Shown here in pieces: positions 1-64,000 of a DNA stretch of 64,000 bases (position 1 is the stretch's first letter; every line of letters starts with the position of its first letter). The DNA lies in NCBI RefSeq assembly GCF_015689335.1, contig NZ_CP065053.1:5146001-5210000 (forward strand). The letters are read 5' to 3'. Both the position numbers and the translations under genes were made by a program. The notes beneath the pieces are model-generated. The model ran no database searches. It saw only the letters and a program-made list of their open reading frames with translations, and was not told the DNA's origin. The stretch comes from Massilia antarctica (GTDB taxonomy: Bacteria > Pseudomonadota > Gammaproteobacteria > Burkholderiales > Burkholderiaceae_D).

Positions 1-105
1 GCGCGCTGCCGGTCTGATGCCCGTGCCGACAAAAAAGCGAACGAGCGCCCGGTTTGCGGGATAATACGGCTACAAGCCACAACAACGATAACTGAATCGA
101 ACCCC

Positions 106-756
106 ATGAAACAAGATCCGCGCTTTCCCAACCTGTTCATCCTCAACCACCCGCTGATCCAGCACAAGCTTAGTCACATGCGCGAACGCGACACGTCCAC
201 GCGCACGTTCCGCGAGCTGCTCAAGGAAATCACGCTGTTGATGGGTTACGAAATCACGCGCGACCTGCCGCTCACCACGCGCCAGATCGAAACCCCGCTG
301 GTGACCATCGATGCTCCCGTCATCGCCGGTAAAAAACTGGCGATCGTGCCGATCCTGCGCGCCGGTATCGGCATGAGCGATGGCTTGCTGGAACTGGTGC
401 CGTCGGCGCGCGTGGGCCATGTGGGCGTGTTCCGCGATCCGGAGACCCACAAGCCGGTCGAGTACCTGGTGCGCCTGCCCGACACTACCGACCGCATCTT
501 CATCCTGTGCGACCCGATGGTCGCCACCGGCAATTCGGCGGTGCATGCGATCGACGTGCTGAAAAAGCGCGGCGTGACCGATGAACAGATCATCTTCCTG
601 GCCCTGGTGGCGGCGCCCGAAGGCGTGCAGGTGGTGCAGGACACGCATCCGAACGTGAAGCTGTACGTGGCCTCGCTCGATTCGCACCTGAACGAACACG
701 CCTATATCGTGCCGGGCCTGGGCGACGCGGGCGACCGCATCTTCGGCACCAAGTAA
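106..756 (+). CDS. upp: Uracil phosphoribosyltransferase
   Basis: Cytosolic pyrimidine-salvage enzyme that makes UMP and pyrophosphate from uracil and PRPP. The 216-aa product has the usual family length. It shows the family's N-terminal [19 protein letters not shown] stretch and the PRPP-binding loop [12 protein letters not shown] near residues 129-140, the uracil-PRTase version of the PRTase signature. The C-terminal [17 protein letters not shown] tail is the uracil-binding end of the family. The start is the ATG after an AT-rich leader; a GATAAT hexamer at 60-65 could be a -10 box but I see no convincing -35. A small Hpt gene follows after 10 bp and is probably co-transcribed. Confidence 0.97.
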
Positions 757-766
757 GCCGCGCGCG

Positions 767-1138
767 ATGGCCACGCTGATCGACCAGGAGTTTTTCGCGC
801 GCCTGCACGCGCTCAACGAGAAGTTCGCGGCCAGCGTGCCGGCCACCCTGACGCGCCTGGAGGAGCTGCGCGCCAGCTTCGATCCGGGCGCCGCCGATGC
901 GGTCCTGGTCAAGGAGCTGCATCAGAACCTGCATACCATCGCCGGCTCGGCGGCGACGTTCGGCTTTCGCGTGTTCGGCGCCCAGGCGCGCCAGCTGGAG
1001 CAGCGCCTGCGCGTGCTGATGGCCTTCGAATTGATCGCGCCCAAGGACTGGAACGATTGGCTGCACGCGCTCGACGACTACATCGCCTGGGCGCGCGTGG
1101 ACCCCAAGGCGGCTGCCTATCCGGGCCAGCCGGAGTAG
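767..1138 (+). CDS. Stand-alone histidine phosphotransfer (Hpt) domain protein
   Basis: The 123-aa protein is essentially one Hpt four-helix module. The phosphorylatable histidine lies in HTIAGSAATFGF (about residues 51-62), which matches the H-x-(I/L)-(K/A)-G-S-(A/S) signature. Such proteins carry phosphate between hybrid kinases and response regulators. No kinase or receiver gene is adjacent; the nearest are the giant hybrid kinases further along this window, and those carry their own Hpt domains. It starts 10 bp after upp, so it is probably co-transcribed, although no functional link to uracil salvage is evident. The family call is firm; the partner is unknown. Confidence 0.85.
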   Translation: MATLIDQEFFARLHALNEKFAASVPATLTRLEELRASFDPGAADAVLVKELHQNLHTIAGSAATFGFRVFGAQARQLEQRLRVLMAFELIAPKDWNDWLHALDDYIAWARVDPKAAAYPGQPE

Positions 1139-1464
1139 CGCCGACGCGCTGGAAACGGGGCGCGGCGCGCGAGGGCGCCCTGTGCTGCCCCGCCCCAGCG
1201 GCAGAGGGCCGCGTTGCGCGCTCATACTTGACCGGATAGCTACCAAGTGTCGACATCTCCCTGAAAGCGCAAGAAAACGACAGCGCACGTATTTTTTTGC
1301 CAATTGTGCGCGCATGCAAGGGCAAGTGCGCGTATCGTTTGATTTAGCGCAAACTTCCGCAGTGTCGATGCCCCTATATTTATCGAACTGCCGCTGCAAA
1401 CCCGGTGCTGCAAAAGTTGATGTTCTGAATTTTTACAGCTTCCGGAAGTTTATTTTGCAGAGAA

Positions 1465-1606
1465 CGTGTTTTTTGTGTTTTATTCGGTATAATGCGGGAT
1501 CGTTGTGATTCGAGGTAGTTGTGCAGTCTGTCTGTCATTTCTTTCTTGCTTCGTCAAACGATCTAAAACGGGCGTAAGCCCAACTTAACTGAAATAGGAA
1601 ATTGTA
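1465..1606 (+). promoter_or_regulatory. Cold-shock gene promoter and long 5' leader
   Basis: A perfect TATAAT stands at 1488-1493; the hexamer 17 bp upstream (1465-1470, CGTGTT) is a poor -35. Transcription would start near 1500, leaving about 105 nt of A/T-rich untranslated leader before the csp start. Long leaders are typical of cold-shock mRNAs, where RNA structure controls translation. The AGGAAA Shine-Dalgarno is at about 1594-1599. The stretch 1139-1464 upstream holds no gene I can support: it opens with GC-rich sequence and turns AT-rich towards the promoter. Confidence 0.6.
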
Positions 1607-1810
1607 ATGGCAACTGGCATCGTAAAATGGTTCAATGATTCGAAGGGTTTTGGCTTTATCACTCCTGATGAAGGCGGCGAAGATCTGTTCGCTCACTTCT
1701 CGGCGATTCAGTCGAACGGCTTCAAATCTTTGCAAGAGAACCAACGCGTCTCTTTCGAAGTAACCGCTGGCCCTAAAGGCAAGCAAGCTTCGAACATTCA
1801 GCCTATCTAA
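1607..1810 (+). CDS. cspA: Cold-shock protein (CspA family)
   Basis: The 67-aa single cold-shock domain has the standard family length. RNP1 is seen as KGFGFITPD (about residues 13-21) and RNP2 as LFAHFSAI (about 27-34), the aromatic nucleic-acid-binding faces of the five-stranded barrel. These proteins bind single-stranded RNA and DNA in the cytosol and act as RNA chaperones. The start is preceded by AGGAAA at good spacing. The gene is monocistronic: a strong promoter and long leader lie upstream and a hairpin terminator follows 16 bp after the stop. The paralogue letter is nominal. Confidence 0.97.
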
Positions 1811-1826
1811 TCGCTGAATCAACGAC

Positions 1827-1857
1827 AAAAAATCCTCGGTTTCCGGGGATTTTTTTT
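1827..1857 (+). terminator. Rho-independent terminator of csp
   Basis: An A-run, the stem AATCCTCGG, loop, CCGGGGATT, and then eight T. The A-tract on the left makes it usable in both directions, so it may also serve the convergent LysR gene that ends at 1902. Confidence 0.9.
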
Positions 1858-1901
1858 GTCCGTCTTTTCGTCGGCCCGCCTCGTGCGGGCCGATGTTGTT
1901 T

Positions 1902-2804
1902 TCAGGCGCGCCAGTAGTCTGGCTGCGCGTAGGTGCGGCGCAGGAAGTCGACAAAGGCGCGGATGCGCAAGGGCAGGTGGCGGCGCTGCGCGAACACTGC
2001 GTGGATATCGTTACCGGGCGCCGCGAAGCGGTCCAGCACCGTGCACAGGGTGCCCGCTTCGATTTCCGTTCCCACTTCCCACATCGAGCGCCACGCCAGG
2101 CCTTTGCCGGCCAGCGCCCAGTCGTGCAGCACTTCGCCATCGTTGCAGACCATGTTCCCCGCCACTTTCAGGGTGACCAGCTTGCCGTTGTCGCGGAAGG
2201 TCCAGCCACGCTGGCTGCCCTCGCTGCTGATCGCCAGGCAGTTGTGGCGCGCCAGGTCGGCCAGGGTCTCGGGGACCCCATGCCGTTTCAGGTAGGCGGG
2301 CGAGGCGACCAGCACGCGCTGGTTGTCGGCCAGCTTGACCCCGATCAGGCTCGAATCGGACAGGCTGGCGATGCGGATCGCCACGTCCACCCCTTCGCCG
2401 ACGACGTCGACCACGCGGTCGTTCAGGTTCAGGTTGACCGTCACGTCGCGGTGCTCGGCCAGGAATGACGGCAGCAGGGGCGCCACGTGCTGGCGTCCGA
2501 AGCCGGCCGGCGCCGACACCAGAAGGTGGCCGCTGGCGCGCGCGCTGCGTTCGGCCACGGCCGATTCGGCTTCTTCAAGTTCACCCAGGATGCGCTGGCA
2601 GTCTTCCAAAAAGGCTGCGCCTTCGTCGGTGAGCGCCAGCTTGCGCGTGGTGCGCTGCAAGAGCTTGACACCAAGGCGCGCTTCGAGCGCATCGAGGCGG
2701 CGCCCGATCATGGCTGGCGCGATGCCCTCGGCGCGCGCCGCCGCCGACAGGCTGCCGCGCGCGACTACTTCGACGAAGGTGGAAATCTGACGGAACTGCC
2801 CCAC
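1902..2804 (-). CDS. LysR-family transcriptional regulator
   Basis: The 300-aa protein has the LysR layout: an N-terminal winged helix-turn-helix (residues about 1-60, with GSLSAAARAEGIAPAMIGRR as recognition region), a linker helix, and a two-lobe substrate-binding domain. The start is GTG, chosen because GGGAG sits 6 nt upstream. It is divergent from malate synthase with 133 bp between the start codons. LysR regulators commonly control the divergent gene, so aceB is the first target to test, but the subgroup (VV-G-GVDVAIRIASLSDSSL, typical of the large DsdC/CrgA-like group) gives no ligand. Confidence 0.93.
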   Translation of the reverse strand: MGQFRQISTFVEVVARGSLSAAARAEGIAPAMIGRRLDALEARLGVKLLQRTTRKLALTDEGAAFLEDCQRILGELEEAESAVAERSARASGHLLVSAPAGFGRQHVAPLLPSFLAEHRDVTVNLNLNDRVVDVVGEGVDVAIRIASLSDSSLIGVKLADNQRVLVASPAYLKRHGVPETLADLARHNCLAISSEGSQRGWTFRDNGKLVTLKVAGNMVCNDGEVLHDWALAGKGLAWRSMWEVGTEIEAGTLCTVLDRFAAPGNDIHAVFAQRRHLPLRIRAFVDFLRRTYAQPDYWRA

Positions 2805-2937
2805 GTGCCACTCCCTTTTATCTGTGACAAAAACACACAGATGAATGTATTTTTTGTCTCGTTTAGCTACCAGTTAGTGAATATACTAGATGGCAGATGA
2901 AACGCCAATTTCGCATTTACCTTCGACTGGAGCACGC
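2805..2937. promoter_or_regulatory. lysR-aceB divergent intergenic region
   Basis: An AT-rich control region between the GTG of lysR and the ATG of aceB. A TATACT hexamer at 2882-2887 faces aceB, but no good -35 stands 17 bp before it, which fits an activator-dependent promoter. An in-frame upstream start for aceB exists at 2890; I prefer 2938 because a GGAG motif lies 6 nt before it and because the protein from there matches the usual malate synthase A length. Confidence 0.4.
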
Positions 2938-4527
2938 ATGACTATCAATATCCCCGCCGGCATGGAAATCACCGCCGAGATCAAGCCTGGCTACGAGCAG
3001 ATTCTCACTTCCGAGGCGCTGGCCCTGGTGGCGCGCCTGACGCGCGCGTTCGAGCCGCGCCGCCAGGAGCTGCTGGCCGCGCGCGTGGCGCGTGCCAAGC
3101 GGCTCGACGCCGGCGAGCGTCCCGACTTCCTGCCTGAAACCGCGCAGATTCGCGCCGGCGACTGGAAAATCGCCCCGATTCCGCCGGCACTCGAATGCCG
3201 CCGCGTCGAAATCACCGGCCCGGTCGAGCGCAAGATGGTCATCAACGCCTTCAACTCGGGCGCCGACAGCTACATGACCGACTTCGAAGACTCGAACACG
3301 CCGAACTGGGACAACCAGATCACCGGCCAGATCAACATGCGCGACGCCGTGCGCCGCACCATCTCGCTCGAACAGAACGGCAAGGTGTACAAGCTCAATG
3401 ACAAGATCGCGACCCTGGTCGTGCGTCCGCGCGGCTGGCACCTCGACGAAAAGCACGTGCTGGTCGACGGCAAGCGCGTCTCCGGCGGCATTTTCGACTT
3501 CGCGCTGTTCATGGTCCACAACGCCAAGGAGCAGCTGGCGCGCGGCGCCGGTCCGTATTTCTACCTGCCGAAGATGGAATCGCACCTCGAAGCGCGCCTG
3601 TGGAACGATATTTTCGTGATGACGCAGCAGGAACTGGGCCTGCCGCAGGGGACCATCAAGGCGACCGTGCTGATCGAAACGGTCCTGGCCGCGTTCGAGA
3701 TGGATGAAATCCTGTACGAGTTGCGCGAACACAGCGCCGGCCTGAATGCGGGCCGCTGGGATTACATCTTCTCGTGCATCAAGAAATTCAAGCTCGATAA
3801 GGACTTCTGCCTGGCCGACCGCCCGAAAGTGACGATGACGTCGCCGTTCATGCGCGCGTATGCCTTGCTGTTGCTCAAGACCTGCCACAAGCGCGGCGCA
3901 CCGGCGATCGGCGGCATGGCGGCGCTGATCCCGATCAAGAACGATCCGGAGAAAAACGAGATCGCCATGGGCGGCGTGCGCAACGACAAGGCGCGCGATG
4001 CGACCGACGGCTACGACGGCGGCTGGGTTGCGCATCCGGGCCTGGTGGAACTGGCGATGGGCGAATTCAAGAAGGTCCTGGGCGACAAACCGAACCAGAT
4101 CGACAAGCAGCGTCCCGATATCGAGGTGACGGCCGCCGAACTGCTGGACTTCAAGCCGGAAGCGCCGATCACGGAAGCGGGCCTGCGCTATAACATCAAC
4201 GTCGGTATCCATTACCTGGGCAGCTGGCTGGCTGGCAATGGCTGCGTGCCGATTCATAACCTGATGGAAGACGCGGCAACGGCGGAGATCAGCCGTTCGC
4301 AGGTGTGGCAGTGGATCCGTTCGACCAAGGGCGTGCTCGACGACGGCCGCAAGGTCACCGCCGACATGGTGCGCGCGATGATTCCGCAGGAACTGGCCAA
4401 GGTCAAGGAAGTCGCGCCGAATGGCGACAACCCGACCTATGTGCGCGCGGCGGTGATTTTTGAAGAGATGTCGACCTCGGAATCGTTCGCGGAGTTCTTG
4501 ACGTTGCCGCTGTACGAAGAGATCTGA
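2938..4527 (+). CDS. aceB: Malate synthase A
   Basis: Condenses glyoxylate with acetyl-CoA to give malate and CoA, the second step of the glyoxylate shunt, in the cytosol. The 529-aa product fits the A-isoform (about 530 aa). Recognisable family blocks are MTDFEDSNTPNWDNQ (about residues 110-124), the catalytic-barrel stretch FYLPKMESHLEARLW (about 205-219), and GTIKATVLIETVLAAFEMDE (about 240-259). The C-terminal block has EDAATAEISRSQVWQWI (about 446-462). The isocitrate lyase gene is not next to it here. A LysR gene is divergent. A short dispersed repeat and an IS4-family element follow downstream. Confidence 0.97.
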   Translation: MTINIPAGMEITAEIKPGYEQILTSEALALVARLTRAFEPRRQELLAARVARAKRLDAGERPDFLPETAQIRAGDWKIAPIPPALECRRVEITGPVERKMVINAFNSGADSYMTDFEDSNTPNWDNQITGQINMRDAVRRTISLEQNGKVYKLNDKIATLVVRPRGWHLDEKHVLVDGKRVSGGIFDFALFMVHNAKEQLARGAGPYFYLPKMESHLEARLWNDIFVMTQQELGLPQGTIKATVLIETVLAAFEMDEILYELREHSAGLNAGRWDYIFSCIKKFKLDKDFCLADRPKVTMTSPFMRAYALLLLKTCHKRGAPAIGGMAALIPIKNDPEKNEIAMGGVRNDKARDATDGYDGGWVAHPGLVELAMGEFKKVLGDKPNQIDKQRPDIEVTAAELLDFKPEAPITEAGLRYNINVGIHYLGSWLAGNGCVPIHNLMEDAATAEISRSQVWQWIRSTKGVLDDGRKVTADMVRAMIPQELAKVKEVAPNGDNPTYVRAAVIFEEMSTSESFAEFLTLPLYEEI

Positions 4528-4556
4528 TCCATTAGTTAGTACCCTCAGCCCCGTAT

Positions 4557-4579
4557 CCGTCGTTCTCGCGCAGCGCCCA
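4557..4579. repeat. Partial copy of the dispersed hairpin repeat
   Basis: A 23-bp stretch beginning CCGTCGTTCTCGCGCAG is close to the reverse complement of the outer arm seen at 6041-6060. It lies just after aceB and looks like a worn half-copy of the same repeat family that is intact at 5988-6050. Confidence 0.5.
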
Positions 4580-4675
4580 GTTTCAAGGAAACTCCTCAAA
4601 TCTCTTGGAACTGTGCAAAGTCAGAGGCCGGTTCCAAATGGCGCTAACTTAAGTTCCGTCTTTCCCGCGTAGGCG

Positions 4676-5987
4676 CACTGCTGTCCGGAATAAAGTGGGT
4701 TGACAACGTTAAAAGGGTTGCAGGTATTGGTTTACGAGGGTTAACCTCTGTTTGCCAACTTAAAAACCAAACCTGCAACATGTTCAGCATAACTACTTTT
4801 CAGCGTTTAATGAAGGGGCTCCCGCGAGGAACCTTCGCTCAACTAGTCGAACGGCACAATGCCGACAAATATTGCAAGAAGTTCGGGCATTGGGATCATC
4901 TCATTGCCATGCTCTACGCGCAGATCAGTGAGGCGAAGGGGTTGCGACCACTGGAGACTGGCTTCAACAGTCATGTCGCGCATCACTACCATCTTGGTAC
5001 GTCAGCGATCAAGCGCTCCACCTTGGCTGACGCCAATGAGAATCGATCTGACACGGTGTTTAGTGATACCGCTGCCTGGTTGATGGGGAAGGTGTCGCGT
5101 AAGCTGCGCCAGCAAAGCAATGATCTGATGTATTTGCTTGACTCCACCTCGTTGACGTTGAAGGGACGGGAGTTTGAGAGGTGGACGCCCGAGAATAGCA
5201 CTCGCAATACGCAAGGCTTGAAGCTGCACGTTTTGTATGATGCCCATGATGCAATCCCTGTCTGGCACGACATTAGCCACCCCAACGTCAATGACGTTGA
5301 ACGGGCAGTTGACGTACCGCTCGAAGCGAACGCGCTCTATGTATTTGACAAGGGCTATTGCGATTTCAATTGGTGGAAATCCATTGACGAGGCCAACGCG
5401 CGCTTTGTTACTCGTTTCAAGAACAACGCCGCTGTCAACGTCCTGCAGAAATCGGACATCCCTGCTGATGATGCGCACATCGTGCTCAGCGACGAAATCG
5501 TTACTTTCAAGCACAAACGGCTCGGCGGAAAACGGATCAATCTCTACTTTGGGAAGCCTTTGCGCCGTGTCATCGTGGCGCGGCCGAACAAAGATACGCC
5601 CATCGTTCTGGCTACTAACGACTTCGACAGTAGTGCCATGGAAATTGCCCAGCACTACAAAAAGCGCTGGGCAATCGAGCTGTTCTTCAAATGGATCAAG
5701 CAGCACCTCAAGATCAAGCAGTTCCTCGGACGATCTGAAAACGCGGTCCGGATTCAGATACTTACCGCTCTCATCAGTTATTTGTTGGTTGCACTGTTCA
5801 ACGAGTCCAACCGTGTGAAACGGACCCTGTGGGATTGCCTTTGCTTCGTCCGCGCAACCCTATTTCAACGTACGGACACCGAAGATTTACATGATCGCCG
5901 ACGACGACAAGCGGCGCACGAATTCGCAGAAATTCAAGGATGCCTCTTCTCGTGAGCGCGTCAAGAAAATTATTCCGGACGACAGTG
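4676..5987 (+). mobile_element. IS4-family insertion sequence, complete
   Basis: A 1312-bp element with imperfect 18-bp terminal inverted repeats. The left end reads CACTGCTGTCCGGAATAA and the right end, reverse-complemented, CACTGTCGTCCGGAATAA (16/18 identical). It is flanked by an exact 10-bp direct repeat CGCGTAGGCG at 4666-4675 and 5988-5997, the target duplication expected of IS4-family transposition. One intact transposase gene fills it. The preserved ends, duplication and reading frame suggest recent insertion. The target is one arm of a dispersed palindromic repeat. Confidence 0.93.
4780..5955 (+). CDS. IS4-family DDE transposase
   Basis: A 391-aa transposase that cuts and joins the ends of the surrounding element. 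The catalytic triad is visible: first Asp in LLDSTSLT (about residue 122), second Asp in YVFDKGYCDF (about 190), and Glu in the IS4 signature Y-x2-R-x3-E-x6-K, seen as YKKRWAIELFFKWIK (about 289-303). The N-terminal domain with QRLMKGLPRGTFAQLVE is typical of this IS4 subgroup. The frame is unbroken and ends 32 bp before the right terminus. Confidence 0.95.
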   Translation: MFSITTFQRLMKGLPRGTFAQLVERHNADKYCKKFGHWDHLIAMLYAQISEAKGLRPLETGFNSHVAHHYHLGTSAIKRSTLADANENRSDTVFSDTAAWLMGKVSRKLRQQSNDLMYLLDSTSLTLKGREFERWTPENSTRNTQGLKLHVLYDAHDAIPVWHDISHPNVNDVERAVDVPLEANALYVFDKGYCDFNWWKSIDEANARFVTRFKNNAAVNVLQKSDIPADDAHIVLSDEIVTFKHKRLGGKRINLYFGKPLRRVIVARPNKDTPIVLATNDFDSSAMEIAQHYKKRWAIELFFKWIKQHLKIKQFLGRSENAVRIQILTALISYLLVALFNESNRVKRTLWDCLCFVRATLFQRTDTEDLHDRRRRQAAHEFAEIQGCLFS

Positions 5988-6050
5988 CGCGTAGGCGGGA
6001 ATCCATAGCACCTTCGCTCAGTTGAGGTGCTATGGGTTCCCGCCTACGCG
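5988..6050. repeat. Dispersed hairpin repeat, 26-bp arms, split by the IS4 element
   Basis: The arms 5988-6013 and 6025-6050 are inverted copies with one mismatch around an 11-nt loop. The outer part of the left arm, ending in TTTCCCGCGTAGGCG, lies on the other side of the IS at about 4655-4675. Joining the flanks and removing one 10-bp duplicate restores a palindrome of about 86 bp with roughly 36-bp arms that ends in GGGAACGACGG. It has the form of a REP/MITE-like element. Confidence 0.8.
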
Positions 6051-6128
6051 GGAACGACGGTTTTGAAGTTTGTGGTCAGAAAAACGCTGAACCTGAAGCC
6101 ATCGAGTCCCTAGGCCAGTTCCTGGAGA

Positions 6129-6218
6129 GGCGGGAACCCAAGTTTGATGTTATGCCTGTGGCGCCCGCACGAACTTGGGTTGCCGTGGGGGCGCCTAGCC
6201 CTGCGCGGGAACGACGGT
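6129..6218. repeat. Second, degenerate copy of the hairpin repeat
   Basis: Contains inverted blocks GGGAACCCAAGTT (6132-6144) and AACTTGGGTT (6172-6181), and ends in GCGCGGGAACGACGG like the intact copy at 5988-6050. The inner arms differ from the first copy, so it belongs to the same family but a different variant. It lies just beyond the 3' end of the kinase gene that stops at 6249. Confidence 0.6.
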
Positions 6219-6248
6219 CTGTGGCGGCAGGGGCCACCGTGGCGTGGG

Positions 6249-9200
6249 TCAAGCGCGCAGCGCCATCGCTTCGCGCTTGATGATCAGTTCCGCAAACTGC
6301 TCCGCCGGCATCGCCGGCGCCAGGTACCATCCTTGCAGCAGATCGCAACGCTGCGCGCGCAGGTAGTCGAGCTGCGCTTCCGTCTCCACCCCTTCCGCCA
6401 CCACTTCCAGCCGCAGGCTATGCGCCAGCGCGATGATGCCAGCGACGATGGCCGCGTCGTCCGCGTCGTGCGGCACGTCGGCCACGAACGAACGGTCGAT
6501 CTTGATGATGTCGACAGGGAAGCGCTTCAGGTACGACAGCGATGAATATCCCGTGCCGAAATCGTCGATCGACAGGCGCACGCCCAGCGCGCGCAGGCGG
6601 TGCAGGGCCTTGAGCGTATCCTGCGCGTGTTCCATCAGGGTGCTCTCGGTGATCTCCAGCTCCAGCAGGTCGGGCGGCAGGCCAGACGCCAGCAGCACCG
6701 CTTCCACCGTATCGGCAAAATTCTTTTGCAGCAGCTGGCGCACCGACAGGTTGACCGCCACCCGCATCGGCGGCAAGCCCTGGTCGATCCAGGCCTTGAG
6801 CTGGGCGCACGCGGTGCGCAGCACGAATTCGCCGAGCGGATTGATCAACCCCGTTTCTTCCGCCAGCGGGATGAATTCGACCGGCGGCACCATGCCGCGG
6901 GTCGGGTGCTTCCAGCGCACCAGCGCTTCCATGCCGACGATGCGCTGGTTGTCGAAGCGGGCCTGTGGCTGATAAAACACTTCAAGCTCGTTGCGCTCCA
7001 GCGCGCGCCGCAAGTCGCTTTCCAGGCGCACGTGTTCCGAAATGGCCTGTTCCATCGACGCTTCGTAGAACTGGAAGCCGGTATTGGTCTTCTTGGCGCG
7101 GTACATGGCGCTGTCGGCGCGCTTGACCAACGTCGGGACATCGAGCCCGTCGAACGGATACATGGCGATGCCGACGCTGCTGGTGACGAAAATATCGTGG
7201 CCGTCGATCTGGAACGGCGCGGCCAGCACGCGGCAGATGGTCTGCGCCGCGGCGGCCGCCGGCGCCGGTCCGTCGACGTCGCCCAGGACGATGGTGAATT
7301 CGTCGCCGCCCAGGCGCGCCACCATGTCGATGCTGCGCACCGCGCGCCGCACGCGCTGCGCCACCGCCACCAGCAGGCGGTCGCCGATGTCGTGCCCCAG
7401 ATTGTCGTTGACGTACTTGAAGCGGTCGAGGTCGAGGAACAGCACCGCCAGCGAAGTCTTGTTCACGCGCGCCTGGTCGACCGCCTGGCCGAGCAGGTCG
7501 AAGAACAGGGTGCGGTTCGGCAGTCCGGTCAGCAGGTCGTTGAAAGCCAGGTGGCGGATACGCTTTTCGGCGCGGTTTGCCTCGATAATGCGGCGCACGC
7601 GCTGCGACAGCACCGCGTAGTGAATCGGCTTGGGGATGTAGTCGCTGGCGCCGGCCGCGAAGGCCCGCTCGACCGAGGAATTGTCTTCCAGCGCGGTGAT
7701 CATCAGCACCGGAATGCCGCTGCCGCCGGGTAGTTCCTGCATGCGCGCGCAGGCGGTGAAGCCGTCCATCACGGGCATGACCGCGTCCATCAGCACCACG
7801 TCGGGCTGGAAGCGCTTGAGCATCGTCAGGGCCTGGGCGCCGTCGGCCGCTTCCTCGACCTTGAAACCGTCGCGCTGCAAGGTGTAGCGCAAGGTGCTGC
7901 GGGTGCTGCGGTCGTCGTCGACGATGAGCACTTGCGGCACGTCGTCGCCGCCGCCCTGGCCGGCGCTGTCGTTGCCGGTCACTTCCAGCGCCAGTGCGCC
8001 GGCCACCGCGTTGTAGGCCACGCGCAGGCGCGGCAGCAGCGGCACGATCAGTTCGGGGCGGCCGGCGATGCCGTGCTCTTCGGCTTCCTTGGCCAATTGC
8101 GCCAGGTGGGTGGCGCCCAGATTGCCGGAGGAACCCTTGAGCGCATGTGCCTTGGCGCGCGCGGTGTCGGAGTCGCCGCCGTGGGCCGCCGCTTCCAGGT
8201 CGAGCAGGTATTGCGGCGTGTCTTCGAGGAAGGGGCTGATGGCCTGGGCCAGCGAGGCGCCCATGATCTCGCGCAGCTTGACGAACATGGCCTGGTCGAT
8301 CGGACTGCCGGCGTGCTCGCCGGTGTGCTCGCCGGATTCTCCTGCGAGCGGCGCTTCGCCGGGCAATGCGTCGCCGCGCGGCAGCCAGCGATCGAGCTTC
8401 TGGCGCAGCTCGAACAGGGTGATCGGCTTGGCGAGATAGTCGTCCATGCCGGCCGCCAGGCATTTTTCAGCGTCGCCACGCTGGGTGTTGGCGGTCATGG
8501 CGACCAGCGGCGTGCGCCGTCCGCTGCCTTGTTCGAAGGCGCGGATATGCGCGGTCGCTTCGTAGCCATCCATCTCCGGCATGCTGCAATCCATCAGGAT
8601 CAGGTCGAAGCTGCCATGGCGGACCGCTTCCAGCGCTTCGCGTCCGTTGGCGGCAAATTCGCAGGCGCAGCCGTTCATCGCCAGCATGCCGGCGGCGACC
8701 ATCTGGTTGGTGCGGTTGTCTTCGGCCACCAGGATGCGGAACGAGGTGCGCGGCGGCGCGGCCAGCTGGCTGGCCATGGCCAGCGCGGGCGCCCGGGCGC
8801 CGGCCAGCAAGTCCTTGAGGGCTTGCAGCAGGCGGTCTTCGCGCAATGGTTTACCGAGCGAGGGATGGCCGTCGACCAGGGTGCCGCCCGAGGGCGTGCC
8901 GAAGCGGTCGAGGATCAGCACCAGGGTGCCGGGCGACTCGATGGCGATTTTTCCCGCCAGGTCGTTGCCGTCGTCGTCGAGGGCGCCGATGTCCATCATG
9001 ACGATGGCGTACGGGCGCGCCTCGCTGGCGCCGACTTTCAGCTGCAGCAGCGCTTCGCCGCCCCAGCGCGTGACGTGGCAGTCAATGCCGTGGCGCTGCA
9101 TGGTCTGGGCCACGAAAGCGCGCACGATCTGGCTGTCGTCGACCACGATCGTGCGCAGGCCGGCCAGTTCGGTGTGGGCCGGCTCGGGCAGTTCCTGCAG

Positions 9201-10685
9201 CGCGGCCTTGCAGACGATGTTGAAGGTGAAGGCGGTACCCTCGCCGAGCGCGCTGTCGACCGTGATGGCGCCTCCCATCAGTTCGACCAGCTGCTTGCAG
9301 ATGGCCAGGCCAAGGCCGGTGCCGCCGTATTTGCGGGTGGTCGAGGGATCGGCCTGGGCGAAGGACTGGAACAGGTGCTGCTGCTGGTCGGCGCTCATGC
9401 CGATACCGCTGTCGCGCACTTCGAAGCGCAGTCCGAATTGCGGACCGTCGGCCAGCGCGATGGCAACTGCCACTTCGCCATGCTCGGTGAACTTGACGGC
9501 GTTGCCGAGCAGGTTGATGAGCACCTGGCGCAGGCGCAGCGAGTCGCCGTTGACGCATTGCGGCACACTCGCGCCGAGCAGGTAGCCCAGTTCGACGTCG
9601 CGCACCTGCGCCTGTTTGGCCACCAGTTCGATCACTTCTTCGAGTAGCTTGCGCAGGTCGAAATCGACTTCTTCGAGCGAGAGCTTGCCCGCTTCCATCT
9701 TGGAGAAGTCGAGGATATTGTTAATCAGTTCGATCAGGGTGCGCGAGGAATTCCAGGCCACGTCCACGCACTCGGCCTGGCGCTTGTTCAGGCTCATTTC
9801 CTTGAGCATGTCGAGCATGCCGACCACGCCGTTGAGCGGGGTGCGCACTTCGTGGCTGACGGTGGCGGCAAACTGCGCCTTCACCAGCGCCATGCTGACG
9901 GCGGCATCGCGCGAGTCCTTCAGTTCGGCTTCGCGCTGTTCGAGCACGTTCATCATCTTGTTGAAGGCGAGCGCCATGTCGATCAGGTCGCGCGGGCCGG
10001 CCGGGGCGGCGCGCATGCCCGATTCGCCCGCTTCGGCGCGCTGCATCAGGCGCGACAGCGCATGGAGCGGGTTGATCATGTGGCGCGTGAGCAGGCGCAC
10101 GATGGCCAGCAGGATGCCTGCGAACGAGAGCGTGACGACCAGGTTACCCAGCAACAGCGACAGTGTGAGGCGGTTCAGGGTCACTTTGGAGATGGTCACG
10201 TGGACGTGGCCGAGCAACTGCTTGGGCGGCTCCTGCAGGTCGAACGGCGAGGCCAGGCCCTGGCCGCCGAATACCGGTGCGGTGAAGCGCCAGGCTTGCG
10301 CGGTTTCGCCGGCCAGCCGGGCCAGAGGGATGGGCGAGACGGGCAGGAGCGGTCCGGCCGGCGCGGCGCCAGGCTGGCTTTTCGAGAGCAAAACCTGGGA
10401 CCGCGTGTCGCTGATCTGCACGCTGAGCACATCGGGGAAGGTGAGGGTGGTGGCGACGACGTCGTGGGCGTTTTCGGGCGAGTGATACAGCAGCGCCAGG
10501 GTGCTCTGGCGCGCCAGGTTGTCGGCGATGCGCTCGCCCTGCTCGAGGAAGTAGTCGCGCATGCGGGTGCGCGCTTCCCAGGAATTCATCAGCGAGGAAA
10601 ACAGCGCCAGGCCAAGAATGGCGGCGGAAACGATGACTGTCAGTTGGCGGCGAAACCCCGTGCGGCGAAGAAAGTCATGGAACAT
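6249..10685 (-). CDS. Hybrid sensor kinase with three receivers, Hpt, GGDEF and EAL domains
   Basis: A 1478-aa inner-membrane signalling protein. Order: transmembrane segment (about 15-35), periplasmic sensor (36-175), second transmembrane segment (176-200), HAMP, HisKA with phospho-His 278 in SHEVRTPLNG, HATPase (about 378-490), and a degenerate receiver (about 510-625, Asp565 without the usual P-x-MDG context). These are followed by a receiver with Asp699 (MDCSMPEMDG), Hpt with His847 (HALKGSSGNLG), a receiver with Asp967, GGDEF at 1126-1130 and EAL from 1253. Both c-di-GMP motifs are intact, so synthesis, hydrolysis or both are possible. A phosphorelay feeding c-di-GMP output within one polypeptide is inferred. 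A substrate-binding protein gene lies upstream on the same strand. Confidence 0.95.
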   Translation of the reverse strand: MFHDFLRRTGFRRQLTVIVSAAILGLALFSSLMNSWEARTRMRDYFLEQGERIADNLARQSTLALLYHSPENAHDVVATTLTFPDVLSVQISDTRSQVLLSKSQPGAAPAGPLLPVSPIPLARLAGETAQAWRFTAPVFGGQGLASPFDLQEPPKQLLGHVHVTISKVTLNRLTLSLLLGNLVVTLSFAGILLAIVRLLTRHMINPLHALSRLMQRAEAGESGMRAAPAGPRDLIDMALAFNKMMNVLEQREAELKDSRDAAVSMALVKAQFAATVSHEVRTPLNGVVGMLDMLKEMSLNKRQAECVDVAWNSSRTLIELINNILDFSKMEAGKLSLEEVDFDLRKLLEEVIELVAKQAQVRDVELGYLLGASVPQCVNGDSLRLRQVLINLLGNAVKFTEHGEVAVAIALADGPQFGLRFEVRDSGIGMSADQQQHLFQSFAQADPSTTRKYGGTGLGLAICKQLVELMGGAITVDSALGEGTAFTFNIVCKAALQELPEPAHTELAGLRTIVVDDSQIVRAFVAQTMQRHGIDCHVTRWGGEALLQLKVGASEARPYAIVMMDIGALDDDGNDLAGKIAIESPGTLVLILDRFGTPSGGTLVDGHPSLGKPLREDRLLQALKDLLAGARAPALAMASQLAAPPRTSFRILVAEDNRTNQMVAAGMLAMNGCACEFAANGREALEAVRHGSFDLILMDCSMPEMDGYEATAHIRAFEQGSGRRTPLVAMTANTQRGDAEKCLAAGMDDYLAKPITLFELRQKLDRWLPRGDALPGEAPLAGESGEHTGEHAGSPIDQAMFVKLREIMGASLAQAISPFLEDTPQYLLDLEAAAHGGDSDTARAKAHALKGSSGNLGATHLAQLAKEAEEHGIAGRPELIVPLLPRLRVAYNAVAGALALEVTGNDSAGQGGGDDVPQVLIVDDDRSTRSTLRYTLQRDGFKVEEAADGAQALTMLKRFQPDVVLMDAVMPVMDGFTACARMQELPGGSGIPVLMITALEDNSSVERAFAAGASDYIPKPIHYAVLSQRVRRIIEANRAEKRIRHLAFNDLLTGLPNRTLFFDLLGQAVDQARVNKTSLAVLFLDLDRFKYVNDNLGHDIGDRLLVAVAQRVRRAVRSIDMVARLGGDEFTIVLGDVDGPAPAAAAAQTICRVLAAPFQIDGHDIFVTSSVGIAMYPFDGLDVPTLVKRADSAMYRAKKTNTGFQFYEASMEQAISEHVRLESDLRRALERNELEVFYQPQARFDNQRIVGMEALVRWKHPTRGMVPPVEFIPLAEETGLINPLGEFVLRTACAQLKAWIDQGLPPMRVAVNLSVRQLLQKNFADTVEAVLLASGLPPDLLELEITESTLMEHAQDTLKALHRLRALGVRLSIDDFGTGYSSLSYLKRFPVDIIKIDRSFVADVPHDADDAAIVAGIIALAHSLRLEVVAEGVETEAQLDYLRAQRCDLLQGWYLAPAMPAEQFAELIIKREAMALRA

Positions 10686-11116
10686 CTACTCAGGGCTCCG
10701 GATAAATAAGGTCGAAGGTAGGCTGCCGCCGCCGGCCGCTGGGCAGGCCCCTGCCGGAGGCGGCTTGCAGGCCGGCGCGGCGCGGCGGGTCTTCGCGCCG
10801 GGAGGCGCCGGTCGGCACCATGGCGGCGTGGCTGCCGCTGTCGCAGCGCTCGGGCAGGCTGGCCGACCTCGGCGGATCTGGCGCGCGTTCGCCGGCGCCG
10901 ATGGGGCCAGCAGCGGCGACAGCAGCGCGGACGCGCCACGTGGCATCCGCGGCCGTGGTCGGGTATGGAAAAAAAGTGTCGTCATTGCGTACAGCGGGGA
11001 CGCGTGGTCCGGTTAATTTGTAAGCAGCCACGCATGTGGGCACACACCAGGCCGCAGTATACGTCACCGAAGTAGCCCGAAAGTAATAATTTTGAAAATC
11101 TAACAAAAAATCACGG
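10686..11116. other. 431-bp gap; possible decayed end of a second substrate-binding protein gene
   Basis: No intact gene. On the minus strand the end of this gap reads ...DLIYPEP-stop (about 10689-10710), very like the FLYPEP-stop end of the substrate-binding protein that begins 430 bp upstream. Short blocks before it resemble that protein's C-terminal coding DNA only across frame changes. A decayed duplicate is a possibility, not a firm call. The AT-rich part (11000-11116) may hold a promoter for the kinase gene. Confidence 0.3.
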
Positions 11117-12127
11117 TCAGGGTTCCGGATACAGGAATTGAAAGCCGCGCTGGAGCGCCGGGCCGGCCGCGATGCCCAGGTGGCTGGCGGTGCGCAGGTT
11201 CAGGCCGGCACAGACGTCGCGCAGGGGCAGCAGGCCGCGCTGGGGCGGCTCGTCCGTCATCAGGGCCATGGCAAGATTGCCGAGACTGCGTCCGAGTTCC
11301 GTGTTGTTGGGGTAGAGCGCGAACAGGGCGCCTTTCCTGACGTGCAGGAAGCTGCTGGAAAAGACCGGCACGGCGCGGTCCCACGCTTCGCGCAGCACCA
11401 GCGGCAGGATGGTGGTTTCGTCGACGGTAGTGGCATCGGTGGGCAGCCAGAGCGCATCGCGCCGGTTGTCGGCGGCGGCGAAGGCGCTCTGGTAGAGGCG
11501 CGCGGCGGCGGCCAGGTCGAGCGCTTCGAGCGGCGCCAGTTCGATGCCGTGCAGGCGGGCCGCCTCGCGCGCCAGCCGCAGCAGCCAGTCGTTTTGCTGC
11601 GGGTTGTAGACCACGATGACGCGGCGCACGCTTGGCGCGAGGCTGCGCAGGCGGGCAAACAGCAGGGCCGGGTCGGGACTGAGGCAGATGCCGGTATGGC
11701 GGTCGCCGTCGGGCAGCGAGGAAATGCCGCTGACCACCAGGCCGAGCGCGGGGTCGAGGGTTTCGGCGACCTTCAGGCCTTGGCGGCCGAGGGCGATGAC
11801 CACGCGCACGCCCTGGCGCCGCAGTGCCGCGCCCAGTTCGGCCGTGTCGGGCGCGGGAGCGAGCGGCCAGGCTTGCACGCGCTGGCGCAACTGTTCTTCG
11901 ATGCCGCCGATGATGTCGGTGAAGACTTTGCGTACGGGGTCGGCAAGGTCGGGAAACAATATGGCGACCGGGCGCGGCGCGCCAGGCTCGCTCGTCAACA
12001 GTGTTTGCGCGCGCAGCGGCCCATGCGGCGCAAGCGTCGCGGAGAGCGCGGCGCACAGGCGCAGCAGCAGTGCGCGCCGCTCGGGCGCGGTCGGCGCAAG
12101 CTTATCGATGGCGCGCCGTCCGGCCAT
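11117..12127 (-). CDS. ABC-transporter-type substrate-binding protein (PF04392-like)
   Basis: A 336-aa exported protein. An N-terminal signal region (LLLRLCAALSATLAPHGPLRAQ, about residues 19-41) precedes a two-lobe periplasmic-binding fold of the family often paired with sensor kinases rather than transporters. Family-like features are VAILFPDLADPVRKVF (about 53-68), GVRVVIALGRQGLKVAE (about 105-121) and a late RTASHLGIAAGPAL segment. No permease or ATPase gene is next to it. It is followed on the same strand by the 1478-aa hybrid kinase, so it probably delivers a ligand to that kinase's periplasmic domain. The ligand is unknown. Confidence 0.85.
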   Translation of the reverse strand: MAGRRAIDKLAPTAPERRALLLRLCAALSATLAPHGPLRAQTLLTSEPGAPRPVAILFPDLADPVRKVFTDIIGGIEEQLRQRVQAWPLAPAPDTAELGAALRRQGVRVVIALGRQGLKVAETLDPALGLVVSGISSLPDGDRHTGICLSPDPALLFARLRSLAPSVRRVIVVYNPQQNDWLLRLAREAARLHGIELAPLEALDLAAAARLYQSAFAAADNRRDALWLPTDATTVDETTILPLVLREAWDRAVPVFSSSFLHVRKGALFALYPNNTELGRSLGNLAMALMTDEPPQRGLLPLRDVCAGLNLRTASHLGIAAGPALQRGFQFLYPEP

Positions 12128-12311
12128 GGCTGCGGCGGCGCGCTGGCGCCATTGCTGGATCGGACGGATGGGCCGCGCTGGAGTGTTGTCTCTTCATGTG
12201 ATTATTCACACTGTTTCTTTGTGGAATATCTTAGCCGAGTTACGGCACCTTGGGTGTGCTGTCTTTACATCAACTGTGCTGGCGTGGCATTTAACAGACG
12301 TTTGATGCACA

Positions 12312-13112
12312 TCAGAACGTGTTTTTCCAGGTGCGCAGGGCGGCGAAGGCGGCTTGCGGGGGCGCTCGCGGGTCGAGTTTGCCCAAGGCCACCAGATTGG
12401 CGACGATATCGGGATGGCGGTCGCGCAGGAAGGGGTTGGTGGCTTTTTCCAGGCCGATGGTCGAAGGCAGGGTCGGGATGCCGCGCTCGCGTTTGGCGCT
12501 TTCCAGCACGATGCGCTGCGCGATCAGCGGATTGGCCGGTTCGGCCGCGGCGGCGAAGCGCAGGTTGGACTGGGTGTATTCATGCGCGCAATAGACGGCG
12601 GTGTCGTCCGGCAGCGTGAGGTAGCGCGACAGGGAGACGCGCATCTGCTCTGGTGTGCCTTCGAACAGGCGCCCGCAGCCGCCGGCGAACAGGGTGTCGC
12701 CGCAGAACAGCCAGTGTTCGTCGGCGCGCTCGCGCAGGTAGGCGATGTGGCCGAGGGTGTGTCCCGGCACTTCCAGCACGCGCAGGGCCAGCGCCAGGCC
12801 GGGCACCTCGACCAGGTCGCCCTCGCCGAGCGGCACCTTGACCGTGGCGATGGCTTCGGCGCGCGGGCCGTACACTGGCACCGGAGCCTGCGCGAGCAGT
12901 CCCGGTACGCCACCAATGTGGTCAGCATGATGATGGGTGAGTAAAATGGCGGTGAGCGTGAGATGATGCGCGGCCAGGGCCGCGATGACGGGCGCGGCGT
13001 CGCCGGGGTCGACCACGGCGGCGTGCACGCCATCGTGGATCAGCCACAGGTAATTGTCCTTGAACGCGGGGACGGCGAGCACCCTCAAGGGGCGGTGCGT
13101 CGGATACGTCAT
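12312..13112 (-). CDS. gloB: Hydroxyacylglutathione hydrolase (glyoxalase II)
   Basis: Hydrolyses S-lactoylglutathione to D-lactate and glutathione, completing cytosolic methylglyoxal detoxification. The 266-aa protein is a metallo-beta-lactamase fold enzyme with the metal-binding [10 protein letters not shown] motif (about residues 55-64), GHTLGHIAY and the late [18 protein letters not shown] block typical of glyoxalase II. I chose the ATG at 13112 ([21 protein letters not shown]), because the family starts close to this AFKDNYLWL segment. A longer in-frame extension upstream overlaps the divergent methyltransferase gene and is implausible. Divergent from the methyltransferase by 27 bp. Confidence 0.95.
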
Positions 13113-13139
13113 AGTGAAGGTGTCGGCAAAGGGGTAGGC

Positions 13140-13913
13140 ATGGATAGCGCGGCATCCGAAAAGTCCATTATAGCGCTCGATGACTGGCTGCAGACGCCGG
13201 CAGGCGCTTACGTGCGCGCGTGGGAACAGGCTTGTCTCGACGAGCTGACGGCCGATATCTTCGGCTACAACGCCGTGCAGATCGGCTTGCCGCAGATCGA
13301 TGCGCTGGCCGCCAGCCGCATGCCCAACAAGTGGCAGGCGGCCACGCGCACGTCTTCGCGCGAGCAGGTGGCGCTGGGGGCGGGCAAGCGCCAGATCGCG
13401 GTGGCCCTCGATTTCGCCGAGCTGCCGTTCGCCTCGCAAAGCCTGGACCTGGTGGTCATGCCGCATGTGCTCGAATTCGCGGCCGAGCCGCACCAAGTGC
13501 TGCGCGAGGTCGAGCGGGTGCTCATTGCCGAGGGCCAGTTGATCATCTGCGGCTTCAATCCGGCCAGTTTGTGGGGCTTGCGTCAGGGGCTGACGCGGGC
13601 GAGGCGCTCGCCCTACCTGCCGGTGGCGGGGGAATTCATCTCTATGCCGCGTATGAAAGACTGGTTAAAATTGCTGAATCTGGGTGTGAGCCGCAGCCAT
13701 TTCGGCTGCTACGCGCCGCCTTGCCGCACGGCGCAGTGGATCGAGCGCTATGCCTTCATGGAGCCGGCCGGGCGGCGCTGGTGGCCGTATCTGGGCGCGG
13801 TGTACATGGTGCATGCGATCAAGCGGGTCAAGGGCATGACCATGATCGGTCCTGCCTGGAACAGGAAATCGGCGACGGCGCCGCAGGCGGTGCCGGCCAC
13901 TAACCGGAAGTAA
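13140..13913 (+). CDS. SAM-dependent methyltransferase, gloB-linked
   Basis: A 257-aa class I methyltransferase-like protein. The post-I region is seen in [20 protein letters not shown] (about residues 89-108), followed by [22 protein letters not shown], the usual strand-4/5 segment of methyltransferases acting on small molecules or RNA. The glycine-rich SAM motif I is not obvious in the N-terminal half, so the activity is uncertain. The gene sits between gloB (divergent) and rnhA (17 bp downstream), an arrangement common in beta- and gammaproteobacteria. The start at 13140 avoids overlap with gloB. Confidence 0.85.
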
Positions 13914-13930
13914 AGACAGAGAAAGTCAGG

Positions 13931-14368
13931 ATGAGCAAAGTAGAAATTTTTACCGACGGTGCGTGCAAGGGCAATCCGGGCACCGGCGGCTGGGGTGCCT
14001 TGCTGGTGGCCGACGGTCACGAGAAGGAAATCTGTGGCGGCGAACTGAACACCACCAACAACCGCATGGAGCTGCGCGCCGTGATCGAGGCGCTGAGCAT
14101 TCTCACGCGTCCGTGCGAAGTGGTGCTGCACACCGACAGCCAGTATGTACAGAAGGGGATTTCAGAATGGATCCACGGCTGGAAGGCGCGCGGCTGGAAA
14201 ACCGCGGCCAGGGAGCCGGTCAAGAACGAAGACTTGTGGAAGGCGCTCGATCTGGCGCAGGCGCAGCACGCGGTGGAGTGGAAATGGGTGCGCGGACACA
14301 ATGGCCACCCGGGCAACGAACGGGCCGACGTGCTGGCCAACCGGGGGGTGGAGACGGTCCGCCGCTGA
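13931..14368 (+). CDS. rnhA: Ribonuclease HI
   Basis: Cleaves the RNA strand of RNA-DNA hybrids in the cytosol (R-loops, primers). The 145-aa length is typical. The four catalytic acids are present: Asp in [12 protein letters not shown] (about residue 8), Glu in [12 protein letters not shown] (about 46), Asp in LHTDSQYV (about 68), and Asp in NERADVLAN (about 132). It starts 17 bp after the methyltransferase and is followed by dnaQ. The order methyltransferase-rnhA-dnaQ is a conserved replication-linked cluster. Confidence 0.97.
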
Positions 14369-14424
14369 GCGGGCCTGCACTTTGTTATACTGCGCGCCTT
14401 GTTTCACTCTTCACTCAGACTGCC

Positions 14425-15129
14425 ATGCGCCAAATTGTCCTCGATACCGAAACCACCGGCCTGAACCCGCGCACGGGCGACAGGGTCATCGAGGTCGGCT
14501 GCGTCGAATTGGTCAACCGTATGCTGACGGGGAATAATTTCCACCGTTACATCAATCCTGACCGCGATTCGGAAGAGGGCGCGCTGGCGGTGCACGGCCT
14601 GACCACGGAATTCTTGCGCGACAAACCGAGGTTTGCCGAGATCGCCCAGGAGTTGCGCGAGTACATACAGGGCGCCGAGGTCATTATCCACAATGCGCCC
14701 TTCGATCTGGGCTTCCTGAACAATGAATTCAAGCTGCTCGGGCTGCCTACGTTCACCGAGCATTGCAGCGGGGTGATCGATACCCTGGTCAATGCCAAGG
14801 AAATGCATCCGGGCAAACGCAACTCCCTCGATGCGCTGTGCGACCGCTATGGCGTGTCGAACGCCCACCGCAAGCTGCACGGCGCGCTGCTCGATGCCGA
14901 GTTGCTGGCCGATGTGTACCTGTCGATGACGCGCGGGCAGAACAGCCTGTCGATGGATGTGGAGGACGAGTCGGCCGGCGGCGGCGGCATGCTGGAAGCG
15001 GTGGCGCTGGCCGAAGTGATCGTGCTGGCCGCCAGCGCGGACGAGCTGGCCGAGCATGACAGCGTGCTGGGCGGCCTGGACAAGGCGGTCAAAGGAAACT
15101 GTATTTGGAGAAATTACGCAGAAGCGTGA
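14425..15129 (+). CDS. dnaQ: DNA polymerase III epsilon subunit
   Basis: The 3'-5' proofreading exonuclease of the replicative polymerase. The 234-aa protein shows ExoI VLDTETTGLNP (about residues 5-15), ExoII HNAPFDLGFLNNEF (about 91-104) and ExoIII HGALLDAELLADVY (about 151-164), placing it in the DEDDh group. The C-terminal tail (about 175-234) would contact the alpha subunit. The start is the ATG at 14425, just upstream of the conserved RQIVLDTETTG block. A tRNA-Val follows 37 bp after the stop. Confidence 0.96.
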   Translation: MRQIVLDTETTGLNPRTGDRVIEVGCVELVNRMLTGNNFHRYINPDRDSEEGALAVHGLTTEFLRDKPRFAEIAQELREYIQGAEVIIHNAPFDLGFLNNEFKLLGLPTFTEHCSGVIDTLVNAKEMHPGKRNSLDALCDRYGVSNAHRKLHGALLDAELLADVYLSMTRGQNSLSMDVEDESAGGGGMLEAVALAEVIVLAASADELAEHDSVLGGLDKAVKGNCIWRNYAEA

Positions 15130-15166
15130 CGTTTTGCGAAACGTATGTCATAATACGCCCCGCTTC

Positions 15167-15241
15167 GGGAGGTTAGCTCAGGGGTAGAGCACTGCATTCA
15201 CACTGCAGGGGTCGCAAGTTCGAAACTTGCACTTCCCACCA
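15167..15241 (+). tRNA. tRNA-Val (anticodon CAC)
   Basis: 75 nt with a full cloverleaf. The acceptor GGGAGGT pairs with ACTTCCC, and the anticodon stem CTGCA/TGCAG encloses loop TTCACAC, giving anticodon CAC (Val, GUG). The T-arm is GCAAG TTCGAAA CTTGC, and the 3' CCA is encoded in the DNA. A CATAAT box at 15149-15154 may be its -10. A strong terminator follows at 15259-15292. Confidence 0.96.
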
Positions 15242-15258
15242 AGAATATTAATCAAATC

Positions 15259-15292
15259 AAGGGCTTACAATCACCGGTTGTAGGCCCTTTTT
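15259..15292 (+). terminator. Terminator downstream of tRNA-Val
   Basis: The stem AAGGGCTTACAA pairs with TTGTAGGCCCTTT (one wobble/mismatch) around a short loop and is followed by a T-run. Confidence 0.88.
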
Positions 15293-15838
15293 GTTTGGTA
15301 TGAAAAAAATATGAAAAATGATTCTGGACGATATCGGACGAGCCTGGATGTTGGGTGCATGTGCCGCTGTCATCCTGACTGTATTGAGCGCGATGGCCAA
15401 TTCATAAGTTCGCTACTCCATCGGTCATCGACGGTGTCCGCGTTGGCGGTTTTTCCTCGTTGTCACAAGACTTAGGAGTCTGCGCGGCAGAACAGATGCG
15501 ATCCAAATGGTGACGAGGTAAACTAGTCAAATGACGACGAGCTACCTTCCGTACGATCAGCATCAGCAGATGCTGCTTCCCCATGCTTTGCAAGACTGGC
15601 TCCTCGAGGGCCACCTTGCCTACTTCATCAGCGACACGGTCGACTCGCTTGATCTGTCGGCCTTTCACGCGCGATATGCAGGCGGCGGCCCGCGCAATCA
15701 GCCATTTAATCCGGCGATGATGGTCAAGGTACTTGTCTACGGTTATGCAACCAGTGTGTTCTCATTATAGTGGATCCACATTTTGAGACAGTGGCCACGG
15801 GGTAGTTTAAGCTATCGTCCTTGAAAGGATGACAGCAA

Positions 15839-16129
15839 ATGGGTGAAGCAAAAAAGCGCAAGGTACACACGGCCGAGTTTAAGGCGAAGGTCGGCCTGGA
15901 GGCGGTTCGCGGGGTCAAGACAATCAGCGAGATCGCGCAGTCATACGCCGTGCATCCGCAACTGGTCGGGCAGTGGAAGAAGGAAATTCTTGAGTCCGCA
16001 GGGGCGCTGTTCGAGGGTAAGCGCGGGCCCAAGCCGGCCGAGGACAAGGGCGACGAAGAGCGGCTGTATGGCGAGATCGGGCGGCTGAAGATGGAAGTCG
16101 ATTGGCTCAAAAAAAAGTTGGGGGTGTGA
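15839..16129 (+). CDS. IS3-family transposase OrfA
   Basis: A 96-aa DNA-binding subunit: helix-turn-helix region in KAKVGLEAVRGVKTISEIAQ and SYAVHPQLVGQWKKEIL (about residues 15-51), then a C-terminal leucine-zipper-like segment EIGRLKMEVDWLKKKLGV. It ends in the A8G slippery run (16109-16117) at which ribosomes are expected to slip -1 into orfB. Confidence 0.92.
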   Translation: MGEAKKRKVHTAEFKAKVGLEAVRGVKTISEIAQSYAVHPQLVGQWKKEILESAGALFEGKRGPKPAEDKGDEERLYGEIGRLKMEVDWLKKKLGV

Positions 16130-17043
16130 GCCAGGAAGCCAGGATGAACTGGATCGACGGCGCCGAGGAACTGCCTCTGAGCCGACAGTGCGAGCTGGCC
16201 GAAGTGCCGCGCGCGACGGTGTACCGGCGACTGACTGCCAAGGTGCCGGAAGATGCTGGTGCCGAGGACTTGCTGTTGTGCCGGCTGATCGACGAGCAAT
16301 ACACGAACCGGCCGTTCTACGGCAGCCGGCGCATGGTGGTGTTCCTGCGCGCGGCGGGCCACGTCGTCAACCGCAAGCGCGTGCAGCGACTGATGCGCCG
16401 CATGGGGCTGGCCGGGATGGCGCCGGGGCCGAACACGAGCAAGGCTCATCCAGAGCACAAGGTGTATCCGTATCTGTTGCGGGGCGTGCCGGTGACGCGG
16501 CCCAACCACGTGTGGTCGACAGATATCACCTACATCCGGTTGGCGCGGGGATTCGCCTACCTGGTGACGGTAATCGATTGGTACAGCCGCAAGGTCCTGT
16601 CCTGGCGGCTCAGCAACAGCATGGATGCGTCGTTCTGTGTGGACTGCCTGGAGGACGCCCTACGCGAGCATGGCAAGCCCGAGGTGTTCAACAGCGATCA
16701 GGGTTCGCAGTTCACGAGCAAGGCGTTCACGGACGTGCTCAAGCGCGAACGGGTGGACATCAGCATGGACGGGAGAGGGCGGGCCCTGGACAACATCTTC
16801 GTCGAGCGCCTGTGGCGCAACGTGAAGTACGAGGACGTGTACCTGAAGGGCTACGCCAACATGGCCGAGCTGATGGTGGGATTGGCCCAGTACTTCGCGT
16901 TCTACAACGCGGAGCGTCCTCACCAGTCCCTTGGCTACGAGACGCCCGCCAGCGTCTATCGCAGCGGGACCGGCGGCGGAGCGCTGATCGTCGACAAGTA
17001 TGGCGACGCCGAGGCGGTCGTTGAGGGAACGGTGTGCGGGTAG
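16102..17043 (+). CDS. IS3-family transposase OrfB (frameshift-expressed catalytic domain)
   Basis: Integrase-like rve domain. The DDE residues are Asp in STDITYIRL, Asp in FNSDQGSQFTSKAF, and Glu in NIFVERLWRNVKYEDV, with the D-35-E spacing of IS3 elements. The HTH_21 block (YGSRRMVVFLRAAGHVVNRK) precedes it. The frame is open from 16102 in the -1 frame relative to orfA; the first ATG is 16144. Expression as an OrfAB fusion through the A8G site is inferred from the family. No internal stop, so the element may be active. Confidence 0.92.
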   Translation: MAQKKVGGVSQEARMNWIDGAEELPLSRQCELAEVPRATVYRRLTAKVPEDAGAEDLLLCRLIDEQYTNRPFYGSRRMVVFLRAAGHVVNRKRVQRLMRRMGLAGMAPGPNTSKAHPEHKVYPYLLRGVPVTRPNHVWSTDITYIRLARGFAYLVTVIDWYSRKVLSWRLSNSMDASFCVDCLEDALREHGKPEVFNSDQGSQFTSKAFTDVLKRERVDISMDGRGRALDNIFVERLWRNVKYEDVYLKGYANMAELMVGLAQYFAFYNAERPHQSLGYETPASVYRSGTGGGALIVDKYGDAEAVVEGTVCG

Positions 17044-17491
17044 AAAGCCCTGCCGGGGGCGGCCACTGGAGGATGATGCCCTCCAGCGGCATGATTAGAG
17101 AATCACGGGGCAGCGCCGACCAGCTGCAGCGGTGGAAACGGACACAGCTTAAACTTGCTGAATAATTGTCTTGACCGATGGGTCCACTTTACATCACGCA
17201 AGTTGGCCAGAAAGCTGCATGAGGACGTGGCCTTGCGCATGCTCGCTGCTGACAATTACCCGGCGCATCGAACGATTTGCGATTTCCGCGCGTTCCACTT
17301 GAAGGAACTGTCGAACCTGTTCGTCCAGGTAGTGAAGATAGACGCGCCTCGCATGCTCGGCGCAAACCTGTCTGCCGCGCAGACTCCTAGCACTCATGTA
17401 ACATCATCCACCTCGTCGCCATTCGTCGCTGCTCCATCCATGAATCGAGGACGACAGCATACGCTATTGCCGCGCCAAGCTCTACGTGAAC

Positions 17492-18772
17492 TCAGGCAAA
17501 GCGACGATCGATCACGCGCTTGAGCTTTCCCGAGCGGGGATTGATTTCCAGCGCCGTCGCATCCACCCATTCTATGTCGATGGGCAGGATCTTGCCTTGC
17601 GCCAGCAATTGACCATACATGGGGCGATGCTCGTAGATCGCAGCGATGATCTGCGCGCTGAGCGCCGGATCGGCATTGCGATTGCCGATCCGCAGTATCA
17701 ACCCATCCTTTCCGTCACGATGGATGGTCAGCAATTGAAAATCGCAGGCGCCCTGGCAAGCCGGAAACGACGCCAGTACCGACCTTACATCTTCCGGATA
17801 CAGCGTGACCGGGCCGACCCTGGCCGATTCATCGGAACGTCCCCGTAACAGAAACTTGCGATGCGCCGTACCGTGGGCATCGACCCACCTGGCCCTGTCA
17901 CCGACCGGATAGCGCAGGATCGGCATCAAATGGCGCCGCAGGGCCGTGACCACGGCCAGCCCTTCGATGCCCGGCGCGACGATGGGCGAGCCCGTTTCTT
18001 CATCGATAATTTCGAACAGCGCATCATCATCGTAGCAGCGAAATTCATTGGGGCCGCATGAAAGATCGGCGAATCCCAGCAATCCGGCATCGGTGCTCGC
18101 ATAACCGATGGAGCGGATCTCGACGCCTGGAAAGCATGCTTCCAACCTGGCGCGCTGATCGGGATACATGGCTTCGCCGGCAAACAGGATCAATCTGACC
18201 GTCGACGCGGCTGGATCGCCCCCCACCTTGTCAATGTAATCTACCAGACTCATCATTGTGGTCGGCACGCCGGCCAAGACCGTGGCCTTCAATTCCGTGA
18301 TAATGCGATAGACATCGTCGGGTGTCGTGGCGCCCGCAATCGGGAGTTGCATGACCCGCTTGGGGCACTCTTCGAGCGCCTTGTGGGTAAACAAGAACGA
18401 TCCATACAATTCGCCGACATAAAACAGATTGGCGACCCGGTCGCCATCCTGCAGACCTCCCAGCGCCAGTCCGCGGGAAAAGGCTGTGACAAACACATTC
18501 CAGTCAGTCCGGCTGAACACCGAGAACTTGGGGTTGCCGGTGGTTCCGCCACTCTTCAAGACGATGCCATCGTGCATCGGCCCCGTCAGCAATTGCCCAC
18601 CCTCCAGACGGTTGGCTTCCCAAAACGCTTGCTGGCTCAACACGGGCAACTGTTCGATCGCGTGTATCGTTTCCGGCAATGCGCGGTAAAGATCGCCATA
18701 AAATGGCGAATTTTTCCGGGCAAACGCGATCAGTGAGGGAAGTATTTCCCGGCTAATTTCCATGCTCATCAA
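17492..18772 (-). CDS. PaaK-like adenylate-forming ligase
   Basis: A 426-aa phenylacetate-CoA-ligase-like enzyme, expected to activate a carboxylic acid with ATP and transfer it to CoA or another thiol. The ATP-binding A3 motif is LKSGGTTGNPKFSVF (about residues 72-86). A later block has IGYASTDAGLLGF (about 237-249), the family's acyl-AMP pocket. The C-terminal RSGKLKRVIDRR carries the conserved Lys of the mobile domain. It is the last gene of a five-gene operon and overlaps the upstream luxC-type gene by 4 bp. The substrate is unknown; partners suggest a fatty or aryl acid. Codon use is less GC-rich than flanking housekeeping genes. Confidence 0.88.
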   Translation of the reverse strand: MMSMEISREILPSLIAFARKNSPFYGDLYRALPETIHAIEQLPVLSQQAFWEANRLEGGQLLTGPMHDGIVLKSGGTTGNPKFSVFSRTDWNVFVTAFSRGLALGGLQDGDRVANLFYVGELYGSFLFTHKALEECPKRVMQLPIAGATTPDDVYRIITELKATVLAGVPTTMMSLVDYIDKVGGDPAASTVRLILFAGEAMYPDQRARLEACFPGVEIRSIGYASTDAGLLGFADLSCGPNEFRCYDDDALFEIIDEETGSPIVAPGIEGLAVVTALRRHLMPILRYPVGDRARWVDAHGTAHRKFLLRGRSDESARVGPVTLYPEDVRSVLASFPACQGACDFQLLTIHRDGKDGLILRIGNRNADPALSAQIIAAIYEHRPMYGQLLAQGKILPIDIEWVDATALEINPRSGKLKRVIDRRFA

Positions 18773-21300
18773 CGCGCTCTCCGGTCCAGCACACGAATCA
18801 ATTTTCCGCTTCCCGCAGTCCTGTGGAATTCATCGATTCCCACCGCTTGCACTTCAAACAGCAGCGTTTCATCGGTCAGCACGGCTTCCTGCAAATCCAT
18901 GTAGTTTTCCAGGAAAATCTCTCGGCAACGCAGCGCTGGCAAGCGCTCCGAATCGGAAATCACCAAGATGACCTTTTCCTTGATCTCGGCTTGCGCCAGG
19001 ATCAGCTGCGCTTCGCCCGCATAGGCGAAGTGCGTCGCCAGGATACGGATGAATTCCTGATAATTGAGGAAAGTGGAACCGATCCGACAAATATCCCCCG
19101 TCCGTCCCAGCAGTCGAAAGCGCGGCGCGGCCCTGCCGCAGGCGCAAATGCCATCCGGATCGGCGATCCAGTGGCCGACATCGCCGATTTCGTAGCGCAA
19201 TGGCTTATTGACCGACAACATGCGCGGCGTGAAAACCAATCGGCCGACTTCCTCGCCTTGCACCGCTCGATCTTCATCCATTTTCAATATTTCGAGGTAT
19301 TGAAGCTGTTGCTGAAGATGGTGGACGCCGCCATCGCTATGTTCGCACTGGAAGCCGATCGGACCGATATCGACGCTGCCATAGGCGGCCGAGCGTATCA
19401 CATCGACCTGGAAGGACTGGTGCAGATAATGTCGCTGGGCGGGACTGAAATGTTCTCCGCCATAATAGATCTTCTTGACTCCCCGATAGGCGGAGAGAAT
19501 GTCAGCTTCCTTTTCAAACAGTTGCAGAATATACGATGGCATGCCGAGCAAGACATTCACCTTGTTCTTGACGATTTCCTGGGCGACCATGCGGGTATCG
19601 CCATGGGCCGCCATGGGGAACTGGATGGCGCCCAACTGTTCGAGTGCCGAAAAAAAGCTGATGAAGCCACCGTAGAGCCCCCCGCCAAAGAACAGATTCA
19701 TCGCCCGGTCGCCGAGCGGATCAAAGCCCGCCGCGTACAAACCCTCGGCACCGAGCCGGATATGCTCATGGTATTGCTGGTAGCTGAACGTCGACAGTTT
19801 TGGTTCGCCCGTGCTACCGCCCGACTTGAAGAAAAGATGGGCTTGGGCAGGATCGGCCGGCACCGACTGGAACTGCTCCTTGGCGGTCATGGCCGGAACC
19901 GGGTCCCACTGCAGCGGAGGGAATTTTCTCAACTCATCGAAATTGGAAATCCCCTGCGCTTCATGGGGCAACTGCAAGCTCACTCTGCGGCAATAGCGTT
20001 GCAACGCATAGACACCGTCATGCGGCTCGCCGGGGTATCCTCCCGTCATTTCGCCAATACGCCGGATACGGATCGCCCCCGCACGCAAGAAAGAGCGCGA
20101 CAGCGGATGCATTTCCGAGAGTTTGCAACAGATCGCCACTGTTTGCAGATAGTTGCGCATGGGCCGCAAGACCCGGATGATGTCGGTGCGCGGCAAGGGC
20201 TTGACCCAGATGCTGCGGTACAGCGGCGATGCCGCCAGCGCCGCATGGTCGTCGATGTAAATGCGCCACCCGCCATCTGGTGCTTCGATGAGGCGAGCAT
20301 TGCCGAGGCACGCTTCGAGCCTGTGACACTCGCTGACCAAAGCAATTTCGCCGGCACTGGCGGTATCGGGCAACTGGCGTGGCAGTTCGTGCGCCACCAA
20401 GGTCAAGGCATCGGCAAGCCGCTCGCCAAAGCGCTGCAATTCATTCCAGTCCGACGTGTCGAGATAGACGCATTGCGGACTGGAACAGGCTTGCTGTTCC
20501 ATCAGGCAGCATTCCATGGCGAGTTGTTTCAGGGTATGGGGATCCTGGGCAGCTTCCATGGAAAGAAATGCCAACGATATCTTGTGTCCCCACTCGACGA
20601 TGCGCACGCTGGCAGGGGCCATGGCGCGTATCGATTGAATCGACTCCTCACCGCCCCAGGCGGCAATGCCATCGGCCCCGGCAAATACCGGCTCCAACAG
20701 ATCTTTTCGCTTCGACGACATTGTCGCCACGATGATGAATTTCTCAAGCTGGGCGCTCGGATCGCACTTGCCCAAGGCATGTAACAAGATCTGGGGGAAG
20801 GAACTCTCTTGCGGACTCGTCTTGAGAAAGTTAAGATTTCCAGAAAGCAATCCTTCGAGCACGCTCATCGGCCCGACCGTGAAGGCATTTTGCGGTGAGA
20901 TGTGGACCAGGAAACCCAACGGCGCCCACGCTTCGAAGATCGCATCGTCGAATTGGGTGCGGCAAGCGAGCAAGGGATTGCTGGAACCGAGTTCACGGAT
21001 CAGCTTCTTTTCCAGATTCTCACGGCGCAAGACATCGGCTATTTCAAGCAAGGCCAGACCGATTTCGTCCGACGTCAATTGACCGGTGCCAGACAAGCAG
21101 TTCTTCAATTCGGTAAAAATAGCCGATTTTTCCCTGATATTTTTCCCGAGTAAATCCCCGGCTGCCAGCACCGTCTCGATATCGAGTTCGCACGCCATTT
21201 GCCGGGCCACCAACGATTGTATATCGCCGATCCTGCTGGCCAGTTCTTGATCGCCGATCCACTCGCCTTGCCAGAGGTGTTGCTTGTTCATATTTTCCAT
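18769..21300 (-). CDS. Fusion protein: LuxC-type acyl-CoA reductase + PaaK-like adenylation domain
   Basis: An 843-aa two-domain protein. Residues about 1-440 are a LuxC-like reductase that should convert a thioester-bound acyl group to an aldehyde with NAD(P)H. The acyl-accepting Cys272 sits in the LuxC block EQQACSSPQC, and SPQNAFTVGPMSVLEGLLSGN (about 135-155) matches the nucleotide-binding part. Residues about 445-843 are an adenylate-forming domain with A3 motif FKSGGSTGEPKLSTF (about 491-505) and C-terminal AGSGKLIRVLDRR with the conserved Lys. Luminous bacteria encode these as separate polypeptides. It starts 2 bp after luxE ends and overlaps the next gene by 4 bp. The fusion lies in one open frame with no sign of a sequencing join. 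Confidence 0.9.
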   Translation of the reverse strand: MENMNKQHLWQGEWIGDQELASRIGDIQSLVARQMACELDIETVLAAGDLLGKNIREKSAIFTELKNCLSGTGQLTSDEIGLALLEIADVLRRENLEKKLIRELGSSNPLLACRTQFDDAIFEAWAPLGFLVHISPQNAFTVGPMSVLEGLLSGNLNFLKTSPQESSFPQILLHALGKCDPSAQLEKFIIVATMSSKRKDLLEPVFAGADGIAAWGGEESIQSIRAMAPASVRIVEWGHKISLAFLSMEAAQDPHTLKQLAMECCLMEQQACSSPQCVYLDTSDWNELQRFGERLADALTLVAHELPRQLPDTASAGEIALVSECHRLEACLGNARLIEAPDGGWRIYIDDHAALAASPLYRSIWVKPLPRTDIIRVLRPMRNYLQTVAICCKLSEMHPLSRSFLRAGAIRIRRIGEMTGGYPGEPHDGVYALQRYCRRVSLQLPHEAQGISNFDELRKFPPLQWDPVPAMTAKEQFQSVPADPAQAHLFFKSGGSTGEPKLSTFSYQQYHEHIRLGAEGLYAAGFDPLGDRAMNLFFGGGLYGGFISFFSALEQLGAIQFPMAAHGDTRMVAQEIVKNKVNVLLGMPSYILQLFEKEADILSAYRGVKKIYYGGEHFSPAQRHYLHQSFQVDVIRSAAYGSVDIGPIGFQCEHSDGGVHHLQQQLQYLEILKMDEDRAVQGEEVGRLVFTPRMLSVNKPLRYEIGDVGHWIADPDGICACGRAAPRFRLLGRTGDICRIGSTFLNYQEFIRILATHFAYAGEAQLILAQAEIKEKVILVISDSERLPALRCREIFLENYMDLQEAVLTDETLLFEVQAVGIDEFHRTAGSGKLIRVLDRRAR

Positions 21301-21302
21301 GA

Positions 21303-22463
21303 TTACCGCCTCAACAGTTCAGCCGCCGCAATGGCGCAGCTTTTATTTTTACTTGTTCCAGCCCGTCCGTGAATGACGAAATACGGCCGCTCATTTCCGC
21401 AAGCACAGGATTCGCCGGGATACAGCGTCGCCATGTCGCCCATCAAGACACTCTGGGCAGGCACTGAGGTGATGTAGGGCGTGAGAAATTGCAGGAAGCC
21501 CGCTTCAGCGAATTTCCTTGGTTTCAGGGTACGCACATCGCGGATGATCACCTGCGACCAGACCGGAACATGAAATTGGTGGTGTGCGCACTCCGCGTAC
21601 GGGACGGCATGCTCGACCGAGCCGAAGCTGTCGCGGATACGCAGGTCGGGAATGCCAAGCTGCTCGTGAATGCGGGCGTACAGATCGTGTTTGGCGATCG
21701 CCTGGTCGGCATTGCCTTTCCATCCACCGCCGAGGAATACCAGCGAATCGGCGGAGAGTTTGAGCGGCGGCAAGCCCAGCTCGCGCATCCGCTTCAGTGT
21801 AAAAAACAGAAATGCCGGGAAACCGAAAATGCGTACTGGAAGACCTTCTGCGGCGTACTGTTGCAGCTTTTCGATGCAACCAAAAACATCGAACTCGTGC
21901 GAAGCGCCGCCGGTCGCCGTTGTTGGCGCGCCGGTCCTGCGCAAAGCATAAAATGCCGATGCAACGGGTGCATACTTGCACAGGAAATTGTCGGTGTGGG
22001 CCGTTCCCAGTTGCGAATCCGATGCGGTTTCATACGAATACAGCAGATAGTTGGTCTTGACATCCGGCGTGTTCCAGCCAAAGTGCTCGAAGACCGCGTC
22101 GATCATCTTTTGCCCGGCGCTCAATGACCAGGCATCAAACGAGACTTGCGACTTTTGACCGGTGGTTCCGGAAGAAGTCAGGTGCAGCTTGATGTCATCG
22201 CGCGCAACCGAAAGAAGTTCGTGCGACTTGAAAAACGTCGCCGGAACAAAGGGGATGCTCGCCAGGTCATCGATCGAGGTTAGCGTGGCGGCATCAAATT
22301 GTTTCATTTCCAGCAATTTCCGATAAAATGGCGATTGCTCCTGGTGCCAGTTGATATTTTCCTTCATGGCATCGACAAACATCGATTCCTGCGCGGCGGA
22401 GGAAGCGAAGGGATGGCGTTGTTCGCAAACGCCCTGGACCGCGTGCATAGTCTTGATATTCAT
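21303..22463 (-). CDS. luxE: LuxE-type acyl-protein synthetase
   Basis: A 386-aa adenylate-forming enzyme that activates a fatty acid as acyl-AMP, then carries it on a cysteine and hands it to the LuxC reductase. The ATP motif is LTSSGTTGQKSQVSFD (about residues 95-110). FGSVEHAVPYAECAHHQFHVP (about 290) and MGDMATLYPGESCACGNERP are LuxE-like. Near the C-terminus, GRAGTSKNKSCAI places Cys376 where Vibrio LuxE has its acylated cysteine (Cys364 in a 378-aa protein, from memory). Overlap with the MFS gene upstream is 4 bp (ATGA), so translation is coupled. There is no luciferase (luxAB) or thioesterase (luxD) gene here. Confidence 0.92.
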   Translation of the reverse strand: MNIKTMHAVQGVCEQRHPFASSAAQESMFVDAMKENINWHQEQSPFYRKLLEMKQFDAATLTSIDDLASIPFVPATFFKSHELLSVARDDIKLHLTSSGTTGQKSQVSFDAWSLSAGQKMIDAVFEHFGWNTPDVKTNYLLYSYETASDSQLGTAHTDNFLCKYAPVASAFYALRRTGAPTTATGGASHEFDVFGCIEKLQQYAAEGLPVRIFGFPAFLFFTLKRMRELGLPPLKLSADSLVFLGGGWKGNADQAIAKHDLYARIHEQLGIPDLRIRDSFGSVEHAVPYAECAHHQFHVPVWSQVIIRDVRTLKPRKFAEAGFLQFLTPYITSVPAQSVLMGDMATLYPGESCACGNERPYFVIHGRAGTSKNKSCAIAAAELLRR

Positions 22464-23674
22464 ATTTCCCTAAATTCCCGATAAAATGCGGTGGCCAGTG
22501 ATATCGTCAACAACCCGAGCGCGAGACATATCGTCATTTTTGTCAAATCGATTTTTTCAATCAAGCTTCCCACCATCAACATCGATATCGGCAAGGCGCC
22601 AATACTGATCGTATTGACCCAGCTCATGACCACGGGGACATCGGCTGGCGCCGGCCGCGATTGAAACAGCGTCAATAGCGACACATTGACGACGGCCAGT
22701 GCCAGCCCCAAGCCAGCCAGTGCCAGGCAAGCCAATACGGGATTGTGGTTCAAGCCAAAGAAAAGGTAGAGCAGGGACACGGCGCTCAAGCCGGCGATCG
22801 CCCGCTTGCCCCTGTTGAGCGGAAATTCCGCGACCGAAAGCAACAAACTTCCCGCCACCATCCCCACGCCGATCGACACCTCGAAGGCGGCCAGCATGGC
22901 AAGATTGCCGGCGAATCGGGTCTGGACAAACAAGGGGAGCAAGGCCATCAAGGGTGTCAGCGCAAGATTCATCAGGAAAAATGCCGACAACATGAAGCGT
23001 ATCAAGGGATCGGCAAACATCGACCGCCCGGGTATCGCTGGCGCCATGTCGGCATTCGCCGGCTCCGATTCGACCGTTTCCGGATCGGCAGGATCGAGCC
23101 GGATTCCCCCTTCCAGCCCTGCCGCCAGCAAATAGCTAAGCCCATTCAATACAAGCAGACCCGACAAACCAAGCCAAGGATAGAGCAGGGCGGAAATCGC
23201 TGGCCCGACTACCGTCCCCAGGGAAAAGCAGGAATCGACCATGGCGGTCAACTGTGGGACCAGTTCCTTTTTTGGCATGAGCCCGGGCAGCGTAAAGACA
23301 GCGATATTGAACAGCGCGCCAAGCAAATTTGAAACAAACGTCAGGATAAATAGCGTGGTCAGCGAATGGTGCTTGAAATAGGCGAGCCACAACAGTCCGA
23401 CCAGCAAGAAGATCATGCCCCTTAATACGTCGGTATGTATCAGTGTCCTCAGGACGCCGATTCTTTGCACCAGCTTGCCCCCACTGCTGGCCAGCAACAG
23501 ATGGGGAAGCGCGCCTATCGCCAGGAACCACGGTATCATTTGTATGGATTGCTCCTGCGAAATAACCCAGACCAGGCCGAGGGTCATCATCTTGTCGCAG
23601 ATTTGTGAAATGAATTGCCCGACGAAAAGCCTGGATGAATTCTGGTCCTTGAATACTGCCATTGAAAATTTCAT
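22460..23674 (-). CDS. MFS exporter of the lux-like operon
   Basis: A 404-aa inner-membrane protein with about 12 hydrophobic segments, e.g. MIPWFLAIGALPHLLLASSG, GMIFLLVGLLWLAYF and FMLSAFFLMNLALTPLMALL. It is of the MFS_3 / enterobactin-exporter-like type. It most likely exports the operon's product or protects the host from it. The start at 23674 follows the preceding gene by 10 bp; a second Met four codons in would also serve. It overlaps luxE by 4 bp. Confidence 0.9.
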   Translation of the reverse strand: MKFSMAVFKDQNSSRLFVGQFISQICDKMMTLGLVWVISQEQSIQMIPWFLAIGALPHLLLASSGGKLVQRIGVLRTLIHTDVLRGMIFLLVGLLWLAYFKHHSLTTLFILTFVSNLLGALFNIAVFTLPGLMPKKELVPQLTAMVDSCFSLGTVVGPAISALLYPWLGLSGLLVLNGLSYLLAAGLEGGIRLDPADPETVESEPANADMAPAIPGRSMFADPLIRFMLSAFFLMNLALTPLMALLPLFVQTRFAGNLAMLAAFEVSIGVGMVAGSLLLSVAEFPLNRGKRAIAGLSAVSLLYLFFGLNHNPVLACLALAGLGLALAVVNVSLLTLFQSRPAPADVPVVMSWVNTISIGALPISMLMVGSLIEKIDLTKMTICLALGLLTISLATAFYREFREI

Positions 23675-23684
23675 GATAATCCTG

Positions 23685-24845
23685 TCACGCTGCGCACGCC
23701 GGTTCCGGCTCCAGCGAATTTTTTTTCCAGAGTTGCAGATACTGGTTCAAATATTCGCGATTAATGCCTTCCAGGCGGATATTTCTGAAATTCAGTATTT
23801 CATAAGATCGGCTGAATATGACGAAATCATAGCGCTGCGCGCCAATCAAATGCATGGCGGGGAAATAGGCGCAGGGAATGAAACCGGCTTGCATTGCGAT
23901 TTCTATTTTCTCCGACTCATCGGCGCGAATAATGAATTCGATATAGCGCACACCCAGGTCTTGCAAGATTACCGATGCCTTTTCCACGATATCGGCGAAT
24001 CCTGCATTGCACAAATCGTGAATGCCGATCAACACGCAATGTTTGTCCGTCTGTGAAAAATAACAGAAAACCTCCACGTCCTGATCGGCCGAGCTGATCA
24101 GCAGATTGGGTTCTTGAAACGGGAAAAAAGTATGGTGGTCTTGCGCCACCAGCGTGTTCTTGCCCTCGTCAAAACGGCGCTTGGTCAGGCGCGGTGCATG
24201 GATCAATTCGAGTTCCAGCGCGGAGCGTGCGCGCGAGAAATTTTCGGCGCTGGTATGGGGAATCCAATCGTCGGGAATCGCGGGCAAGCCGCATTCGCGC
24301 CGGACTATTTCAAAAAGGGGACGCAGACGTGGATGCAGGGCAAAATCGGTAAAGCGCGAATCGAACGCGCTTTTCGTAAATAATGCCGTAAGGCAATGCG
24401 TTTCATACCCGCTCGTCTTGTGAACATTTGGGAAAATTCCCAGTTTTCGGTAGCCCAGATTCGCCGTCAATTTTTGCGGTGCCGAAGAAACCGTTCTGGT
24501 TGTGGCGTAGACGACTTCGACATGTGCGATGGCGCGCAATTGCGCATAGCCGAATTCCATCATCCGTTCCGTCAAATTCTGTCCGCGACAGTCATTTTCA
24601 ATGACTGCGCCAAAGACTTTGGCAAGCCCGGTGAGCGTGTGCTGATAGACGACGGAACCAACAATTCGGTCATCGATGGACGCCACAATCCAGTAATAGT
24701 CATCCCGCCCGAGCGCAGCGCGCAGTCGCGCCGTCTCCGACATCATTGGATCACTGTAATCACCTTGGTAGACGCTTTGGTAGAGGTCGACGATCTGAGC
24801 GGCATCTCGTGGAATGGCTTTTCTTAAGGTAATATATTTTTTCAT
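23685..24845 (-). CDS. GNAT-family N-acyltransferase-like protein (two GNAT-like halves)
   Basis: A 386-aa first gene of the operon. The N-terminal half (about 1-155) has GNAT features: RKAIPRDAAQIVDLYQSVYQGDY, then IVGSVVYQHTLTGLAKVFGAVIEND, and CRGQNLTERMMEFGYAQLRA, an acetyl-CoA-binding-like R/Q-x-x-G/N-x-(T/G) loop in altered form. The C-terminal half (about 250-360) has a second, weaker GNAT-like pattern ending YDFVIFSRSYE. It may acylate an amine, perhaps using the activated acyl group made by the operon. An AT-rich leader with a well-formed promoter lies upstream. No strong Shine-Dalgarno precedes the ATG. Confidence 0.78.
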   Translation of the reverse strand: MKKYITLRKAIPRDAAQIVDLYQSVYQGDYSDPMMSETARLRAALGRDDYYWIVASIDDRIVGSVVYQHTLTGLAKVFGAVIENDCRGQNLTERMMEFGYAQLRAIAHVEVVYATTRTVSSAPQKLTANLGYRKLGIFPNVHKTSGYETHCLTALFTKSAFDSRFTDFALHPRLRPLFEIVRRECGLPAIPDDWIPHTSAENFSRARSALELELIHAPRLTKRRFDEGKNTLVAQDHHTFFPFQEPNLLISSADQDVEVFCYFSQTDKHCVLIGIHDLCNAGFADIVEKASVILQDLGVRYIEFIIRADESEKIEIAMQAGFIPCAYFPAMHLIGAQRYDFVIFSRSYEILNFRNIRLEGINREYLNQYLQLWKKNSLEPEPACAA

Positions 24846-24927
24846 AATAGTATTATTTTTTTTGAAAGTGTATTATCTTATTGGAATGACGCCGTTTTAT
24901 CGGCGGGCAAGTTAATCATGGCGCCGA

Positions 24928-24956
24928 ATTCTATATAAGGCAATATTGAAAGTCAA
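24928..24956 (-). promoter_or_regulatory. Sigma-70 promoter of the lux-like operon
   Basis: On the minus strand TTGACT (24951-24956) and TAGAAT (24928-24933) are separated by exactly 17 bp, about 80 bp before the start of the GNAT gene. The region is strikingly AT-rich compared with neighbouring DNA. I see no lux-box-like palindrome. Confidence 0.72.
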
Positions 24957-25442
24957 GCAGGGAGATATAAAAGCTTGGTGACGAGGAAGAAAATATGAGG
25001 CCGGTGCCAATTGATTAGTCAAGATGGACAACGAGATCAAGCGGAAAATTGTCATCAATTTGTAATGCAAATGCAATAAGCATTAAATTTTCCACGGATC
25101 TGGTTTTTCTTGAAACAGCGAGAGCGACGCGCCGCTTCGCTCTGGCAAACCATTTGATACCTTGCCAGTCGATAAACGCGGGGCTCTCGACATAATGTGA
25201 CGCTTTCATGACCGACATGCAGCGCTTTGGGCGGCAAGCTTTGGAGGCAAAGCGTTCACCTGACAAGGCTCCTGCCGGCGTCGTCGCCGTCGTGTCAATG
25301 TTTTACGTCGCGCAGGCGTCTTCGGCACGTCAAATAAATTTGCGAACGACCGTACTAAATTATGCTATTCTCGTATCGATCCACCCGGCGGCGGGCCAAC
25401 GCCGCCGGGCACAGACCATTCATCCCATACCAGGAGAGACAC
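24957..25442. other. Intergenic region between the lux-like operon and a thiolase remnant
   Basis: No gene I can support. The last 100 bp (about 25340-25442) look like a former plus-strand promoter/leader. They contain an imperfect palindrome around GAACGACCGTAC (25341-25352) resembling TetR-type operators of fatty-acid genes, a GC-rich hairpin CCCGGCGGCG/CGCCGCCGGG (about 25383-25408), and AGGAGAGAC just before the thiolase start. This leader probably belongs to the dead thiolase gene. Confidence 0.4.
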
Positions 25443-25665
25443 ATGCCAGACCGCCCGCACGGGCTTGGCCAAATCGTGGAAGGGCGCCTTCAACATGATC
25501 CCACGGCGCCACGCTGGGCGGCCATGTGCTGCGGGCGGCCATCGCGCGCGCCAACATCGAGCCGGGTGAAGTTGAGGATGTGCTGATCGGCTGCGCCAAC
25601 CCGGAGGGCGCGACCGGCGCCACCATCCGCGTCAGATCGCGCTGCGGCCAGCGCGTCACCTTCAT
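25443..25665 (+). pseudogene. Acetyl-CoA acetyltransferase (thiolase) N-terminal remnant
   Basis: Reading across frameshifts gives ARTGLAKSWKGAFNM, HGATLGGHVLRAAIARANIE and PGEVEDVLIGCANPEGATGA, the N-terminal 60-70 residues of a thiolase. At least three frame changes are needed: near 25450, near 25500 (an extra C in a CCC run), and near 25632. It ends without the catalytic Cys region. A good Shine-Dalgarno (AGGAGA) still precedes its ATG. A decayed gene cut off by mobile-element activity. Confidence 0.8.
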
Positions 25666-26105
25666 CCCCGAAGTGAAGGCGGAAGATAGGCGATTCAAGC
25701 GCATGAACCACCGTATCGCGGCTGCCATTTTGCCGTCGCGCCACGAAACCGGCTCATGGCACGTCGCTGCGACCTGAAAACTTTCCGATGGCACAGAGAC
25801 ATCATGCGGCCGTGCTTGGACAAGGTGTCAACACGTCAACCATGTGGTCGCAACCCGGCCCTTGGTGGCGCACCTGTCCCGCATGAGCGCCGCTGACGGG
25901 TCTTGGCCCACGTCTTGCCGGCCCCACAACGGCGGCCCGCGGGGGCCCAATGCCGTTTCGAGTTGAACTTGACTTCGGCTACTATGTGGCCTACTGCTGT
26001 GAATGCCTGATTCCCCCTGATTGTATGATGCAAGGGGCCCGGAGCAGGGGCAAGGGCGGGTGCAGCCCGGCGAAGCGAACCCTTGACGCTGCCAAGTACG
26101 CGGTC

Positions 26106-26960
26106 ATGAAACAATTGCGACTCGAATATCCCCTCACCGTACTGTGTCGCGTCTTTGACGTTTCGCGCAGCGGGTTCTATGCGTGGGCGGACGGCAAGCT
26201 ATCGCAGCGCGCGCAGGACGACGCGCGCCTGAAGGTCGCCATCGAAGCCATCCATGCGCAGAGCCGCCAGACGTATGGCCCGCTACGCATGCAGCCGGAA
26301 CTGGAAGCGCAAGGCTTTCCAGCGGGGTGGGACCGCATTGTCCGACTGCGCCGCGAGCTCGCCTTGCGCTGCAAGCAGAAGCGGAAATTCAAGGCCACCA
26401 CCAATTCGAACCATGACCTGCCGGTGGCCGACAATTTGCTCAACCAGAGCTTCGCACCGACCCGCCCGAACGAAGCCTGGGTGACGGATATCACCTACGT
26501 AGCCACCGGCGAGGGCTGGCTCTACCTGGCAGGTATCAAGGACGTCTTCACCTGCGAGTTGGTGGGCTACGCGATGGGCGAACGCATGACGCAAACGCTG
26601 ACGGCAACGGCGCTATGGAGGCCGTGCGCAACAAGCGCCCCGCGCCCGGTCTGATTCATCAGTCCGACCGTGGCAGCCAGTACTGCGTTCATGACTATCA
26701 AAAACTGGTGAAGCAATTCGGCATGCAGGCATCCATGTCGCGCAGAGGAAATTGCTACGACAACGTGCCGATGGAAAGCTTCTGGGGCAGCCTGAAAAAC
26801 GAGCTGGTGCACCATCAGCGCTACGCGACAAGGGCCGATGCACGGGCGGCGATACAGGAATATATCGACAGCTGCTATAACCGCCAGCGGCGCCACTCGC
26901 GCCTCGCCAATGTTCCACCGGCGCTGTTTGCTGAAAAATTCAGCAAACAGCAACAGGCGT
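26106..26960 (+). pseudogene. IS3-family OrfB, frameshifted remnant
   Basis: The first segment begins MKQLRLEYPLTVLCRVFDVS and reaches VTDITYVATGEGWLYLAGIK with the first catalytic Asp. A single-base frame change near 26610 (TATAL / AVRNKRPAPG) leads to a second segment with HQSDRGSQYCVHDYQ (second Asp) and NVPMESFWGSLKNELVHH (Glu). The C-terminus ...FAEKFSKQQQ ends around 26960, directly against IS5-type sequence. No orfA or clear left end is present. Inactive. Confidence 0.85.
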
Positions 26961-27240
26961 GGCGGTCAGATGGTCGACGCGAGCATCGTGCAGACGCCGA
27001 AGCGATCGATGAGCAAAAAGGAAAAGGCGCTCGTTGGAGAAGGTGCCATGCCAATCGAGTGGACACCTGCGCAGCGCCGGCAGAAAGATATGGACGCGCG
27101 CTTGACCAAGAAACATGGCAAGTCCTACTTCGGCTACAAGGTATCGGCCAACGCAGACAAGCGTTACAAGCTGGTACGCAAGATCAAGGTCAGCACGGCC
27201 AACGAGCATGACACCCTTCATTTCGAGGAGGTGCGCGACC

Positions 27241-28653
27241 CAATCCACCCAAGTTAGCATTTAATGTGCAATTAGATGATTTATATTTAATATAGGCATA
27301 AAAACACTTGACATCAGTTTGGAAGCGCGGCCGGCAGTGTGAATTTTTGCTTCCACTGCTCGCCATGTCCGTTCTGACCACCTTGTTTCAAGACTTCGCC
27401 GCCCGACTATGCTCGACAGAATTTCTCAACGACGCACGCCATTCCGATCATCCGACTGCGTTTTCACGCTGTCGCAAATTGCCGTTGCCCACGCTGGTTG
27501 CCATCATGCTGACGGGCATGCGCATGAGCATCCAAGCCGAGTTGGACACCTTCTTCGCGCATTTGCGTCACCAAGCTCAGTTGGTCCACGAGGTGTCCGA
27601 ACAGGCGTTCTCTCAAGCACGCGCCAAGCTGTCGCTGACGGCTATCCCCCGGCTCAACGACTGGCTGATCGCGCGCGCCGAGCAGGATCGGTTAGTGCCG
27701 CGCTGGCGCGGTCTTCGCCTGGTCGCAGCCGATGCCTCGACGCTACGTTTCGGTCTGCGCGCTAGTCATGTCAAACGCGCCGCCCTTGCCGATCAAATCC
27801 TGTTCGGCCTGTTTCTGCCGGGTCCCGACCTGATGCTCGCCGCCTCCCTGCACAGCGTCCACGAGCGCGGCGAACGGCAGTTTCTGTTTGAACATCTCGA
27901 CCGGCTTTCCCCGGACGATTTGCTGCTGCTCGATCGCGGCTATCCCTGCCGCTGGCTGGTGGCAGTGTTGAACCAGCGCGCCATCAAGTTCTGCATGCGT
28001 GTCGACAACGACAGCGGCTTCGCCTGCGTACGCGATTTCATGCGCTCAAGCGCGAACGAGCGGATCGTCATACTGCGCGCGCCAGACAAGCAGGACGCGA
28101 TCGACTATGAGTGCCCGCGCAAGCCGCAGCGCGTGCGTCTGGTGCGCAACGTCTCGCCGACTGGCGCGCAGCGCGTTCTGATGACCAACCTGTTCGACGA
28201 CAAGCTCTACCCGGCTGATTGCTTCGGCGAGCTTTACCACCAGCGCTGGGGCATCGAGGAAACATTCAAACGGCTCAAGCATCGCCTCAATTTGGAACAC
28301 GTCACAGGATTGACCCAGCAAGCCGTAGCCCAAGATGTTGCCGCCAAAATCGTCTGCGACAATCTGCAGGCCTTGGTTGCGCTGACCGCCCATGCCGACG
28401 CCGAATTGCCCGCGAACAAACGCATCAACCACGCCTACGCCCACACCGCGCTCAAGCCGTTGATGCCCATCCTGCTGCTTGGAAGCGTGATCGGACGGAA
28501 GATCGGAGCACTGCTACGGGGCGTGCTTGGCTTGATCGCTGGACGGACCTATCGACATCGGGAAAATCTCTCGAAACCACGCAAGCAAGGCCCCAAACCG
28601 CACAAGGCAATGAGTCAGAAAAATTGCTGAAATGGCTTAACTTGGGTGGATTG
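27241..28653 (+). mobile_element. IS4-family insertion sequence (second type), complete
   Basis: A 1413-bp element with 16-bp perfect terminal inverted repeats CAATCCACCCAAGTTA and an exact 10-bp target duplication GTGCGCGACC at 27231-27240 and 28654-28663. It interrupts an IS5-type transposase gene. It is unrelated in its ends to the IS4 element at 4676-5987. Intact ends, duplication and transposase suggest a recent or active element. Confidence 0.94.
27365..28630 (+). CDS. IS4-family DDE transposase
   Basis: About 421 aa from the ATG at 27365; an in-frame TTG at 27308 would add 19 residues. Catalytic Asp in LVAADASTLRF, second Asp in LLLLDRGYPCRWL, and the IS4 Y-x2-R-x3-E-x6-K signature as YHQRWGIEETFKRLK. 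The N-terminal block SVLTTLFQDFAARLCSTEF is characteristic of this transposase subgroup. The frame is intact and stops 23 bp before the right end. Confidence 0.93.
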   Translation: MSVLTTLFQDFAARLCSTEFLNDARHSDHPTAFSRCRKLPLPTLVAIMLTGMRMSIQAELDTFFAHLRHQAQLVHEVSEQAFSQARAKLSLTAIPRLNDWLIARAEQDRLVPRWRGLRLVAADASTLRFGLRASHVKRAALADQILFGLFLPGPDLMLAASLHSVHERGERQFLFEHLDRLSPDDLLLLDRGYPCRWLVAVLNQRAIKFCMRVDNDSGFACVRDFMRSSANERIVILRAPDKQDAIDYECPRKPQRVRLVRNVSPTGAQRVLMTNLFDDKLYPADCFGELYHQRWGIEETFKRLKHRLNLEHVTGLTQQAVAQDVAAKIVCDNLQALVALTAHADAELPANKRINHAYAHTALKPLMPILLLGSVIGRKIGALLRGVLGLIAGRTYRHRENLSKPRKQGPKPHKAMSQKNC

Positions 28654-29146
28654 GTGCGCGACCCCTCGCATACTAATCGCAACGTTGGCGGATAAGGGCT
28701 ACGTCGATGGCGCGCGCGAGGACAGGTTGACACAGCAGGGATGGCGCATGCACATCCAGCGCAAAGGAAGCAAGGACAAGCCAATTTCGGAAACCCAAAA
28801 GCGGCGCAATACGCGCATCGCCAAGACCGCGCCCGGATCGAGCATGTGTTTGCCGGCCTGGCCGAGATGGGCTGCAAGAGCCTGCGCATGATCGGGATGG
28901 CGCGCGCCACGGAGCAGCTCAATTGGAAGGTCGCTCCTTACAATTTGCGGCGCCTGATCTATTTGAAGGAGGCCAAGGTCGAGGCGTTCTGACGCCCGCA
29001 GTCCGTCCGGACTGCGCAAAATGAGGTTCAGCGCCCATCAAATGGGCGGGAAGCAGCTCGATCTGACATTAAAAAACGCATCTGCCGGCATCGCGATCGG
29101 CGATTACGCGGAATTTACCGGTAATTCGAGGTGCCCCTCAGTTCAC

Positions 29147-29314
29147 CTATTTCTTACCCATCTCCCCCATACGACGACGTATGAAATCCGCCGGGCTTTC
29201 TTTACTATTGGGGGAAGGAGACTTTGAAGAAGGTTTGTTAATTTCGGAAACCTCTTTCCGTAACGCGTCAGCACGCTCCTTGCGCTCATCCTTGGAATTG
29301 CTTTTCATAGTCAT
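29147..29314 (-). CDS. Small charged protein of 55 aa
   Basis: Unrecognised by function. Reads MTMKSNSKDERKERADALRK, then a Ser/Pro/Lys-rich middle (KPSSKSPSPNSKESP), and ends DFIRRRMGEMGKK. The ESPADFIRRRM pattern is one I associate with short conserved proteins of Burkholderiales, which supports it being real. A strong Shine-Dalgarno (AAGGGGGA) lies directly before the ATG. It starts 19 bp after the stop of the 279-aa gene on the same strand, so the two form an operon. Highly charged, no membrane segment. Confidence 0.7.
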   Translation of the reverse strand: MTMKSNSKDERKERADALRKEVSEINKPSSKSPSPNSKESPADFIRRRMGEMGKK

Positions 29315-29333
29315 TTCCCCCTTCGTTGTCGCG

Positions 29334-30173
29334 TTAGTGCCCAGAATTCAGACTCTCAATTTGCGCGTGCAACTGCTGCGCACGACTGTAGCCTGATTTG
29401 TCTACCTGTTGCAAACCAGCAGCAGTCAGGAAATTGAGTCCATTTTCACGATGTTGGCGCGTTTCCGGCGTCTTGCTGTAAATTTGGCTACGAATACTTC
29501 CGTTTGCCTGGGTTAGCGGCCCCAAATCGCGGAATGATGGCTTGTTATCGAAATAAACCTCCTGATACCAATGGTCATCCTCCAGGTTTTGCCAACTCAG
29601 GTAGCCACCGGGCAACACTTCTCTGGGTGCAGTGATCGCTCCTGTATAACTATAGCGCACCCCAGCCACCTTCATAGGATCGAAAAAATGCGGTGTGTAG
29701 AAGTCAGATACGGTGATGCCATTAACCGTATAGGCATAAGCCGCGGCTTCGGACGCATCACAAGGCTCGACGAGGAATAGCACGCGCCCTTGCTTTGGCT
29801 TAGGCGACTGGCCAGCAATGACCCGATTGCCGTTAGGATCGCACAGCATTTCTATGCATTCGTGGCTTGCCGTCAGGGACCAAGCAGCGGAGTGTTGAAC
29901 CAATGCGAAAGGCGAGCCGTTCTTATCAAGATGGATGCCTGCTGCGCCTGGGGTATGGATGTCGTCCCGAACGATGATGGGCCAGTAGTCTGCAGGAACG
30001 TCCTCCAAGTCGGCGAAGGAATCAACAGTGGCATTTACCTCCCAGATCGGAGAGAGATCGCGAATGACTTGTTTTTGCAATGCAGAACTAACTTTCAGGA
30101 GTTCCTTCACCTTTACATTCTTTGTCTCCGATACCATTGCCAAATGAATAATCTGTGCGCTCGAACTCATCAT
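29334..30173 (-). CDS. Uncharacterised 279-aa protein with a HECIEMLCDP motif
   Basis: No function recognised. Centrally it has SLTASHECIEMLCDPNGNRV (about residues 100-119); H-E-x-x-E resembles the zinc-binding HExxH/HExxE core of zincins, but the third ligand is not obvious. The rest is rich in aromatic residues (SDFYTPHFFDPMKVAGVRYSY, YLSWQNLEDDHWYQEVYF) and suggests a globular soluble protein without signal peptide. Start ATGATG follows GGGGGG. A TATACT box at 30230-30235 (minus strand) may be its -10. A 55-aa gene follows 19 bp downstream. The operon sits alone among broken insertion sequences, suggesting cargo or a survivor of horizontal transfer. Confidence 0.72.
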   Translation of the reverse strand: MMSSSAQIIHLAMVSETKNVKVKELLKVSSALQKQVIRDLSPIWEVNATVDSFADLEDVPADYWPIIVRDDIHTPGAAGIHLDKNGSPFALVQHSAAWSLTASHECIEMLCDPNGNRVIAGQSPKPKQGRVLFLVEPCDASEAAAYAYTVNGITVSDFYTPHFFDPMKVAGVRYSYTGAITAPREVLPGGYLSWQNLEDDHWYQEVYFDNKPSFRDLGPLTQANGSIRSQIYSKTPETRQHRENGLNFLTAAGLQQVDKSGYSRAQQLHAQIESLNSGH

Positions 30174-30235
30174 GCCCCCCAGTCAGTAAATGTAATAAAA
30201 AATCAATTGTGTGGCCGGTGCCACATTTCAGTATA

Positions 30236-30600
30236 GCCCCGCGAAATGCTAGGAATCTCTTCAATTCTCACGTCCTTGGCGGCCCACAGTACATACTTCG
30301 AGTCATCGAGGTTATGCCGCAGTCTTGATAATTGATGGGATTGCTACCGTCATGTGGGAAGTAAAGGATATTGAAAATAGCGGGCTGAGGAGATCTTTGG
30401 GGAGGTTCCCAATCAAGTCATTGACTTTATGGGTGGCTCAGCGGCCTGCAAAGCCGTTGAAATACGCATAGCATCGTCTTCAATGTTGGAAAAACAACCA
30501 CTTCGCTTATTTGTAACTCGTTAAGCAAGGCGTTGTATGACACGACACTCGAGATACGTTCAAACAACACCCGGCTGCGATGATTTCCCGATTGTCTGAC
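30236..30600. other. Unassigned stretch between the 279-aa gene and IS21 fragment
   Basis: From about 30236 to 30600 I recognise no gene, RNA or repeat. The truncated istA frame runs through 30427-30600 on the minus strand but stops resembling IstA at about 30600, so this is the unrelated DNA at the truncation point. Confidence 0.35.
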
Positions 30601-30945
30601 CTGCACGCCCATCGCCGTCTCGGAGCGCACTTCAGGCTCAACCGGCAGCGTCGGCCGCAGCGAACGCATGAACGCACGCAGCTGGCTCAGCCCGCCCTGG
30701 CAACCGCGCTCGGCGATCTCACGGTGCAACACACTCGCCGGTATCCAGTTCGGCTGCGCCGCCGCCTGCCGCTTCCGCAGATAGGCCTCGTATGGCGCCA
30801 GCTTGCTTGGCCTTTTTACCTTGCGTTCGTATTTCGGTACCGACATCAAAGCCAAGTGCCGCCGCACAGTGTTTACCGCACAGCCCACCTCGGCGGCGAT
30901 CCGCCGCAGACGCAACCCATGCTTGCTCAATAACTGAATTTCCAC
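30427..30945 (-). pseudogene. IS21-family IstA, N-terminal fragment
   Basis: Begins with GTG as VEIQLLSKHGLRLRRIAAEV (helix-turn-helix region), and continues PKYERKVKRPSKLAPYEAYL and PNWIPASVLHREIAERGCQG as IS21 transposases do. Similarity stops at about ETAMGVQV, before the DDE core; the remaining ~65 codons are unrelated. The istB partner gene is absent. The element's terminal repeats are visible just upstream at 31000-31039. Confidence 0.82.
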
Positions 30946-30999
30946 GCACACCTCGTTGGGTTTCAAGGCTGCTCCGCAAAGCAGCCATCTTCTCAAATC

Positions 31000-31039
31000 G
31001 GTGTATCAGTTTTCAATCGCTGCCGTGTATCAGTTTACA
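31000..31039 (-). repeat. IS21-type terminal tandem repeats
   Basis: Two direct repeats (minus strand TGTAAACTGATACAC and TGAAAACTGATACAC) lie about 80 bp before the istA start. Multiple short repeats at the termini are typical of IS21 elements. The outer end at 31039 abuts IS5-type coding sequence, so IS21 inserted in an IS5 transposase gene. Confidence 0.65.
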
Positions 31040-31174
31040 AGCGCTGCTGACAGCGAGGCGCTGCAAGTTGTAGGCAGCGACCTTCCCGTTCAGATGCAGC
31101 GTGGCGCGCGCCAGGCCCATGGAGCGCAACGCCTTGCCGCCCATCTGGGCCATGTTACGGTACGTTGCGCTCAT
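31040..31174 (-). pseudogene. IS5-family transposase, C-terminal fragment
   Basis: Reads MAQMGGKALRSMGLARATLH, then LNGKVAAYNLQRLA, closely paralleling the C-terminus of the other IS5 remnant in this window (AEMGCKSLRMIGMARATEQL). It is cut by the IS21 end at 31039. Only about 45 codons remain. Confidence 0.78.
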
Positions 31175-31225
31175 GGGGTTCTCCGTGGTGCTGCGTCGTT
31201 GTGTTGGCCGGGGCGCTGGACCGGG

Positions 31226-32830
31226 TCAGCCCACGGTCTTCCGGATGGCGGGAGACAGCGCGGCATTGCCGTCGTCCGCCACGTTGCCCTGCGGCCCTGG
31301 CGCATCGGCGTGCCCGTCGTCCTGGGCCGACGGATGCGTCAGAAAGCCGAACACCATCGCGGCCGACAACACGGTGATGCCGCTGAGGATGTAGAGCAGG
31401 ATATGGAAGGCATCGCCATAGCCGTGCACCAGCAGCGATTGTTCGGCGCCGGGCAACAAGGTCAAGGCGTGCGGCAGATCGCCCATCGCCAGGCGCTGCG
31501 CGGCTTCGGGCAAGGCGTGGGCGACATCGGCCACCCCTGCTTCACGCAGGCGCGATTGGGCCAGGCCTGCCAGCATGGCCGCCACGACGGCCAGGGCGAC
31601 GCCTTCACCGGCCACGCGGGTGGTGCTGAAGATGCCCATGGCCATGCCAGCGCGCTCCTTGGGCACCACGCTCACTGCCAGAGCGTCCATCAAGCCCCAG
31701 GGCAAGCTGATGCCCAGGCCGATCACCAGCAGTGGCGCCACCAGTTGCGAGGCGCTCTGGCCCGGCGCGCACTGCGCCAGCCAGGCCAGGCCCGCGGCGG
31801 CCGTCAAGAGCCCGACGCCGCAGATCATGCCGGCCGAGATCCAGCGGGTCATCATGCCGGCCAGGATGGGCACCACCAGCATGGGCGCGGACAAGGCGAT
31901 CATCATGCGGCCCGCCTCCATCGCGCTGTAGCCTTCGATGCCGATGAAGCGCACCGGCAGCAGCACTTGCAGGACGACGTAGGAATACGCCGGCGCCGCC
32001 GCGAGGAACTGGACGCCGATGAAGCGCGGGTAGCGGAACAGGGACAGATCGAGCATGGGCCGCTTGACCATGTTCTCGATCGCCACGAAGGCCAGCAGCA
32101 GCACGGCCGATGCCAACAGCAGGCCGACGACGGCACGATCGCCCCAACCGTTCTCGGGCGCCTTGAGCACCGCATAGGTGAACAGCGTCAAGGCGGCCGT
32201 GAAGCTGATTGCGCCGAGCCAGTCCAGGCCTTGCGCATCCGGATCGCGCGATTCGCGCATGCAGCGCCAGCCCAAGGCCAGCGCCAGCGATGCGATCACG
32301 GTGCCGGTGAGGAACACGGAGCGCCATCCCAGGCTCTCGATCAGGAAGCCCGAGACCACTGGCCCGAAGGCCAGCCCCAGCCCGAAGCTGGTGCCCAGGA
32401 AGCTGAAGGCGCGCGTGCGTTCGTGCCCTTCGAACTCCTGCGCCAGCGCCGCCGCGCCAGCGGAGAAGGCCGCCGCACCGGCCACGCCCTGCAAGGCGCG
32501 CAGCACGTCGAGCCAGAAAATAGTGGGCGCGAACGCCAGGGCCAGTGAGGTGAGCGCGAAGCCGCCCACCCCGAGGATGAAGAGCCGTCGCCGGCCGAAC
32601 TGATCGGCCAGGGCACCGGCCGCCATCAGGCAACTGCCGAAGCTCAGCATGAAGGCATTGGTCACCCAGTTCAGCGCAATGGCGCTGCCGCCCAGGCTCT
32701 GCCCGATGGCTGGTAAGGCCAGCGCGGGCCCTGTGAAGCTCAGCGGCATGGACAGCGCGGCCAGCAGCACCGCGCCCAGGATCAACAGTTTTTGGGCCCG
32801 TGTGCGGGGCTTGGTGTCAGGCGAGTTCAT
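31226..32830 (-). CDS. DHA2-type MFS drug exporter (EmrB/QacA family)
   Basis: A 534-aa inner-membrane antiporter with about 14 predicted transmembrane segments, the DHA2 size and layout. The start region reads KLLILGAVLLAALSMPLSFT, then GGSAIALNWVTNAFMLSFGS, where QacA/EmrB proteins have their W-x-x-x-x-Y/F-x-L motif; the family's motif A is seen as LADQFGRRRLFI (about residues 75-86). Expected to export hydrophobic drugs by proton antiport. No adaptor gene accompanies it. It is divergent from a LysR gene with 136 bp between, likely its regulator. Confidence 0.93.
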   Translation of the reverse strand: MNSPDTKPRTRAQKLLILGAVLLAALSMPLSFTGPALALPAIGQSLGGSAIALNWVTNAFMLSFGSCLMAAGALADQFGRRRLFILGVGGFALTSLALAFAPTIFWLDVLRALQGVAGAAAFSAGAAALAQEFEGHERTRAFSFLGTSFGLGLAFGPVVSGFLIESLGWRSVFLTGTVIASLALALGWRCMRESRDPDAQGLDWLGAISFTAALTLFTYAVLKAPENGWGDRAVVGLLLASAVLLLAFVAIENMVKRPMLDLSLFRYPRFIGVQFLAAAPAYSYVVLQVLLPVRFIGIEGYSAMEAGRMMIALSAPMLVVPILAGMMTRWISAGMICGVGLLTAAAGLAWLAQCAPGQSASQLVAPLLVIGLGISLPWGLMDALAVSVVPKERAGMAMGIFSTTRVAGEGVALAVVAAMLAGLAQSRLREAGVADVAHALPEAAQRLAMGDLPHALTLLPGAEQSLLVHGYGDAFHILLYILSGITVLSAAMVFGFLTHPSAQDDGHADAPGPQGNVADDGNAALSPAIRKTVG

Positions 32831-32966
32831 GTCCAGTTCCTTAGCGTGAACGCATTCACAAATGAAAGAACAAAGGATATGATGTCTTGAATCAATTTAA
32901 AACAAGCCGGCGCTCCGCACAGAGCGGACAAACAGTCGTCAATCGCACCCGACGGAAGGCAAGTAC

Positions 32967-33875
32967 ATGGACCATCTGAGTGGGCTGGCGGTGTTCGTCC
33001 GCGCGGCCGAAACCCGAAGTTATGTCGGCGCCGCCAGGGCGCTGGGACTGTCCCCCTCCGCCATCGGCAAGAGCATCGGCCGGCTGGAGGCCAAGCTGGG
33101 CGTGCGCCTTTTCCATCGCAGCACGCGCAGCATCAACCTCACGGAAGAAGGCATGCAGTTCTTCGAACGCTGCCGCCAGATCCTCGAAGACCTGGACGAC
33201 GCCCAGGCCGCGCTCACGAAAAGCATCGCCGCGCCCCGGGGCCGCCTGCGCATCAGCGTGCCCGCCGCGGGTCATCGGCTGCTGATGCCCGTGCTGCCAT
33301 CCTTCCGCCAAGCCTACCCGGATGTCGAACTGGACATCGACTTCAGCGACCGCCTGGTGGACGTCATCGACGAAGGCTTCGACATGGTGATTCGCAGCGG
33401 CGACCTGACGGACTCGCGTCTTTACGCCCGCCGTCTGTGCTCTTTCCGCTTCAAGCTTTGCGGCTCGCCCGTGTACTTCGCCAAGAACGGCATGCCCATG
33501 CATCCGCAAGATCTCCCCGCCCATCTGTGCCTGCGTTTCAAATACCCGTCGAGCGGCAAGCTGCAGGAATGGCGCCTGAGCGAAGCGGGCGCCGAACTCG
33601 CCGAGCTGCGCGTGCCCACCGCCATGACCTTGGGTAGCATCGAGGCGACATTGAGCGCCGCCATCGGCGGCATGGGCATCGCCTACCTGCCGGACTTCGT
33701 CGTGGAAGACGCCATGAACCACCAATCGCTGCTGACGGCGCTGGAGGAATACAACGTCGTCGACGGCAACTTCTGGATGCTGTGGCCCTCCAATCGCTAC
33801 GTGCTGCCCAAGCTGCGTGTGTGGATCGACCACCTCTCCGGGACCTTGGGCAAGCGCGGCGAGAAGGCGACATGA
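32967..33875 (+). CDS. LysR-family regulator of the divergent exporter
   Basis: A 302-aa protein with the N-terminal winged helix (SYVGAARALGLSPSAIGKSI, about residues 17-36) and a substrate-binding domain opening GRLRISVPAAGHRLLMPVLP. It belongs to the same broad DsdC/CrgA-like subgroup as the LysR at 1902. The divergent arrangement suggests control of the MFS exporter. Its 3' end overlaps the convergent minus-strand frame (from 33797) by 79 bp, because that gene is truncated and reads into it. Confidence 0.93.
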   Translation: MDHLSGLAVFVRAAETRSYVGAARALGLSPSAIGKSIGRLEAKLGVRLFHRSTRSINLTEEGMQFFERCRQILEDLDDAQAALTKSIAAPRGRLRISVPAAGHRLLMPVLPSFRQAYPDVELDIDFSDRLVDVIDEGFDMVIRSGDLTDSRLYARRLCSFRFKLCGSPVYFAKNGMPMHPQDLPAHLCLRFKYPSSGKLQEWRLSEAGAELAELRVPTAMTLGSIEATLSAAIGGMGIAYLPDFVVEDAMNHQSLLTALEEYNVVDGNFWMLWPSNRYVLPKLRVWIDHLSGTLGKRGEKAT

Positions 33876-34699
33876 GCCGCGAGTTTTTGTCCGTTGAGGA
33901 CACTATTTCCGAAATAATACATATTGCCTAATGCACCTTGGGCGTTGGCATCGCCCGGTTCGGTGCGCTTGCTGCTCTGTTTGAAGTTCGAGGCCTCGCT
34001 GGGCTTTTCGCCCTTGTTGGCAGGCGGCACGGTGCAAGTGTCCTTGACGCGGTCAAAGGCATTTTTCGGAGCGGGCAGGGATGGGTTGCCAGTACGCCTG
34101 CGCTCAAGGTAGGCATTGAAACCGGCGAGGGAACCGTCTACCCACTCCTTGGTCGACATGTTTTGGAGCACCGGGCGCATGCAGGAACAAGTGGCACCGA
34201 TATAGGCGTCGAGATCGGTGTATCCGCGGCTTTTCAAAACGCTTGTTATTTTTTCCACAGGCATGTCTTTGAATACGGCGGCAAAAAAATCGTCGCAACC
34301 TGCGGAGAATTTCGCCTTGAAAATGGGCACGCCGCATTCGGCGGCTTTAGTCACCGCAATCTTCAACATAAAATCACGCTGATCGTCGCGGCTGAGCGCC
34401 AATACGTCAGGGGTTAGCGCGTCGCGCAGGGACTGACCCTGGCATGCGCAAATTTCGGGCGTGGTGGCCCATTGCGTCATCATGCGTATCGCCTCGTTGT
34501 TCGACGCCAACTGAGGATTTTGTGCACAGGCACGCACCACGCCTTGCACCATGTCGTCCACTGCCCTTGATTGTGCGAGGGACAGATTCGTCGTCCCGGC
34601 AACGCCGGCAGCAACAGCGGAGCCGGCGCCGAATATACCCAATGCAATTGCGGGAGCCAGCAAGAACAACGCCGCGCGGAAAAGAGATGGGATCTTCAA
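33797..34699 (-). CDS. Secreted Cys-rich protein with a truncated Sel1-type repeat
   Basis: About 300 aa from TTG at 34699, chosen because GGAG lies 8 nt upstream and the signal peptide (KIPSLFRAALFLLAPAIALG to VAAG) begins there. The mature part has seven or more cysteines, some in pairs (ICACQG, TCSCM), and no recognised enzymatic motif. Near the end, GDANAQGALGNMYYFGN is the start of a Sel1/TPR-like repeat; it breaks off at about 33911 and the remaining ~38 codons run into unrelated DNA and the 3' end of the lysR gene. The gene is probably truncated by arrival of the exporter/LysR segment. Confidence 0.65.
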   Translation of the reverse strand: MKIPSLFRAALFLLAPAIALGIFGAGSAVAAGVAGTTNLSLAQSRAVDDMVQGVVRACAQNPQLASNNEAIRMMTQWATTPEICACQGQSLRDALTPDVLALSRDDQRDFMLKIAVTKAAECGVPIFKAKFSAGCDDFFAAVFKDMPVEKITSVLKSRGYTDLDAYIGATCSCMRPVLQNMSTKEWVDGSLAGFNAYLERRRTGNPSLPAPKNAFDRVKDTCTVPPANKGEKPSEASNFKQSSKRTEPGDANAQGALGNMYYFGNSVLNGQKLAAHVAFSPRLPKVPERWSIHTRSLGST

Positions 34700-35243
34700 G
34701 GGTCTTGCTCCGGGTTCGTGATGGCCTTGCACTTCTGGCCGAGGCTGTCGATTGGGCGCTGTCGCATTGAGCAAATTTCACAAAATTTGAGCACATCATG
34801 TAGTGCCTGATTGCGCGCGATCTCCTCGATATTATAGGGAAACGCTGCTGAAAAATACGGGGGTGGAGGTGCAGTGGAGCGGAAAACCCAGCCGCGCGGC
34901 CACGATCGCGGCGCGTCGAGCCGAAGTGGCGACAGTAGCAATGTCCCCCCGACATGGATGACGATCGAGCCGTCCCTGATACATCGCAGCAATGGAGCTA
35001 AGGGGTGTCCTTGAAATATCGCAGCAAATGAAAGCCCCGCGTGAAGCGGGCACGGCCAAGTGCCGACACGGGCGCCGACGGCTTCGACTACCAGCTGGCG
35101 TGTATGACAGCCTAAGTAATCACCAAGTTTTTGTTGTCAAATCCTGATTGTGGCAGATGAGAAGGGCATGCGCATTGCGACGGGAGCCGTGCCGGCACGG
35201 CCGGCGAGGGATATCCTGGCAAGGCACCCGTGCCTGCGCGCCG
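34700..35243. other. 544-bp region without a convincing gene
   Basis: A minus-strand open frame at 34696-34992 (98 codons, ending in CEICSMRQRPIDSLGQKC) overlaps the TTG start of the secreted Cys-rich protein by 4 bp. It could be a coupled small gene, but its N-terminal half is Arg/Pro-rich like a chance frame. Nothing else is recognisable. Confidence 0.3.
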
Positions 35244-35573
35244 TTATCGGCGCTTCCACATCAGATAAAGATCCGAGATTACCGCGATCGCCATCAAAAG
35301 CGTAAACAGATTCGGTTGCGCGCCCGGTTTGTTGACCATCGTCACGAACGAACCGAGCAGCAACACCCAGTAGGTGATGCGATACCCGCGCGACAGCGGA
35401 TACTTGAACTTCTGGCTGCACGCCGGGCAGTTGTACTGCTGAAATCCCAGGAAGGTCTTCTTTGGCGCCCCGCGAAAGGCCTCGTTGCAGTGCGGACAGG
35501 TGACTGGGTGCGTGTCCGCATTCAGGAATGAGACGGGGGGATTTTGTGATTTGGGTGGTTCGTAAGGATTCAT
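35244..35573 (-). CDS. Small membrane protein with a zinc-ribbon
   Basis: 109 aa. Two CxxC pairs, CPHCNEAF and CPACSQKF (about residues 26-55), form a zinc ribbon. They are followed by two hydrophobic segments, ITYWVLLLGSFVTMV and LFTLLMAIAVISDLYLMW, and a basic C-terminus WKRR. The N-terminus NPYEPPKS is Pro-rich, like many DUF-type ribbon-membrane proteins. Function unknown. Monocistronic. Confidence 0.8.
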   Translation of the reverse strand: MNPYEPPKSQNPPVSFLNADTHPVTCPHCNEAFRGAPKKTFLGFQQYNCPACSQKFKYPLSRGYRITYWVLLLGSFVTMVNKPGAQPNLFTLLMAIAVISDLYLMWKRR

Positions 35574-35776
35574 CGTGTCCAGTCGGATGGTAGCGCTACT
35601 GCGGAAAGACTAACAGTATAATCTCGAACAATTCCCATGAGTAACAAAAACCGCAGCTTTACTTATCACCGGTCAGTTCTTGATCTGAATGGTAAAGTTT
35701 TGCAAGTTTGTCTTGCGAAGCGCCGCAGCGTCGCGGGATCAGCCGCAGTCGAGCAAGTAGTTTTGCCCGGAGGGCA

Positions 35777-37237
35777 TTATTGCTTCGCTAACATTTTTGA
35801 GCGGGATGGTTCCCAACCGCCCCCGAGCGCCTTGAACGCGGCAACCGCGGCGCGTGCCGACTCTGTTTGCGCCTGCGCTCGCGTGTCGGAAGCGCGGAGC
35901 AGGGTCTCGTCGGCCTGCAGGAGGTCGATCACGCTCACAATCCCTTTCCGATAGGCCGCGAACGAGGCGGCCCGGGCTTGGGTAAGCGCGTCCACGCCGT
36001 GAGCAAGCGCGTCGGCCTGCTCCTCGCGTTTGACCAGCGCCGAGAAGGCGTTTTCAACATCTTCGGTGGCGCGCAGCACGGCCAGGCGGTAGGCGGCCAG
36101 CAATTCCGCTTCCTGGCCCTTGGCCAAGTCGATCTGCGCGTTGATGCGGCCGAAGTCGAACAGGCGCCAGCGCAGACCCAGTACGCCGGAGGCCTGGCTG
36201 GCGCCGCCGGTGAACAGATTGCCACCAGCTATCGAAGTGGCGCTGCCGATCAGTCCACTCAATGAGATCTTGGGGTAGTACTCGGCAATGGCCACGCCGA
36301 TACGGGCGTTCGCCGCCGCCAGGCGGCGCTCGGCCACGATCAGGTCGGGTCGGCGCCGCAGCAAGTCGGCGGGCGAGCCGGCGCCTGCGATTCCAGGCGC
36401 CACGGGAATGGCAGCGGCCTGCGCCAGCTCGTCCCGGTGCGTGCCGGGGGAGGTAGCCAGCATCACGTCCAGCGCATTCATCGCCGTGTCCAACCCCGCC
36501 TCCAGTACCGGCAGGCAGGCCCGCACCTGCGCCAGCGCGCCCTCGACTTGCCGCACCTGCAGATCTGCCGCCAGTCCCTTGCTAAAGAGTAGCTTGAGCG
36601 TTGCGAGCAGCTCCTGTTGCGTCGCCACCTGCCTGCGCGCGATGTCGAGGCGGGTTTGCAGGCCGCGGATGCTGATGTAGATGTCGGCGGTCTGCGCCGC
36701 CACCGCCAGGCGGGTGGCCACCGCGCCGGCTTCCGAAGCCTGATAGTCAGCCAATGCCGCCTGACGTCCGCGCCGCAGGCCGCCGACAGCGTCCAGCTCC
36801 CAGAGCGCGCCGGCATTGACCTCGTACGAGCTGCCGTAGCGATCAGCATCCGGCTTTGCGTTCAAAACCTGTCCCAGCGGCGATTCCACCGACTGGTAGG
36901 CGCGCGCGCCTTGGGCGGCAACGGTGCCGGAGGGCAGCAGCGCCGCGTTCGCTGCTCCGATTCCCGCGCGCGCCTGGGCAAGGCGGGCCGATGCCTGCCC
37001 GATGTCCAGATTCTGGGCCAACGCCAGGGTGACGAAGCGGCTCAGCTGCGCATCGCCGAAACCTTCCCACCATGCGATCAGGTCGGCGCTGGCGGCGGCT
37101 TGCCGCTGCGCGACCGTGGTCTGCCCCAGGTAGCGCTCAGGAATCGGGGTAGCGGGCCGGCTGTATTCCGGCCCCACGGCACAACCAGCGGCCAGTGCGG
37201 CGGCGGCGAACATCAGGAGTGAGCGATTAGGTAGCAT
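35777..37237 (-). CDS. Outer-membrane efflux factor (NodT/OprM-like lipoprotein)
   Basis: 486 aa. A lipoprotein signal (LLMFAAAALAAGCAVGP, lipobox Cys at about residue 19) precedes two TolC-type repeats. Typical motifs are GPEYSRPATPIPERY, the LVLAQNLDIGQASARLAQA-type helix, and PADLLRRRPDLIVAERRLAAANARIG (about 285-310), the strongly conserved RPD region. It forms the outer-membrane channel of a tripartite pump with the adaptor and RND genes. It is divergent from tetR, and the operator at 37275-37304 lies between them. Confidence 0.94.
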   Translation of the reverse strand: MLPNRSLLMFAAAALAAGCAVGPEYSRPATPIPERYLGQTTVAQRQAAASADLIAWWEGFGDAQLSRFVTLALAQNLDIGQASARLAQARAGIGAANAALLPSGTVAAQGARAYQSVESPLGQVLNAKPDADRYGSSYEVNAGALWELDAVGGLRRGRQAALADYQASEAGAVATRLAVAAQTADIYISIRGLQTRLDIARRQVATQQELLATLKLLFSKGLAADLQVRQVEGALAQVRACLPVLEAGLDTAMNALDVMLATSPGTHRDELAQAAAIPVAPGIAGAGSPADLLRRRPDLIVAERRLAAANARIGVAIAEYYPKISLSGLIGSATSIAGGNLFTGGASQASGVLGLRWRLFDFGRINAQIDLAKGQEAELLAAYRLAVLRATEDVENAFSALVKREEQADALAHGVDALTQARAASFAAYRKGIVSVIDLLQADETLLRASDTRAQAQTESARAAVAAFKALGGGWEPSRSKMLAKQ

Positions 37238-37274
37238 GCGGCAACTTCCACGGTGAGGTTAGCAAGTGATGATG

Positions 37275-37304
37275 CGAGTGACTATATCATGAAAAAGTCA
37301 CTCG
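37275..37304. promoter_or_regulatory. TetR-type operator between the OMF gene and tetR
   Basis: A perfect inverted repeat CGAGTGACT (37275-37283) / AGTCACTCG (37296-37304). Its core AGTGAC-N14-GTCACT spans 26 bp (37277-37302) and is identical in spacing to the palindrome before the adaptor gene at 37975-38000. The position allows control of both divergent genes. Confidence 0.8.
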
Positions 37305-37340
37305 TTGTGCAATCACGGTACAAGAGGTAAGCTCTCGAGT

Positions 37341-37958
37341 ATGACCAAAACCACCAACCACACGACGTCGGGACGAGGTCCCGCCGACCACGAGGTGCGC
37401 GATCAGATCGTCAAGGCCGCCACCGAGCATTTCCGTTTGTATGGCTTCGAAAAGACGGCCGTTTCCGACCTGGCCAAGGCGATCGGCTTCTCCAAGGCCT
37501 ATATCTATAAGTTCTTCGAATCCAAGCAGGCCATCGGCGAATTGATATGCGCAAATTGCCTGCGCGAGATCGAAGCCGATATCCGGGCAGCCGTTGACGG
37601 GGCCGCGCGGCCTCCGGAAAAGCTGCGGCGCATGTTCAAGGCCGCGGTCGAATCGAGCCTGCGTCTTTTTTTTGAAGATCGCAAGCTGTACGACATTGCT
37701 GCCGCGGCCGCCACGGAACGCTGGGCCGCCGTCCGCGCCTACGAAGAGCGAATCGCGGTGATGTTGCAGGACATTTTGCGCCAGGGCCGGGAGAGCGAGG
37801 ATTTCGAGCGCAAGACACCGCTCGACGAGACCGCGATGGCGATTTATCTGGTCATGCGTCCTTATCTCAATCCGCTGCTGCTGCAGCACAGCCAGGAGCA
37901 TGCCGACGAGGCCCCTGCGCAATTGTCGAGCCTGGTGCTACGCAGTTTGTCGCCTTAA
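37341..37958 (+). CDS. TetR-family repressor of the RND pump
   Basis: 205 aa. The N-terminal helix-turn-helix reads AATEHFRLYGFEKTAVSDLA, then KAIGFSKAYIYKFFESKQAI (about residues 28-70), the TetR signature. The C-terminal ligand domain is divergent as usual. The start at 37341 gives the normal distance to the HTH; a GTG at 37305 inside the operator is less likely. Two copies of one palindrome flank the gene, indicating autoregulation and control of both halves of the pump. Confidence 0.93.
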   Translation: MTKTTNHTTSGRGPADHEVRDQIVKAATEHFRLYGFEKTAVSDLAKAIGFSKAYIYKFFESKQAIGELICANCLREIEADIRAAVDGAARPPEKLRRMFKAAVESSLRLFFEDRKLYDIAAAAATERWAAVRAYEERIAVMLQDILRQGRESEDFERKTPLDETAMAIYLVMRPYLNPLLLQHSQEHADEAPAQLSSLVLRSLSP

Positions 37959-37973
37959 TCGGCGGAAAATTAT

Positions 37974-38011
37974 TAGTGACCGTTGACAAATACGGTCACT
38001 AGTTACAAAAT
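37974..38011 (+). promoter_or_regulatory. RND operon promoter overlapped by a TetR-type operator
   Basis: Palindrome TAGTGACCGT (37974-37983) / ACGGTCACTA (37992-38001), with the same AGTGAC-N14-GTCACT core and 26-bp span as the site at 37277-37302. A promoter is embedded: TTGACA (37983-37988), 17 bp, CAAAAT (38006-38011). The repressor would cover the -35 and spacer. Confidence 0.82.
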
Positions 38012-38042
38012 GGGATCCTGTTCAGTTTTCTACGGGATTCCT

Positions 38043-39254
38043 ATGTTCGGCCGTCGCAACGATTTCTCCGCTGTCCTGTTTGCCTTGCCCTTGGCCTTGG
38101 CGGCCTGCGGCGGCACGCCGCCCCCCGACCCGCGCACCGGGGTGCCCCTGGTGCGCGCGGTGATCATCCAGGGGGCCGCCGATGCCAGCTCCCGCAGTTT
38201 CACCGGCACTGTCGCCGCGCGCGTGCAAAGCGATCTGGGCTTCCGGGTTTCCGGCAAGGTGCTGGAGCGGCTGGTCGACCTTGGACAAATCGTCAAGCGC
38301 GGGCAGCTGCTGATGCGAATCGACCCGGTCGATCTGAAGCTGAGCGCCAATGCCCAGCAAGAAGCGGTCGCCGCTGCACGCGCACGCGCGCGGCAAACGG
38401 GTGACGAGGAAGCACGCTACCGCGACCTGCGCGGTACCGGCGCGATCTCGGCCTCGGCCTACGACCAGGTCAAGGCCGCGGCCGATGCGGCAAAAGCGCA
38501 ACTCAATGCAGCCGAATCACAGGCCGAGGTCGCCCGCAATGCGACCCGCTACGGCAATCTGGTAGCCGATGTCGATGGCGTCGTTGTGGAAACCCTGGCC
38601 GAACCCGGCCAGGTGGTCGGCGCCGGCCAGGTGGTCTTGCGCTTGGCGCACGCCGGCAAGCGCGAGGCCGTCATCCAGTTGCCGGAAACCTTGCGCCCCG
38701 CGCCAGGCTCGACCGCCCAGGCGACCCTGTTCGGCACGCAAGGCCCGTCCATCGCGGCCACGCTGCGCCAGCTCTCCAGCAGCGCCGACCGCCAGACGCG
38801 CACCTTCGAGGCGCGCTATGTGCTCGATGGCGCACTGGCCGACGCGCCACTGGGTTCCACCGTCGCCATCCGCATCCCGGAGGGGAGCACGGCTGGCCAG
38901 ATCGGCTGGTCGGTGCCGATCGGCGCGCTGTTCGATCAGGGCCGGGGGGCCGGGGTCTGGATCATCCAGGGCGACCCGGCCAAGGTGAGCTGGCGGCCGG
39001 TGACGGTCCAGCGCATCAGCGACGATAGCGCTCGCGTGGCGGGCCAGTTCAGGCAAGGCGACCGCGTTGTCGCACTCGGTGCGCACCTGCTGCGCGAGGG
39101 CCAGCCGGTACGCCTGGCGGGGCTGCCCGCGCCGGACGCCGCAAGCGCAACCCCAACCGCAAGCGCAACCGCCACCGCAACCCCAACCGCAAGCGCAACC
39201 GCAACCGCCACCGCAACCCCAACCGCCACCGCCACCGCAGGAGCGCAGCCATGA
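38043..39254 (+). CDS. RND periplasmic adaptor lipoprotein
   Basis: 403 aa. Lipobox LALAACGG gives an anchor Cys about residue 20. A barrel-sandwich/lipoyl part (FTGTVAARVQSDLGFRVSGK), a helical hairpin (about 105-165) and beta-barrel segments follow. It links the RND permease to the outer-membrane factor. I chose ATG 38043 rather than the TTG at 37983, which is the promoter's -35. The last ~37 residues are low-complexity Ala/Thr/Ser/Pro (ASATPTASATATATPT...), encoded by imperfect hexamer-rich repeats; most adaptors lack such a tail. The stop overlaps the RND start by 4 bp. Confidence 0.93.
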   Translation: MFGRRNDFSAVLFALPLALAACGGTPPPDPRTGVPLVRAVIIQGAADASSRSFTGTVAARVQSDLGFRVSGKVLERLVDLGQIVKRGQLLMRIDPVDLKLSANAQQEAVAAARARARQTGDEEARYRDLRGTGAISASAYDQVKAAADAAKAQLNAAESQAEVARNATRYGNLVADVDGVVVETLAEPGQVVGAGQVVLRLAHAGKREAVIQLPETLRPAPGSTAQATLFGTQGPSIAATLRQLSSSADRQTRTFEARYVLDGALADAPLGSTVAIRIPEGSTAGQIGWSVPIGALFDQGRGAGVWIIQGDPAKVSWRPVTVQRISDDSARVAGQFRQGDRVVALGAHLLREGQPVRLAGLPAPDAASATPTASATATATPTASATATATATPTATATAGAQP

Positions 39255-42200
39255 GCGCAGCGCGTTTCAATCTGTCGGCGCTGGCCGTGCGCGAGCGCTC
39301 CGTCACCCTGTTCCTGATCTGCCTGATCACACTGGCGGGCATTGTTTCTTTCTTTAAACTCGGACGGGCGGAAGATCCCGCTTTCACGGTCAAGGTGATG
39401 ACCGTCGTCACTGCCTGGCCGGGCGCCACGGCGCGCGAAATGCAGGATCAGGTCGCCGACAAGCTCGAAAAGCGCCTGCAGGAGTTGCACTGGTACGAAC
39501 GTGCCGAGACCTATACCCGTCCCGGTCTCGCCTTTACCACCCTGACTTTGCTCGACAGCACACCGCCGGCGGAGGTGCGCGAACAGTTCTACCAGGCGCG
39601 CAAGAAGGTGGGCGACGAAGCCGGCAACTTGCCGTCCGGCGTGATCGGCCCCATGGTCAACGACGAATACGCGGACGTGACGTTCGCGCTGTTCGCGCTC
39701 AAGGCCAAGGGCGAGCCGCAGCGCGTGCTGGTGCGCGACGCCGAGGCGCTGCGCCAGCGCTTGCTGCATGTCGCGGGCGTGAAAAAAGTAAATATTGTCG
39801 GCGAGCAGCCCGAGCGGATCTTTGTCGAGTTCTCGCATGAGCGCCTGGCGACCTTGGGCGTCAGTCCGCAGGAAGTGTTTGCCGCGCTCCACGCTCAGAA
39901 TGTGCTCACGCCGGCCGGCTCGGTGGAAACCAAGGGGCCATCGGTTTTCCTGCGCCTCGACGGCGCCTTCGATGAGCTGCAAAAAATCCGCGATACGCCG
40001 GTCGTGGCCCAGGGGAGCACGCTCAAGCTGTCCGACATCGCCAGCGTCAAGCGCGGCTATGAGGACCCGGCGACATTCATGATACGCAACGGCGGCGAGC
40101 CGGCCTTATTGCTGGGCATTATCATGCGCGACGGCTGGAACGGCCTGGATCTGGGCAAGGCGCTCGACACCGAAGTCGGCGCGATCAATTCCGCCATGCC
40201 GCTGGGCATGTCGCTGACCAAGGTCACGGACCAGTCGGTCAACATCAGCTCGGCCGTCGATGAATTCATGGTCAAGTTTTTTGTCGCCTTGCTGGTGGTG
40301 ATGGTGGTGTGCTTCGTCAGCATGGGCTGGCGCGTTGGCATCGTGGTCGCGGCCGCGGTGCCGCTGACCCTGGCGGCGGTATTCATCGTCATGGCGGCGA
40401 CCGGCAAGAATTTCGACCGCATTACCCTGGGCTCCTTGATCCTCGGACTGGGTTTGCTGGTGGACGACGCCATCATCGCCATCGAAATGATGGTGGTCAA
40501 GATGGAGGAGGGCGCCAGCCGCATCGCCGCCTCGGCTTACGCCTGGAGCCATACCGCCGCGCCCATGCTCTCTGGCACCTTGGTGACGGCGGTCGGTTTC
40601 ATGCCCAACGGATTCGCCCGCTCGACCGCCGGCGAATATACCAGCAATATGTTCTGGATCGTCGGAATCGCGCTGATCGCCTCGTGGGTGGTGGCTGTCG
40701 TGTTCACGCCCTACCTCGGCGTCAAGATGCTGCCCGAGCTGAAACAGGTCCAGGGGGGCCACGGCGCGCTGTACGACACCGCGCGCTACCACCGGTTCCG
40801 TGGACTGCTTGCGCGGATCATCGCCCGCAAATGGCTGGTGGCCGGCGCGGTGATCGGCATGTTCGTGCTGTCGGTACTGGGCATGGCCGTGGTCAAGAAG
40901 CAATTTTTCCCGATCTCCGACCGTCCGGAAGTGCTGGTCGAAGTGCAGATGCCGTATGGTTCGTCGATCACCCAGACCAGTATCGCCACGGCCAAAGTGG
41001 AAGGCTGGCTGGCCAAACAGGCGGAGGCGAAGATCGTCACGGCGTATATCGGACAGGGCGCGCCGCGCTTTTACCTGGCGATGGGGCCGGAATTGCCCGA
41101 TCCGTCTTTCGCCAAGATCGTCGTACGGACCGACAGTCAGGAGCAGCGCGAAGCGCTCAAGCAGCGCCTGCGCATGGCCATCGCCGGCGGTATTGCGCCC
41201 GAAGCAAGGGTGCGCGTCACCCAGCTCGTGTTCGGCCCTTACTCGCCGTTCCCGGTAGCTTACCGGGTCAGCGGACCGGACGCTGACAAGCTGCGCGGTA
41301 TCGCTGCCGAGGTCGAGCAAGTCATGCGTGCCAGCCCGATGATGCGTACTGTCAACAACGACTGGGGCACGCGTGCGCCGACCCTGCACTTCACCTTGCA
41401 GCAAGACCGTTTGCAGGCCGTGGGACTGAGCTCGAGCGCCGTGGCGCAGCAGCTGCAATTCCTGCTCAGCGGCGTACCCCTGACTTCCGTACGTGAAGAC
41501 ATTCGCACGGTACAGGTTGTGGCGCGCTCTGCCGGGGAACAGCGGCTCGACCGGGCCAGGATCGCCGACTTCACGCTCGCTGGCGCCAACGGCCAACGCA
41601 TCCCGCTGTCTCAGGTGGGCGTGCTGGACGTTCGGGCCGAGGAGCCGGTCGTGCGCCGCCGCGACCGCGTGCCGACCATCACCGTGCGCGGCGATATCGC
41701 CGACGGCTTGCAGCCGCCTGACGTGTCCGCCACGATGACCGGACAGCTCAAGGCCATCAAGGACAAGCTGCCGGCGGGCTACCGGCTGGAGGAGGCCGGT
41801 TCCATCGAGGAATCGGGCAAGGCGATGCAAGCGATGTTGCCGCTGTTTCCCATCATGCTTGCGGTTACATTGCTGATTCTGATCTTCCAGGTGCGCTCGA
41901 TGTCGGCGATGGTCATGGTCTTCCTGACCAGTCCGCTTGGGCTGATCGGCGTGGTGCCGACCTTGATTCTGTTCGCGCAGCCGTTCGGCATCAATGCGCT
42001 GGTCGGGCTGATTGCGCTGTCGGGCATCCTGATGCGAAACACCCTGATCCTCATCGGGCAGATCCACCACAATGAACAGGCGGGGCTGGCGCCTTTCCAG
42101 GCAGTGGTCGAGGCCACGGTGCAGCGCGCCCGGCCGGTGGTGCTGACAGCGCTCGCGGCGATGCTGGCCTTCATTCCACTCACCCATTCGGTGTTCTGGG

Positions 42201-42319
42201 GGACGCTCGCCTACACGCTCATCGGTGGCACGTTCGCCGGGACGATTCTGACGCTCGTTTTCCTGCCGGCGATGTACTCGATCTGGTTCAAGATCGGGCC
42301 GGGCTCTTCGCCGGCCTAG
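39251..42319 (+). CDS. RND multidrug efflux permease
   Basis: A 1022-aa inner-membrane proton antiporter of the AcrB/MexB superfamily, nearest in feel to the MexK/TriC-like group. The first segment reads SVTLFLICLITLAGIVSFFK, and a conserved helix is LVDDAIIAIEMMVVKMEEG (about residues 400-418), with the proton-relay acids in LGLLVDD. The C-terminal block has LVGLIALSGILMRNTLILIGQ. Two periplasmic porter loops are of normal size. Translationally coupled to the adaptor by ATGA. Substrates unknown. Confidence 0.95.
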   Translation: MSAARFNLSALAVRERSVTLFLICLITLAGIVSFFKLGRAEDPAFTVKVMTVVTAWPGATAREMQDQVADKLEKRLQELHWYERAETYTRPGLAFTTLTLLDSTPPAEVREQFYQARKKVGDEAGNLPSGVIGPMVNDEYADVTFALFALKAKGEPQRVLVRDAEALRQRLLHVAGVKKVNIVGEQPERIFVEFSHERLATLGVSPQEVFAALHAQNVLTPAGSVETKGPSVFLRLDGAFDELQKIRDTPVVAQGSTLKLSDIASVKRGYEDPATFMIRNGGEPALLLGIIMRDGWNGLDLGKALDTEVGAINSAMPLGMSLTKVTDQSVNISSAVDEFMVKFFVALLVVMVVCFVSMGWRVGIVVAAAVPLTLAAVFIVMAATGKNFDRITLGSLILGLGLLVDDAIIAIEMMVVKMEEGASRIAASAYAWSHTAAPMLSGTLVTAVGFMPNGFARSTAGEYTSNMFWIVGIALIASWVVAVVFTPYLGVKMLPELKQVQGGHGALYDTARYHRFRGLLARIIARKWLVAGAVIGMFVLSVLGMAVVKKQFFPISDRPEVLVEVQMPYGSSITQTSIATAKVEGWLAKQAEAKIVTAYIGQGAPRFYLAMGPELPDPSFAKIVVRTDSQEQREALKQRLRMAIAGGIAPEARVRVTQLVFGPYSPFPVAYRVSGPDADKLRGIAAEVEQVMRASPMMRTVNNDWGTRAPTLHFTLQQDRLQAVGLSSSAVAQQLQFLLSGVPLTSVREDIRTVQVVARSAGEQRLDRARIADFTLAGANGQRIPLSQVGVLDVRAEEPVVRRRDRVPTITVRGDIADGLQPPDVSATMTGQLKAIKDKLPAGYRLEEAGSIEESGKAMQAMLPLFPIMLAVTLLILIFQVRSMSAMVMVFLTSPLGLIGVVPTLILFAQPFGINALVGLIALSGILMRNTLILIGQIHHNEQAGLAPFQAVVEATVQRARPVVLTALAAMLAFIPLTHSVFWGTLAYTLIGGTFAGTILTLVFLPAMYSIWFKIGPGSSPA

Positions 42320-42472
42320 ATTGGTGTCGATGGCGCTCCGGCCTGCCCGTCCACGGGAACAGTCGTCGGCATTGGCTTCGGCGAGCGAATGCCCCCGTGG
42401 GTCGATGCCTTGAAACGCCAGCTTTGGGCTGGCGCCGCTCGAACCAGATCGCGCAGTAGCACGGTCGATTGC

Positions 42473-43648
42473 TTAGTAGCCGATCTCGCGCAGGTAATCG
42501 GCGCGCGCGGCCAGCGCCGTATCGGCAAAATCGGAGAATACGCCGTCCACGCCAAGCGCGTAGAACTGCTTGTATTCGAGCTTGGGGTCGCCCTTGTAAT
42601 CGCGTGGCAGGCGGCGTTTTTCGTTGCGGAAGGTATAAGGATGGACCAGCAAGCCAGCCTTGTGGGCGTCCGTCACCAGGGTGGTGGGCGCGGTGGTGGT
42701 GGTATCGGCTTCATTGAGCTTGCCGTCATTATTGGCGTCGATCAGCTTGCCGTCGGCGCCGGTGCTGCCTTTGGTGCTGACGATATAGCGCTTCCACGGG
42801 CCGATGGCGTCGGCGTACGTCTTGATCTCGGCCAGCCCGGCCGGCGTGACCATGGCGCTGAACAGGCGCTTGTCGCCGGCCAGGGCCCAGTCGTAGGGGC
42901 GGTCGAAGGGCGCGGCGTAGGTGAGGGCGCCGGTTTTCAGGTCGACATCGTCGGCGTCGATCAATTGCACCATGCGCACGGTCGAGCCCTTGGTGCGCAT
43001 GGTTTTCAGGCTGCCAGGCTCGAACGATTGAATGAACACCGGCGCGCTGGCGCTGTTCCAGCCGGCCGCGCTCAGCAGGGCCAGCAGCTTGTCTTCCAGC
43101 GGCAAGCCGTTTTGACGGTGGAAGGTCGGGTTCTTGGTTTCGGGGTACATGATGATGTTGCGGCCGCTTTTCTTGATCATGTCGACGATTTCCTGGATCG
43201 TCGCGATCTTGTAGCGGCCGTTGAACTGCTGCGGCCGTTCGGCGTCGGTGGAAATACCGCCAAGCGTTTTGATTTCGGCCAGGGTAAAGTCGCCGGCGAA
43301 CCAGCCTTCCTCTTCCACGCCATCGACGCTCATTTTGCGCTTGCGGCTGGCGAACTCCGGGTGCGAGGCGACGTCGGTGCTGTAGATCAGGTTGGGATCG
43401 TGGCGGGCGATCAGGATGCCGTCTTTGGTCGAGACCACATCCGGTTCGATGGCGTCGGCGCCTTGCTCGATGGCCATGGCGTAGGCTTCCATGGTTTCTT
43501 CCGGCAGGTAGCCGCCGGCGCCGCGGTGCGCGACCACCAGCGGCGCCTTGCCGTCGAGGGTGTTGAGGACGACCGGATCGTCGCCGCCGCACGCGGCCAG
43601 CGCCATGCTTGCCGCGCACATGACTGCCAAGTGTTGTTTCATTGCCAT
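42473..43648 (-). CDS. glpQ: Glycerophosphodiester phosphodiesterase, lipoprotein
   Basis: Hydrolyses glycerophosphodiesters to glycerol-3-phosphate and an alcohol. 391 aa from ATG 43648, preceded by GGGAGA. Lipobox MALAACGG (Cys about residue 18) indicates membrane anchoring on the periplasmic side. The GDPD core is present: VAHRGAGGYLPEETMEAY (catalytic His and Arg), ADAIEPDV, and HDPNL with the second catalytic His. The C-terminal YALGVDGVFSDFADTAL is the usual TIM-barrel end. The region inserted around KLIDANNDGKLNEADTT looks like an EF-hand calcium site (D-x-N-x-D-G), in keeping with calcium-dependent GlpQ. Confidence 0.93.
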   Translation of the reverse strand: MAMKQHLAVMCAASMALAACGGDDPVVLNTLDGKAPLVVAHRGAGGYLPEETMEAYAMAIEQGADAIEPDVVSTKDGILIARHDPNLIYSTDVASHPEFASRKRKMSVDGVEEEGWFAGDFTLAEIKTLGGISTDAERPQQFNGRYKIATIQEIVDMIKKSGRNIIMYPETKNPTFHRQNGLPLEDKLLALLSAAGWNSASAPVFIQSFEPGSLKTMRTKGSTVRMVQLIDADDVDLKTGALTYAAPFDRPYDWALAGDKRLFSAMVTPAGLAEIKTYADAIGPWKRYIVSTKGSTGADGKLIDANNDGKLNEADTTTTAPTTLVTDAHKAGLLVHPYTFRNEKRRLPRDYKGDPKLEYKQFYALGVDGVFSDFADTALAARADYLREIGY

Positions 43649-43958
43649 TGCGAAGTCTCCCTGTATTAAACGCGGAATTCTAGGTGCTGGACATGACAGG
43701 CTGATGACGGCGCCAACTGGTGTGATTACCTCATCGCGCCCGGCGCAGGCCGACACCGTCTATGCGAAGAGATTGGCCATCCGGGACAATGGCGCGTTGA
43801 GGATCGCCTACTGGAAAAGGGCCGATTCTACATCTTGCGGCAACACCCGCTTGCCTATCAGCAAATCACGTGCGCCTCCGTCCCGTACAAGCTATGATAT
43901 TGCTTCATGCCAGCACTCATCCCGCCGGGCGGCGTCCGGCCTAGAAAGGGTAGACCTT
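43649..43958. other. 310-bp intergenic region, nothing recognised
   Basis: Separates the divergent glpQ and SagB-type genes. Contains no clear palindrome, small gene or RNA; AT-richer in 43780-43910, where promoters for the dehydrogenase gene would be expected. Confidence 0.4.
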
Positions 43959-45107
43959 ATGAAGATACGGCGTTGCGCAGTGCTGTTCATCGAACCGCGC
44001 GAAGACCTGGGCATCGACTGGACGGCCCTGTTTTCCGGTGCCGGGGCACTGAGCGCCTCGCTGCGCTGGGTGGCGCTGGCGCCGCACCTGGACCGCGAAA
44101 CCACCATCGATGCCGCCCAGGTGGCCGCGCTCGGCACCATCGGCCAGACCGCCTGGATCGACCGCCAGGACGCCGACGGCCGGCTCGGCGCCGCCATGGT
44201 CGACAGCCTGCTCGCGCTCGGCCTCCTGCTCGACGATGGCCCGGCCGAGAACCCGGCGCGCGAACGCGATACGGTGCTGCGCGCCCAGCACTGGCGCCCG
44301 CTCTCGGCCGCCGCCCACATGTTCAGCCGCTGGGACGGCATGGAAGTCGACAAGGGCATGCATTTTCCCAGTTTCGAGGAACTGGTGCAGGCCTACGGCA
44401 CGCCGCCGCCGCCCGCCATCGGCCGCGGCGATCCGGACCAGGCGATCAAGCTGCCGCGGCCCGCAAGCGGCCCGCTCGACGCCCAGCTGCTGCAGCGCTA
44501 CACCGGCCGCAATTACGATCCCGAGGCCGTGCTGCCGCTGGACGTGCTGGCGCGCCTGCTGCAGCGCACCTTCGGCGCCCAGGCCGAGCGCATGCTGGCC
44601 CAGGAAGCGATGGTCTTCAAAAAAACCAGTCCCTCGGCCGGCGGCCTGCATCCCACCGAAGCCTATGTGCTGGCGCAGCGCGTTCCGGGCGTGACGCCCG
44701 GGCTATACCACTACCACGCGCTCAACCACGCCCTCGAACCGCTGGCGGCGCTTGACCCGGCCGAAGCCAGCGAACTGGCACGCCAGTTCGTGGCCGACCA
44801 GCACTGGTTCGTCGATGCCCCGGTCATGGTGGTGATGGCCGCGCGGGTGGCGCGCAATTTCTGGAAGTACCGCAACCACGCCAAGGCGCACCGCGCCCTG
44901 ATGCTCGACGCCGGTCACTTGTCGCAGACGTTTTATTTGCTGGCCACCGAAGCGGGCATGCCGGGCTTCGTGACAGCGGCAGTTAACGAGAAAGCGATCG
45001 AGCGCGCGTTTGGCCTCGATCCCTTGTCGGACGCGGTGGTCGCCGTATGCGGCTGCGGTGTCGCAGGCGCCGGGCAGACCACCCTGGAGTTGCGTTACGA
45101 ACAGTGA
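43959..45107 (+). CDS. SagB-type (nitroreductase-fold) peptide-maturation dehydrogenase
   Basis: 382 aa. An N-terminal extension (about 1-180), then a nitroreductase-fold FMN domain with YTGRNYDPEAVLPLDVLARL (about residues 182-201), SPSAGGLHPTEAYVL (about 225-239), GLYHYHALNHALEPL and VVMAARVARNFWKYRNHAKA. The SAGGLHP / Y-x-Y pattern is that of SagB/ThcOx dehydrogenases, which oxidise azolines in ribosomal peptides. The long N-terminus resembles the SagB-related subgroup (TIGR04511, from memory) that travels with nitrile-hydratase-type precursors. A matching 84-aa precursor gene lies 21 bp beyond the stop, convergent. The start is ATG 43959. Confidence 0.85.
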   Translation: MKIRRCAVLFIEPREDLGIDWTALFSGAGALSASLRWVALAPHLDRETTIDAAQVAALGTIGQTAWIDRQDADGRLGAAMVDSLLALGLLLDDGPAENPARERDTVLRAQHWRPLSAAAHMFSRWDGMEVDKGMHFPSFEELVQAYGTPPPPAIGRGDPDQAIKLPRPASGPLDAQLLQRYTGRNYDPEAVLPLDVLARLLQRTFGAQAERMLAQEAMVFKKTSPSAGGLHPTEAYVLAQRVPGVTPGLYHYHALNHALEPLAALDPAEASELARQFVADQHWFVDAPVMVVMAARVARNFWKYRNHAKAHRALMLDAGHLSQTFYLLATEAGMPGFVTAAVNEKAIERAFGLDPLSDAVVAVCGCGVAGAGQTTLELRYEQ

Positions 45108-45128
45108 AACCTAGCGGAGGCCCCCGAC

Positions 45129-45383
45129 TCAGGCGGTGCCGGACAAAAAGAAGGGAATCGCGCCGGCAGCGCTGTCGAGCTTGGACATGAAGGCCATCCG
45201 GTCGAGCGCAATCGCATCCTTCGCAGGCAGGCAGCGTTCAGCCGGAATCTGTCCGGCCTTGAGCGAGATGCCGAGGCTGCCCAGGGCCGCTACCGGGTCG
45301 CCCAGCAAGCGTGCGCGAAATACGTCGTCGCTGGACAATTTGTGCAGGAGGGAGTCCAGATCGCTGTGCAGGTGGGTTGTCAT
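45129..45383 (-). CDS. Putative RiPP precursor peptide, NHLP/nitrile-hydratase-related leader
   Basis: 84 aa. The leader-like part reads LDSLLHKLSSDDVFRARLLG, then DPVAALGSLGISL (about residues 9-41), the pattern of nitrile-hydratase-alpha-derived leaders ('D..FR..L..DP..AL..LGI'). It is followed by AERCLPAKDAIALDR and a C-terminal FMSKLDSAAGAIPFFLSGTA that would be the core. One Cys, several Ser/Thr. It matches the 'putative modified peptide' family (TIGR04509, from memory) found beside SagB-like dehydrogenases. AAGG precedes the ATG. A promoter with an FNR-type box lies 57-85 bp upstream. No cyclodehydratase, protease or transporter gene is adjacent. Confidence 0.8.
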   Translation of the reverse strand: MTTHLHSDLDSLLHKLSSDDVFRARLLGDPVAALGSLGISLKAGQIPAERCLPAKDAIALDRMAFMSKLDSAAGAIPFFLSGTA

Positions 45384-45439
45384 GGTCAGTGCCTTTTCGT
45401 GTAGGAGAATGCTGAGTCACGTAGGAGAAGCTCTTAGCC

Positions 45440-45468
45440 ATGGTAGGACAGTTATTGATCAGTATCAA
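45440..45468 (-). promoter_or_regulatory. RiPP-precursor promoter with a perfect FNR/ANR-type box
   Basis: TTGATCAGTATCAA (45455-45468) is the exact FNR/ANR consensus TTGAT-N4-ATCAA. On the minus strand its outer half doubles as a -35 hexamer TTGATA, 17 bp from TACCAT (45440-45445). If that promoter is right, FNR would sit nearer than the -41.5 position used for activation and could repress; a -10 further downstream would allow activation. Two GTAGGAGAA repeats (45400-45408, 45421-45429) lie in the leader. Confidence 0.65.
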
Positions 45469-45478
45469 GGTTTACAAA

Positions 45479-50476
<4,998 letters not shown>

Positions 50477-50885
50477 CGTTGGTCCGCGCGCCGTGAACGG
50501 AGAGCGCGCCGGAGGGCGCGGGTGTGGCAACGGACTGATGTGGCGTGGACGTTCAAGTCGGGACGCGCTCCTGTCGGTGGAATCGGATGCCGCGGCGTCG
50601 CCGGTCGGGCTCGCCTTTCCTGAAAGCATACGCACTTGTCCGGGCACTGTCTATTCAGGCTGGGGTTCGCGTATTCGTTTGGCAATATTGCGTTGCCGTT
50701 TAGCGCCTAACTTGTTGCGATAATCCAAAACGAAGTCAGAACGGCAAGCACCAAGCGACGCGCGATGCGACCCGGTATGTCCATTGCCTTTGATTACTGG
50801 CGAAAAAAACCTCGAAGAAAATCCGAACCTTGGCGCTTGATCGGCCTCAAACCAAGCTTTCACGCTTTTGGAAGAGGAGCTTCAC

Positions 50886-52244
50886 ATGAGTAAGATTGCC
50901 CTGATCACTTTGGAGCATCGTGCCGTGTCACTTGCCTGCAGCGGTTTTGCGTTGTTACTTGGCGCTTGCGGTGGCGGCGGCGAGCCTGCGCGCGCCCCCG
51001 TCCCGGCCCAGGCGGCCGTCAGCGTGGCCGGTGCCACGCCAGCGGCGCAGGCTGCCGATCCCGCTCGCGCCGATCCGGCCGGCGCCGCCCGGACTGACGC
51101 CGCCGGTACGGACGCCGCGCAGGCGGCCGAGGAGGCGCCCGGCGCGTTCGCCATGGCCGGCTACGCGCCGGAAGACGAGCAGGCGCGCGCCGCCGGCAGG
51201 CAGGGTAGCGCGCTGTACGTCTCGCCGCGCGGTTCCGACGACAATCCCGGCACCGGCGCGTGGCCTTTCCGCACCCTGGCGCGGGCCGCGCGCGCGGCCG
51301 CGCCGGGCGTGACCGTGTACGTTGCGCCGGGTACCTACAGCGGCGGCATCCAGACCAGCGCCAGCGGCCGGCCGGATGCGCGGATCGCGTTTGTATCCAC
51401 CGAACGCTGGGGCGCCCGGATCGTGCCGCCGGAGCGCTCGGACACCAAGGCCGCGTGGGACAACCGCGGCGATTACGTCGACATCGTCGGCTTCGACATC
51501 GATGGCGGCAACCACCTTGGCGGCATCCGCTGGAGCACCGGTATCTACAATGCCGGATCGTACGACACCCTGCGCAGCAACCATGTGCATCACATCGCGC
51601 AGGGCGTTGCCTGCTCCAGCGCCGGCGGCGCCGCGATCGGCGTGGACGGGTATTATCGCGGCGTGCAGGCGCAGGTGCTCGCCAACCTGGTGCACGACAT
51701 CGGCCCGGCCGGCTGCCGCTTCGTCCAGGGCATCTACGTCAGCACCACGGCCAAGGTGAAAAACAACGTCGTGTACCGCGTCGCCGAAGCCGGCATTCAT
51801 TTGTGGCACGACGCGCACGATGTCGTTGTGACCAACAACACCGTGACCGGCTCGAACACCGGCATCGTCGTCGGCGGCGGCGATTTTTATTACACGTCCG
51901 GTCCGAACGACCATACGGCGGTGTACAACAACATCGTCTACGACAATCGGATGGGCATCTCGGAGCAGGGCCGCACGGGGCACAATAACAGCTACCGCAA
52001 TAACCTGGTCTACAAGAACAGCAGCTACGACTGGCATCTCAAGAACGGGCTGACGCACAGCGGCACGGTCAGTTCGGCGCCGCTGTTCGCGGGCGACACC
52101 GACGTCGCCTTGCCCAACTTTAGCCTCAGCCCCGGTTCTCCGGCGATCGGCCGCGCCACCCCGGTGCACGCCGCCGCCACCGATTTCAATGGCCGTCCGC
52201 GCAATGTGTTTTCCGGTTTTGACATCGGCGCCTACCAGCATTGA
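50886..52244 (+). CDS. Exported right-handed beta-helix lipoprotein
   Basis: 452 aa. Signal and lipobox FALLLGACGGGG (Cys about residue 23), then an Ala/Pro/Asp-rich linker (about 25-100), then a parallel beta-helix: ALYVSPRGSDDNPGTGAWPF, RTLARAARAAAPGVTVYVAPG, and repeated rungs with HHIAQG, NNTVTGSNTGIVVGGG and YNNIVYDNRMGIS. This is the DUF1565/NosD-like fold used by polysaccharide lyases and epimerases. No catalytic set is certain. GAGGAG precedes ATG 50886. Faces away from the giant kinase; a shared role in polysaccharide sensing or use is possible. Confidence 0.82.
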   Translation: MSKIALITLEHRAVSLACSGFALLLGACGGGGEPARAPVPAQAAVSVAGATPAAQAADPARADPAGAARTDAAGTDAAQAAEEAPGAFAMAGYAPEDEQARAAGRQGSALYVSPRGSDDNPGTGAWPFRTLARAARAAAPGVTVYVAPGTYSGGIQTSASGRPDARIAFVSTERWGARIVPPERSDTKAAWDNRGDYVDIVGFDIDGGNHLGGIRWSTGIYNAGSYDTLRSNHVHHIAQGVACSSAGGAAIGVDGYYRGVQAQVLANLVHDIGPAGCRFVQGIYVSTTAKVKNNVVYRVAEAGIHLWHDAHDVVVTNNTVTGSNTGIVVGGGDFYYTSGPNDHTAVYNNIVYDNRMGISEQGRTGHNNSYRNNLVYKNSSYDWHLKNGLTHSGTVSSAPLFAGDTDVALPNFSLSPGSPAIGRATPVHAAATDFNGRPRNVFSGFDIGAYQH

Positions 52245-52248
52245 GCGC

Positions 52249-52294
52249 GCGCGCCGCCGGCCATCGTCCGCGCTGGCGATGGCCGGTGGCGCGC
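52249..52294 (+). terminator. Strong hairpin after the beta-helix gene
   Basis: 18-bp arms (52249-52266 and 52277-52294) pair at 17 of 18 positions around a 10-nt loop, 4 bp after the stop codon. No T-run follows at once (a run of T comes 12 nt later), so it may end transcription imperfectly or protect the mRNA 3' end. Confidence 0.65.
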
Positions 52295-52556
52295 AAGCGG
52301 CGTCCGATATTTTTCTTTACATTCGCTTCATGGCCGGGTTAGTATCTGCGCCTTCGCAACACAACCTCACCACCGAATCGAGAACCTCACGTGCCTGTAC
52401 ACAGCCAACCTATCTGCTGACGATATCGGATTGACCTGACCGGTTTTGGCGTTTGCTCGCGCCCGGTCGCTGTGCATGCCGCATTGCCACGACCATTGCT
52501 GTCGTGGCGTAGTTCTCCCTTTCTCGTCAGCTCCTGTCTACACCATGGAGCGCATC
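52295..52556 (+). other. Structured leader upstream of the RNA ligase gene
   Basis: 262 bp without a protein gene. Two clean hairpins stand near its end: GACCGG (52438-52443) with CCGGTC (52463-52468), and GCCACGAC (52486-52493) with GTCGTGGC (52501-52508). The latter is an 8-bp stem with a 7-nt loop CATTGCT, 48 nt before the start codon. They could be part of the mRNA leader or of a small RNA. No tRNA cloverleaf can be drawn. Confidence 0.45.
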
Positions 52557-53441
52557 ATGACGAACATCGTTCACAATCTCGAATTACACAAATACCCTTC
52601 CACCCGTCACCTGGAAGGCTCGCAGCTGCAGCAGGGCGACGACGGTTTCGACAAACCGGGCAAACGCCACGATCCGCGCGCGGCCTATGCCTCGCTGGCC
52701 GGCCGCCATATCGTCGTCGAAGAAAAGCTCGACGGCGCCAATGCCGGCGTGAGTTTCAGCGAAGGCGCCGAACTGCTGCTGCAAAGCCGCGGCCACTACC
52801 TGGCCGGCGGCGGGCGCGAGCGCCAGTTCAGCATCTTCAAGCGCTGGGCCGCGGCGCACGAGAGCGCGCTGATCGAGCGCCTGGGCGAGCGCTACGTCAT
52901 GTACGGCGAGTGGATGGGCAAGAAGCACAGCGTCTTCTACAACCAGTTGCCGCACCTGTTCTGCGAGTTCGACATCTACGACCGCGAACAACAGGTCTTT
53001 CTGTCGACCGCCGCGCGCGCCGCCTTGCTGGGAAACGCGCCGGTGCTGGCGGTGCCGGTGCTGTATGCGGGCGTGGCGCCACGCAAGCTGGCCGACCTGC
53101 TGGCATACATCCGCTTTTCGCTGGCCAAGACGGCGGCATGGAAGAACGACTTTGAAGCGACTGTCGCCCGCGAGGGGCTGGACCTGGCCAAGTGCTGGGC
53201 CCAGGCCGACAAGTCAGACCTGGCCGAAGGCCTGTACATCAAGGTCGAGGAAGACGGCGTGGTCACGGCACGCTACAAATGGGTGAGGAGCGACTTCGTG
53301 CAGGCGATCCTGGACTCGAAGATGCACCACTCGCAGCAGCGCTATGTGCCCAATCAGCTGGCGCCCGGGGTCGACATTTACGCGCCGCGCCTGACCACGA
53401 CATGGGAAGACCTGGGCCTGGTAACCGAAGGAGGCAAGTGA
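52557..53441 (+). CDS. RNA ligase, nucleotidyltransferase superfamily
   Basis: 294 aa. Joins 3'-OH and 5'-phosphate RNA ends through ligase-AMP and RNA-adenylate intermediates. Motif I is EEKLDGAN with nucleophile Lys57. Motif III-like segments are YVMYGEWMGKKHSVFY and HLFCEFDIYD, motif IV is EGLYIKVEEDG (about 223-233), and motif V is ARYKWVR. Start ATG 52557 has GGAG 8 nt upstream; a Met four codons earlier would swallow that Shine-Dalgarno. It overlaps the next gene by one base (TGATG), so the ligase and the end-healing enzyme are translationally coupled. Confidence 0.9.
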   Translation: MTNIVHNLELHKYPSTRHLEGSQLQQGDDGFDKPGKRHDPRAAYASLAGRHIVVEEKLDGANAGVSFSEGAELLLQSRGHYLAGGGRERQFSIFKRWAAAHESALIERLGERYVMYGEWMGKKHSVFYNQLPHLFCEFDIYDREQQVFLSTAARAALLGNAPVLAVPVLYAGVAPRKLADLLAYIRFSLAKTAAWKNDFEATVAREGLDLAKCWAQADKSDLAEGLYIKVEEDGVVTARYKWVRSDFVQAILDSKMHHSQQRYVPNQLAPGVDIYAPRLTTTWEDLGLVTEGGK

Positions 53442-54586
53442 TGGACAAACTGAGCTGCAAGGCCATGGCGGCGCACGTGCCGGCGCCCGGCCAGACACCA
53501 GAGTGGGCCTGGTTCCTGCATGCGATACCAAGCCTCGCCCTGCTGGTATCGACCCCGCAAGACCCGTACTACCACGCCGAGGGCGACGTGTGGATTCACA
53601 CGCGGATGGTGATCGAGGCCTTGATGCGCGGGCCGGATTACATCGACGGCAGCGACGAGGAGCGCTTCATCCTGTTCTACGCCGCGCTGCTGCACGATAT
53701 CGCCAAGCCGGCGACGACCGTCATCGATCCAGACAGTGGACGCATCGGGCAGCCGGGCCACTCGAAACGCGGCGCGATCGATGCGCGCATCCTGTGCTGG
53801 CACGCTGGTGTGCCATTCGCCGTGCGCGAGCATATCTGCCGCATCATCACCGTGCACCAGCTGCCGTTTTTTGCGCTGGCGGGGAACAAGAACGGCCAGT
53901 CGGCCGAGTTCCTGATCCGTAAGCTCTCGCATGAACTGGACCTGCGCCTGCTGTCCGCGGTGGCGCAGGCCGACATGGAAGGACGCTGCTACGAAAAGAA
54001 GGACGACTGCCTGGTCGGCATCGAACTGTTTCGTGAAATGGCGCGCGACGAAGGCTGCTACGGCGCGCCGAAAGCGTTCGCGGACCCGCACACGCGCCTG
54101 TCGTACATGCGCGGGGCCGGCATCGCGCCCGATTTCGTGCATCACCAGAATGCGGGCTCGCGCGTGACCGTCATGTCGGGCTTGCCGGCGTCCGGGAAAA
54201 ACCACTGGGTGGCGGCCAACCGGGCGCGCTTGCCGGTGGTGTCGATCGACGACGCGCGCGAAGAACTGGGGTTGCGCCACGGCGCAAACGAGGGCGCGGT
54301 GGCGCACCGTGCGGTCGATTTCGCCAAGGAGATGCTGCGCGGAAAAGCGCCCTTCGTGTGGAACACCACGCACCTGAGCGCGCAGATGCGCAAGAAGACG
54401 CTCGACCTGCTGTATGCCTACGATGCCGAGGTCGAACTGGTGTACCTGGAACAGCCGCCGCAGGTCATCTTCAAGCGCAATACGCAGCGCGATACCAGCC
54501 TGCCCAACAAGGCGATCGAGCGCATGCTGTTCAAATGGGAGGTGCCGCTGCCGACCGAGGCGCATGTGGTGCACTATTTCGCCTAG
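53441..54586 (+). CDS. HD-Pnk-like RNA end-healing enzyme (HD phosphoesterase + 5'-kinase)
   Basis: 381 aa. N-terminal HD domain (about 40-200): His in YYHAEGDVWIHTRM, metal-binding H85-D86 in LLHDIAKP, and later HICRIITVHQLPFF. C-terminal P-loop kinase (about 241-381): VMSGLPASGKNHW (247-254), SIDDAREELG, NTTHLSAQMRKKTLDLLYAY, and RNTQRDTSLPNKAIERML. The layout matches Runella slithyformis HD-Pnk, which removes 2',3'-cyclic phosphate and phosphorylates 5'-OH ends. The Walker A Ser/Thr is Asn here (GKN). Coupled to the RNA ligase gene, it supplies the ends the ligase needs after ribotoxin-type cleavage. Confidence 0.9.
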   Translation: MDKLSCKAMAAHVPAPGQTPEWAWFLHAIPSLALLVSTPQDPYYHAEGDVWIHTRMVIEALMRGPDYIDGSDEERFILFYAALLHDIAKPATTVIDPDSGRIGQPGHSKRGAIDARILCWHAGVPFAVREHICRIITVHQLPFFALAGNKNGQSAEFLIRKLSHELDLRLLSAVAQADMEGRCYEKKDDCLVGIELFREMARDEGCYGAPKAFADPHTRLSYMRGAGIAPDFVHHQNAGSRVTVMSGLPASGKNHWVAANRARLPVVSIDDAREELGLRHGANEGAVAHRAVDFAKEMLRGKAPFVWNTTHLSAQMRKKTLDLLYAYDAEVELVYLEQPPQVIFKRNTQRDTSLPNKAIERMLFKWEVPLPTEAHVVHYFA

Positions 54587-54769
54587 CCGAGTGCACTGTC
54601 GGCCGGTTCGTCACGCTATTGTGTCGGTCCGGCGCCGGTGGAAGGGGCATGGTTTGTAAGCCCGCGCGCAGGTGCGCCATGGATAAGCATGGCGCCTCCC
54701 AACGCGGACGCGCCGGCCACTGATCCGTTCGAAGCCGCCGGCCCGCCCGGGCACCGGACAGCGTCGTGT

Positions 54770-57139
54770 TCACACGGCCAGCATCCAGTGAGGCGTGCAT
54801 GAATATCCCAGCAGTCTGCGCGCACCGCTCGCCAGATTTTCCGGTTCGTCCAGCGAGCGATGAGCGGCGGCCAGTTCCAGCCCTGCCATGGCAGGGGCGA
54901 GGCGTTTGCGCAAGCGTGGCGACTGTTGCGCCAGATGAGCATGCGCCCAGGCGATCAATTCGGCGGTGGCCGGGGCAGGGGCCAGCGACAGGAAGAAGAT
55001 CATCTGGCGCCACGCGTATGCGGCATTCCTGATCGCGCGCAGTAGTTCAACGTCACACTCGTCGCGCCCTGCTTGCTGGTCGCGGCAGATCCACTCGAAG
55101 CATTGCTGCGCCATGCCGTAAAATCGGGGCCGCAGCTCGTCGCCCAGTCCGAGCAACGATACCAGCGCGGCCAGGTTCTGGGTGGTGAGGATCTGCTGCT
55201 GCTCGATCATCATGGCATTGCCGGTCACGCCGCCGTTGCTGCGGATGCCCGCGCGCTTTTCGCATAGGCGAATGAGCTCTTTTATGTAGGTCCAGGCGTG
55301 GACCGGCGCCTTGGCCGGCTGCACGAGTTCACGCAAGTAGCTGCGCTGTCCCGCATCGATGCCGTAATAGCGGCAGTACAAACTGTCCTCCAGCAGCGTG
55401 CTCGCCTGCGCGGCCACCCTGCTGAATTTGGGCGAGAATGTGCCCTCGAATATATCGGCGGCCAGTTCTTCCACCAGCGGCAAGTCCAGTCCCGCGCTCC
55501 CCGCCAGCGCGCTCATTTCCTGCACCAGCGGATTGGGGATCATCGTCTGCGGGAACGAGGTCAGTGTCAGCACCGCGATTTCTTCCAGCGTCCTGCGGGC
55601 CAGCGTGCGGGGCTGCAAGCCGTGTTGCCGCTCGGCGTTGACGGCGGCGATCCACGGCAGTTCGTGCAGCTGCACCTGAGGCGCCAGATTCTGCAGGAGC
55701 ACAGAGCGGCGGCGCCGGAATGCATGGTACAGCGCGCCGTACAGGTGTTTGAGCGAAGTGTCTTCGATCGCCGCGCCGTTGATGGCGGCGCTCAATTGCG
55801 GAAGCACCGTGGCCAAGGCCTCGGCCGAGCGGATGATGCCGTGTTCGACCAGCGCCGCGATGGTATCGATGTGGCAGCGCCACAGCTTGGCGAGCAGGGA
55901 GGGCGGGATCGCGCTGCCGGCGCCCTCGCCGAGATTGGCCGCTTCCGCCGCGGTGACCGTCACGCTGAGCGGCGCCAGATCATCGATTCCGCCTTCCTGC
56001 GGATAGGCGCGCAGGCGGTCGGCCAGCACGCCGGCCAGCAGATGGTGCGGCACGCCTCTGGCCTGCCTGGCCTGTTCGCTGCGCAGCGCGGCGCATTGGG
56101 CCGATCCGGGGCGGCCGCGCTTGCTAATGTACCTGGCCAGGATGAGACGTATCTTGCCGACGTCGCGCCCGGTCAGAGCGGCCGGCTCCATCACGCAAAT
56201 GCGCAGATAGTCGAGCAATTGCGTCGCGCTATCATCCTTGCGCCGGGTCACGCTGTGCCCGGACCACTCGTGCAGCAGGGCCTCGCCGCGCGCATGCCAT
56301 TGGGCCGGATAGTGGCGGCACGGCCAGCCGCCGGCGATGCGGAATTTGCCGCTGACGCCGTCGCGCCATGCGCCGTTGGCATCGATATCGATCGACGGCG
56401 GCTCGCCCTCGACGCTCTCGATGAACAGCTGGACCGCGCGGTCGTACAACGGCAGCAGCGCGCGCACGGTATCGCGCTGCGTCATGATGCGGCGGTTCGG
56501 TGCGCGCCGTTTGTGCAAGGCCAGCGCCACCTCACGCACCGGTTTGAGAAAGACGCGCTCGCCGAAGCGGCGTGCTTGCGCGGCGGGCGCCGGAAAAAAA
56601 CGCAAGCGGTCGAACCAGGGCGCGATTGCGCTGAGGACCTCGCGCGCTGCATCCGCTTTGCCATGGCGGGTGAGCCAGGCCACGACCAGCAAGGCGCCTT
56701 CCTCGGGCACGTTGACGTCGTAGCAGCCTGAGTCGAGCAGGGCGTACAGACCCGCCATCCCGTCGTCGGTCAGCAGGCGCGCGTTGAGCCAACGGCGCGC
56801 ATCGGGCGCGGGCGCCATGCCGGCTGAGGCCAATGTCTGCAGTTCGTGCTCGAGCAAGGCGCCGCCGGCCTTGAAGTCGCCCGTGGCGAAGCCACCCTTG
56901 ACGATATCGGGCGTGACCCAGGCGCGCACCCCGTCCAGCGGGGTGCGCGAGCCGACGTCGATCGATCCCGTCAACATGCCGGCCATGACCTGCTCCCACT
57001 GCCGCACCTTGCCGCGCGCGCGTTCGCGCACCTGCGAGTCGGGGTGGTCGGTGCTGGTGCGCAGGGCGGCGGCCAGTTGCAGTGCCGCGTAGCCGGGCGC
57101 AATGCGGAGAGGTTCCGCGCCGGGAGCGTCGTTATCCAC
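54770..57139 (-). CDS. Uncharacterised 789-aa protein, partner candidate of the RNA-repair cassette
   Basis: No function recognised. The protein looks largely alpha-helical, without signal peptide or membrane segment. Notable conserved-looking blocks are LLTDDGMAGLYALLDSGCYD (about residues 123-142), PEEGALLVVAWLTRHG, YISKRGRPGS, and GNAMMIEQQQILTTQNLAAL (about 655-674), which I associate with large conserved hypothetical proteins of other bacteria. It converges on HD-Pnk (183 bp between stops). The start is GTG at 57139, with no good Shine-Dalgarno, only 28 nt after the 3' end of a tRNA-Arg gene on the same strand, so its promoter must lie upstream of or inside the tRNA. An internal start near residue 51 is possible. 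Confidence 0.8.
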   Translation of the reverse strand: MDNDAPGAEPLRIAPGYAALQLAAALRTSTDHPDSQVRERARGKVRQWEQVMAGMLTGSIDVGSRTPLDGVRAWVTPDIVKGGFATGDFKAGGALLEHELQTLASAGMAPAPDARRWLNARLLTDDGMAGLYALLDSGCYDVNVPEEGALLVVAWLTRHGKADAAREVLSAIAPWFDRLRFFPAPAAQARRFGERVFLKPVREVALALHKRRAPNRRIMTQRDTVRALLPLYDRAVQLFIESVEGEPPSIDIDANGAWRDGVSGKFRIAGGWPCRHYPAQWHARGEALLHEWSGHSVTRRKDDSATQLLDYLRICVMEPAALTGRDVGKIRLILARYISKRGRPGSAQCAALRSEQARQARGVPHHLLAGVLADRLRAYPQEGGIDDLAPLSVTVTAAEAANLGEGAGSAIPPSLLAKLWRCHIDTIAALVEHGIIRSAEALATVLPQLSAAINGAAIEDTSLKHLYGALYHAFRRRRSVLLQNLAPQVQLHELPWIAAVNAERQHGLQPRTLARRTLEEIAVLTLTSFPQTMIPNPLVQEMSALAGSAGLDLPLVEELAADIFEGTFSPKFSRVAAQASTLLEDSLYCRYYGIDAGQRSYLRELVQPAKAPVHAWTYIKELIRLCEKRAGIRSNGGVTGNAMMIEQQQILTTQNLAALVSLLGLGDELRPRFYGMAQQCFEWICRDQQAGRDECDVELLRAIRNAAYAWRQMIFFLSLAPAPATAELIAWAHAHLAQQSPRLRKRLAPAMAGLELAAAHRSLDEPENLASGARRLLGYSCTPHWMLAV

Positions 57140-57167
57140 GTGGTATCCATTGAAATGAAGTGTTGGG

Positions 57168-57239
57168 GTCCGGAAGCTGGAATCGAACCAGCACCTACTC
57201 AGTTAGAAGCCGAGTTCTCTGCCATTGAGTTATTCCGGA
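57168..57239 (-). tRNA. tRNA-Arg (anticodon TCT), divergent, no encoded CCA
   Basis: 72 nt. The acceptor TCCGGAA pairs with TTCCGGA, the anticodon stem CTCGG/CTGAG encloses loop CTTCTAA (anticodon TCT, reads AGA), and the T-arm GCTGG TTCGATT CCAGC is canonical. Deviations: the D-stem is only three good pairs (CTC/GAG) with a 7-nt loop, G10 is replaced by A, and the 3' end reads CCCCA rather than discriminator-CCA. The tRNA-Val in this window does encode CCA. It may be a working minor tRNA needing CCA addition, or a specialised/decoy tRNA. Confidence 0.85.
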
Positions 57240-57350
57240 ATTGTTTGCACGGACGCGGCGCCCAGCAGCATTGATGAAAATCAACGCTCAGGCGATCAGA
57301 CTAGCAGCTTTGCTAACTTTACTCAATGCACTGGCGAAAAACGTTTTATT

Positions 57351-57758
57351 TTATGGTGCCGTTGAATCGGCCGGTGCATACAGTCCTGCCGAGCGCAGCG
57401 CCTCTCGCATGGCCATCACGGTCGCCATCTGATAACAGCTGATTTTGGAGTCGGTGCTATTGTATGCGCCGTCCACGATGCGGATGCGGCAGCCGCTGAG
57501 ATAGTCGCCGTCGAACGCGTCTTCCGACAGCACATGCTTGATGCTGCTGATAACCGCGTCGAGGAACAGGAGAGGAATCTGTTCCTCAGACACTTCCCAG
57601 CTTAGCGTGCATCCATATATCGGTTCTGGTTCCAACACCAGATCGATCACCCCAAAACGCCCGGGCGGCCCCATCTGGCGGACGAACCGCCCGGCGCCGG
57701 TGCAGCGTGTGCGTAGCGGTACGCCGCGGGTCCCCGTTTCCACTAAAGCAATTTCCAT
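57351..57758 (-). CDS. Free-standing EF-G domain-IV-like protein
   Basis: 135 aa from ATG 57758. The C-terminal half, FLDAVISSIKHVLSEDAFDG, then DYLSGCRIRIVDGAYNSTDS and KISCYQMATVMAMREALRSAG, aligns by eye with domain IV of EF-G. In the fusA2 product of this window the matching run is [50 protein letters not shown]. There is no GTPase domain. It follows the zinc-ribbon gene by 4 bp in the same operon, downstream of fusA2. It may bind the ribosomal A site or act as an anti-EF-G/rescue factor; that is inference. Confidence 0.68.
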   Translation of the reverse strand: MEIALVETGTRGVPLRTRCTGAGRFVRQMGPPGRFGVIDLVLEPEPIYGCTLSWEVSEEQIPLLFLDAVISSIKHVLSEDAFDGDYLSGCRIRIVDGAYNSTDSKISCYQMATVMAMREALRSAGLYAPADSTAP

Positions 57759-57762
57759 CGGA

Positions 57763-58260
57763 TCAGCCCCACAACTTCCACCAGGGCCGCTCGCTGTCCG
57801 GCGGCGGTGCATGGCGCGATGCGACCGCCTGGACCCCGTCGCACAAAGGGCAAAACGAAGTGAATGTCTCTAGCGCGGCGTCGGCCGGCAAGGCCGGGAA
57901 AATGACCTTGATTAAATCTGACGGCGCGTCGAACAGTTCCGCGAAGCCGCACTTGCTGCATCCGTGGATCAGCCACGAGCCGCGTTCCTTGAGGTACTTT
58001 TCGCTGACCATCACCGGATGGCCGGTGCCGGTGGCGATGAAGCGGATCGATTGATTGATGCGCACCGTTTCCAGCTGCGTCGGAGCGATGATCACCCGTC
58101 CGCTGAAAATATCGCCTGCGACGCCGGTGATGCTCACCCATGCGAGTTCGGGATGCGCACTGGTCATGCGGCGGCCGCCGTCGTGGATGATGACCTGAAT
58201 GTCGTCCGGATGGTTGGGGTGAAGCTTGCCCGCCAGGGCGGGATGTGTGCGCCATTCCAT
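57763..58260 (-). CDS. 165-aa protein with C-terminal zinc-ribbon-like CxxC pairs
   Basis: Not identified. N-terminal part HPNHPDDIQVIIHDGGRRMT and LAWVSITGVAGDIFSGRVI, then INQSIRFIATGTGHPVMVSE, looks like a compact beta-rich domain. The C-terminal half has CSKCGFAELF and FCPLCDGV, a split pair of CxxC motifs fit for zinc. It ends WWKLWG. It precedes the EF-G-like gene by 4 bp, so they are probably translated together. A terminator for fusA2 lies upstream, so this pair likely has its own promoter within 58261-58300 or relies on read-through. Confidence 0.75.
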   Translation of the reverse strand: MEWRTHPALAGKLHPNHPDDIQVIIHDGGRRMTSAHPELAWVSITGVAGDIFSGRVIIAPTQLETVRINQSIRFIATGTGHPVMVSEKYLKERGSWLIHGCSKCGFAELFDAPSDLIKVIFPALPADAALETFTSFCPLCDGVQAVASRHAPPPDSERPWWKLWG

Positions 58261-58300
58261 GAGCTTGTCTTTATTAGTGAGATTGCAGCGCGGAGCGTGG

Positions 58301-58331
58301 AAAAAAGGGCCGGAAATCGCTTCCCGGCCCC
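58301..58331 (-). terminator. Terminator of fusA2
   Basis: On the minus strand GGGCCGGGAA, loop GCGA, TTTCCGGCCC, then six T, 20 bp after the fusA2 stop. Confidence 0.88.
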
Positions 58332-58351
58332 GAACTTACTTTACAACAGAA

Positions 58352-60394
58352 TTACGCGGCGATCGACTCGGCGCGTTGCTGCATGCGCGGCGCGTGCCTT
58401 GCGTACACGGCGCTGGCAAACGCCCGCCCTTGCGAGAGCGAACGCAGACTGGTCGTGTGACCGAACAGGTTCGCCAGCGGCACATCGGCCACGACTTCGA
58501 CGCGCCCGGTTTGCTCCTCGATGCCGAGCACCTTGCCGCCACGGCGCTGCAGGTCGCCGATGACATCGCCCGCATTCACGGCCGGCGCATCGACATTGAC
58601 CGTCATGACCGGTTCCAGCATCAGCGGATGGGCTCGTTTAAGCCCGGCCAGGGTGCCTTCCTTGGCCGCCACCGCGAACGCCATGTCGTTGCTGTCGACC
58701 GCATGGTAGTCGCCATCGAGCAGGGTCACCCTGACACCCGTGACCGGGTAGCCCAGAGGACCTTGCGCCAGCGCCTGGCGCACGCCTTTTTCGATGGCCG
58801 GAATGAAGTTCGCAGGCACCACGCCGCCCTTGATCGCATTCTCGAAAGCGAACGCGCCATCGAACTGTTCCACCCGCAAAACGACTCGTGCATACTGCCC
58901 GCTGCCGCCGTTTTGCTTCGACACTTTGCCTTCCAGTTCCACCGCGGGCCCGGCGATGGTTTCGCGATAAGCCACCTGAGGCGCGCCCACCGTTACTTCC
59001 ACGCCCGTTTCGCGGCGCACACGTTCCAGCACCACGTCCAGATGCAGTTCGCCCATGCCCCACAGCACTGTTTCACCGCTGACGGGATCGCTTTCGAGGC
59101 GCAAAGACGGGTCTTCGCGACGGAAACGATCGAGCGCGGCGAGCATCTTGCCACGGTCGCCGCCCTTGCCGGGTTCGATCGCCAGCGCCACCACCGGTTC
59201 CCCGGCGTGGATGGTTTCCAGCACCAGCGGCACGGCCTTGGACGACAAGGTATGCCCGGTCAACGCATCTTTCAGGCCGGCGATGGCGATGATACTGCCG
59301 GCCTGAGCCTGCGCCACACCGGTGCGGCGGTCCGCATGGATCACATACAGCCGACCCACCCGCAGCGTCGCGCCGAGCGATGCATTCCACACCGCATCGC
59401 CTTCGCGCAGGGTGCCGCCATATAGCCGCACGTACGACAGCGAACCGTGGTCGTCGTGCACCACCTTGAACACCAGCGCCGCCAGCGGATCTGTGTCGCC
59501 GGTGCCGACCGTCACTGTTTCACCGTCCAGGCGCGCCACCGGGGCGGCGCGCTCGTCGGGCGAAGGCAGCCAGTCGATGATGGCGTCGAGCAGCGGCTCG
59601 ATGCCGGCATTGCGGTACGCCGAGCCGGACAGCACGGGCACCGCGCGGCGTGCCAGTGTCATGGCACGCAGGCCGGCGCGCACATCCGCCGGCGACAACG
59701 TGTCGTCGGCCAGGAAGGCCAGGGTGAGCGAATCGCTGCCATCGGCCGCCACCGCGGCGGCGTGCGCATAGGCTGCCTCGGCTGCTGCATGCAGATGCGC
59801 GGGCAGGGCGCTCGAACTCATCACGCCAGCAGCGTCCCAGGCCAGGAAACGCTGGCCGAGCACGTCGATGATGCCTTCGAACGCATCGCCGGCGCCGACC
59901 GGAATGGTCAACGGCACGGCCAGGGCGCCGAGGCGCGCGCCGATCTGGCCCACCACGCGGCCGAAGTCGGCGCCGCTGCGGTCCATCTTGTTGACGAACA
60001 CAATGGTCGGCACGCCGTGTTTCTGCGCCTGGCGCCAGACCGTTTCGGTCTGGGGCTGGATGCCGGCCACGCCGCACAGCACGGTGACGGCGCCGTCGAG
60101 CACGCGCAGCGAACGTTCGACTTCGATGGCGAAGTCGATGTGGCCTGGTGTGTCGATCAAGGTGAAGGCATGGCCGTTCCAGGCGCAGCGGGTGGCGGCC
60201 GCGCCGATGGTGATGCCGCGTTCTTTTTCGAGGTCCATGCTGTCCATCGTGGCGGTGCCCTCATGGACTTCGCCAGCGCGATGGATTTCGCCGGTTTTCA
60301 GGAGGATGCGTTCGGACAGGGTGGTTTTGCCAGCGTCGATGTGGGCAATGATACCGAAGTTGCGCGAGTTGGCGCGAAGGATAGTCGCAGTCAT
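58352..60394 (-). CDS. fusA2: Elongation factor G paralogue
   Basis: A 680-aa translational GTPase that moves tRNA and mRNA through the ribosome, or a paralogue with a specialised role. G1 [14 protein letters not shown] (about residues 17-30), G2-region [12 protein letters not shown]3 DTPGHIDF, G4 NKMD. Domains II-V follow with [20 protein letters not shown] in domain IV. The single isolated copy, without the rpsL-rpsG-tuf str operon around it, and the rather divergent sequence indicate the second EF-G of the genome. Start ATG 60394. It is followed by a terminator and then the EF-G-domain-IV-like gene. Confidence 0.93.
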
Positions 60395-60572
60395 GATGGT
60401 GCTTTCTTACATAGCGGGCGGTCGTGGTTTGTCTTTGGGACAAGCGCCGCGGGAGCCATGCGACCACCCTTGTTCAGTGATCCCGCGCGCGTTCTTCGTC
60501 GGCTGACTTCATGATATATATGCTCCTAAGCAACTACTGTGTGTGGGGATGGAAAAGCGAAACGGCAAAAAC

Positions 60573-60600
60573 AAAAAAGGCCCGCAGTGGGCCTTTTTTT
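60573..60600. terminator. Bidirectional-looking terminator upstream of fusA2
   Basis: AAAAAAGGCCC-loop-GGGCCTTTTTTT, a symmetrical A/T-flanked hairpin. No gene in this window ends into it on the plus strand; 60395-60572 holds no gene, only a plausible fusA2 promoter region. Confidence 0.8.
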
Positions 60601-60962
60601 GATGGGTGCTCGTCAAGAGCGAATCAAGGGGCGCACTGTCGCGGCCCGGGACGTTGCGAGCAACGTGCCGGGAGGGCGAAGGTAAAAAAGAGGATGTCCA
60701 TTGAGTTCATGGCCGGAAGCTTATTGCCCCGTTCGCGAAATGTCAAGGACTTATTTTGTTGTTGGTTCGTCACGCCCAAGCGGGTTCCGGCCCATCGCTG
60801 CCACGTCAGGATCGGTATTTTTATCAAAACATTGAATATAGCCAACATTTCGAGGTGCTCTGGTGTGAAAATGCTGCTCAGTTGCACAATCACCATGCAC
60901 GCTGGCGCGCACATGCCGCGCGAGTGCCCGACAACATTGCAAAACACAGCAGGAATTTGACT
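60601..60962 (+). other. Leader region of the Sel1 lipoprotein gene
   Basis: 362 bp without a supported gene. It is AT-rich at 60820-60850 and just before the start, where AGGAA (60951-60955) is the Shine-Dalgarno. Small open frames here lack family support. Confidence 0.35.
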
Positions 60963-62150
60963 ATGAAACACCTCTCCAGCCGCTATGCGTGCGGCCTGAT
61001 CGCCGCGCTGGCGCTCTCGGCGTGCGTCACGCAGGAAACCGGAACGCCCGATCCGGCATCGGCCGGCGCTGGCGCGACCCCGGGCAGCCTGGTCGCCAAC
61101 GGAAAACTGACCCCGGAAGGCGAACTGCGGCGCGAACGCGCGTTCAAGGCGTACAAGGCGGGGAACAAGGCGCTGGCGTATTCCGAATGGCTGGGAATCG
61201 CCGAGCAAGGCTTCGGCGAATCGCAGTTCAACATCAGCGTGATGGAAAGCGATGGCGATACCGGCACGGTCAACATGGCCAAAGCCCTGACGTGGCTGCA
61301 GAAGGCGGCCGACGCCAACTATCCGGAAGCCCAGTTCCAGCTCGGCCAGCGCTACAACAAGGGCGACGGCGTGAGCAAGGATGCGGCCAAGGCCGTGGCG
61401 TACTGGCGCAAATGCGCCGCGCTCGGCGACAAGCGCTGCGCCTTCAATGCCGCGCTGGCGCTGGCAGCGGGCCTTGGCGTGCCGCAGGACCGCGCCGGCG
61501 CCATGACCTTGTTGACCGAGGCGGCCAGCGGCCCGGCGGCGCTGGTGCCCGCTCAGTCCCAGCTGGGCAAGATGTACCTGCAGGGCGGCGACAAGGAGCG
61601 CGATTACGCCAAGGCGCGCCAGTGGCTCGAACCTGCCGCCGCCGGCAACGATGCCGATGCACTGTACAACCTGGGCGTGATGTACAGCCAGGGCTTCGGC
61701 GTCAAGGCCGACAAGCGCAAGGCCGCCGCCTTGTATCAGCGCGCCGCCGCGCAGGGAGATCCGATGGCATCGAATAACCTCGGCAGCGCTTACCGCTATG
61801 GCGAAGGCGTGCCGAAGGACCCGAAAAAGGCTGTGGCCCTGTTCAAGCAGGCACATGACGGCGGCAACCCGCAAGGCACCGTCAACCTGGCCGACATGAC
61901 CTTCAAGGGCTGGGGCGTGCACGCCAACAAGACGGCGGCTGCGGAACTGTACAAGGCCGCCGCCGACGCCGGTCACCCGGTCGGACGCTGCCGTTACGCG
62001 CAGGCGTTGCGTCACGGCGACGGCGTGGCCAAGAACGCGGGCCAGGCCAACCGCCTGCAGGAAGCGGCCAACCATGCCAACACCCCATGCGAGAGCGATG
62101 CGCCGCTGGGCGAGTGGGTGGTCAACCGCAGGACCGCCGGCCACTCCTGA
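60963..62150 (+). CDS. Sel1-repeat lipoprotein
   Basis: 395 aa. Signal and lipobox LIAALALSACVT (Cys about residue 20). From about residue 55 on, at least seven Sel1 repeats of 36 residues are visible, for example ALTWLQKAADANYPEAQFQL, DALYNLGVMYSQGFGVKADK, and ASNNLGSAYRYGEGVPKDPK. Such solenoids scaffold protein-protein contacts at the periplasmic face of a membrane. Function unknown. Monocistronic. Confidence 0.92.
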   Translation: MKHLSSRYACGLIAALALSACVTQETGTPDPASAGAGATPGSLVANGKLTPEGELRRERAFKAYKAGNKALAYSEWLGIAEQGFGESQFNISVMESDGDTGTVNMAKALTWLQKAADANYPEAQFQLGQRYNKGDGVSKDAAKAVAYWRKCAALGDKRCAFNAALALAAGLGVPQDRAGAMTLLTEAASGPAALVPAQSQLGKMYLQGGDKERDYAKARQWLEPAAAGNDADALYNLGVMYSQGFGVKADKRKAAALYQRAAAQGDPMASNNLGSAYRYGEGVPKDPKKAVALFKQAHDGGNPQGTVNLADMTFKGWGVHANKTAAAELYKAAADAGHPVGRCRYAQALRHGDGVAKNAGQANRLQEAANHANTPCESDAPLGEWVVNRRTAGHS

Positions 62151-62196
62151 GCGGCGCCGGTGCGCGCTTGATGCTGGCGTGCCGGGTGGGGTGCAT

Positions 62197-62258
62197 ATGC
62201 AATTCGGTTGCATTTGCACCCCGCTTGGGCTATGATTGTGTTTTGCAACACAGTTGCA
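62197..62258 (+). promoter_or_regulatory. merC-type promoter with two operator-like palindromes
   Basis: TTGCAT (62208-62213) and TATGAT (62231-62236) are 17 bp apart. Palindrome ATGCAA-N5-TTGCAT (62197-62213) covers the -35; a second, TGCAAC-N3-GTTGCA (62244-62258), covers the start point. Paired TGCAA/TTGCA palindromes over both promoter ends suggest a metalloregulator such as a Zur/Fur-family protein. Confidence 0.7.
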
Positions 62259-62288
62259 CCAAGCGGCAGCGCAAGGCGGGGCAGGTCG

Positions 62289-62696
62289 ATGATAAAACGC
62301 GTAATTGGAGTGGCGGACTACGCCGGCATGACGGCGGCCGCACTGTGTTTGCTGCACTGCCTCGGCCCGCCGCTGTTGCTGGCCGTCTTTCCGCTGATGA
62401 ACTGGTTCCCGCATGACGACGGCCTGCACGCCTGGCTGCTGATCCTGGTCGCGCTGCCGGCGCTGGTCGCCCTGGTCGCCGGCTTTCGCCAGCACCGGCG
62501 CGCGCTGGTGCTCGCGCTTGGCGCTTGCGGTTTCGCCTGCTGCTGCGCGGCGGTACTGGTCGCCGGTCCCCGTTACGGCCACGGCGCCGAAGCCATCCTC
62601 ACCAGCATCGGCGGCCTGTTCATCTTTTCCGCCCACCTGAAAAACCGGTCGTTCTGCGCCGGCTGTGCGCTGGACAAGCAGCCGGGCTGCTGCTGA
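62289..62696 (+). CDS. MerC-domain membrane protein
   Basis: 135 aa with four hydrophobic segments (AAALCLLHCLGPPLLLAVFP; AWLLILVALPALVALVAGF; ALVLALGACGFACCCAAVL; AILTSIGGLFIFSAHLKN), MerC size and layout. A Cys-x-x-His (CLLHC) sits in the first segment where MerC proteins bind metal, and a Cys-rich tail CAGCALDKQPGCC follows. Chromosomal MerC-like proteins are linked to metal import rather than to mer operons; no merR/merA is near. The palindromic promoter upstream fits metal-responsive control. Confidence 0.85.
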   Translation: MIKRVIGVADYAGMTAAALCLLHCLGPPLLLAVFPLMNWFPHDDGLHAWLLILVALPALVALVAGFRQHRRALVLALGACGFACCCAAVLVAGPRYGHGAEAILTSIGGLFIFSAHLKNRSFCAGCALDKQPGCC

Positions 62697-62788
62697 GCGG
62701 CCGGCGACCCGGATTGGCGATCCGCTCATCGAGGCGGTGCGCTTTCTTGTATCATGTGCAGCTTTGATTGTCAGATCAGGATCACCGC

Positions 62789-62884
62789 ATGTTTGCTTTG
62801 AAATTGAGCGTCGCCAACAAGCTGCGCACCCTCGCCGCCATCGACAAATGCTTGCAGAAGCAGGGTGGCCGACATGGTGCGTGA
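62789..62884 (+). CDS. Short 31-codon leader gene (possible)
   Basis: Encodes MFALKLSVANKLRTLAAIDK then CLQKQGGRHGA-stop. AGGAT precedes the ATG at fair spacing. Its stop overlaps the start of the DUF2809-like gene (62874), a typical coupling arrangement. It could be a real leader peptide, or the broken N-terminus of a larger gene. Confidence 0.35.
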   Translation: MFALKLSVANKLRTLAAIDKCLQKQGGRHGA

Positions 62885-63257
62885 CCGACGCTGGATTGCT
62901 GCCGGATGTGTCATCGTGATTGCGTGCGGCTTAGCGACGCGTAAATATCCCTCGGTGTTGTCGCATTACTTCGGGAACTATCCGGGCGATGCGCTATGGG
63001 CCTTGCTGGTGTTCCTGTTGTGGGCGTTTTGCCTGCCGCGCGCGAAAACCGGCACCTTGGTCGTGCTGGCGCTGGGCACCGCGTTCGCGGTCGAGTTTTC
63101 TCAGCTGTACCAGGCGCCCTGGATCAGGCATGTGCGTGCCACGACCTTGGGGCATCTGGTCCTCGGTGGCGGCTTCGACTGGCGCGACCTGGTCGCCTAC
63201 ACGGTGGGCGTGGCCGTCGGCGGCTTGCTGGACCGGGCGCGCGGCATGCTGCGCTAG
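62874..63257 (+). CDS. DUF2809-like small membrane protein
   Basis: 127 aa with four hydrophobic segments: WIAAGCVIVIACGLATR, GDALWALLVFLLWAFCLP, GTLVVLALGTAFAVEFSQLY, and DLVAYTVGVAVGGLLDRA. The conserved-looking EFSQLYQAPWIRHVRATTLG and GHLVLGGGFDWRDLVAY are what I recall of DUF2809 proteins. Function unknown. Start taken as ATG 62874; GTG 62865 is an alternative. Its stop overlaps the convergent topoisomerase gene by 4 bp. Confidence 0.8.
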   Translation: MVRDRRWIAAGCVIVIACGLATRKYPSVLSHYFGNYPGDALWALLVFLLWAFCLPRAKTGTLVVLALGTAFAVEFSQLYQAPWIRHVRATTLGHLVLGGGFDWRDLVAYTVGVAVGGLLDRARGMLR

Positions 63258-64000
63258 CCTGCCGCCTTGCGCCTGGCGGGCGGTTCCTGCAAGCGCTGCT
63301 GCAGGAACGCCACCACGGCCGCTTCTTCCGGCTGCAATTCGTGCAGGTCCTCGACCAGCTCGCGCCGCGTGCTCTCGCGCATGGCGTCGAGCACGGTGCC
63401 ATCGAGATAGGCGTCGAGGATCGCCGGATGCACATAGCACTTGCGGCAAATCGATGGCGTGTTGCCCAGCTTTTCCGCCACCGATTCGATCGCGCGCACA
63501 ATGTTTTTCTTCGCTTGCGCTTCGGAGTCGACCTTCTCGAATTCCTGCAGCGCCAGCGCCGCCAGCACCGTGCCCGACCAGGTGCGGAAATCCTTGGCGG
63601 TGTAGTCTTCGCCGCTAATGTCGCGCAGGTAGTCGTTGACGTCGGACGAGTCGACCGTATGCGCATTGCCGTCGTCATCTTCGTAGTGAAACAGTTCCTG
63701 CCCCGGCAGGTCGCGGATGCGGCTGATGATGCGCGCCAGGCGCTTGTCCTCCACCTTGACGTTGTGGAACACGCCGCTCTTGCCGCGAAAGCGGAACTGG
63801 ACCGCCTTGCCGTCGATGCGAACATGGCGGTCGCGCAGGGTGGTCAGGCCGAATGATTTGTTCTGGCGCGCATATTCCTCGTTACCGATCCGCATCATGG
63901 TCGCTTCCAGCAGATACACGATGGTGGCGAGCACCTTTTCGCGCGGCAGGCCGGCTCGCTTGAGATCGGCGTCGACGGTGCGGCGGATCGCGGGCAGGGC
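63254..64000 (-). CDS. DNA topoisomerase IB, C-terminal part (runs off the window)
   Basis: About 249 codons, open to the right edge; the N-terminus is outside. A poxvirus-type topoisomerase I that relaxes supercoils through a 3'-phosphotyrosine. Visible: EATMMRIGNEEYARQNKSFG, FRFRGKSGVFHNV (catalytic Lys/Arg region), DFRTWSGTVLAALAL (second catalytic Arg), and CRKCYVHPAIL with the nucleophilic Tyr. The C-terminus ends QEPPARRKAAG. Confidence 0.93.
   Translation of the reverse strand, partial: ALPAIRRTVDADLKRAGLPREKVLATIVYLLEATMMRIGNEEYARQNKSFGLTTLRDRHVRIDGKAVQFRFRGKSGVFHNVKVEDKRLARIISRIRDLPGQELFHYEDDDGNAHTVDSSDVNDYLRDISGEDYTAKDFRTWSGTVLAALALQEFEKVDSEAQAKKNIVRAIESVAEKLGNTPSICRKCYVHPAILDAYLDGTVLDAMRESTRRELVEDLHELQPEEAAVVAFLQQRLQEPPARRKAAG

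Follow-up and report, generated by a model that had tools for sequence, protein, structure and literature searches.

The window analysed here, a 64,000-nucleotide stretch of a Massilia-like chromosome (positions 5146001-5210000 of a 7.43-Mb genome), carries genes for an RNA ligase and an HD-Pnk protein that share one base (53441). Convergent to them is a gene for a 789-amino-acid protein, hereafter p789, whose start lies 28 nt from base 73 of a tRNA-like RNA gene on the same strand (Table 1). This layout had been described in a first-pass annotation, and it was recovered by open reading frame (ORF) analysis, ARAGORN and Rfam. Heal-and-seal pairs of an RNA ligase and an HD-Pnk are known, with Runella HD-Pnk as one example. 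The domain make-up of the two predicted products, an RNA_ligase domain beside a protein with HD and P-loop kinase domains in Pfam, is that expected of such an end-healing and sealing pair. The p789 protein of the window is 97% identical to a protein of Massilia frigida.

Table 1. Features of the tRNA-like/p789 locus and its neighbours, in window positions
Feature	Position	Strand	Evidence and remarks
RNA ligase, 294 aa	52557..53441	+	PF09414, E 6.6e-36; convergent neighbour of p789, clade-local
HD-Pnk, 381 aa (HD phosphoesterase and P-loop kinase)	53441..54586	+	HD 1.9e-4, AAA_33 3.3e-16; convergent to p789, clade-local
p789 gene, GTG start, 789 aa	54770..57139	-	Apparently undescribed protein family; model mostly helical, with no family or fold match
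tRNA-like RNA gene, anticodon UCU	57166..57239	-	ARAGORN; Rfam RF00005, 57.3 bits; constant partner of p789
Anticodon loop CTTCTAA of the tRNA-like RNA	57203..57209	-	Positions 34-38 hypervariable; C32 and U33 constant in 24/24 copies
Leader of the tRNA-like RNA	57240..57309	-	Hairpins predicted from single-sequence folds

As far as the databases and literature searched show, p789 represents an undescribed protein family. The window protein retrieved 277 homologues at E ≤ 1e-3 among 7,999 candidates scored, and a Streptomyces query retrieved 879 among 7,991, which argues that the gene is real. Within the best 120 of the 879 matches, the entries with names are labelled hypothetical or uncharacterized protein, the one exception being annotated as serine/threonine-protein kinase. 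No match to p789 was found in Pfam (E ≤ 0.1), NCBIfam, PHROGs or PADLOC, whose models cover only defence systems described by 2023, and the family profile found none among PDB sequences. The AlphaFold model is confident (pLDDT 90.7), contains only two strands of at least three residues and gave no significant fold match. These domain and fold searches recognised neither a catalytic nor an RNA-binding domain, and TROVE, vWA and Band-7 domains were absent from the 44 members scanned (E ≤ 0.5). The architecture of the protein is constant. The earlier proposal that the 789-aa protein is a new component of the repair cassette is supported with regard to novelty, but p789 is not specific to the ligase/HD-Pnk pair (HD-Pnk gave no match in 7 of 15 p789-bearing genomes).

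A tRNA-like gene is located directly upstream of p789, in the same orientation and order, in 21 of the 21 loci whose context was examined. Besides the window, these are L052-L071: five come from further genomes of the window's genus, eight from its family outside that genus, and one from a genome of a different order of the class, and the remaining six lie on actinobacterial plasmids, two each from Streptomyces, Embleya and Curtobacterium. One of the eight loci from other genera holds a p789 remnant, leaving 20 intact loci. Three of the tRNA-like genes (L067, L068 and L071) were missed by ARAGORN, yet they score as tRNA in Rfam. By our own estimate (89 tRNA matches in 7.43 Mb), a tRNA would be expected within 200 nt upstream on the same strand for approximately 0.1% of genes, and therefore the adjacency is far above chance. 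In an all-against-all comparison of 18 loci, p789 was the only gene common across clades, apart from same-genus or weak single matches. The first-pass annotation had tied the unusual tRNA-Arg to the repair cassette; its constant partner is p789 and not the ligase/HD-Pnk pair.

The tRNA-like RNA is a structured RNA that is distinct from ordinary tRNAs. Among 23 aligned copies (22 distinct), a cloverleaf with 7-5-5 stems is paired in 97.4% of 462 cells, and it has been preserved by compensatory changes. Double changes occur at 12 of the 21 pairs (shuffled mean 9.8, equalled in 6 of 500 shuffles), and the covariation score is 0.557 compared with 0.206 for shuffled and at most 0.172 for slid alignments. 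Of the five measures of covariation used, one gave no excess, namely the count of further pair types (29 versus 27.3 shuffled, 114 of 500 shuffles).

Such a cloverleaf is shared with canonical elongator tRNAs, whereas the seven-nucleotide loop, the TTC T-loop and the host-type CCA end are not general features of the set. The anticodon loop is 6 nt long in 4 of 24 parsed copies, and GGC replaces TTC in the T-loop of all eight actinobacterial copies (8 of 24 overall). An encoded CCA is present in 10 of 16 proteobacterial copies and absent from six, compared with 37 of 37 distinct parsed canonical sequences of the window genome, which represent a partial isoacceptor set with one odd ARAGORN record left out. 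C73 is found in 13 of the 16 proteobacterial copies, and among the same 37 canonical sequences only in tRNA-His; like the T-loop, base 73 differs between phyla. Some tRNA-like RNAs of relatives are called 'tRNA-Ser' yet have no long variable arm. Identity between the window copy and any of the 22 distinct canonical tRNAs compared with it does not exceed 72%, and a canonical tRNA-Arg(UCU) is present elsewhere in the window genome (L008).

A covariance model of the tRNA-like RNA ranked the p789-linked gene first in all six carriers, with 84.0-89.0 bits and no other listed match above 66.9. No match exceeded 66.2 bits in any of ten genomes of the genus that lack p789. Given that the model was trained on the six carriers tested, the informative part of this search is the absence of solitary copies, none of which was seen among the 16 genomes (best 150 candidates scored per genome).

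The conspicuous exception to this conserved body is the anticodon loop. Among seven Massilia-like copies, all five of positions 34-38 vary, compared with 10 of the 67 other positions, and C32 and U33 are unchanged in all 24 copies. The 20 seven-base loops carry UCU, CCG, UCG, CUU, UGA, UGU, UCC, CUC or CUG (nine anticodons, corresponding to seven amino acids), and arginine anticodons account for 12 of the 20. Tandem arrays of two or three tRNA-like genes are present in L053 and L070. The copies in L053, with anticodons CCG and CUU, differ at four of the five loop positions 34-38 but at only 4 of 204 other positions (1 of 67 in the body, 1 of 110 in the leader and 2 of 27 in the spacer; Fisher p=4.5e-6), and the associated beginnings of p789 differ at 2 of 19 fourfold sites. 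Conversely, the loops of L054 and L055 are equal despite 11 of 109 leader and 83 of 421 fourfold-site differences, which argues against a constant pressure for loop change. CCG is common to L053 and L056 despite 33 of 109 leader differences, and identical loops turn up again in distant lineages. Because the tandem loops diverge while the L054/L055 and L053/L056 loops stay equal, the loop looks switched rather than merely fast-mutating. The comparison made, with the canonical loops of the window genome only, does not support strict copying from host loops: among 12 seven-base loops taken from the window's family, a canonical loop of identical sequence exists in that genome for three, and these three are all CTTCTAA. 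The window copy is among the matching cases, having the same loop as the canonical tRNA-Arg(UCU) of that genome. Relaxed constraint is another process that could give a variable loop.

In genus g32, p789 was found in 3 of 43 genomes (L057-L059), and in all three it lies inside an RNA-repair operon, as determined by Pfam on L057 and partly on L058 and by tblastn on all three. The order of genes is a divergent RtcR, Rsr, a zf_Tbcl protein, RtcB, RtcA, the tRNA-like RNA, p789 and a second RtcB, and one of the three carriers has a DUF6847 gene between RtcA and the tRNA-like RNA. The Rsr of L057 matches TROVE and vWA_Ro60 in the same library that found neither in p789. Two YrlA RNAs precede RtcB in L058, the sole carrier searched with lax Rfam settings, at 61.9 and 51.3 bits (E 1.2e-12 and 1.3e-9), scores that fall below the 69-bit gathering score. 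The first-pass annotation had pointed to rsr-yrl-rtcBA operons as an analogy, which turned out to be apt: rsr, rtcB and rtcA accompany the pair in all three carriers, and yrlA occurs twice in L058.

Sister genomes keep the operon without the tRNA-like RNA and p789 (RtcA identity is 94-95% in G302, G343 and G240, and 85% in G187), such that the two are present or absent as a unit. Colinearity with G302 ends approximately 43 nt before the tRNA-like gene and restarts approximately 90-100 nt after the p789 stop, and thus approximately 2.6 kb holding just these two genes stands against approximately 0.5 kb at the same site in G302. In G302, G343 and G240, unrelated ORFs with no match in Pfam occupy the slot that separates rtcA from the second rtcB, which makes it a cargo site. 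This makes operon membership a weaker argument for function, although a conflict hotspot would still fit. The rtcBA setting applies to 3 of 21 loci (L057-L059) and was seen at none of the others.

No RNA-repair neighbour was seen in 12 of the 21 loci within the stretches examined, using tblastn with the RNA ligase and HD-Pnk, RtcB positions in the six chromosomal genomes, and single Pfam scans of some neighbours. A further Pfam scan covered 122 of 151 candidate neighbouring ORFs, from loci other than L059, L071 and the Massilia-like ones, with 25 of its 123 matched families considered. Isolated repair genes of a different type may therefore have escaped this search.

The distribution of p789 is patchy. 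It was found in 14 of 392 genomes of the window's family (one as the remnant), in 2 of 398 genomes across the phylum (the window's own included), and in 1 of 299 genomes of the order of G545, namely G545 itself. None of 337 genomes of another class of the phylum gave a match, in a search that lacked a positive control for that class. Among 72,556 plasmid records, six carry the gene, and none was found in 50,697 phage records or in viral contigs. This patchiness fits lateral spread and turnover, as do the remnant locus, the duplication in tandem and the presence on plasmids.

With these observations in mind, we assign a probability of roughly 0.4 to the reading that the tRNA-like RNA and p789 constitute a mobile ribonucleoprotein module that presents its switching anticodon loop, as bait or recognition surface, to agents that cleave tRNAs. 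A single transcript, with which the short spacing of the two genes is compatible, would run from the leader through the tRNA-like RNA into p789, which begins soon after the cloverleaf. Ordinary tRNA processing might then free the tRNA-like RNA, and p789 would keep it as its cognate RNA, gripping the acceptor, D and T arms as a fixed handle and leaving the anticodon loop as the exposed, variable end. Switching among anticodon-like sequences would be consistent with a surface contested with tRNA-cleaving toxins or defence nucleases. The loop could thus act as a bait or decoy for anticodon nucleases, with p789 either sequestering these nucleases or responding to the cut bait, and nearby repair enzymes (ligase/HD-Pnk in the window, RtcB/RtcA elsewhere) might reseal the bait or damaged cellular tRNAs. 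This linkage to RNA repair is observed in two lineages. The bait reading is weakened by the 12 of 21 loci where no repair neighbour was seen, by the unrelated cargo in the rtc slot of sister genomes, and by p789 having no recognised RNA-binding or catalytic domain and no PADLOC match. With slightly less assurance still, we suggest an undescribed kind of bacterial conflict system, a laterally mobile ribonucleoprotein consisting of a tRNA-like RNA with a fixed body and a hypervariable anticodon and a protein of undescribed fold. Its anticodon loop would be a bait or recognition module that switches fast against tRNA-cleaving agents, and it would operate alone or within RNA-repair operons.

The alternative that we take most seriously, because the spacers are very short, is a cis-acting leader, even though we judge it to be somewhat unlikely. 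The tRNA-like RNA would then be a processing signal or autoregulatory operator of the p789 mRNA, with expression controlled either by RNase P/RNase Z cleavage or by p789 attaching to its own leader, and the loop would be free to drift. The first possible in-frame start of p789 lies 1-50 nt past base 73 in all 20 intact loci, and only 1-3 nt past it in five of these (L057, L066, L068, L069 and L070). For the same reason, an independently terminated tRNA transcript looks unlikely. In seven of the 20 loci (L054, L056, L060, L063, L066, L068 and L070), the frame is open, with possible starts, into the tRNA-like gene itself, and the p789 start at these loci is therefore a candidate only. The strand and order of the two genes never differ, and single-sequence folding predicts one leader hairpin in 7 of 7 Massilia-like copies and a second in six of seven, the window copy being the exception. 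However, neutral drift fails to explain why the L053 tandem copies differ at 4 of 5 loop positions and at only 4 of 204 others, nor does it account for equal loops in distant lineages with C32 and U33 fixed. Arrays of two or three tRNA-like RNAs, as in L053 and L070, would also be odd for a leader.

We regard as improbable a guide role, in which the loop would base-pair with a target such as an mRNA, a phage RNA or the anticodon of a tRNA and p789 would act on the paired target. Although a fixed body with a variable loop and a protein partner of constant architecture would suit such a role, only five nucleotides vary, and p789 has no recognised catalytic domain. A comparably small probability is given to a dedicated donor tRNA, which would be aminoacylated and used by p789 as an aminoacyl-tRNA-dependent transferase or similar enzyme. 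The cloverleaf, the fact that 10 of 16 proteobacterial copies encode CCA and the prevalence of arginine anticodons (12 of 20 seven-base loops) speak for this role, but anticodons for seven amino acids, four 6-nt loops and a base 73 and T-loop that vary by phylum do not, and neither does the lack of CCA in 6 of 16 proteobacterial copies when all 37 canonical sequences of the window genome have it.

Slightly less probable again is the proposal that the tRNA is a substrate or sensor of the RNA ligase/HD-Pnk repair cassette and p789 a component of it. The two repair genes adjoin p789 in five of the six p789 genomes of the window's genus, HD-Pnk lies approximately 11 kb away in the sixth, and the rtc operon of another genus offers an analogous setting. 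Nevertheless, the repair genes are convergent to p789 and not co-directional with it, HD-Pnk is unmatched in those 7 of 15 p789 genomes, and tblastn found neither gene near p789 in L057-L071. The ligase/HD-Pnk pair is a neighbour of the tRNA-like/p789 module and not part of it, and only in Massilia-like genomes. The recurrent linkage of p789 homologues that the first-pass annotation had proposed to look for is borne out for the tRNA-like RNA (21 of 21 loci) and, within the window's genus, for the ligase/HD-Pnk genes. It also recurs in another form with the rtc genes of g32, and no repair neighbour was seen at the 12 loci noted above. Finally, an ordinary decoding tRNA-Arg that happens to lie next to an unrelated gene, as the ARAGORN and Rfam calls and the canonical UCU loop might suggest, is in our view refuted by the recurrence in 21 of 21 loci, by relatives with 6-nt loops or with 'tRNA-Ser' calls and no long variable arm, by the absence of solitary copies from the genomes searched, and by the canonical tRNA-Arg(UCU) at L008.

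Several known systems invite comparison. Burroughs and Aravind reportedly described, in 2016, RNA-repair systems that combine SPFH/Band-7 proteins and a 'novel tRNA-like molecule'; these resemble p789 in joining a scaffold-like protein to a tRNA-like RNA near RNA repair. Unlike in those systems, no Band-7 match was obtained for any of the 44 p789 members scanned. Bacterial RNA repair is also known to involve tRNA-imitating RNAs bound by protein, as with Ro60 and its Y RNAs. Rsr, the bacterial Ro60, with YrlA/YrlB parallels p789 in that the protein gene is accompanied by a tRNA-mimicking RNA of its own, and Rsr and p789 share one rtc operon in three carriers. However, Rsr/Ro60 contains TROVE and vWA, neither of which is matched in p789, and the latter has no rtc genes at most loci examined. 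YrlA contains a tRNA-like domain (PMC7790460), whereas the p789-linked RNA is a full cloverleaf with a hypervariable loop that scores as tRNA and not as YrlA. Rfam reports RF00005 only for the p789-linked RNAs of the window, L058, L060, L065, L067, L068 and L071, and the two YrlA genes of L058 are separate from the tRNA-like gene.

The pseudo-tRNA tRNA-Other of Bacillus cereus is likewise tRNA-shaped and has no role in translation; its abstract describes it as flanking a pathogenicity island and as part of a larger regulatory RNA, and names no dedicated protein partner (PMC3399842), whereas the RNA considered here is constantly paired with the p789 gene. Changes in the anticodon loops of phage tRNAs, which escape host anticodon nucleases, were proposed to reflect conflict with these nucleases (PMC10264068). 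Among published ideas found, this proposal lies nearest to the bait reading. The p789-linked RNA shows comparable loop variation but, unlike these phage-encoded tRNAs, it is tied to p789, which has no relative in the phage records or viral contigs searched.

Judged from the absence of matches in the libraries used and from a literature search, the tRNA-like/p789 pair appears to be undescribed, because it unites a full cloverleaf with a switching anticodon, stands alone at most loci examined, and involves a protein with none of the tested defining features of known tRNA-like/protein pairs. In contrast to Ro60 and the Y RNAs, the RNA is a whole cloverleaf whose anticodon shifts, and the protein belongs to a large family in which no domain has been described. 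Its location inside or beside RNA-repair genes in some bacteria points to an unrecognised RNA-protein system for tRNA damage. Current annotation conceals the pair, as tRNA finders report an ordinary tRNA and the proteins are named hypothetical. If the loop is a bait, it would offer a direct handle on the anticodon nucleases faced by soil bacteria; if not, the result would still be an RNA-protein pair with a candidate cognate RNA known from the start. By locus, the family spans proteobacteria and actinobacteria, and p789 homologues also include proteins attributed by name to a cyanobacterium, a planctomycete and Labilithrix.

The tRNA-like genes that precede the 789-aa protein (p789) are found in several arrangements. 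In the Massilia-like locus L053, a tRNA-like gene with a CUU anticodon is followed by a short ORF, a second tRNA-like gene (CCG) and an intact p789 gene. The intervening ORF has a p789-like beginning of 29 aa, and on our reading of its sequence its end may resemble the EF-G domain IV protein described below. In L064, p789 has shrunk to a C-terminal remnant, yet the tRNA-like gene is kept. Among the 24 anticodon loops compared, position 34 is a pyrimidine in all 20 that have seven bases, and nine of the 24 carry C(UNCG)G, which resembles a stable tetraloop.

Features at p789 loci and elsewhere in the window genome
Position	Strand	Feature	Remarks
L053:12377-12859		Tandem duplication with partial deletion	
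L070:9628-9966		Three tandem tRNA-like genes (UCG, UCG, CUC)	Upstream of single p789, Embleya
L064:9129-9443		tRNA-like gene (CCG)	Beside p789 remnant
57351-57758	-	EF-G domain IV protein, stand-alone	EFG_IV, E 8.2e-10
57763-58260	-	165-aa protein	No family match (Pfam, NCBIfam, PHROG, PADLOC)
58352-60394		Second EF-G paralogue	Lies near the EF-G domain IV protein
G000:C1:1919244-1921238 (L077)		Nine clustered tRNA matches	Low scores for several

The stand-alone EF-G domain IV protein, of the tRNA-arm-mimic type, is fast-evolving: M. aquatica (L002) has two copies, whereas L054 gives just a partial match and L056 no match. Its gene in the window adjoins the tRNA-like gene. Of the loci compared, only the window and L003/L052, its nearest relative, yielded the 165-aa protein.

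In the rtc/rsr RNA-repair operons (L124-L127), the slot between rtcA and the second rtcB is a variable cargo site, with contents consisting of DUF6847 plus a 134-aa ORF, a 251-aa ORF, a 247-aa ORF or nothing obvious; Pfam gave no match for these three ORFs.

Among 150 candidates scored in the window genome with the tRNA-like covariance model, the top match not associated with p789 (1920910-1920984) lies within the tRNA cluster L077.
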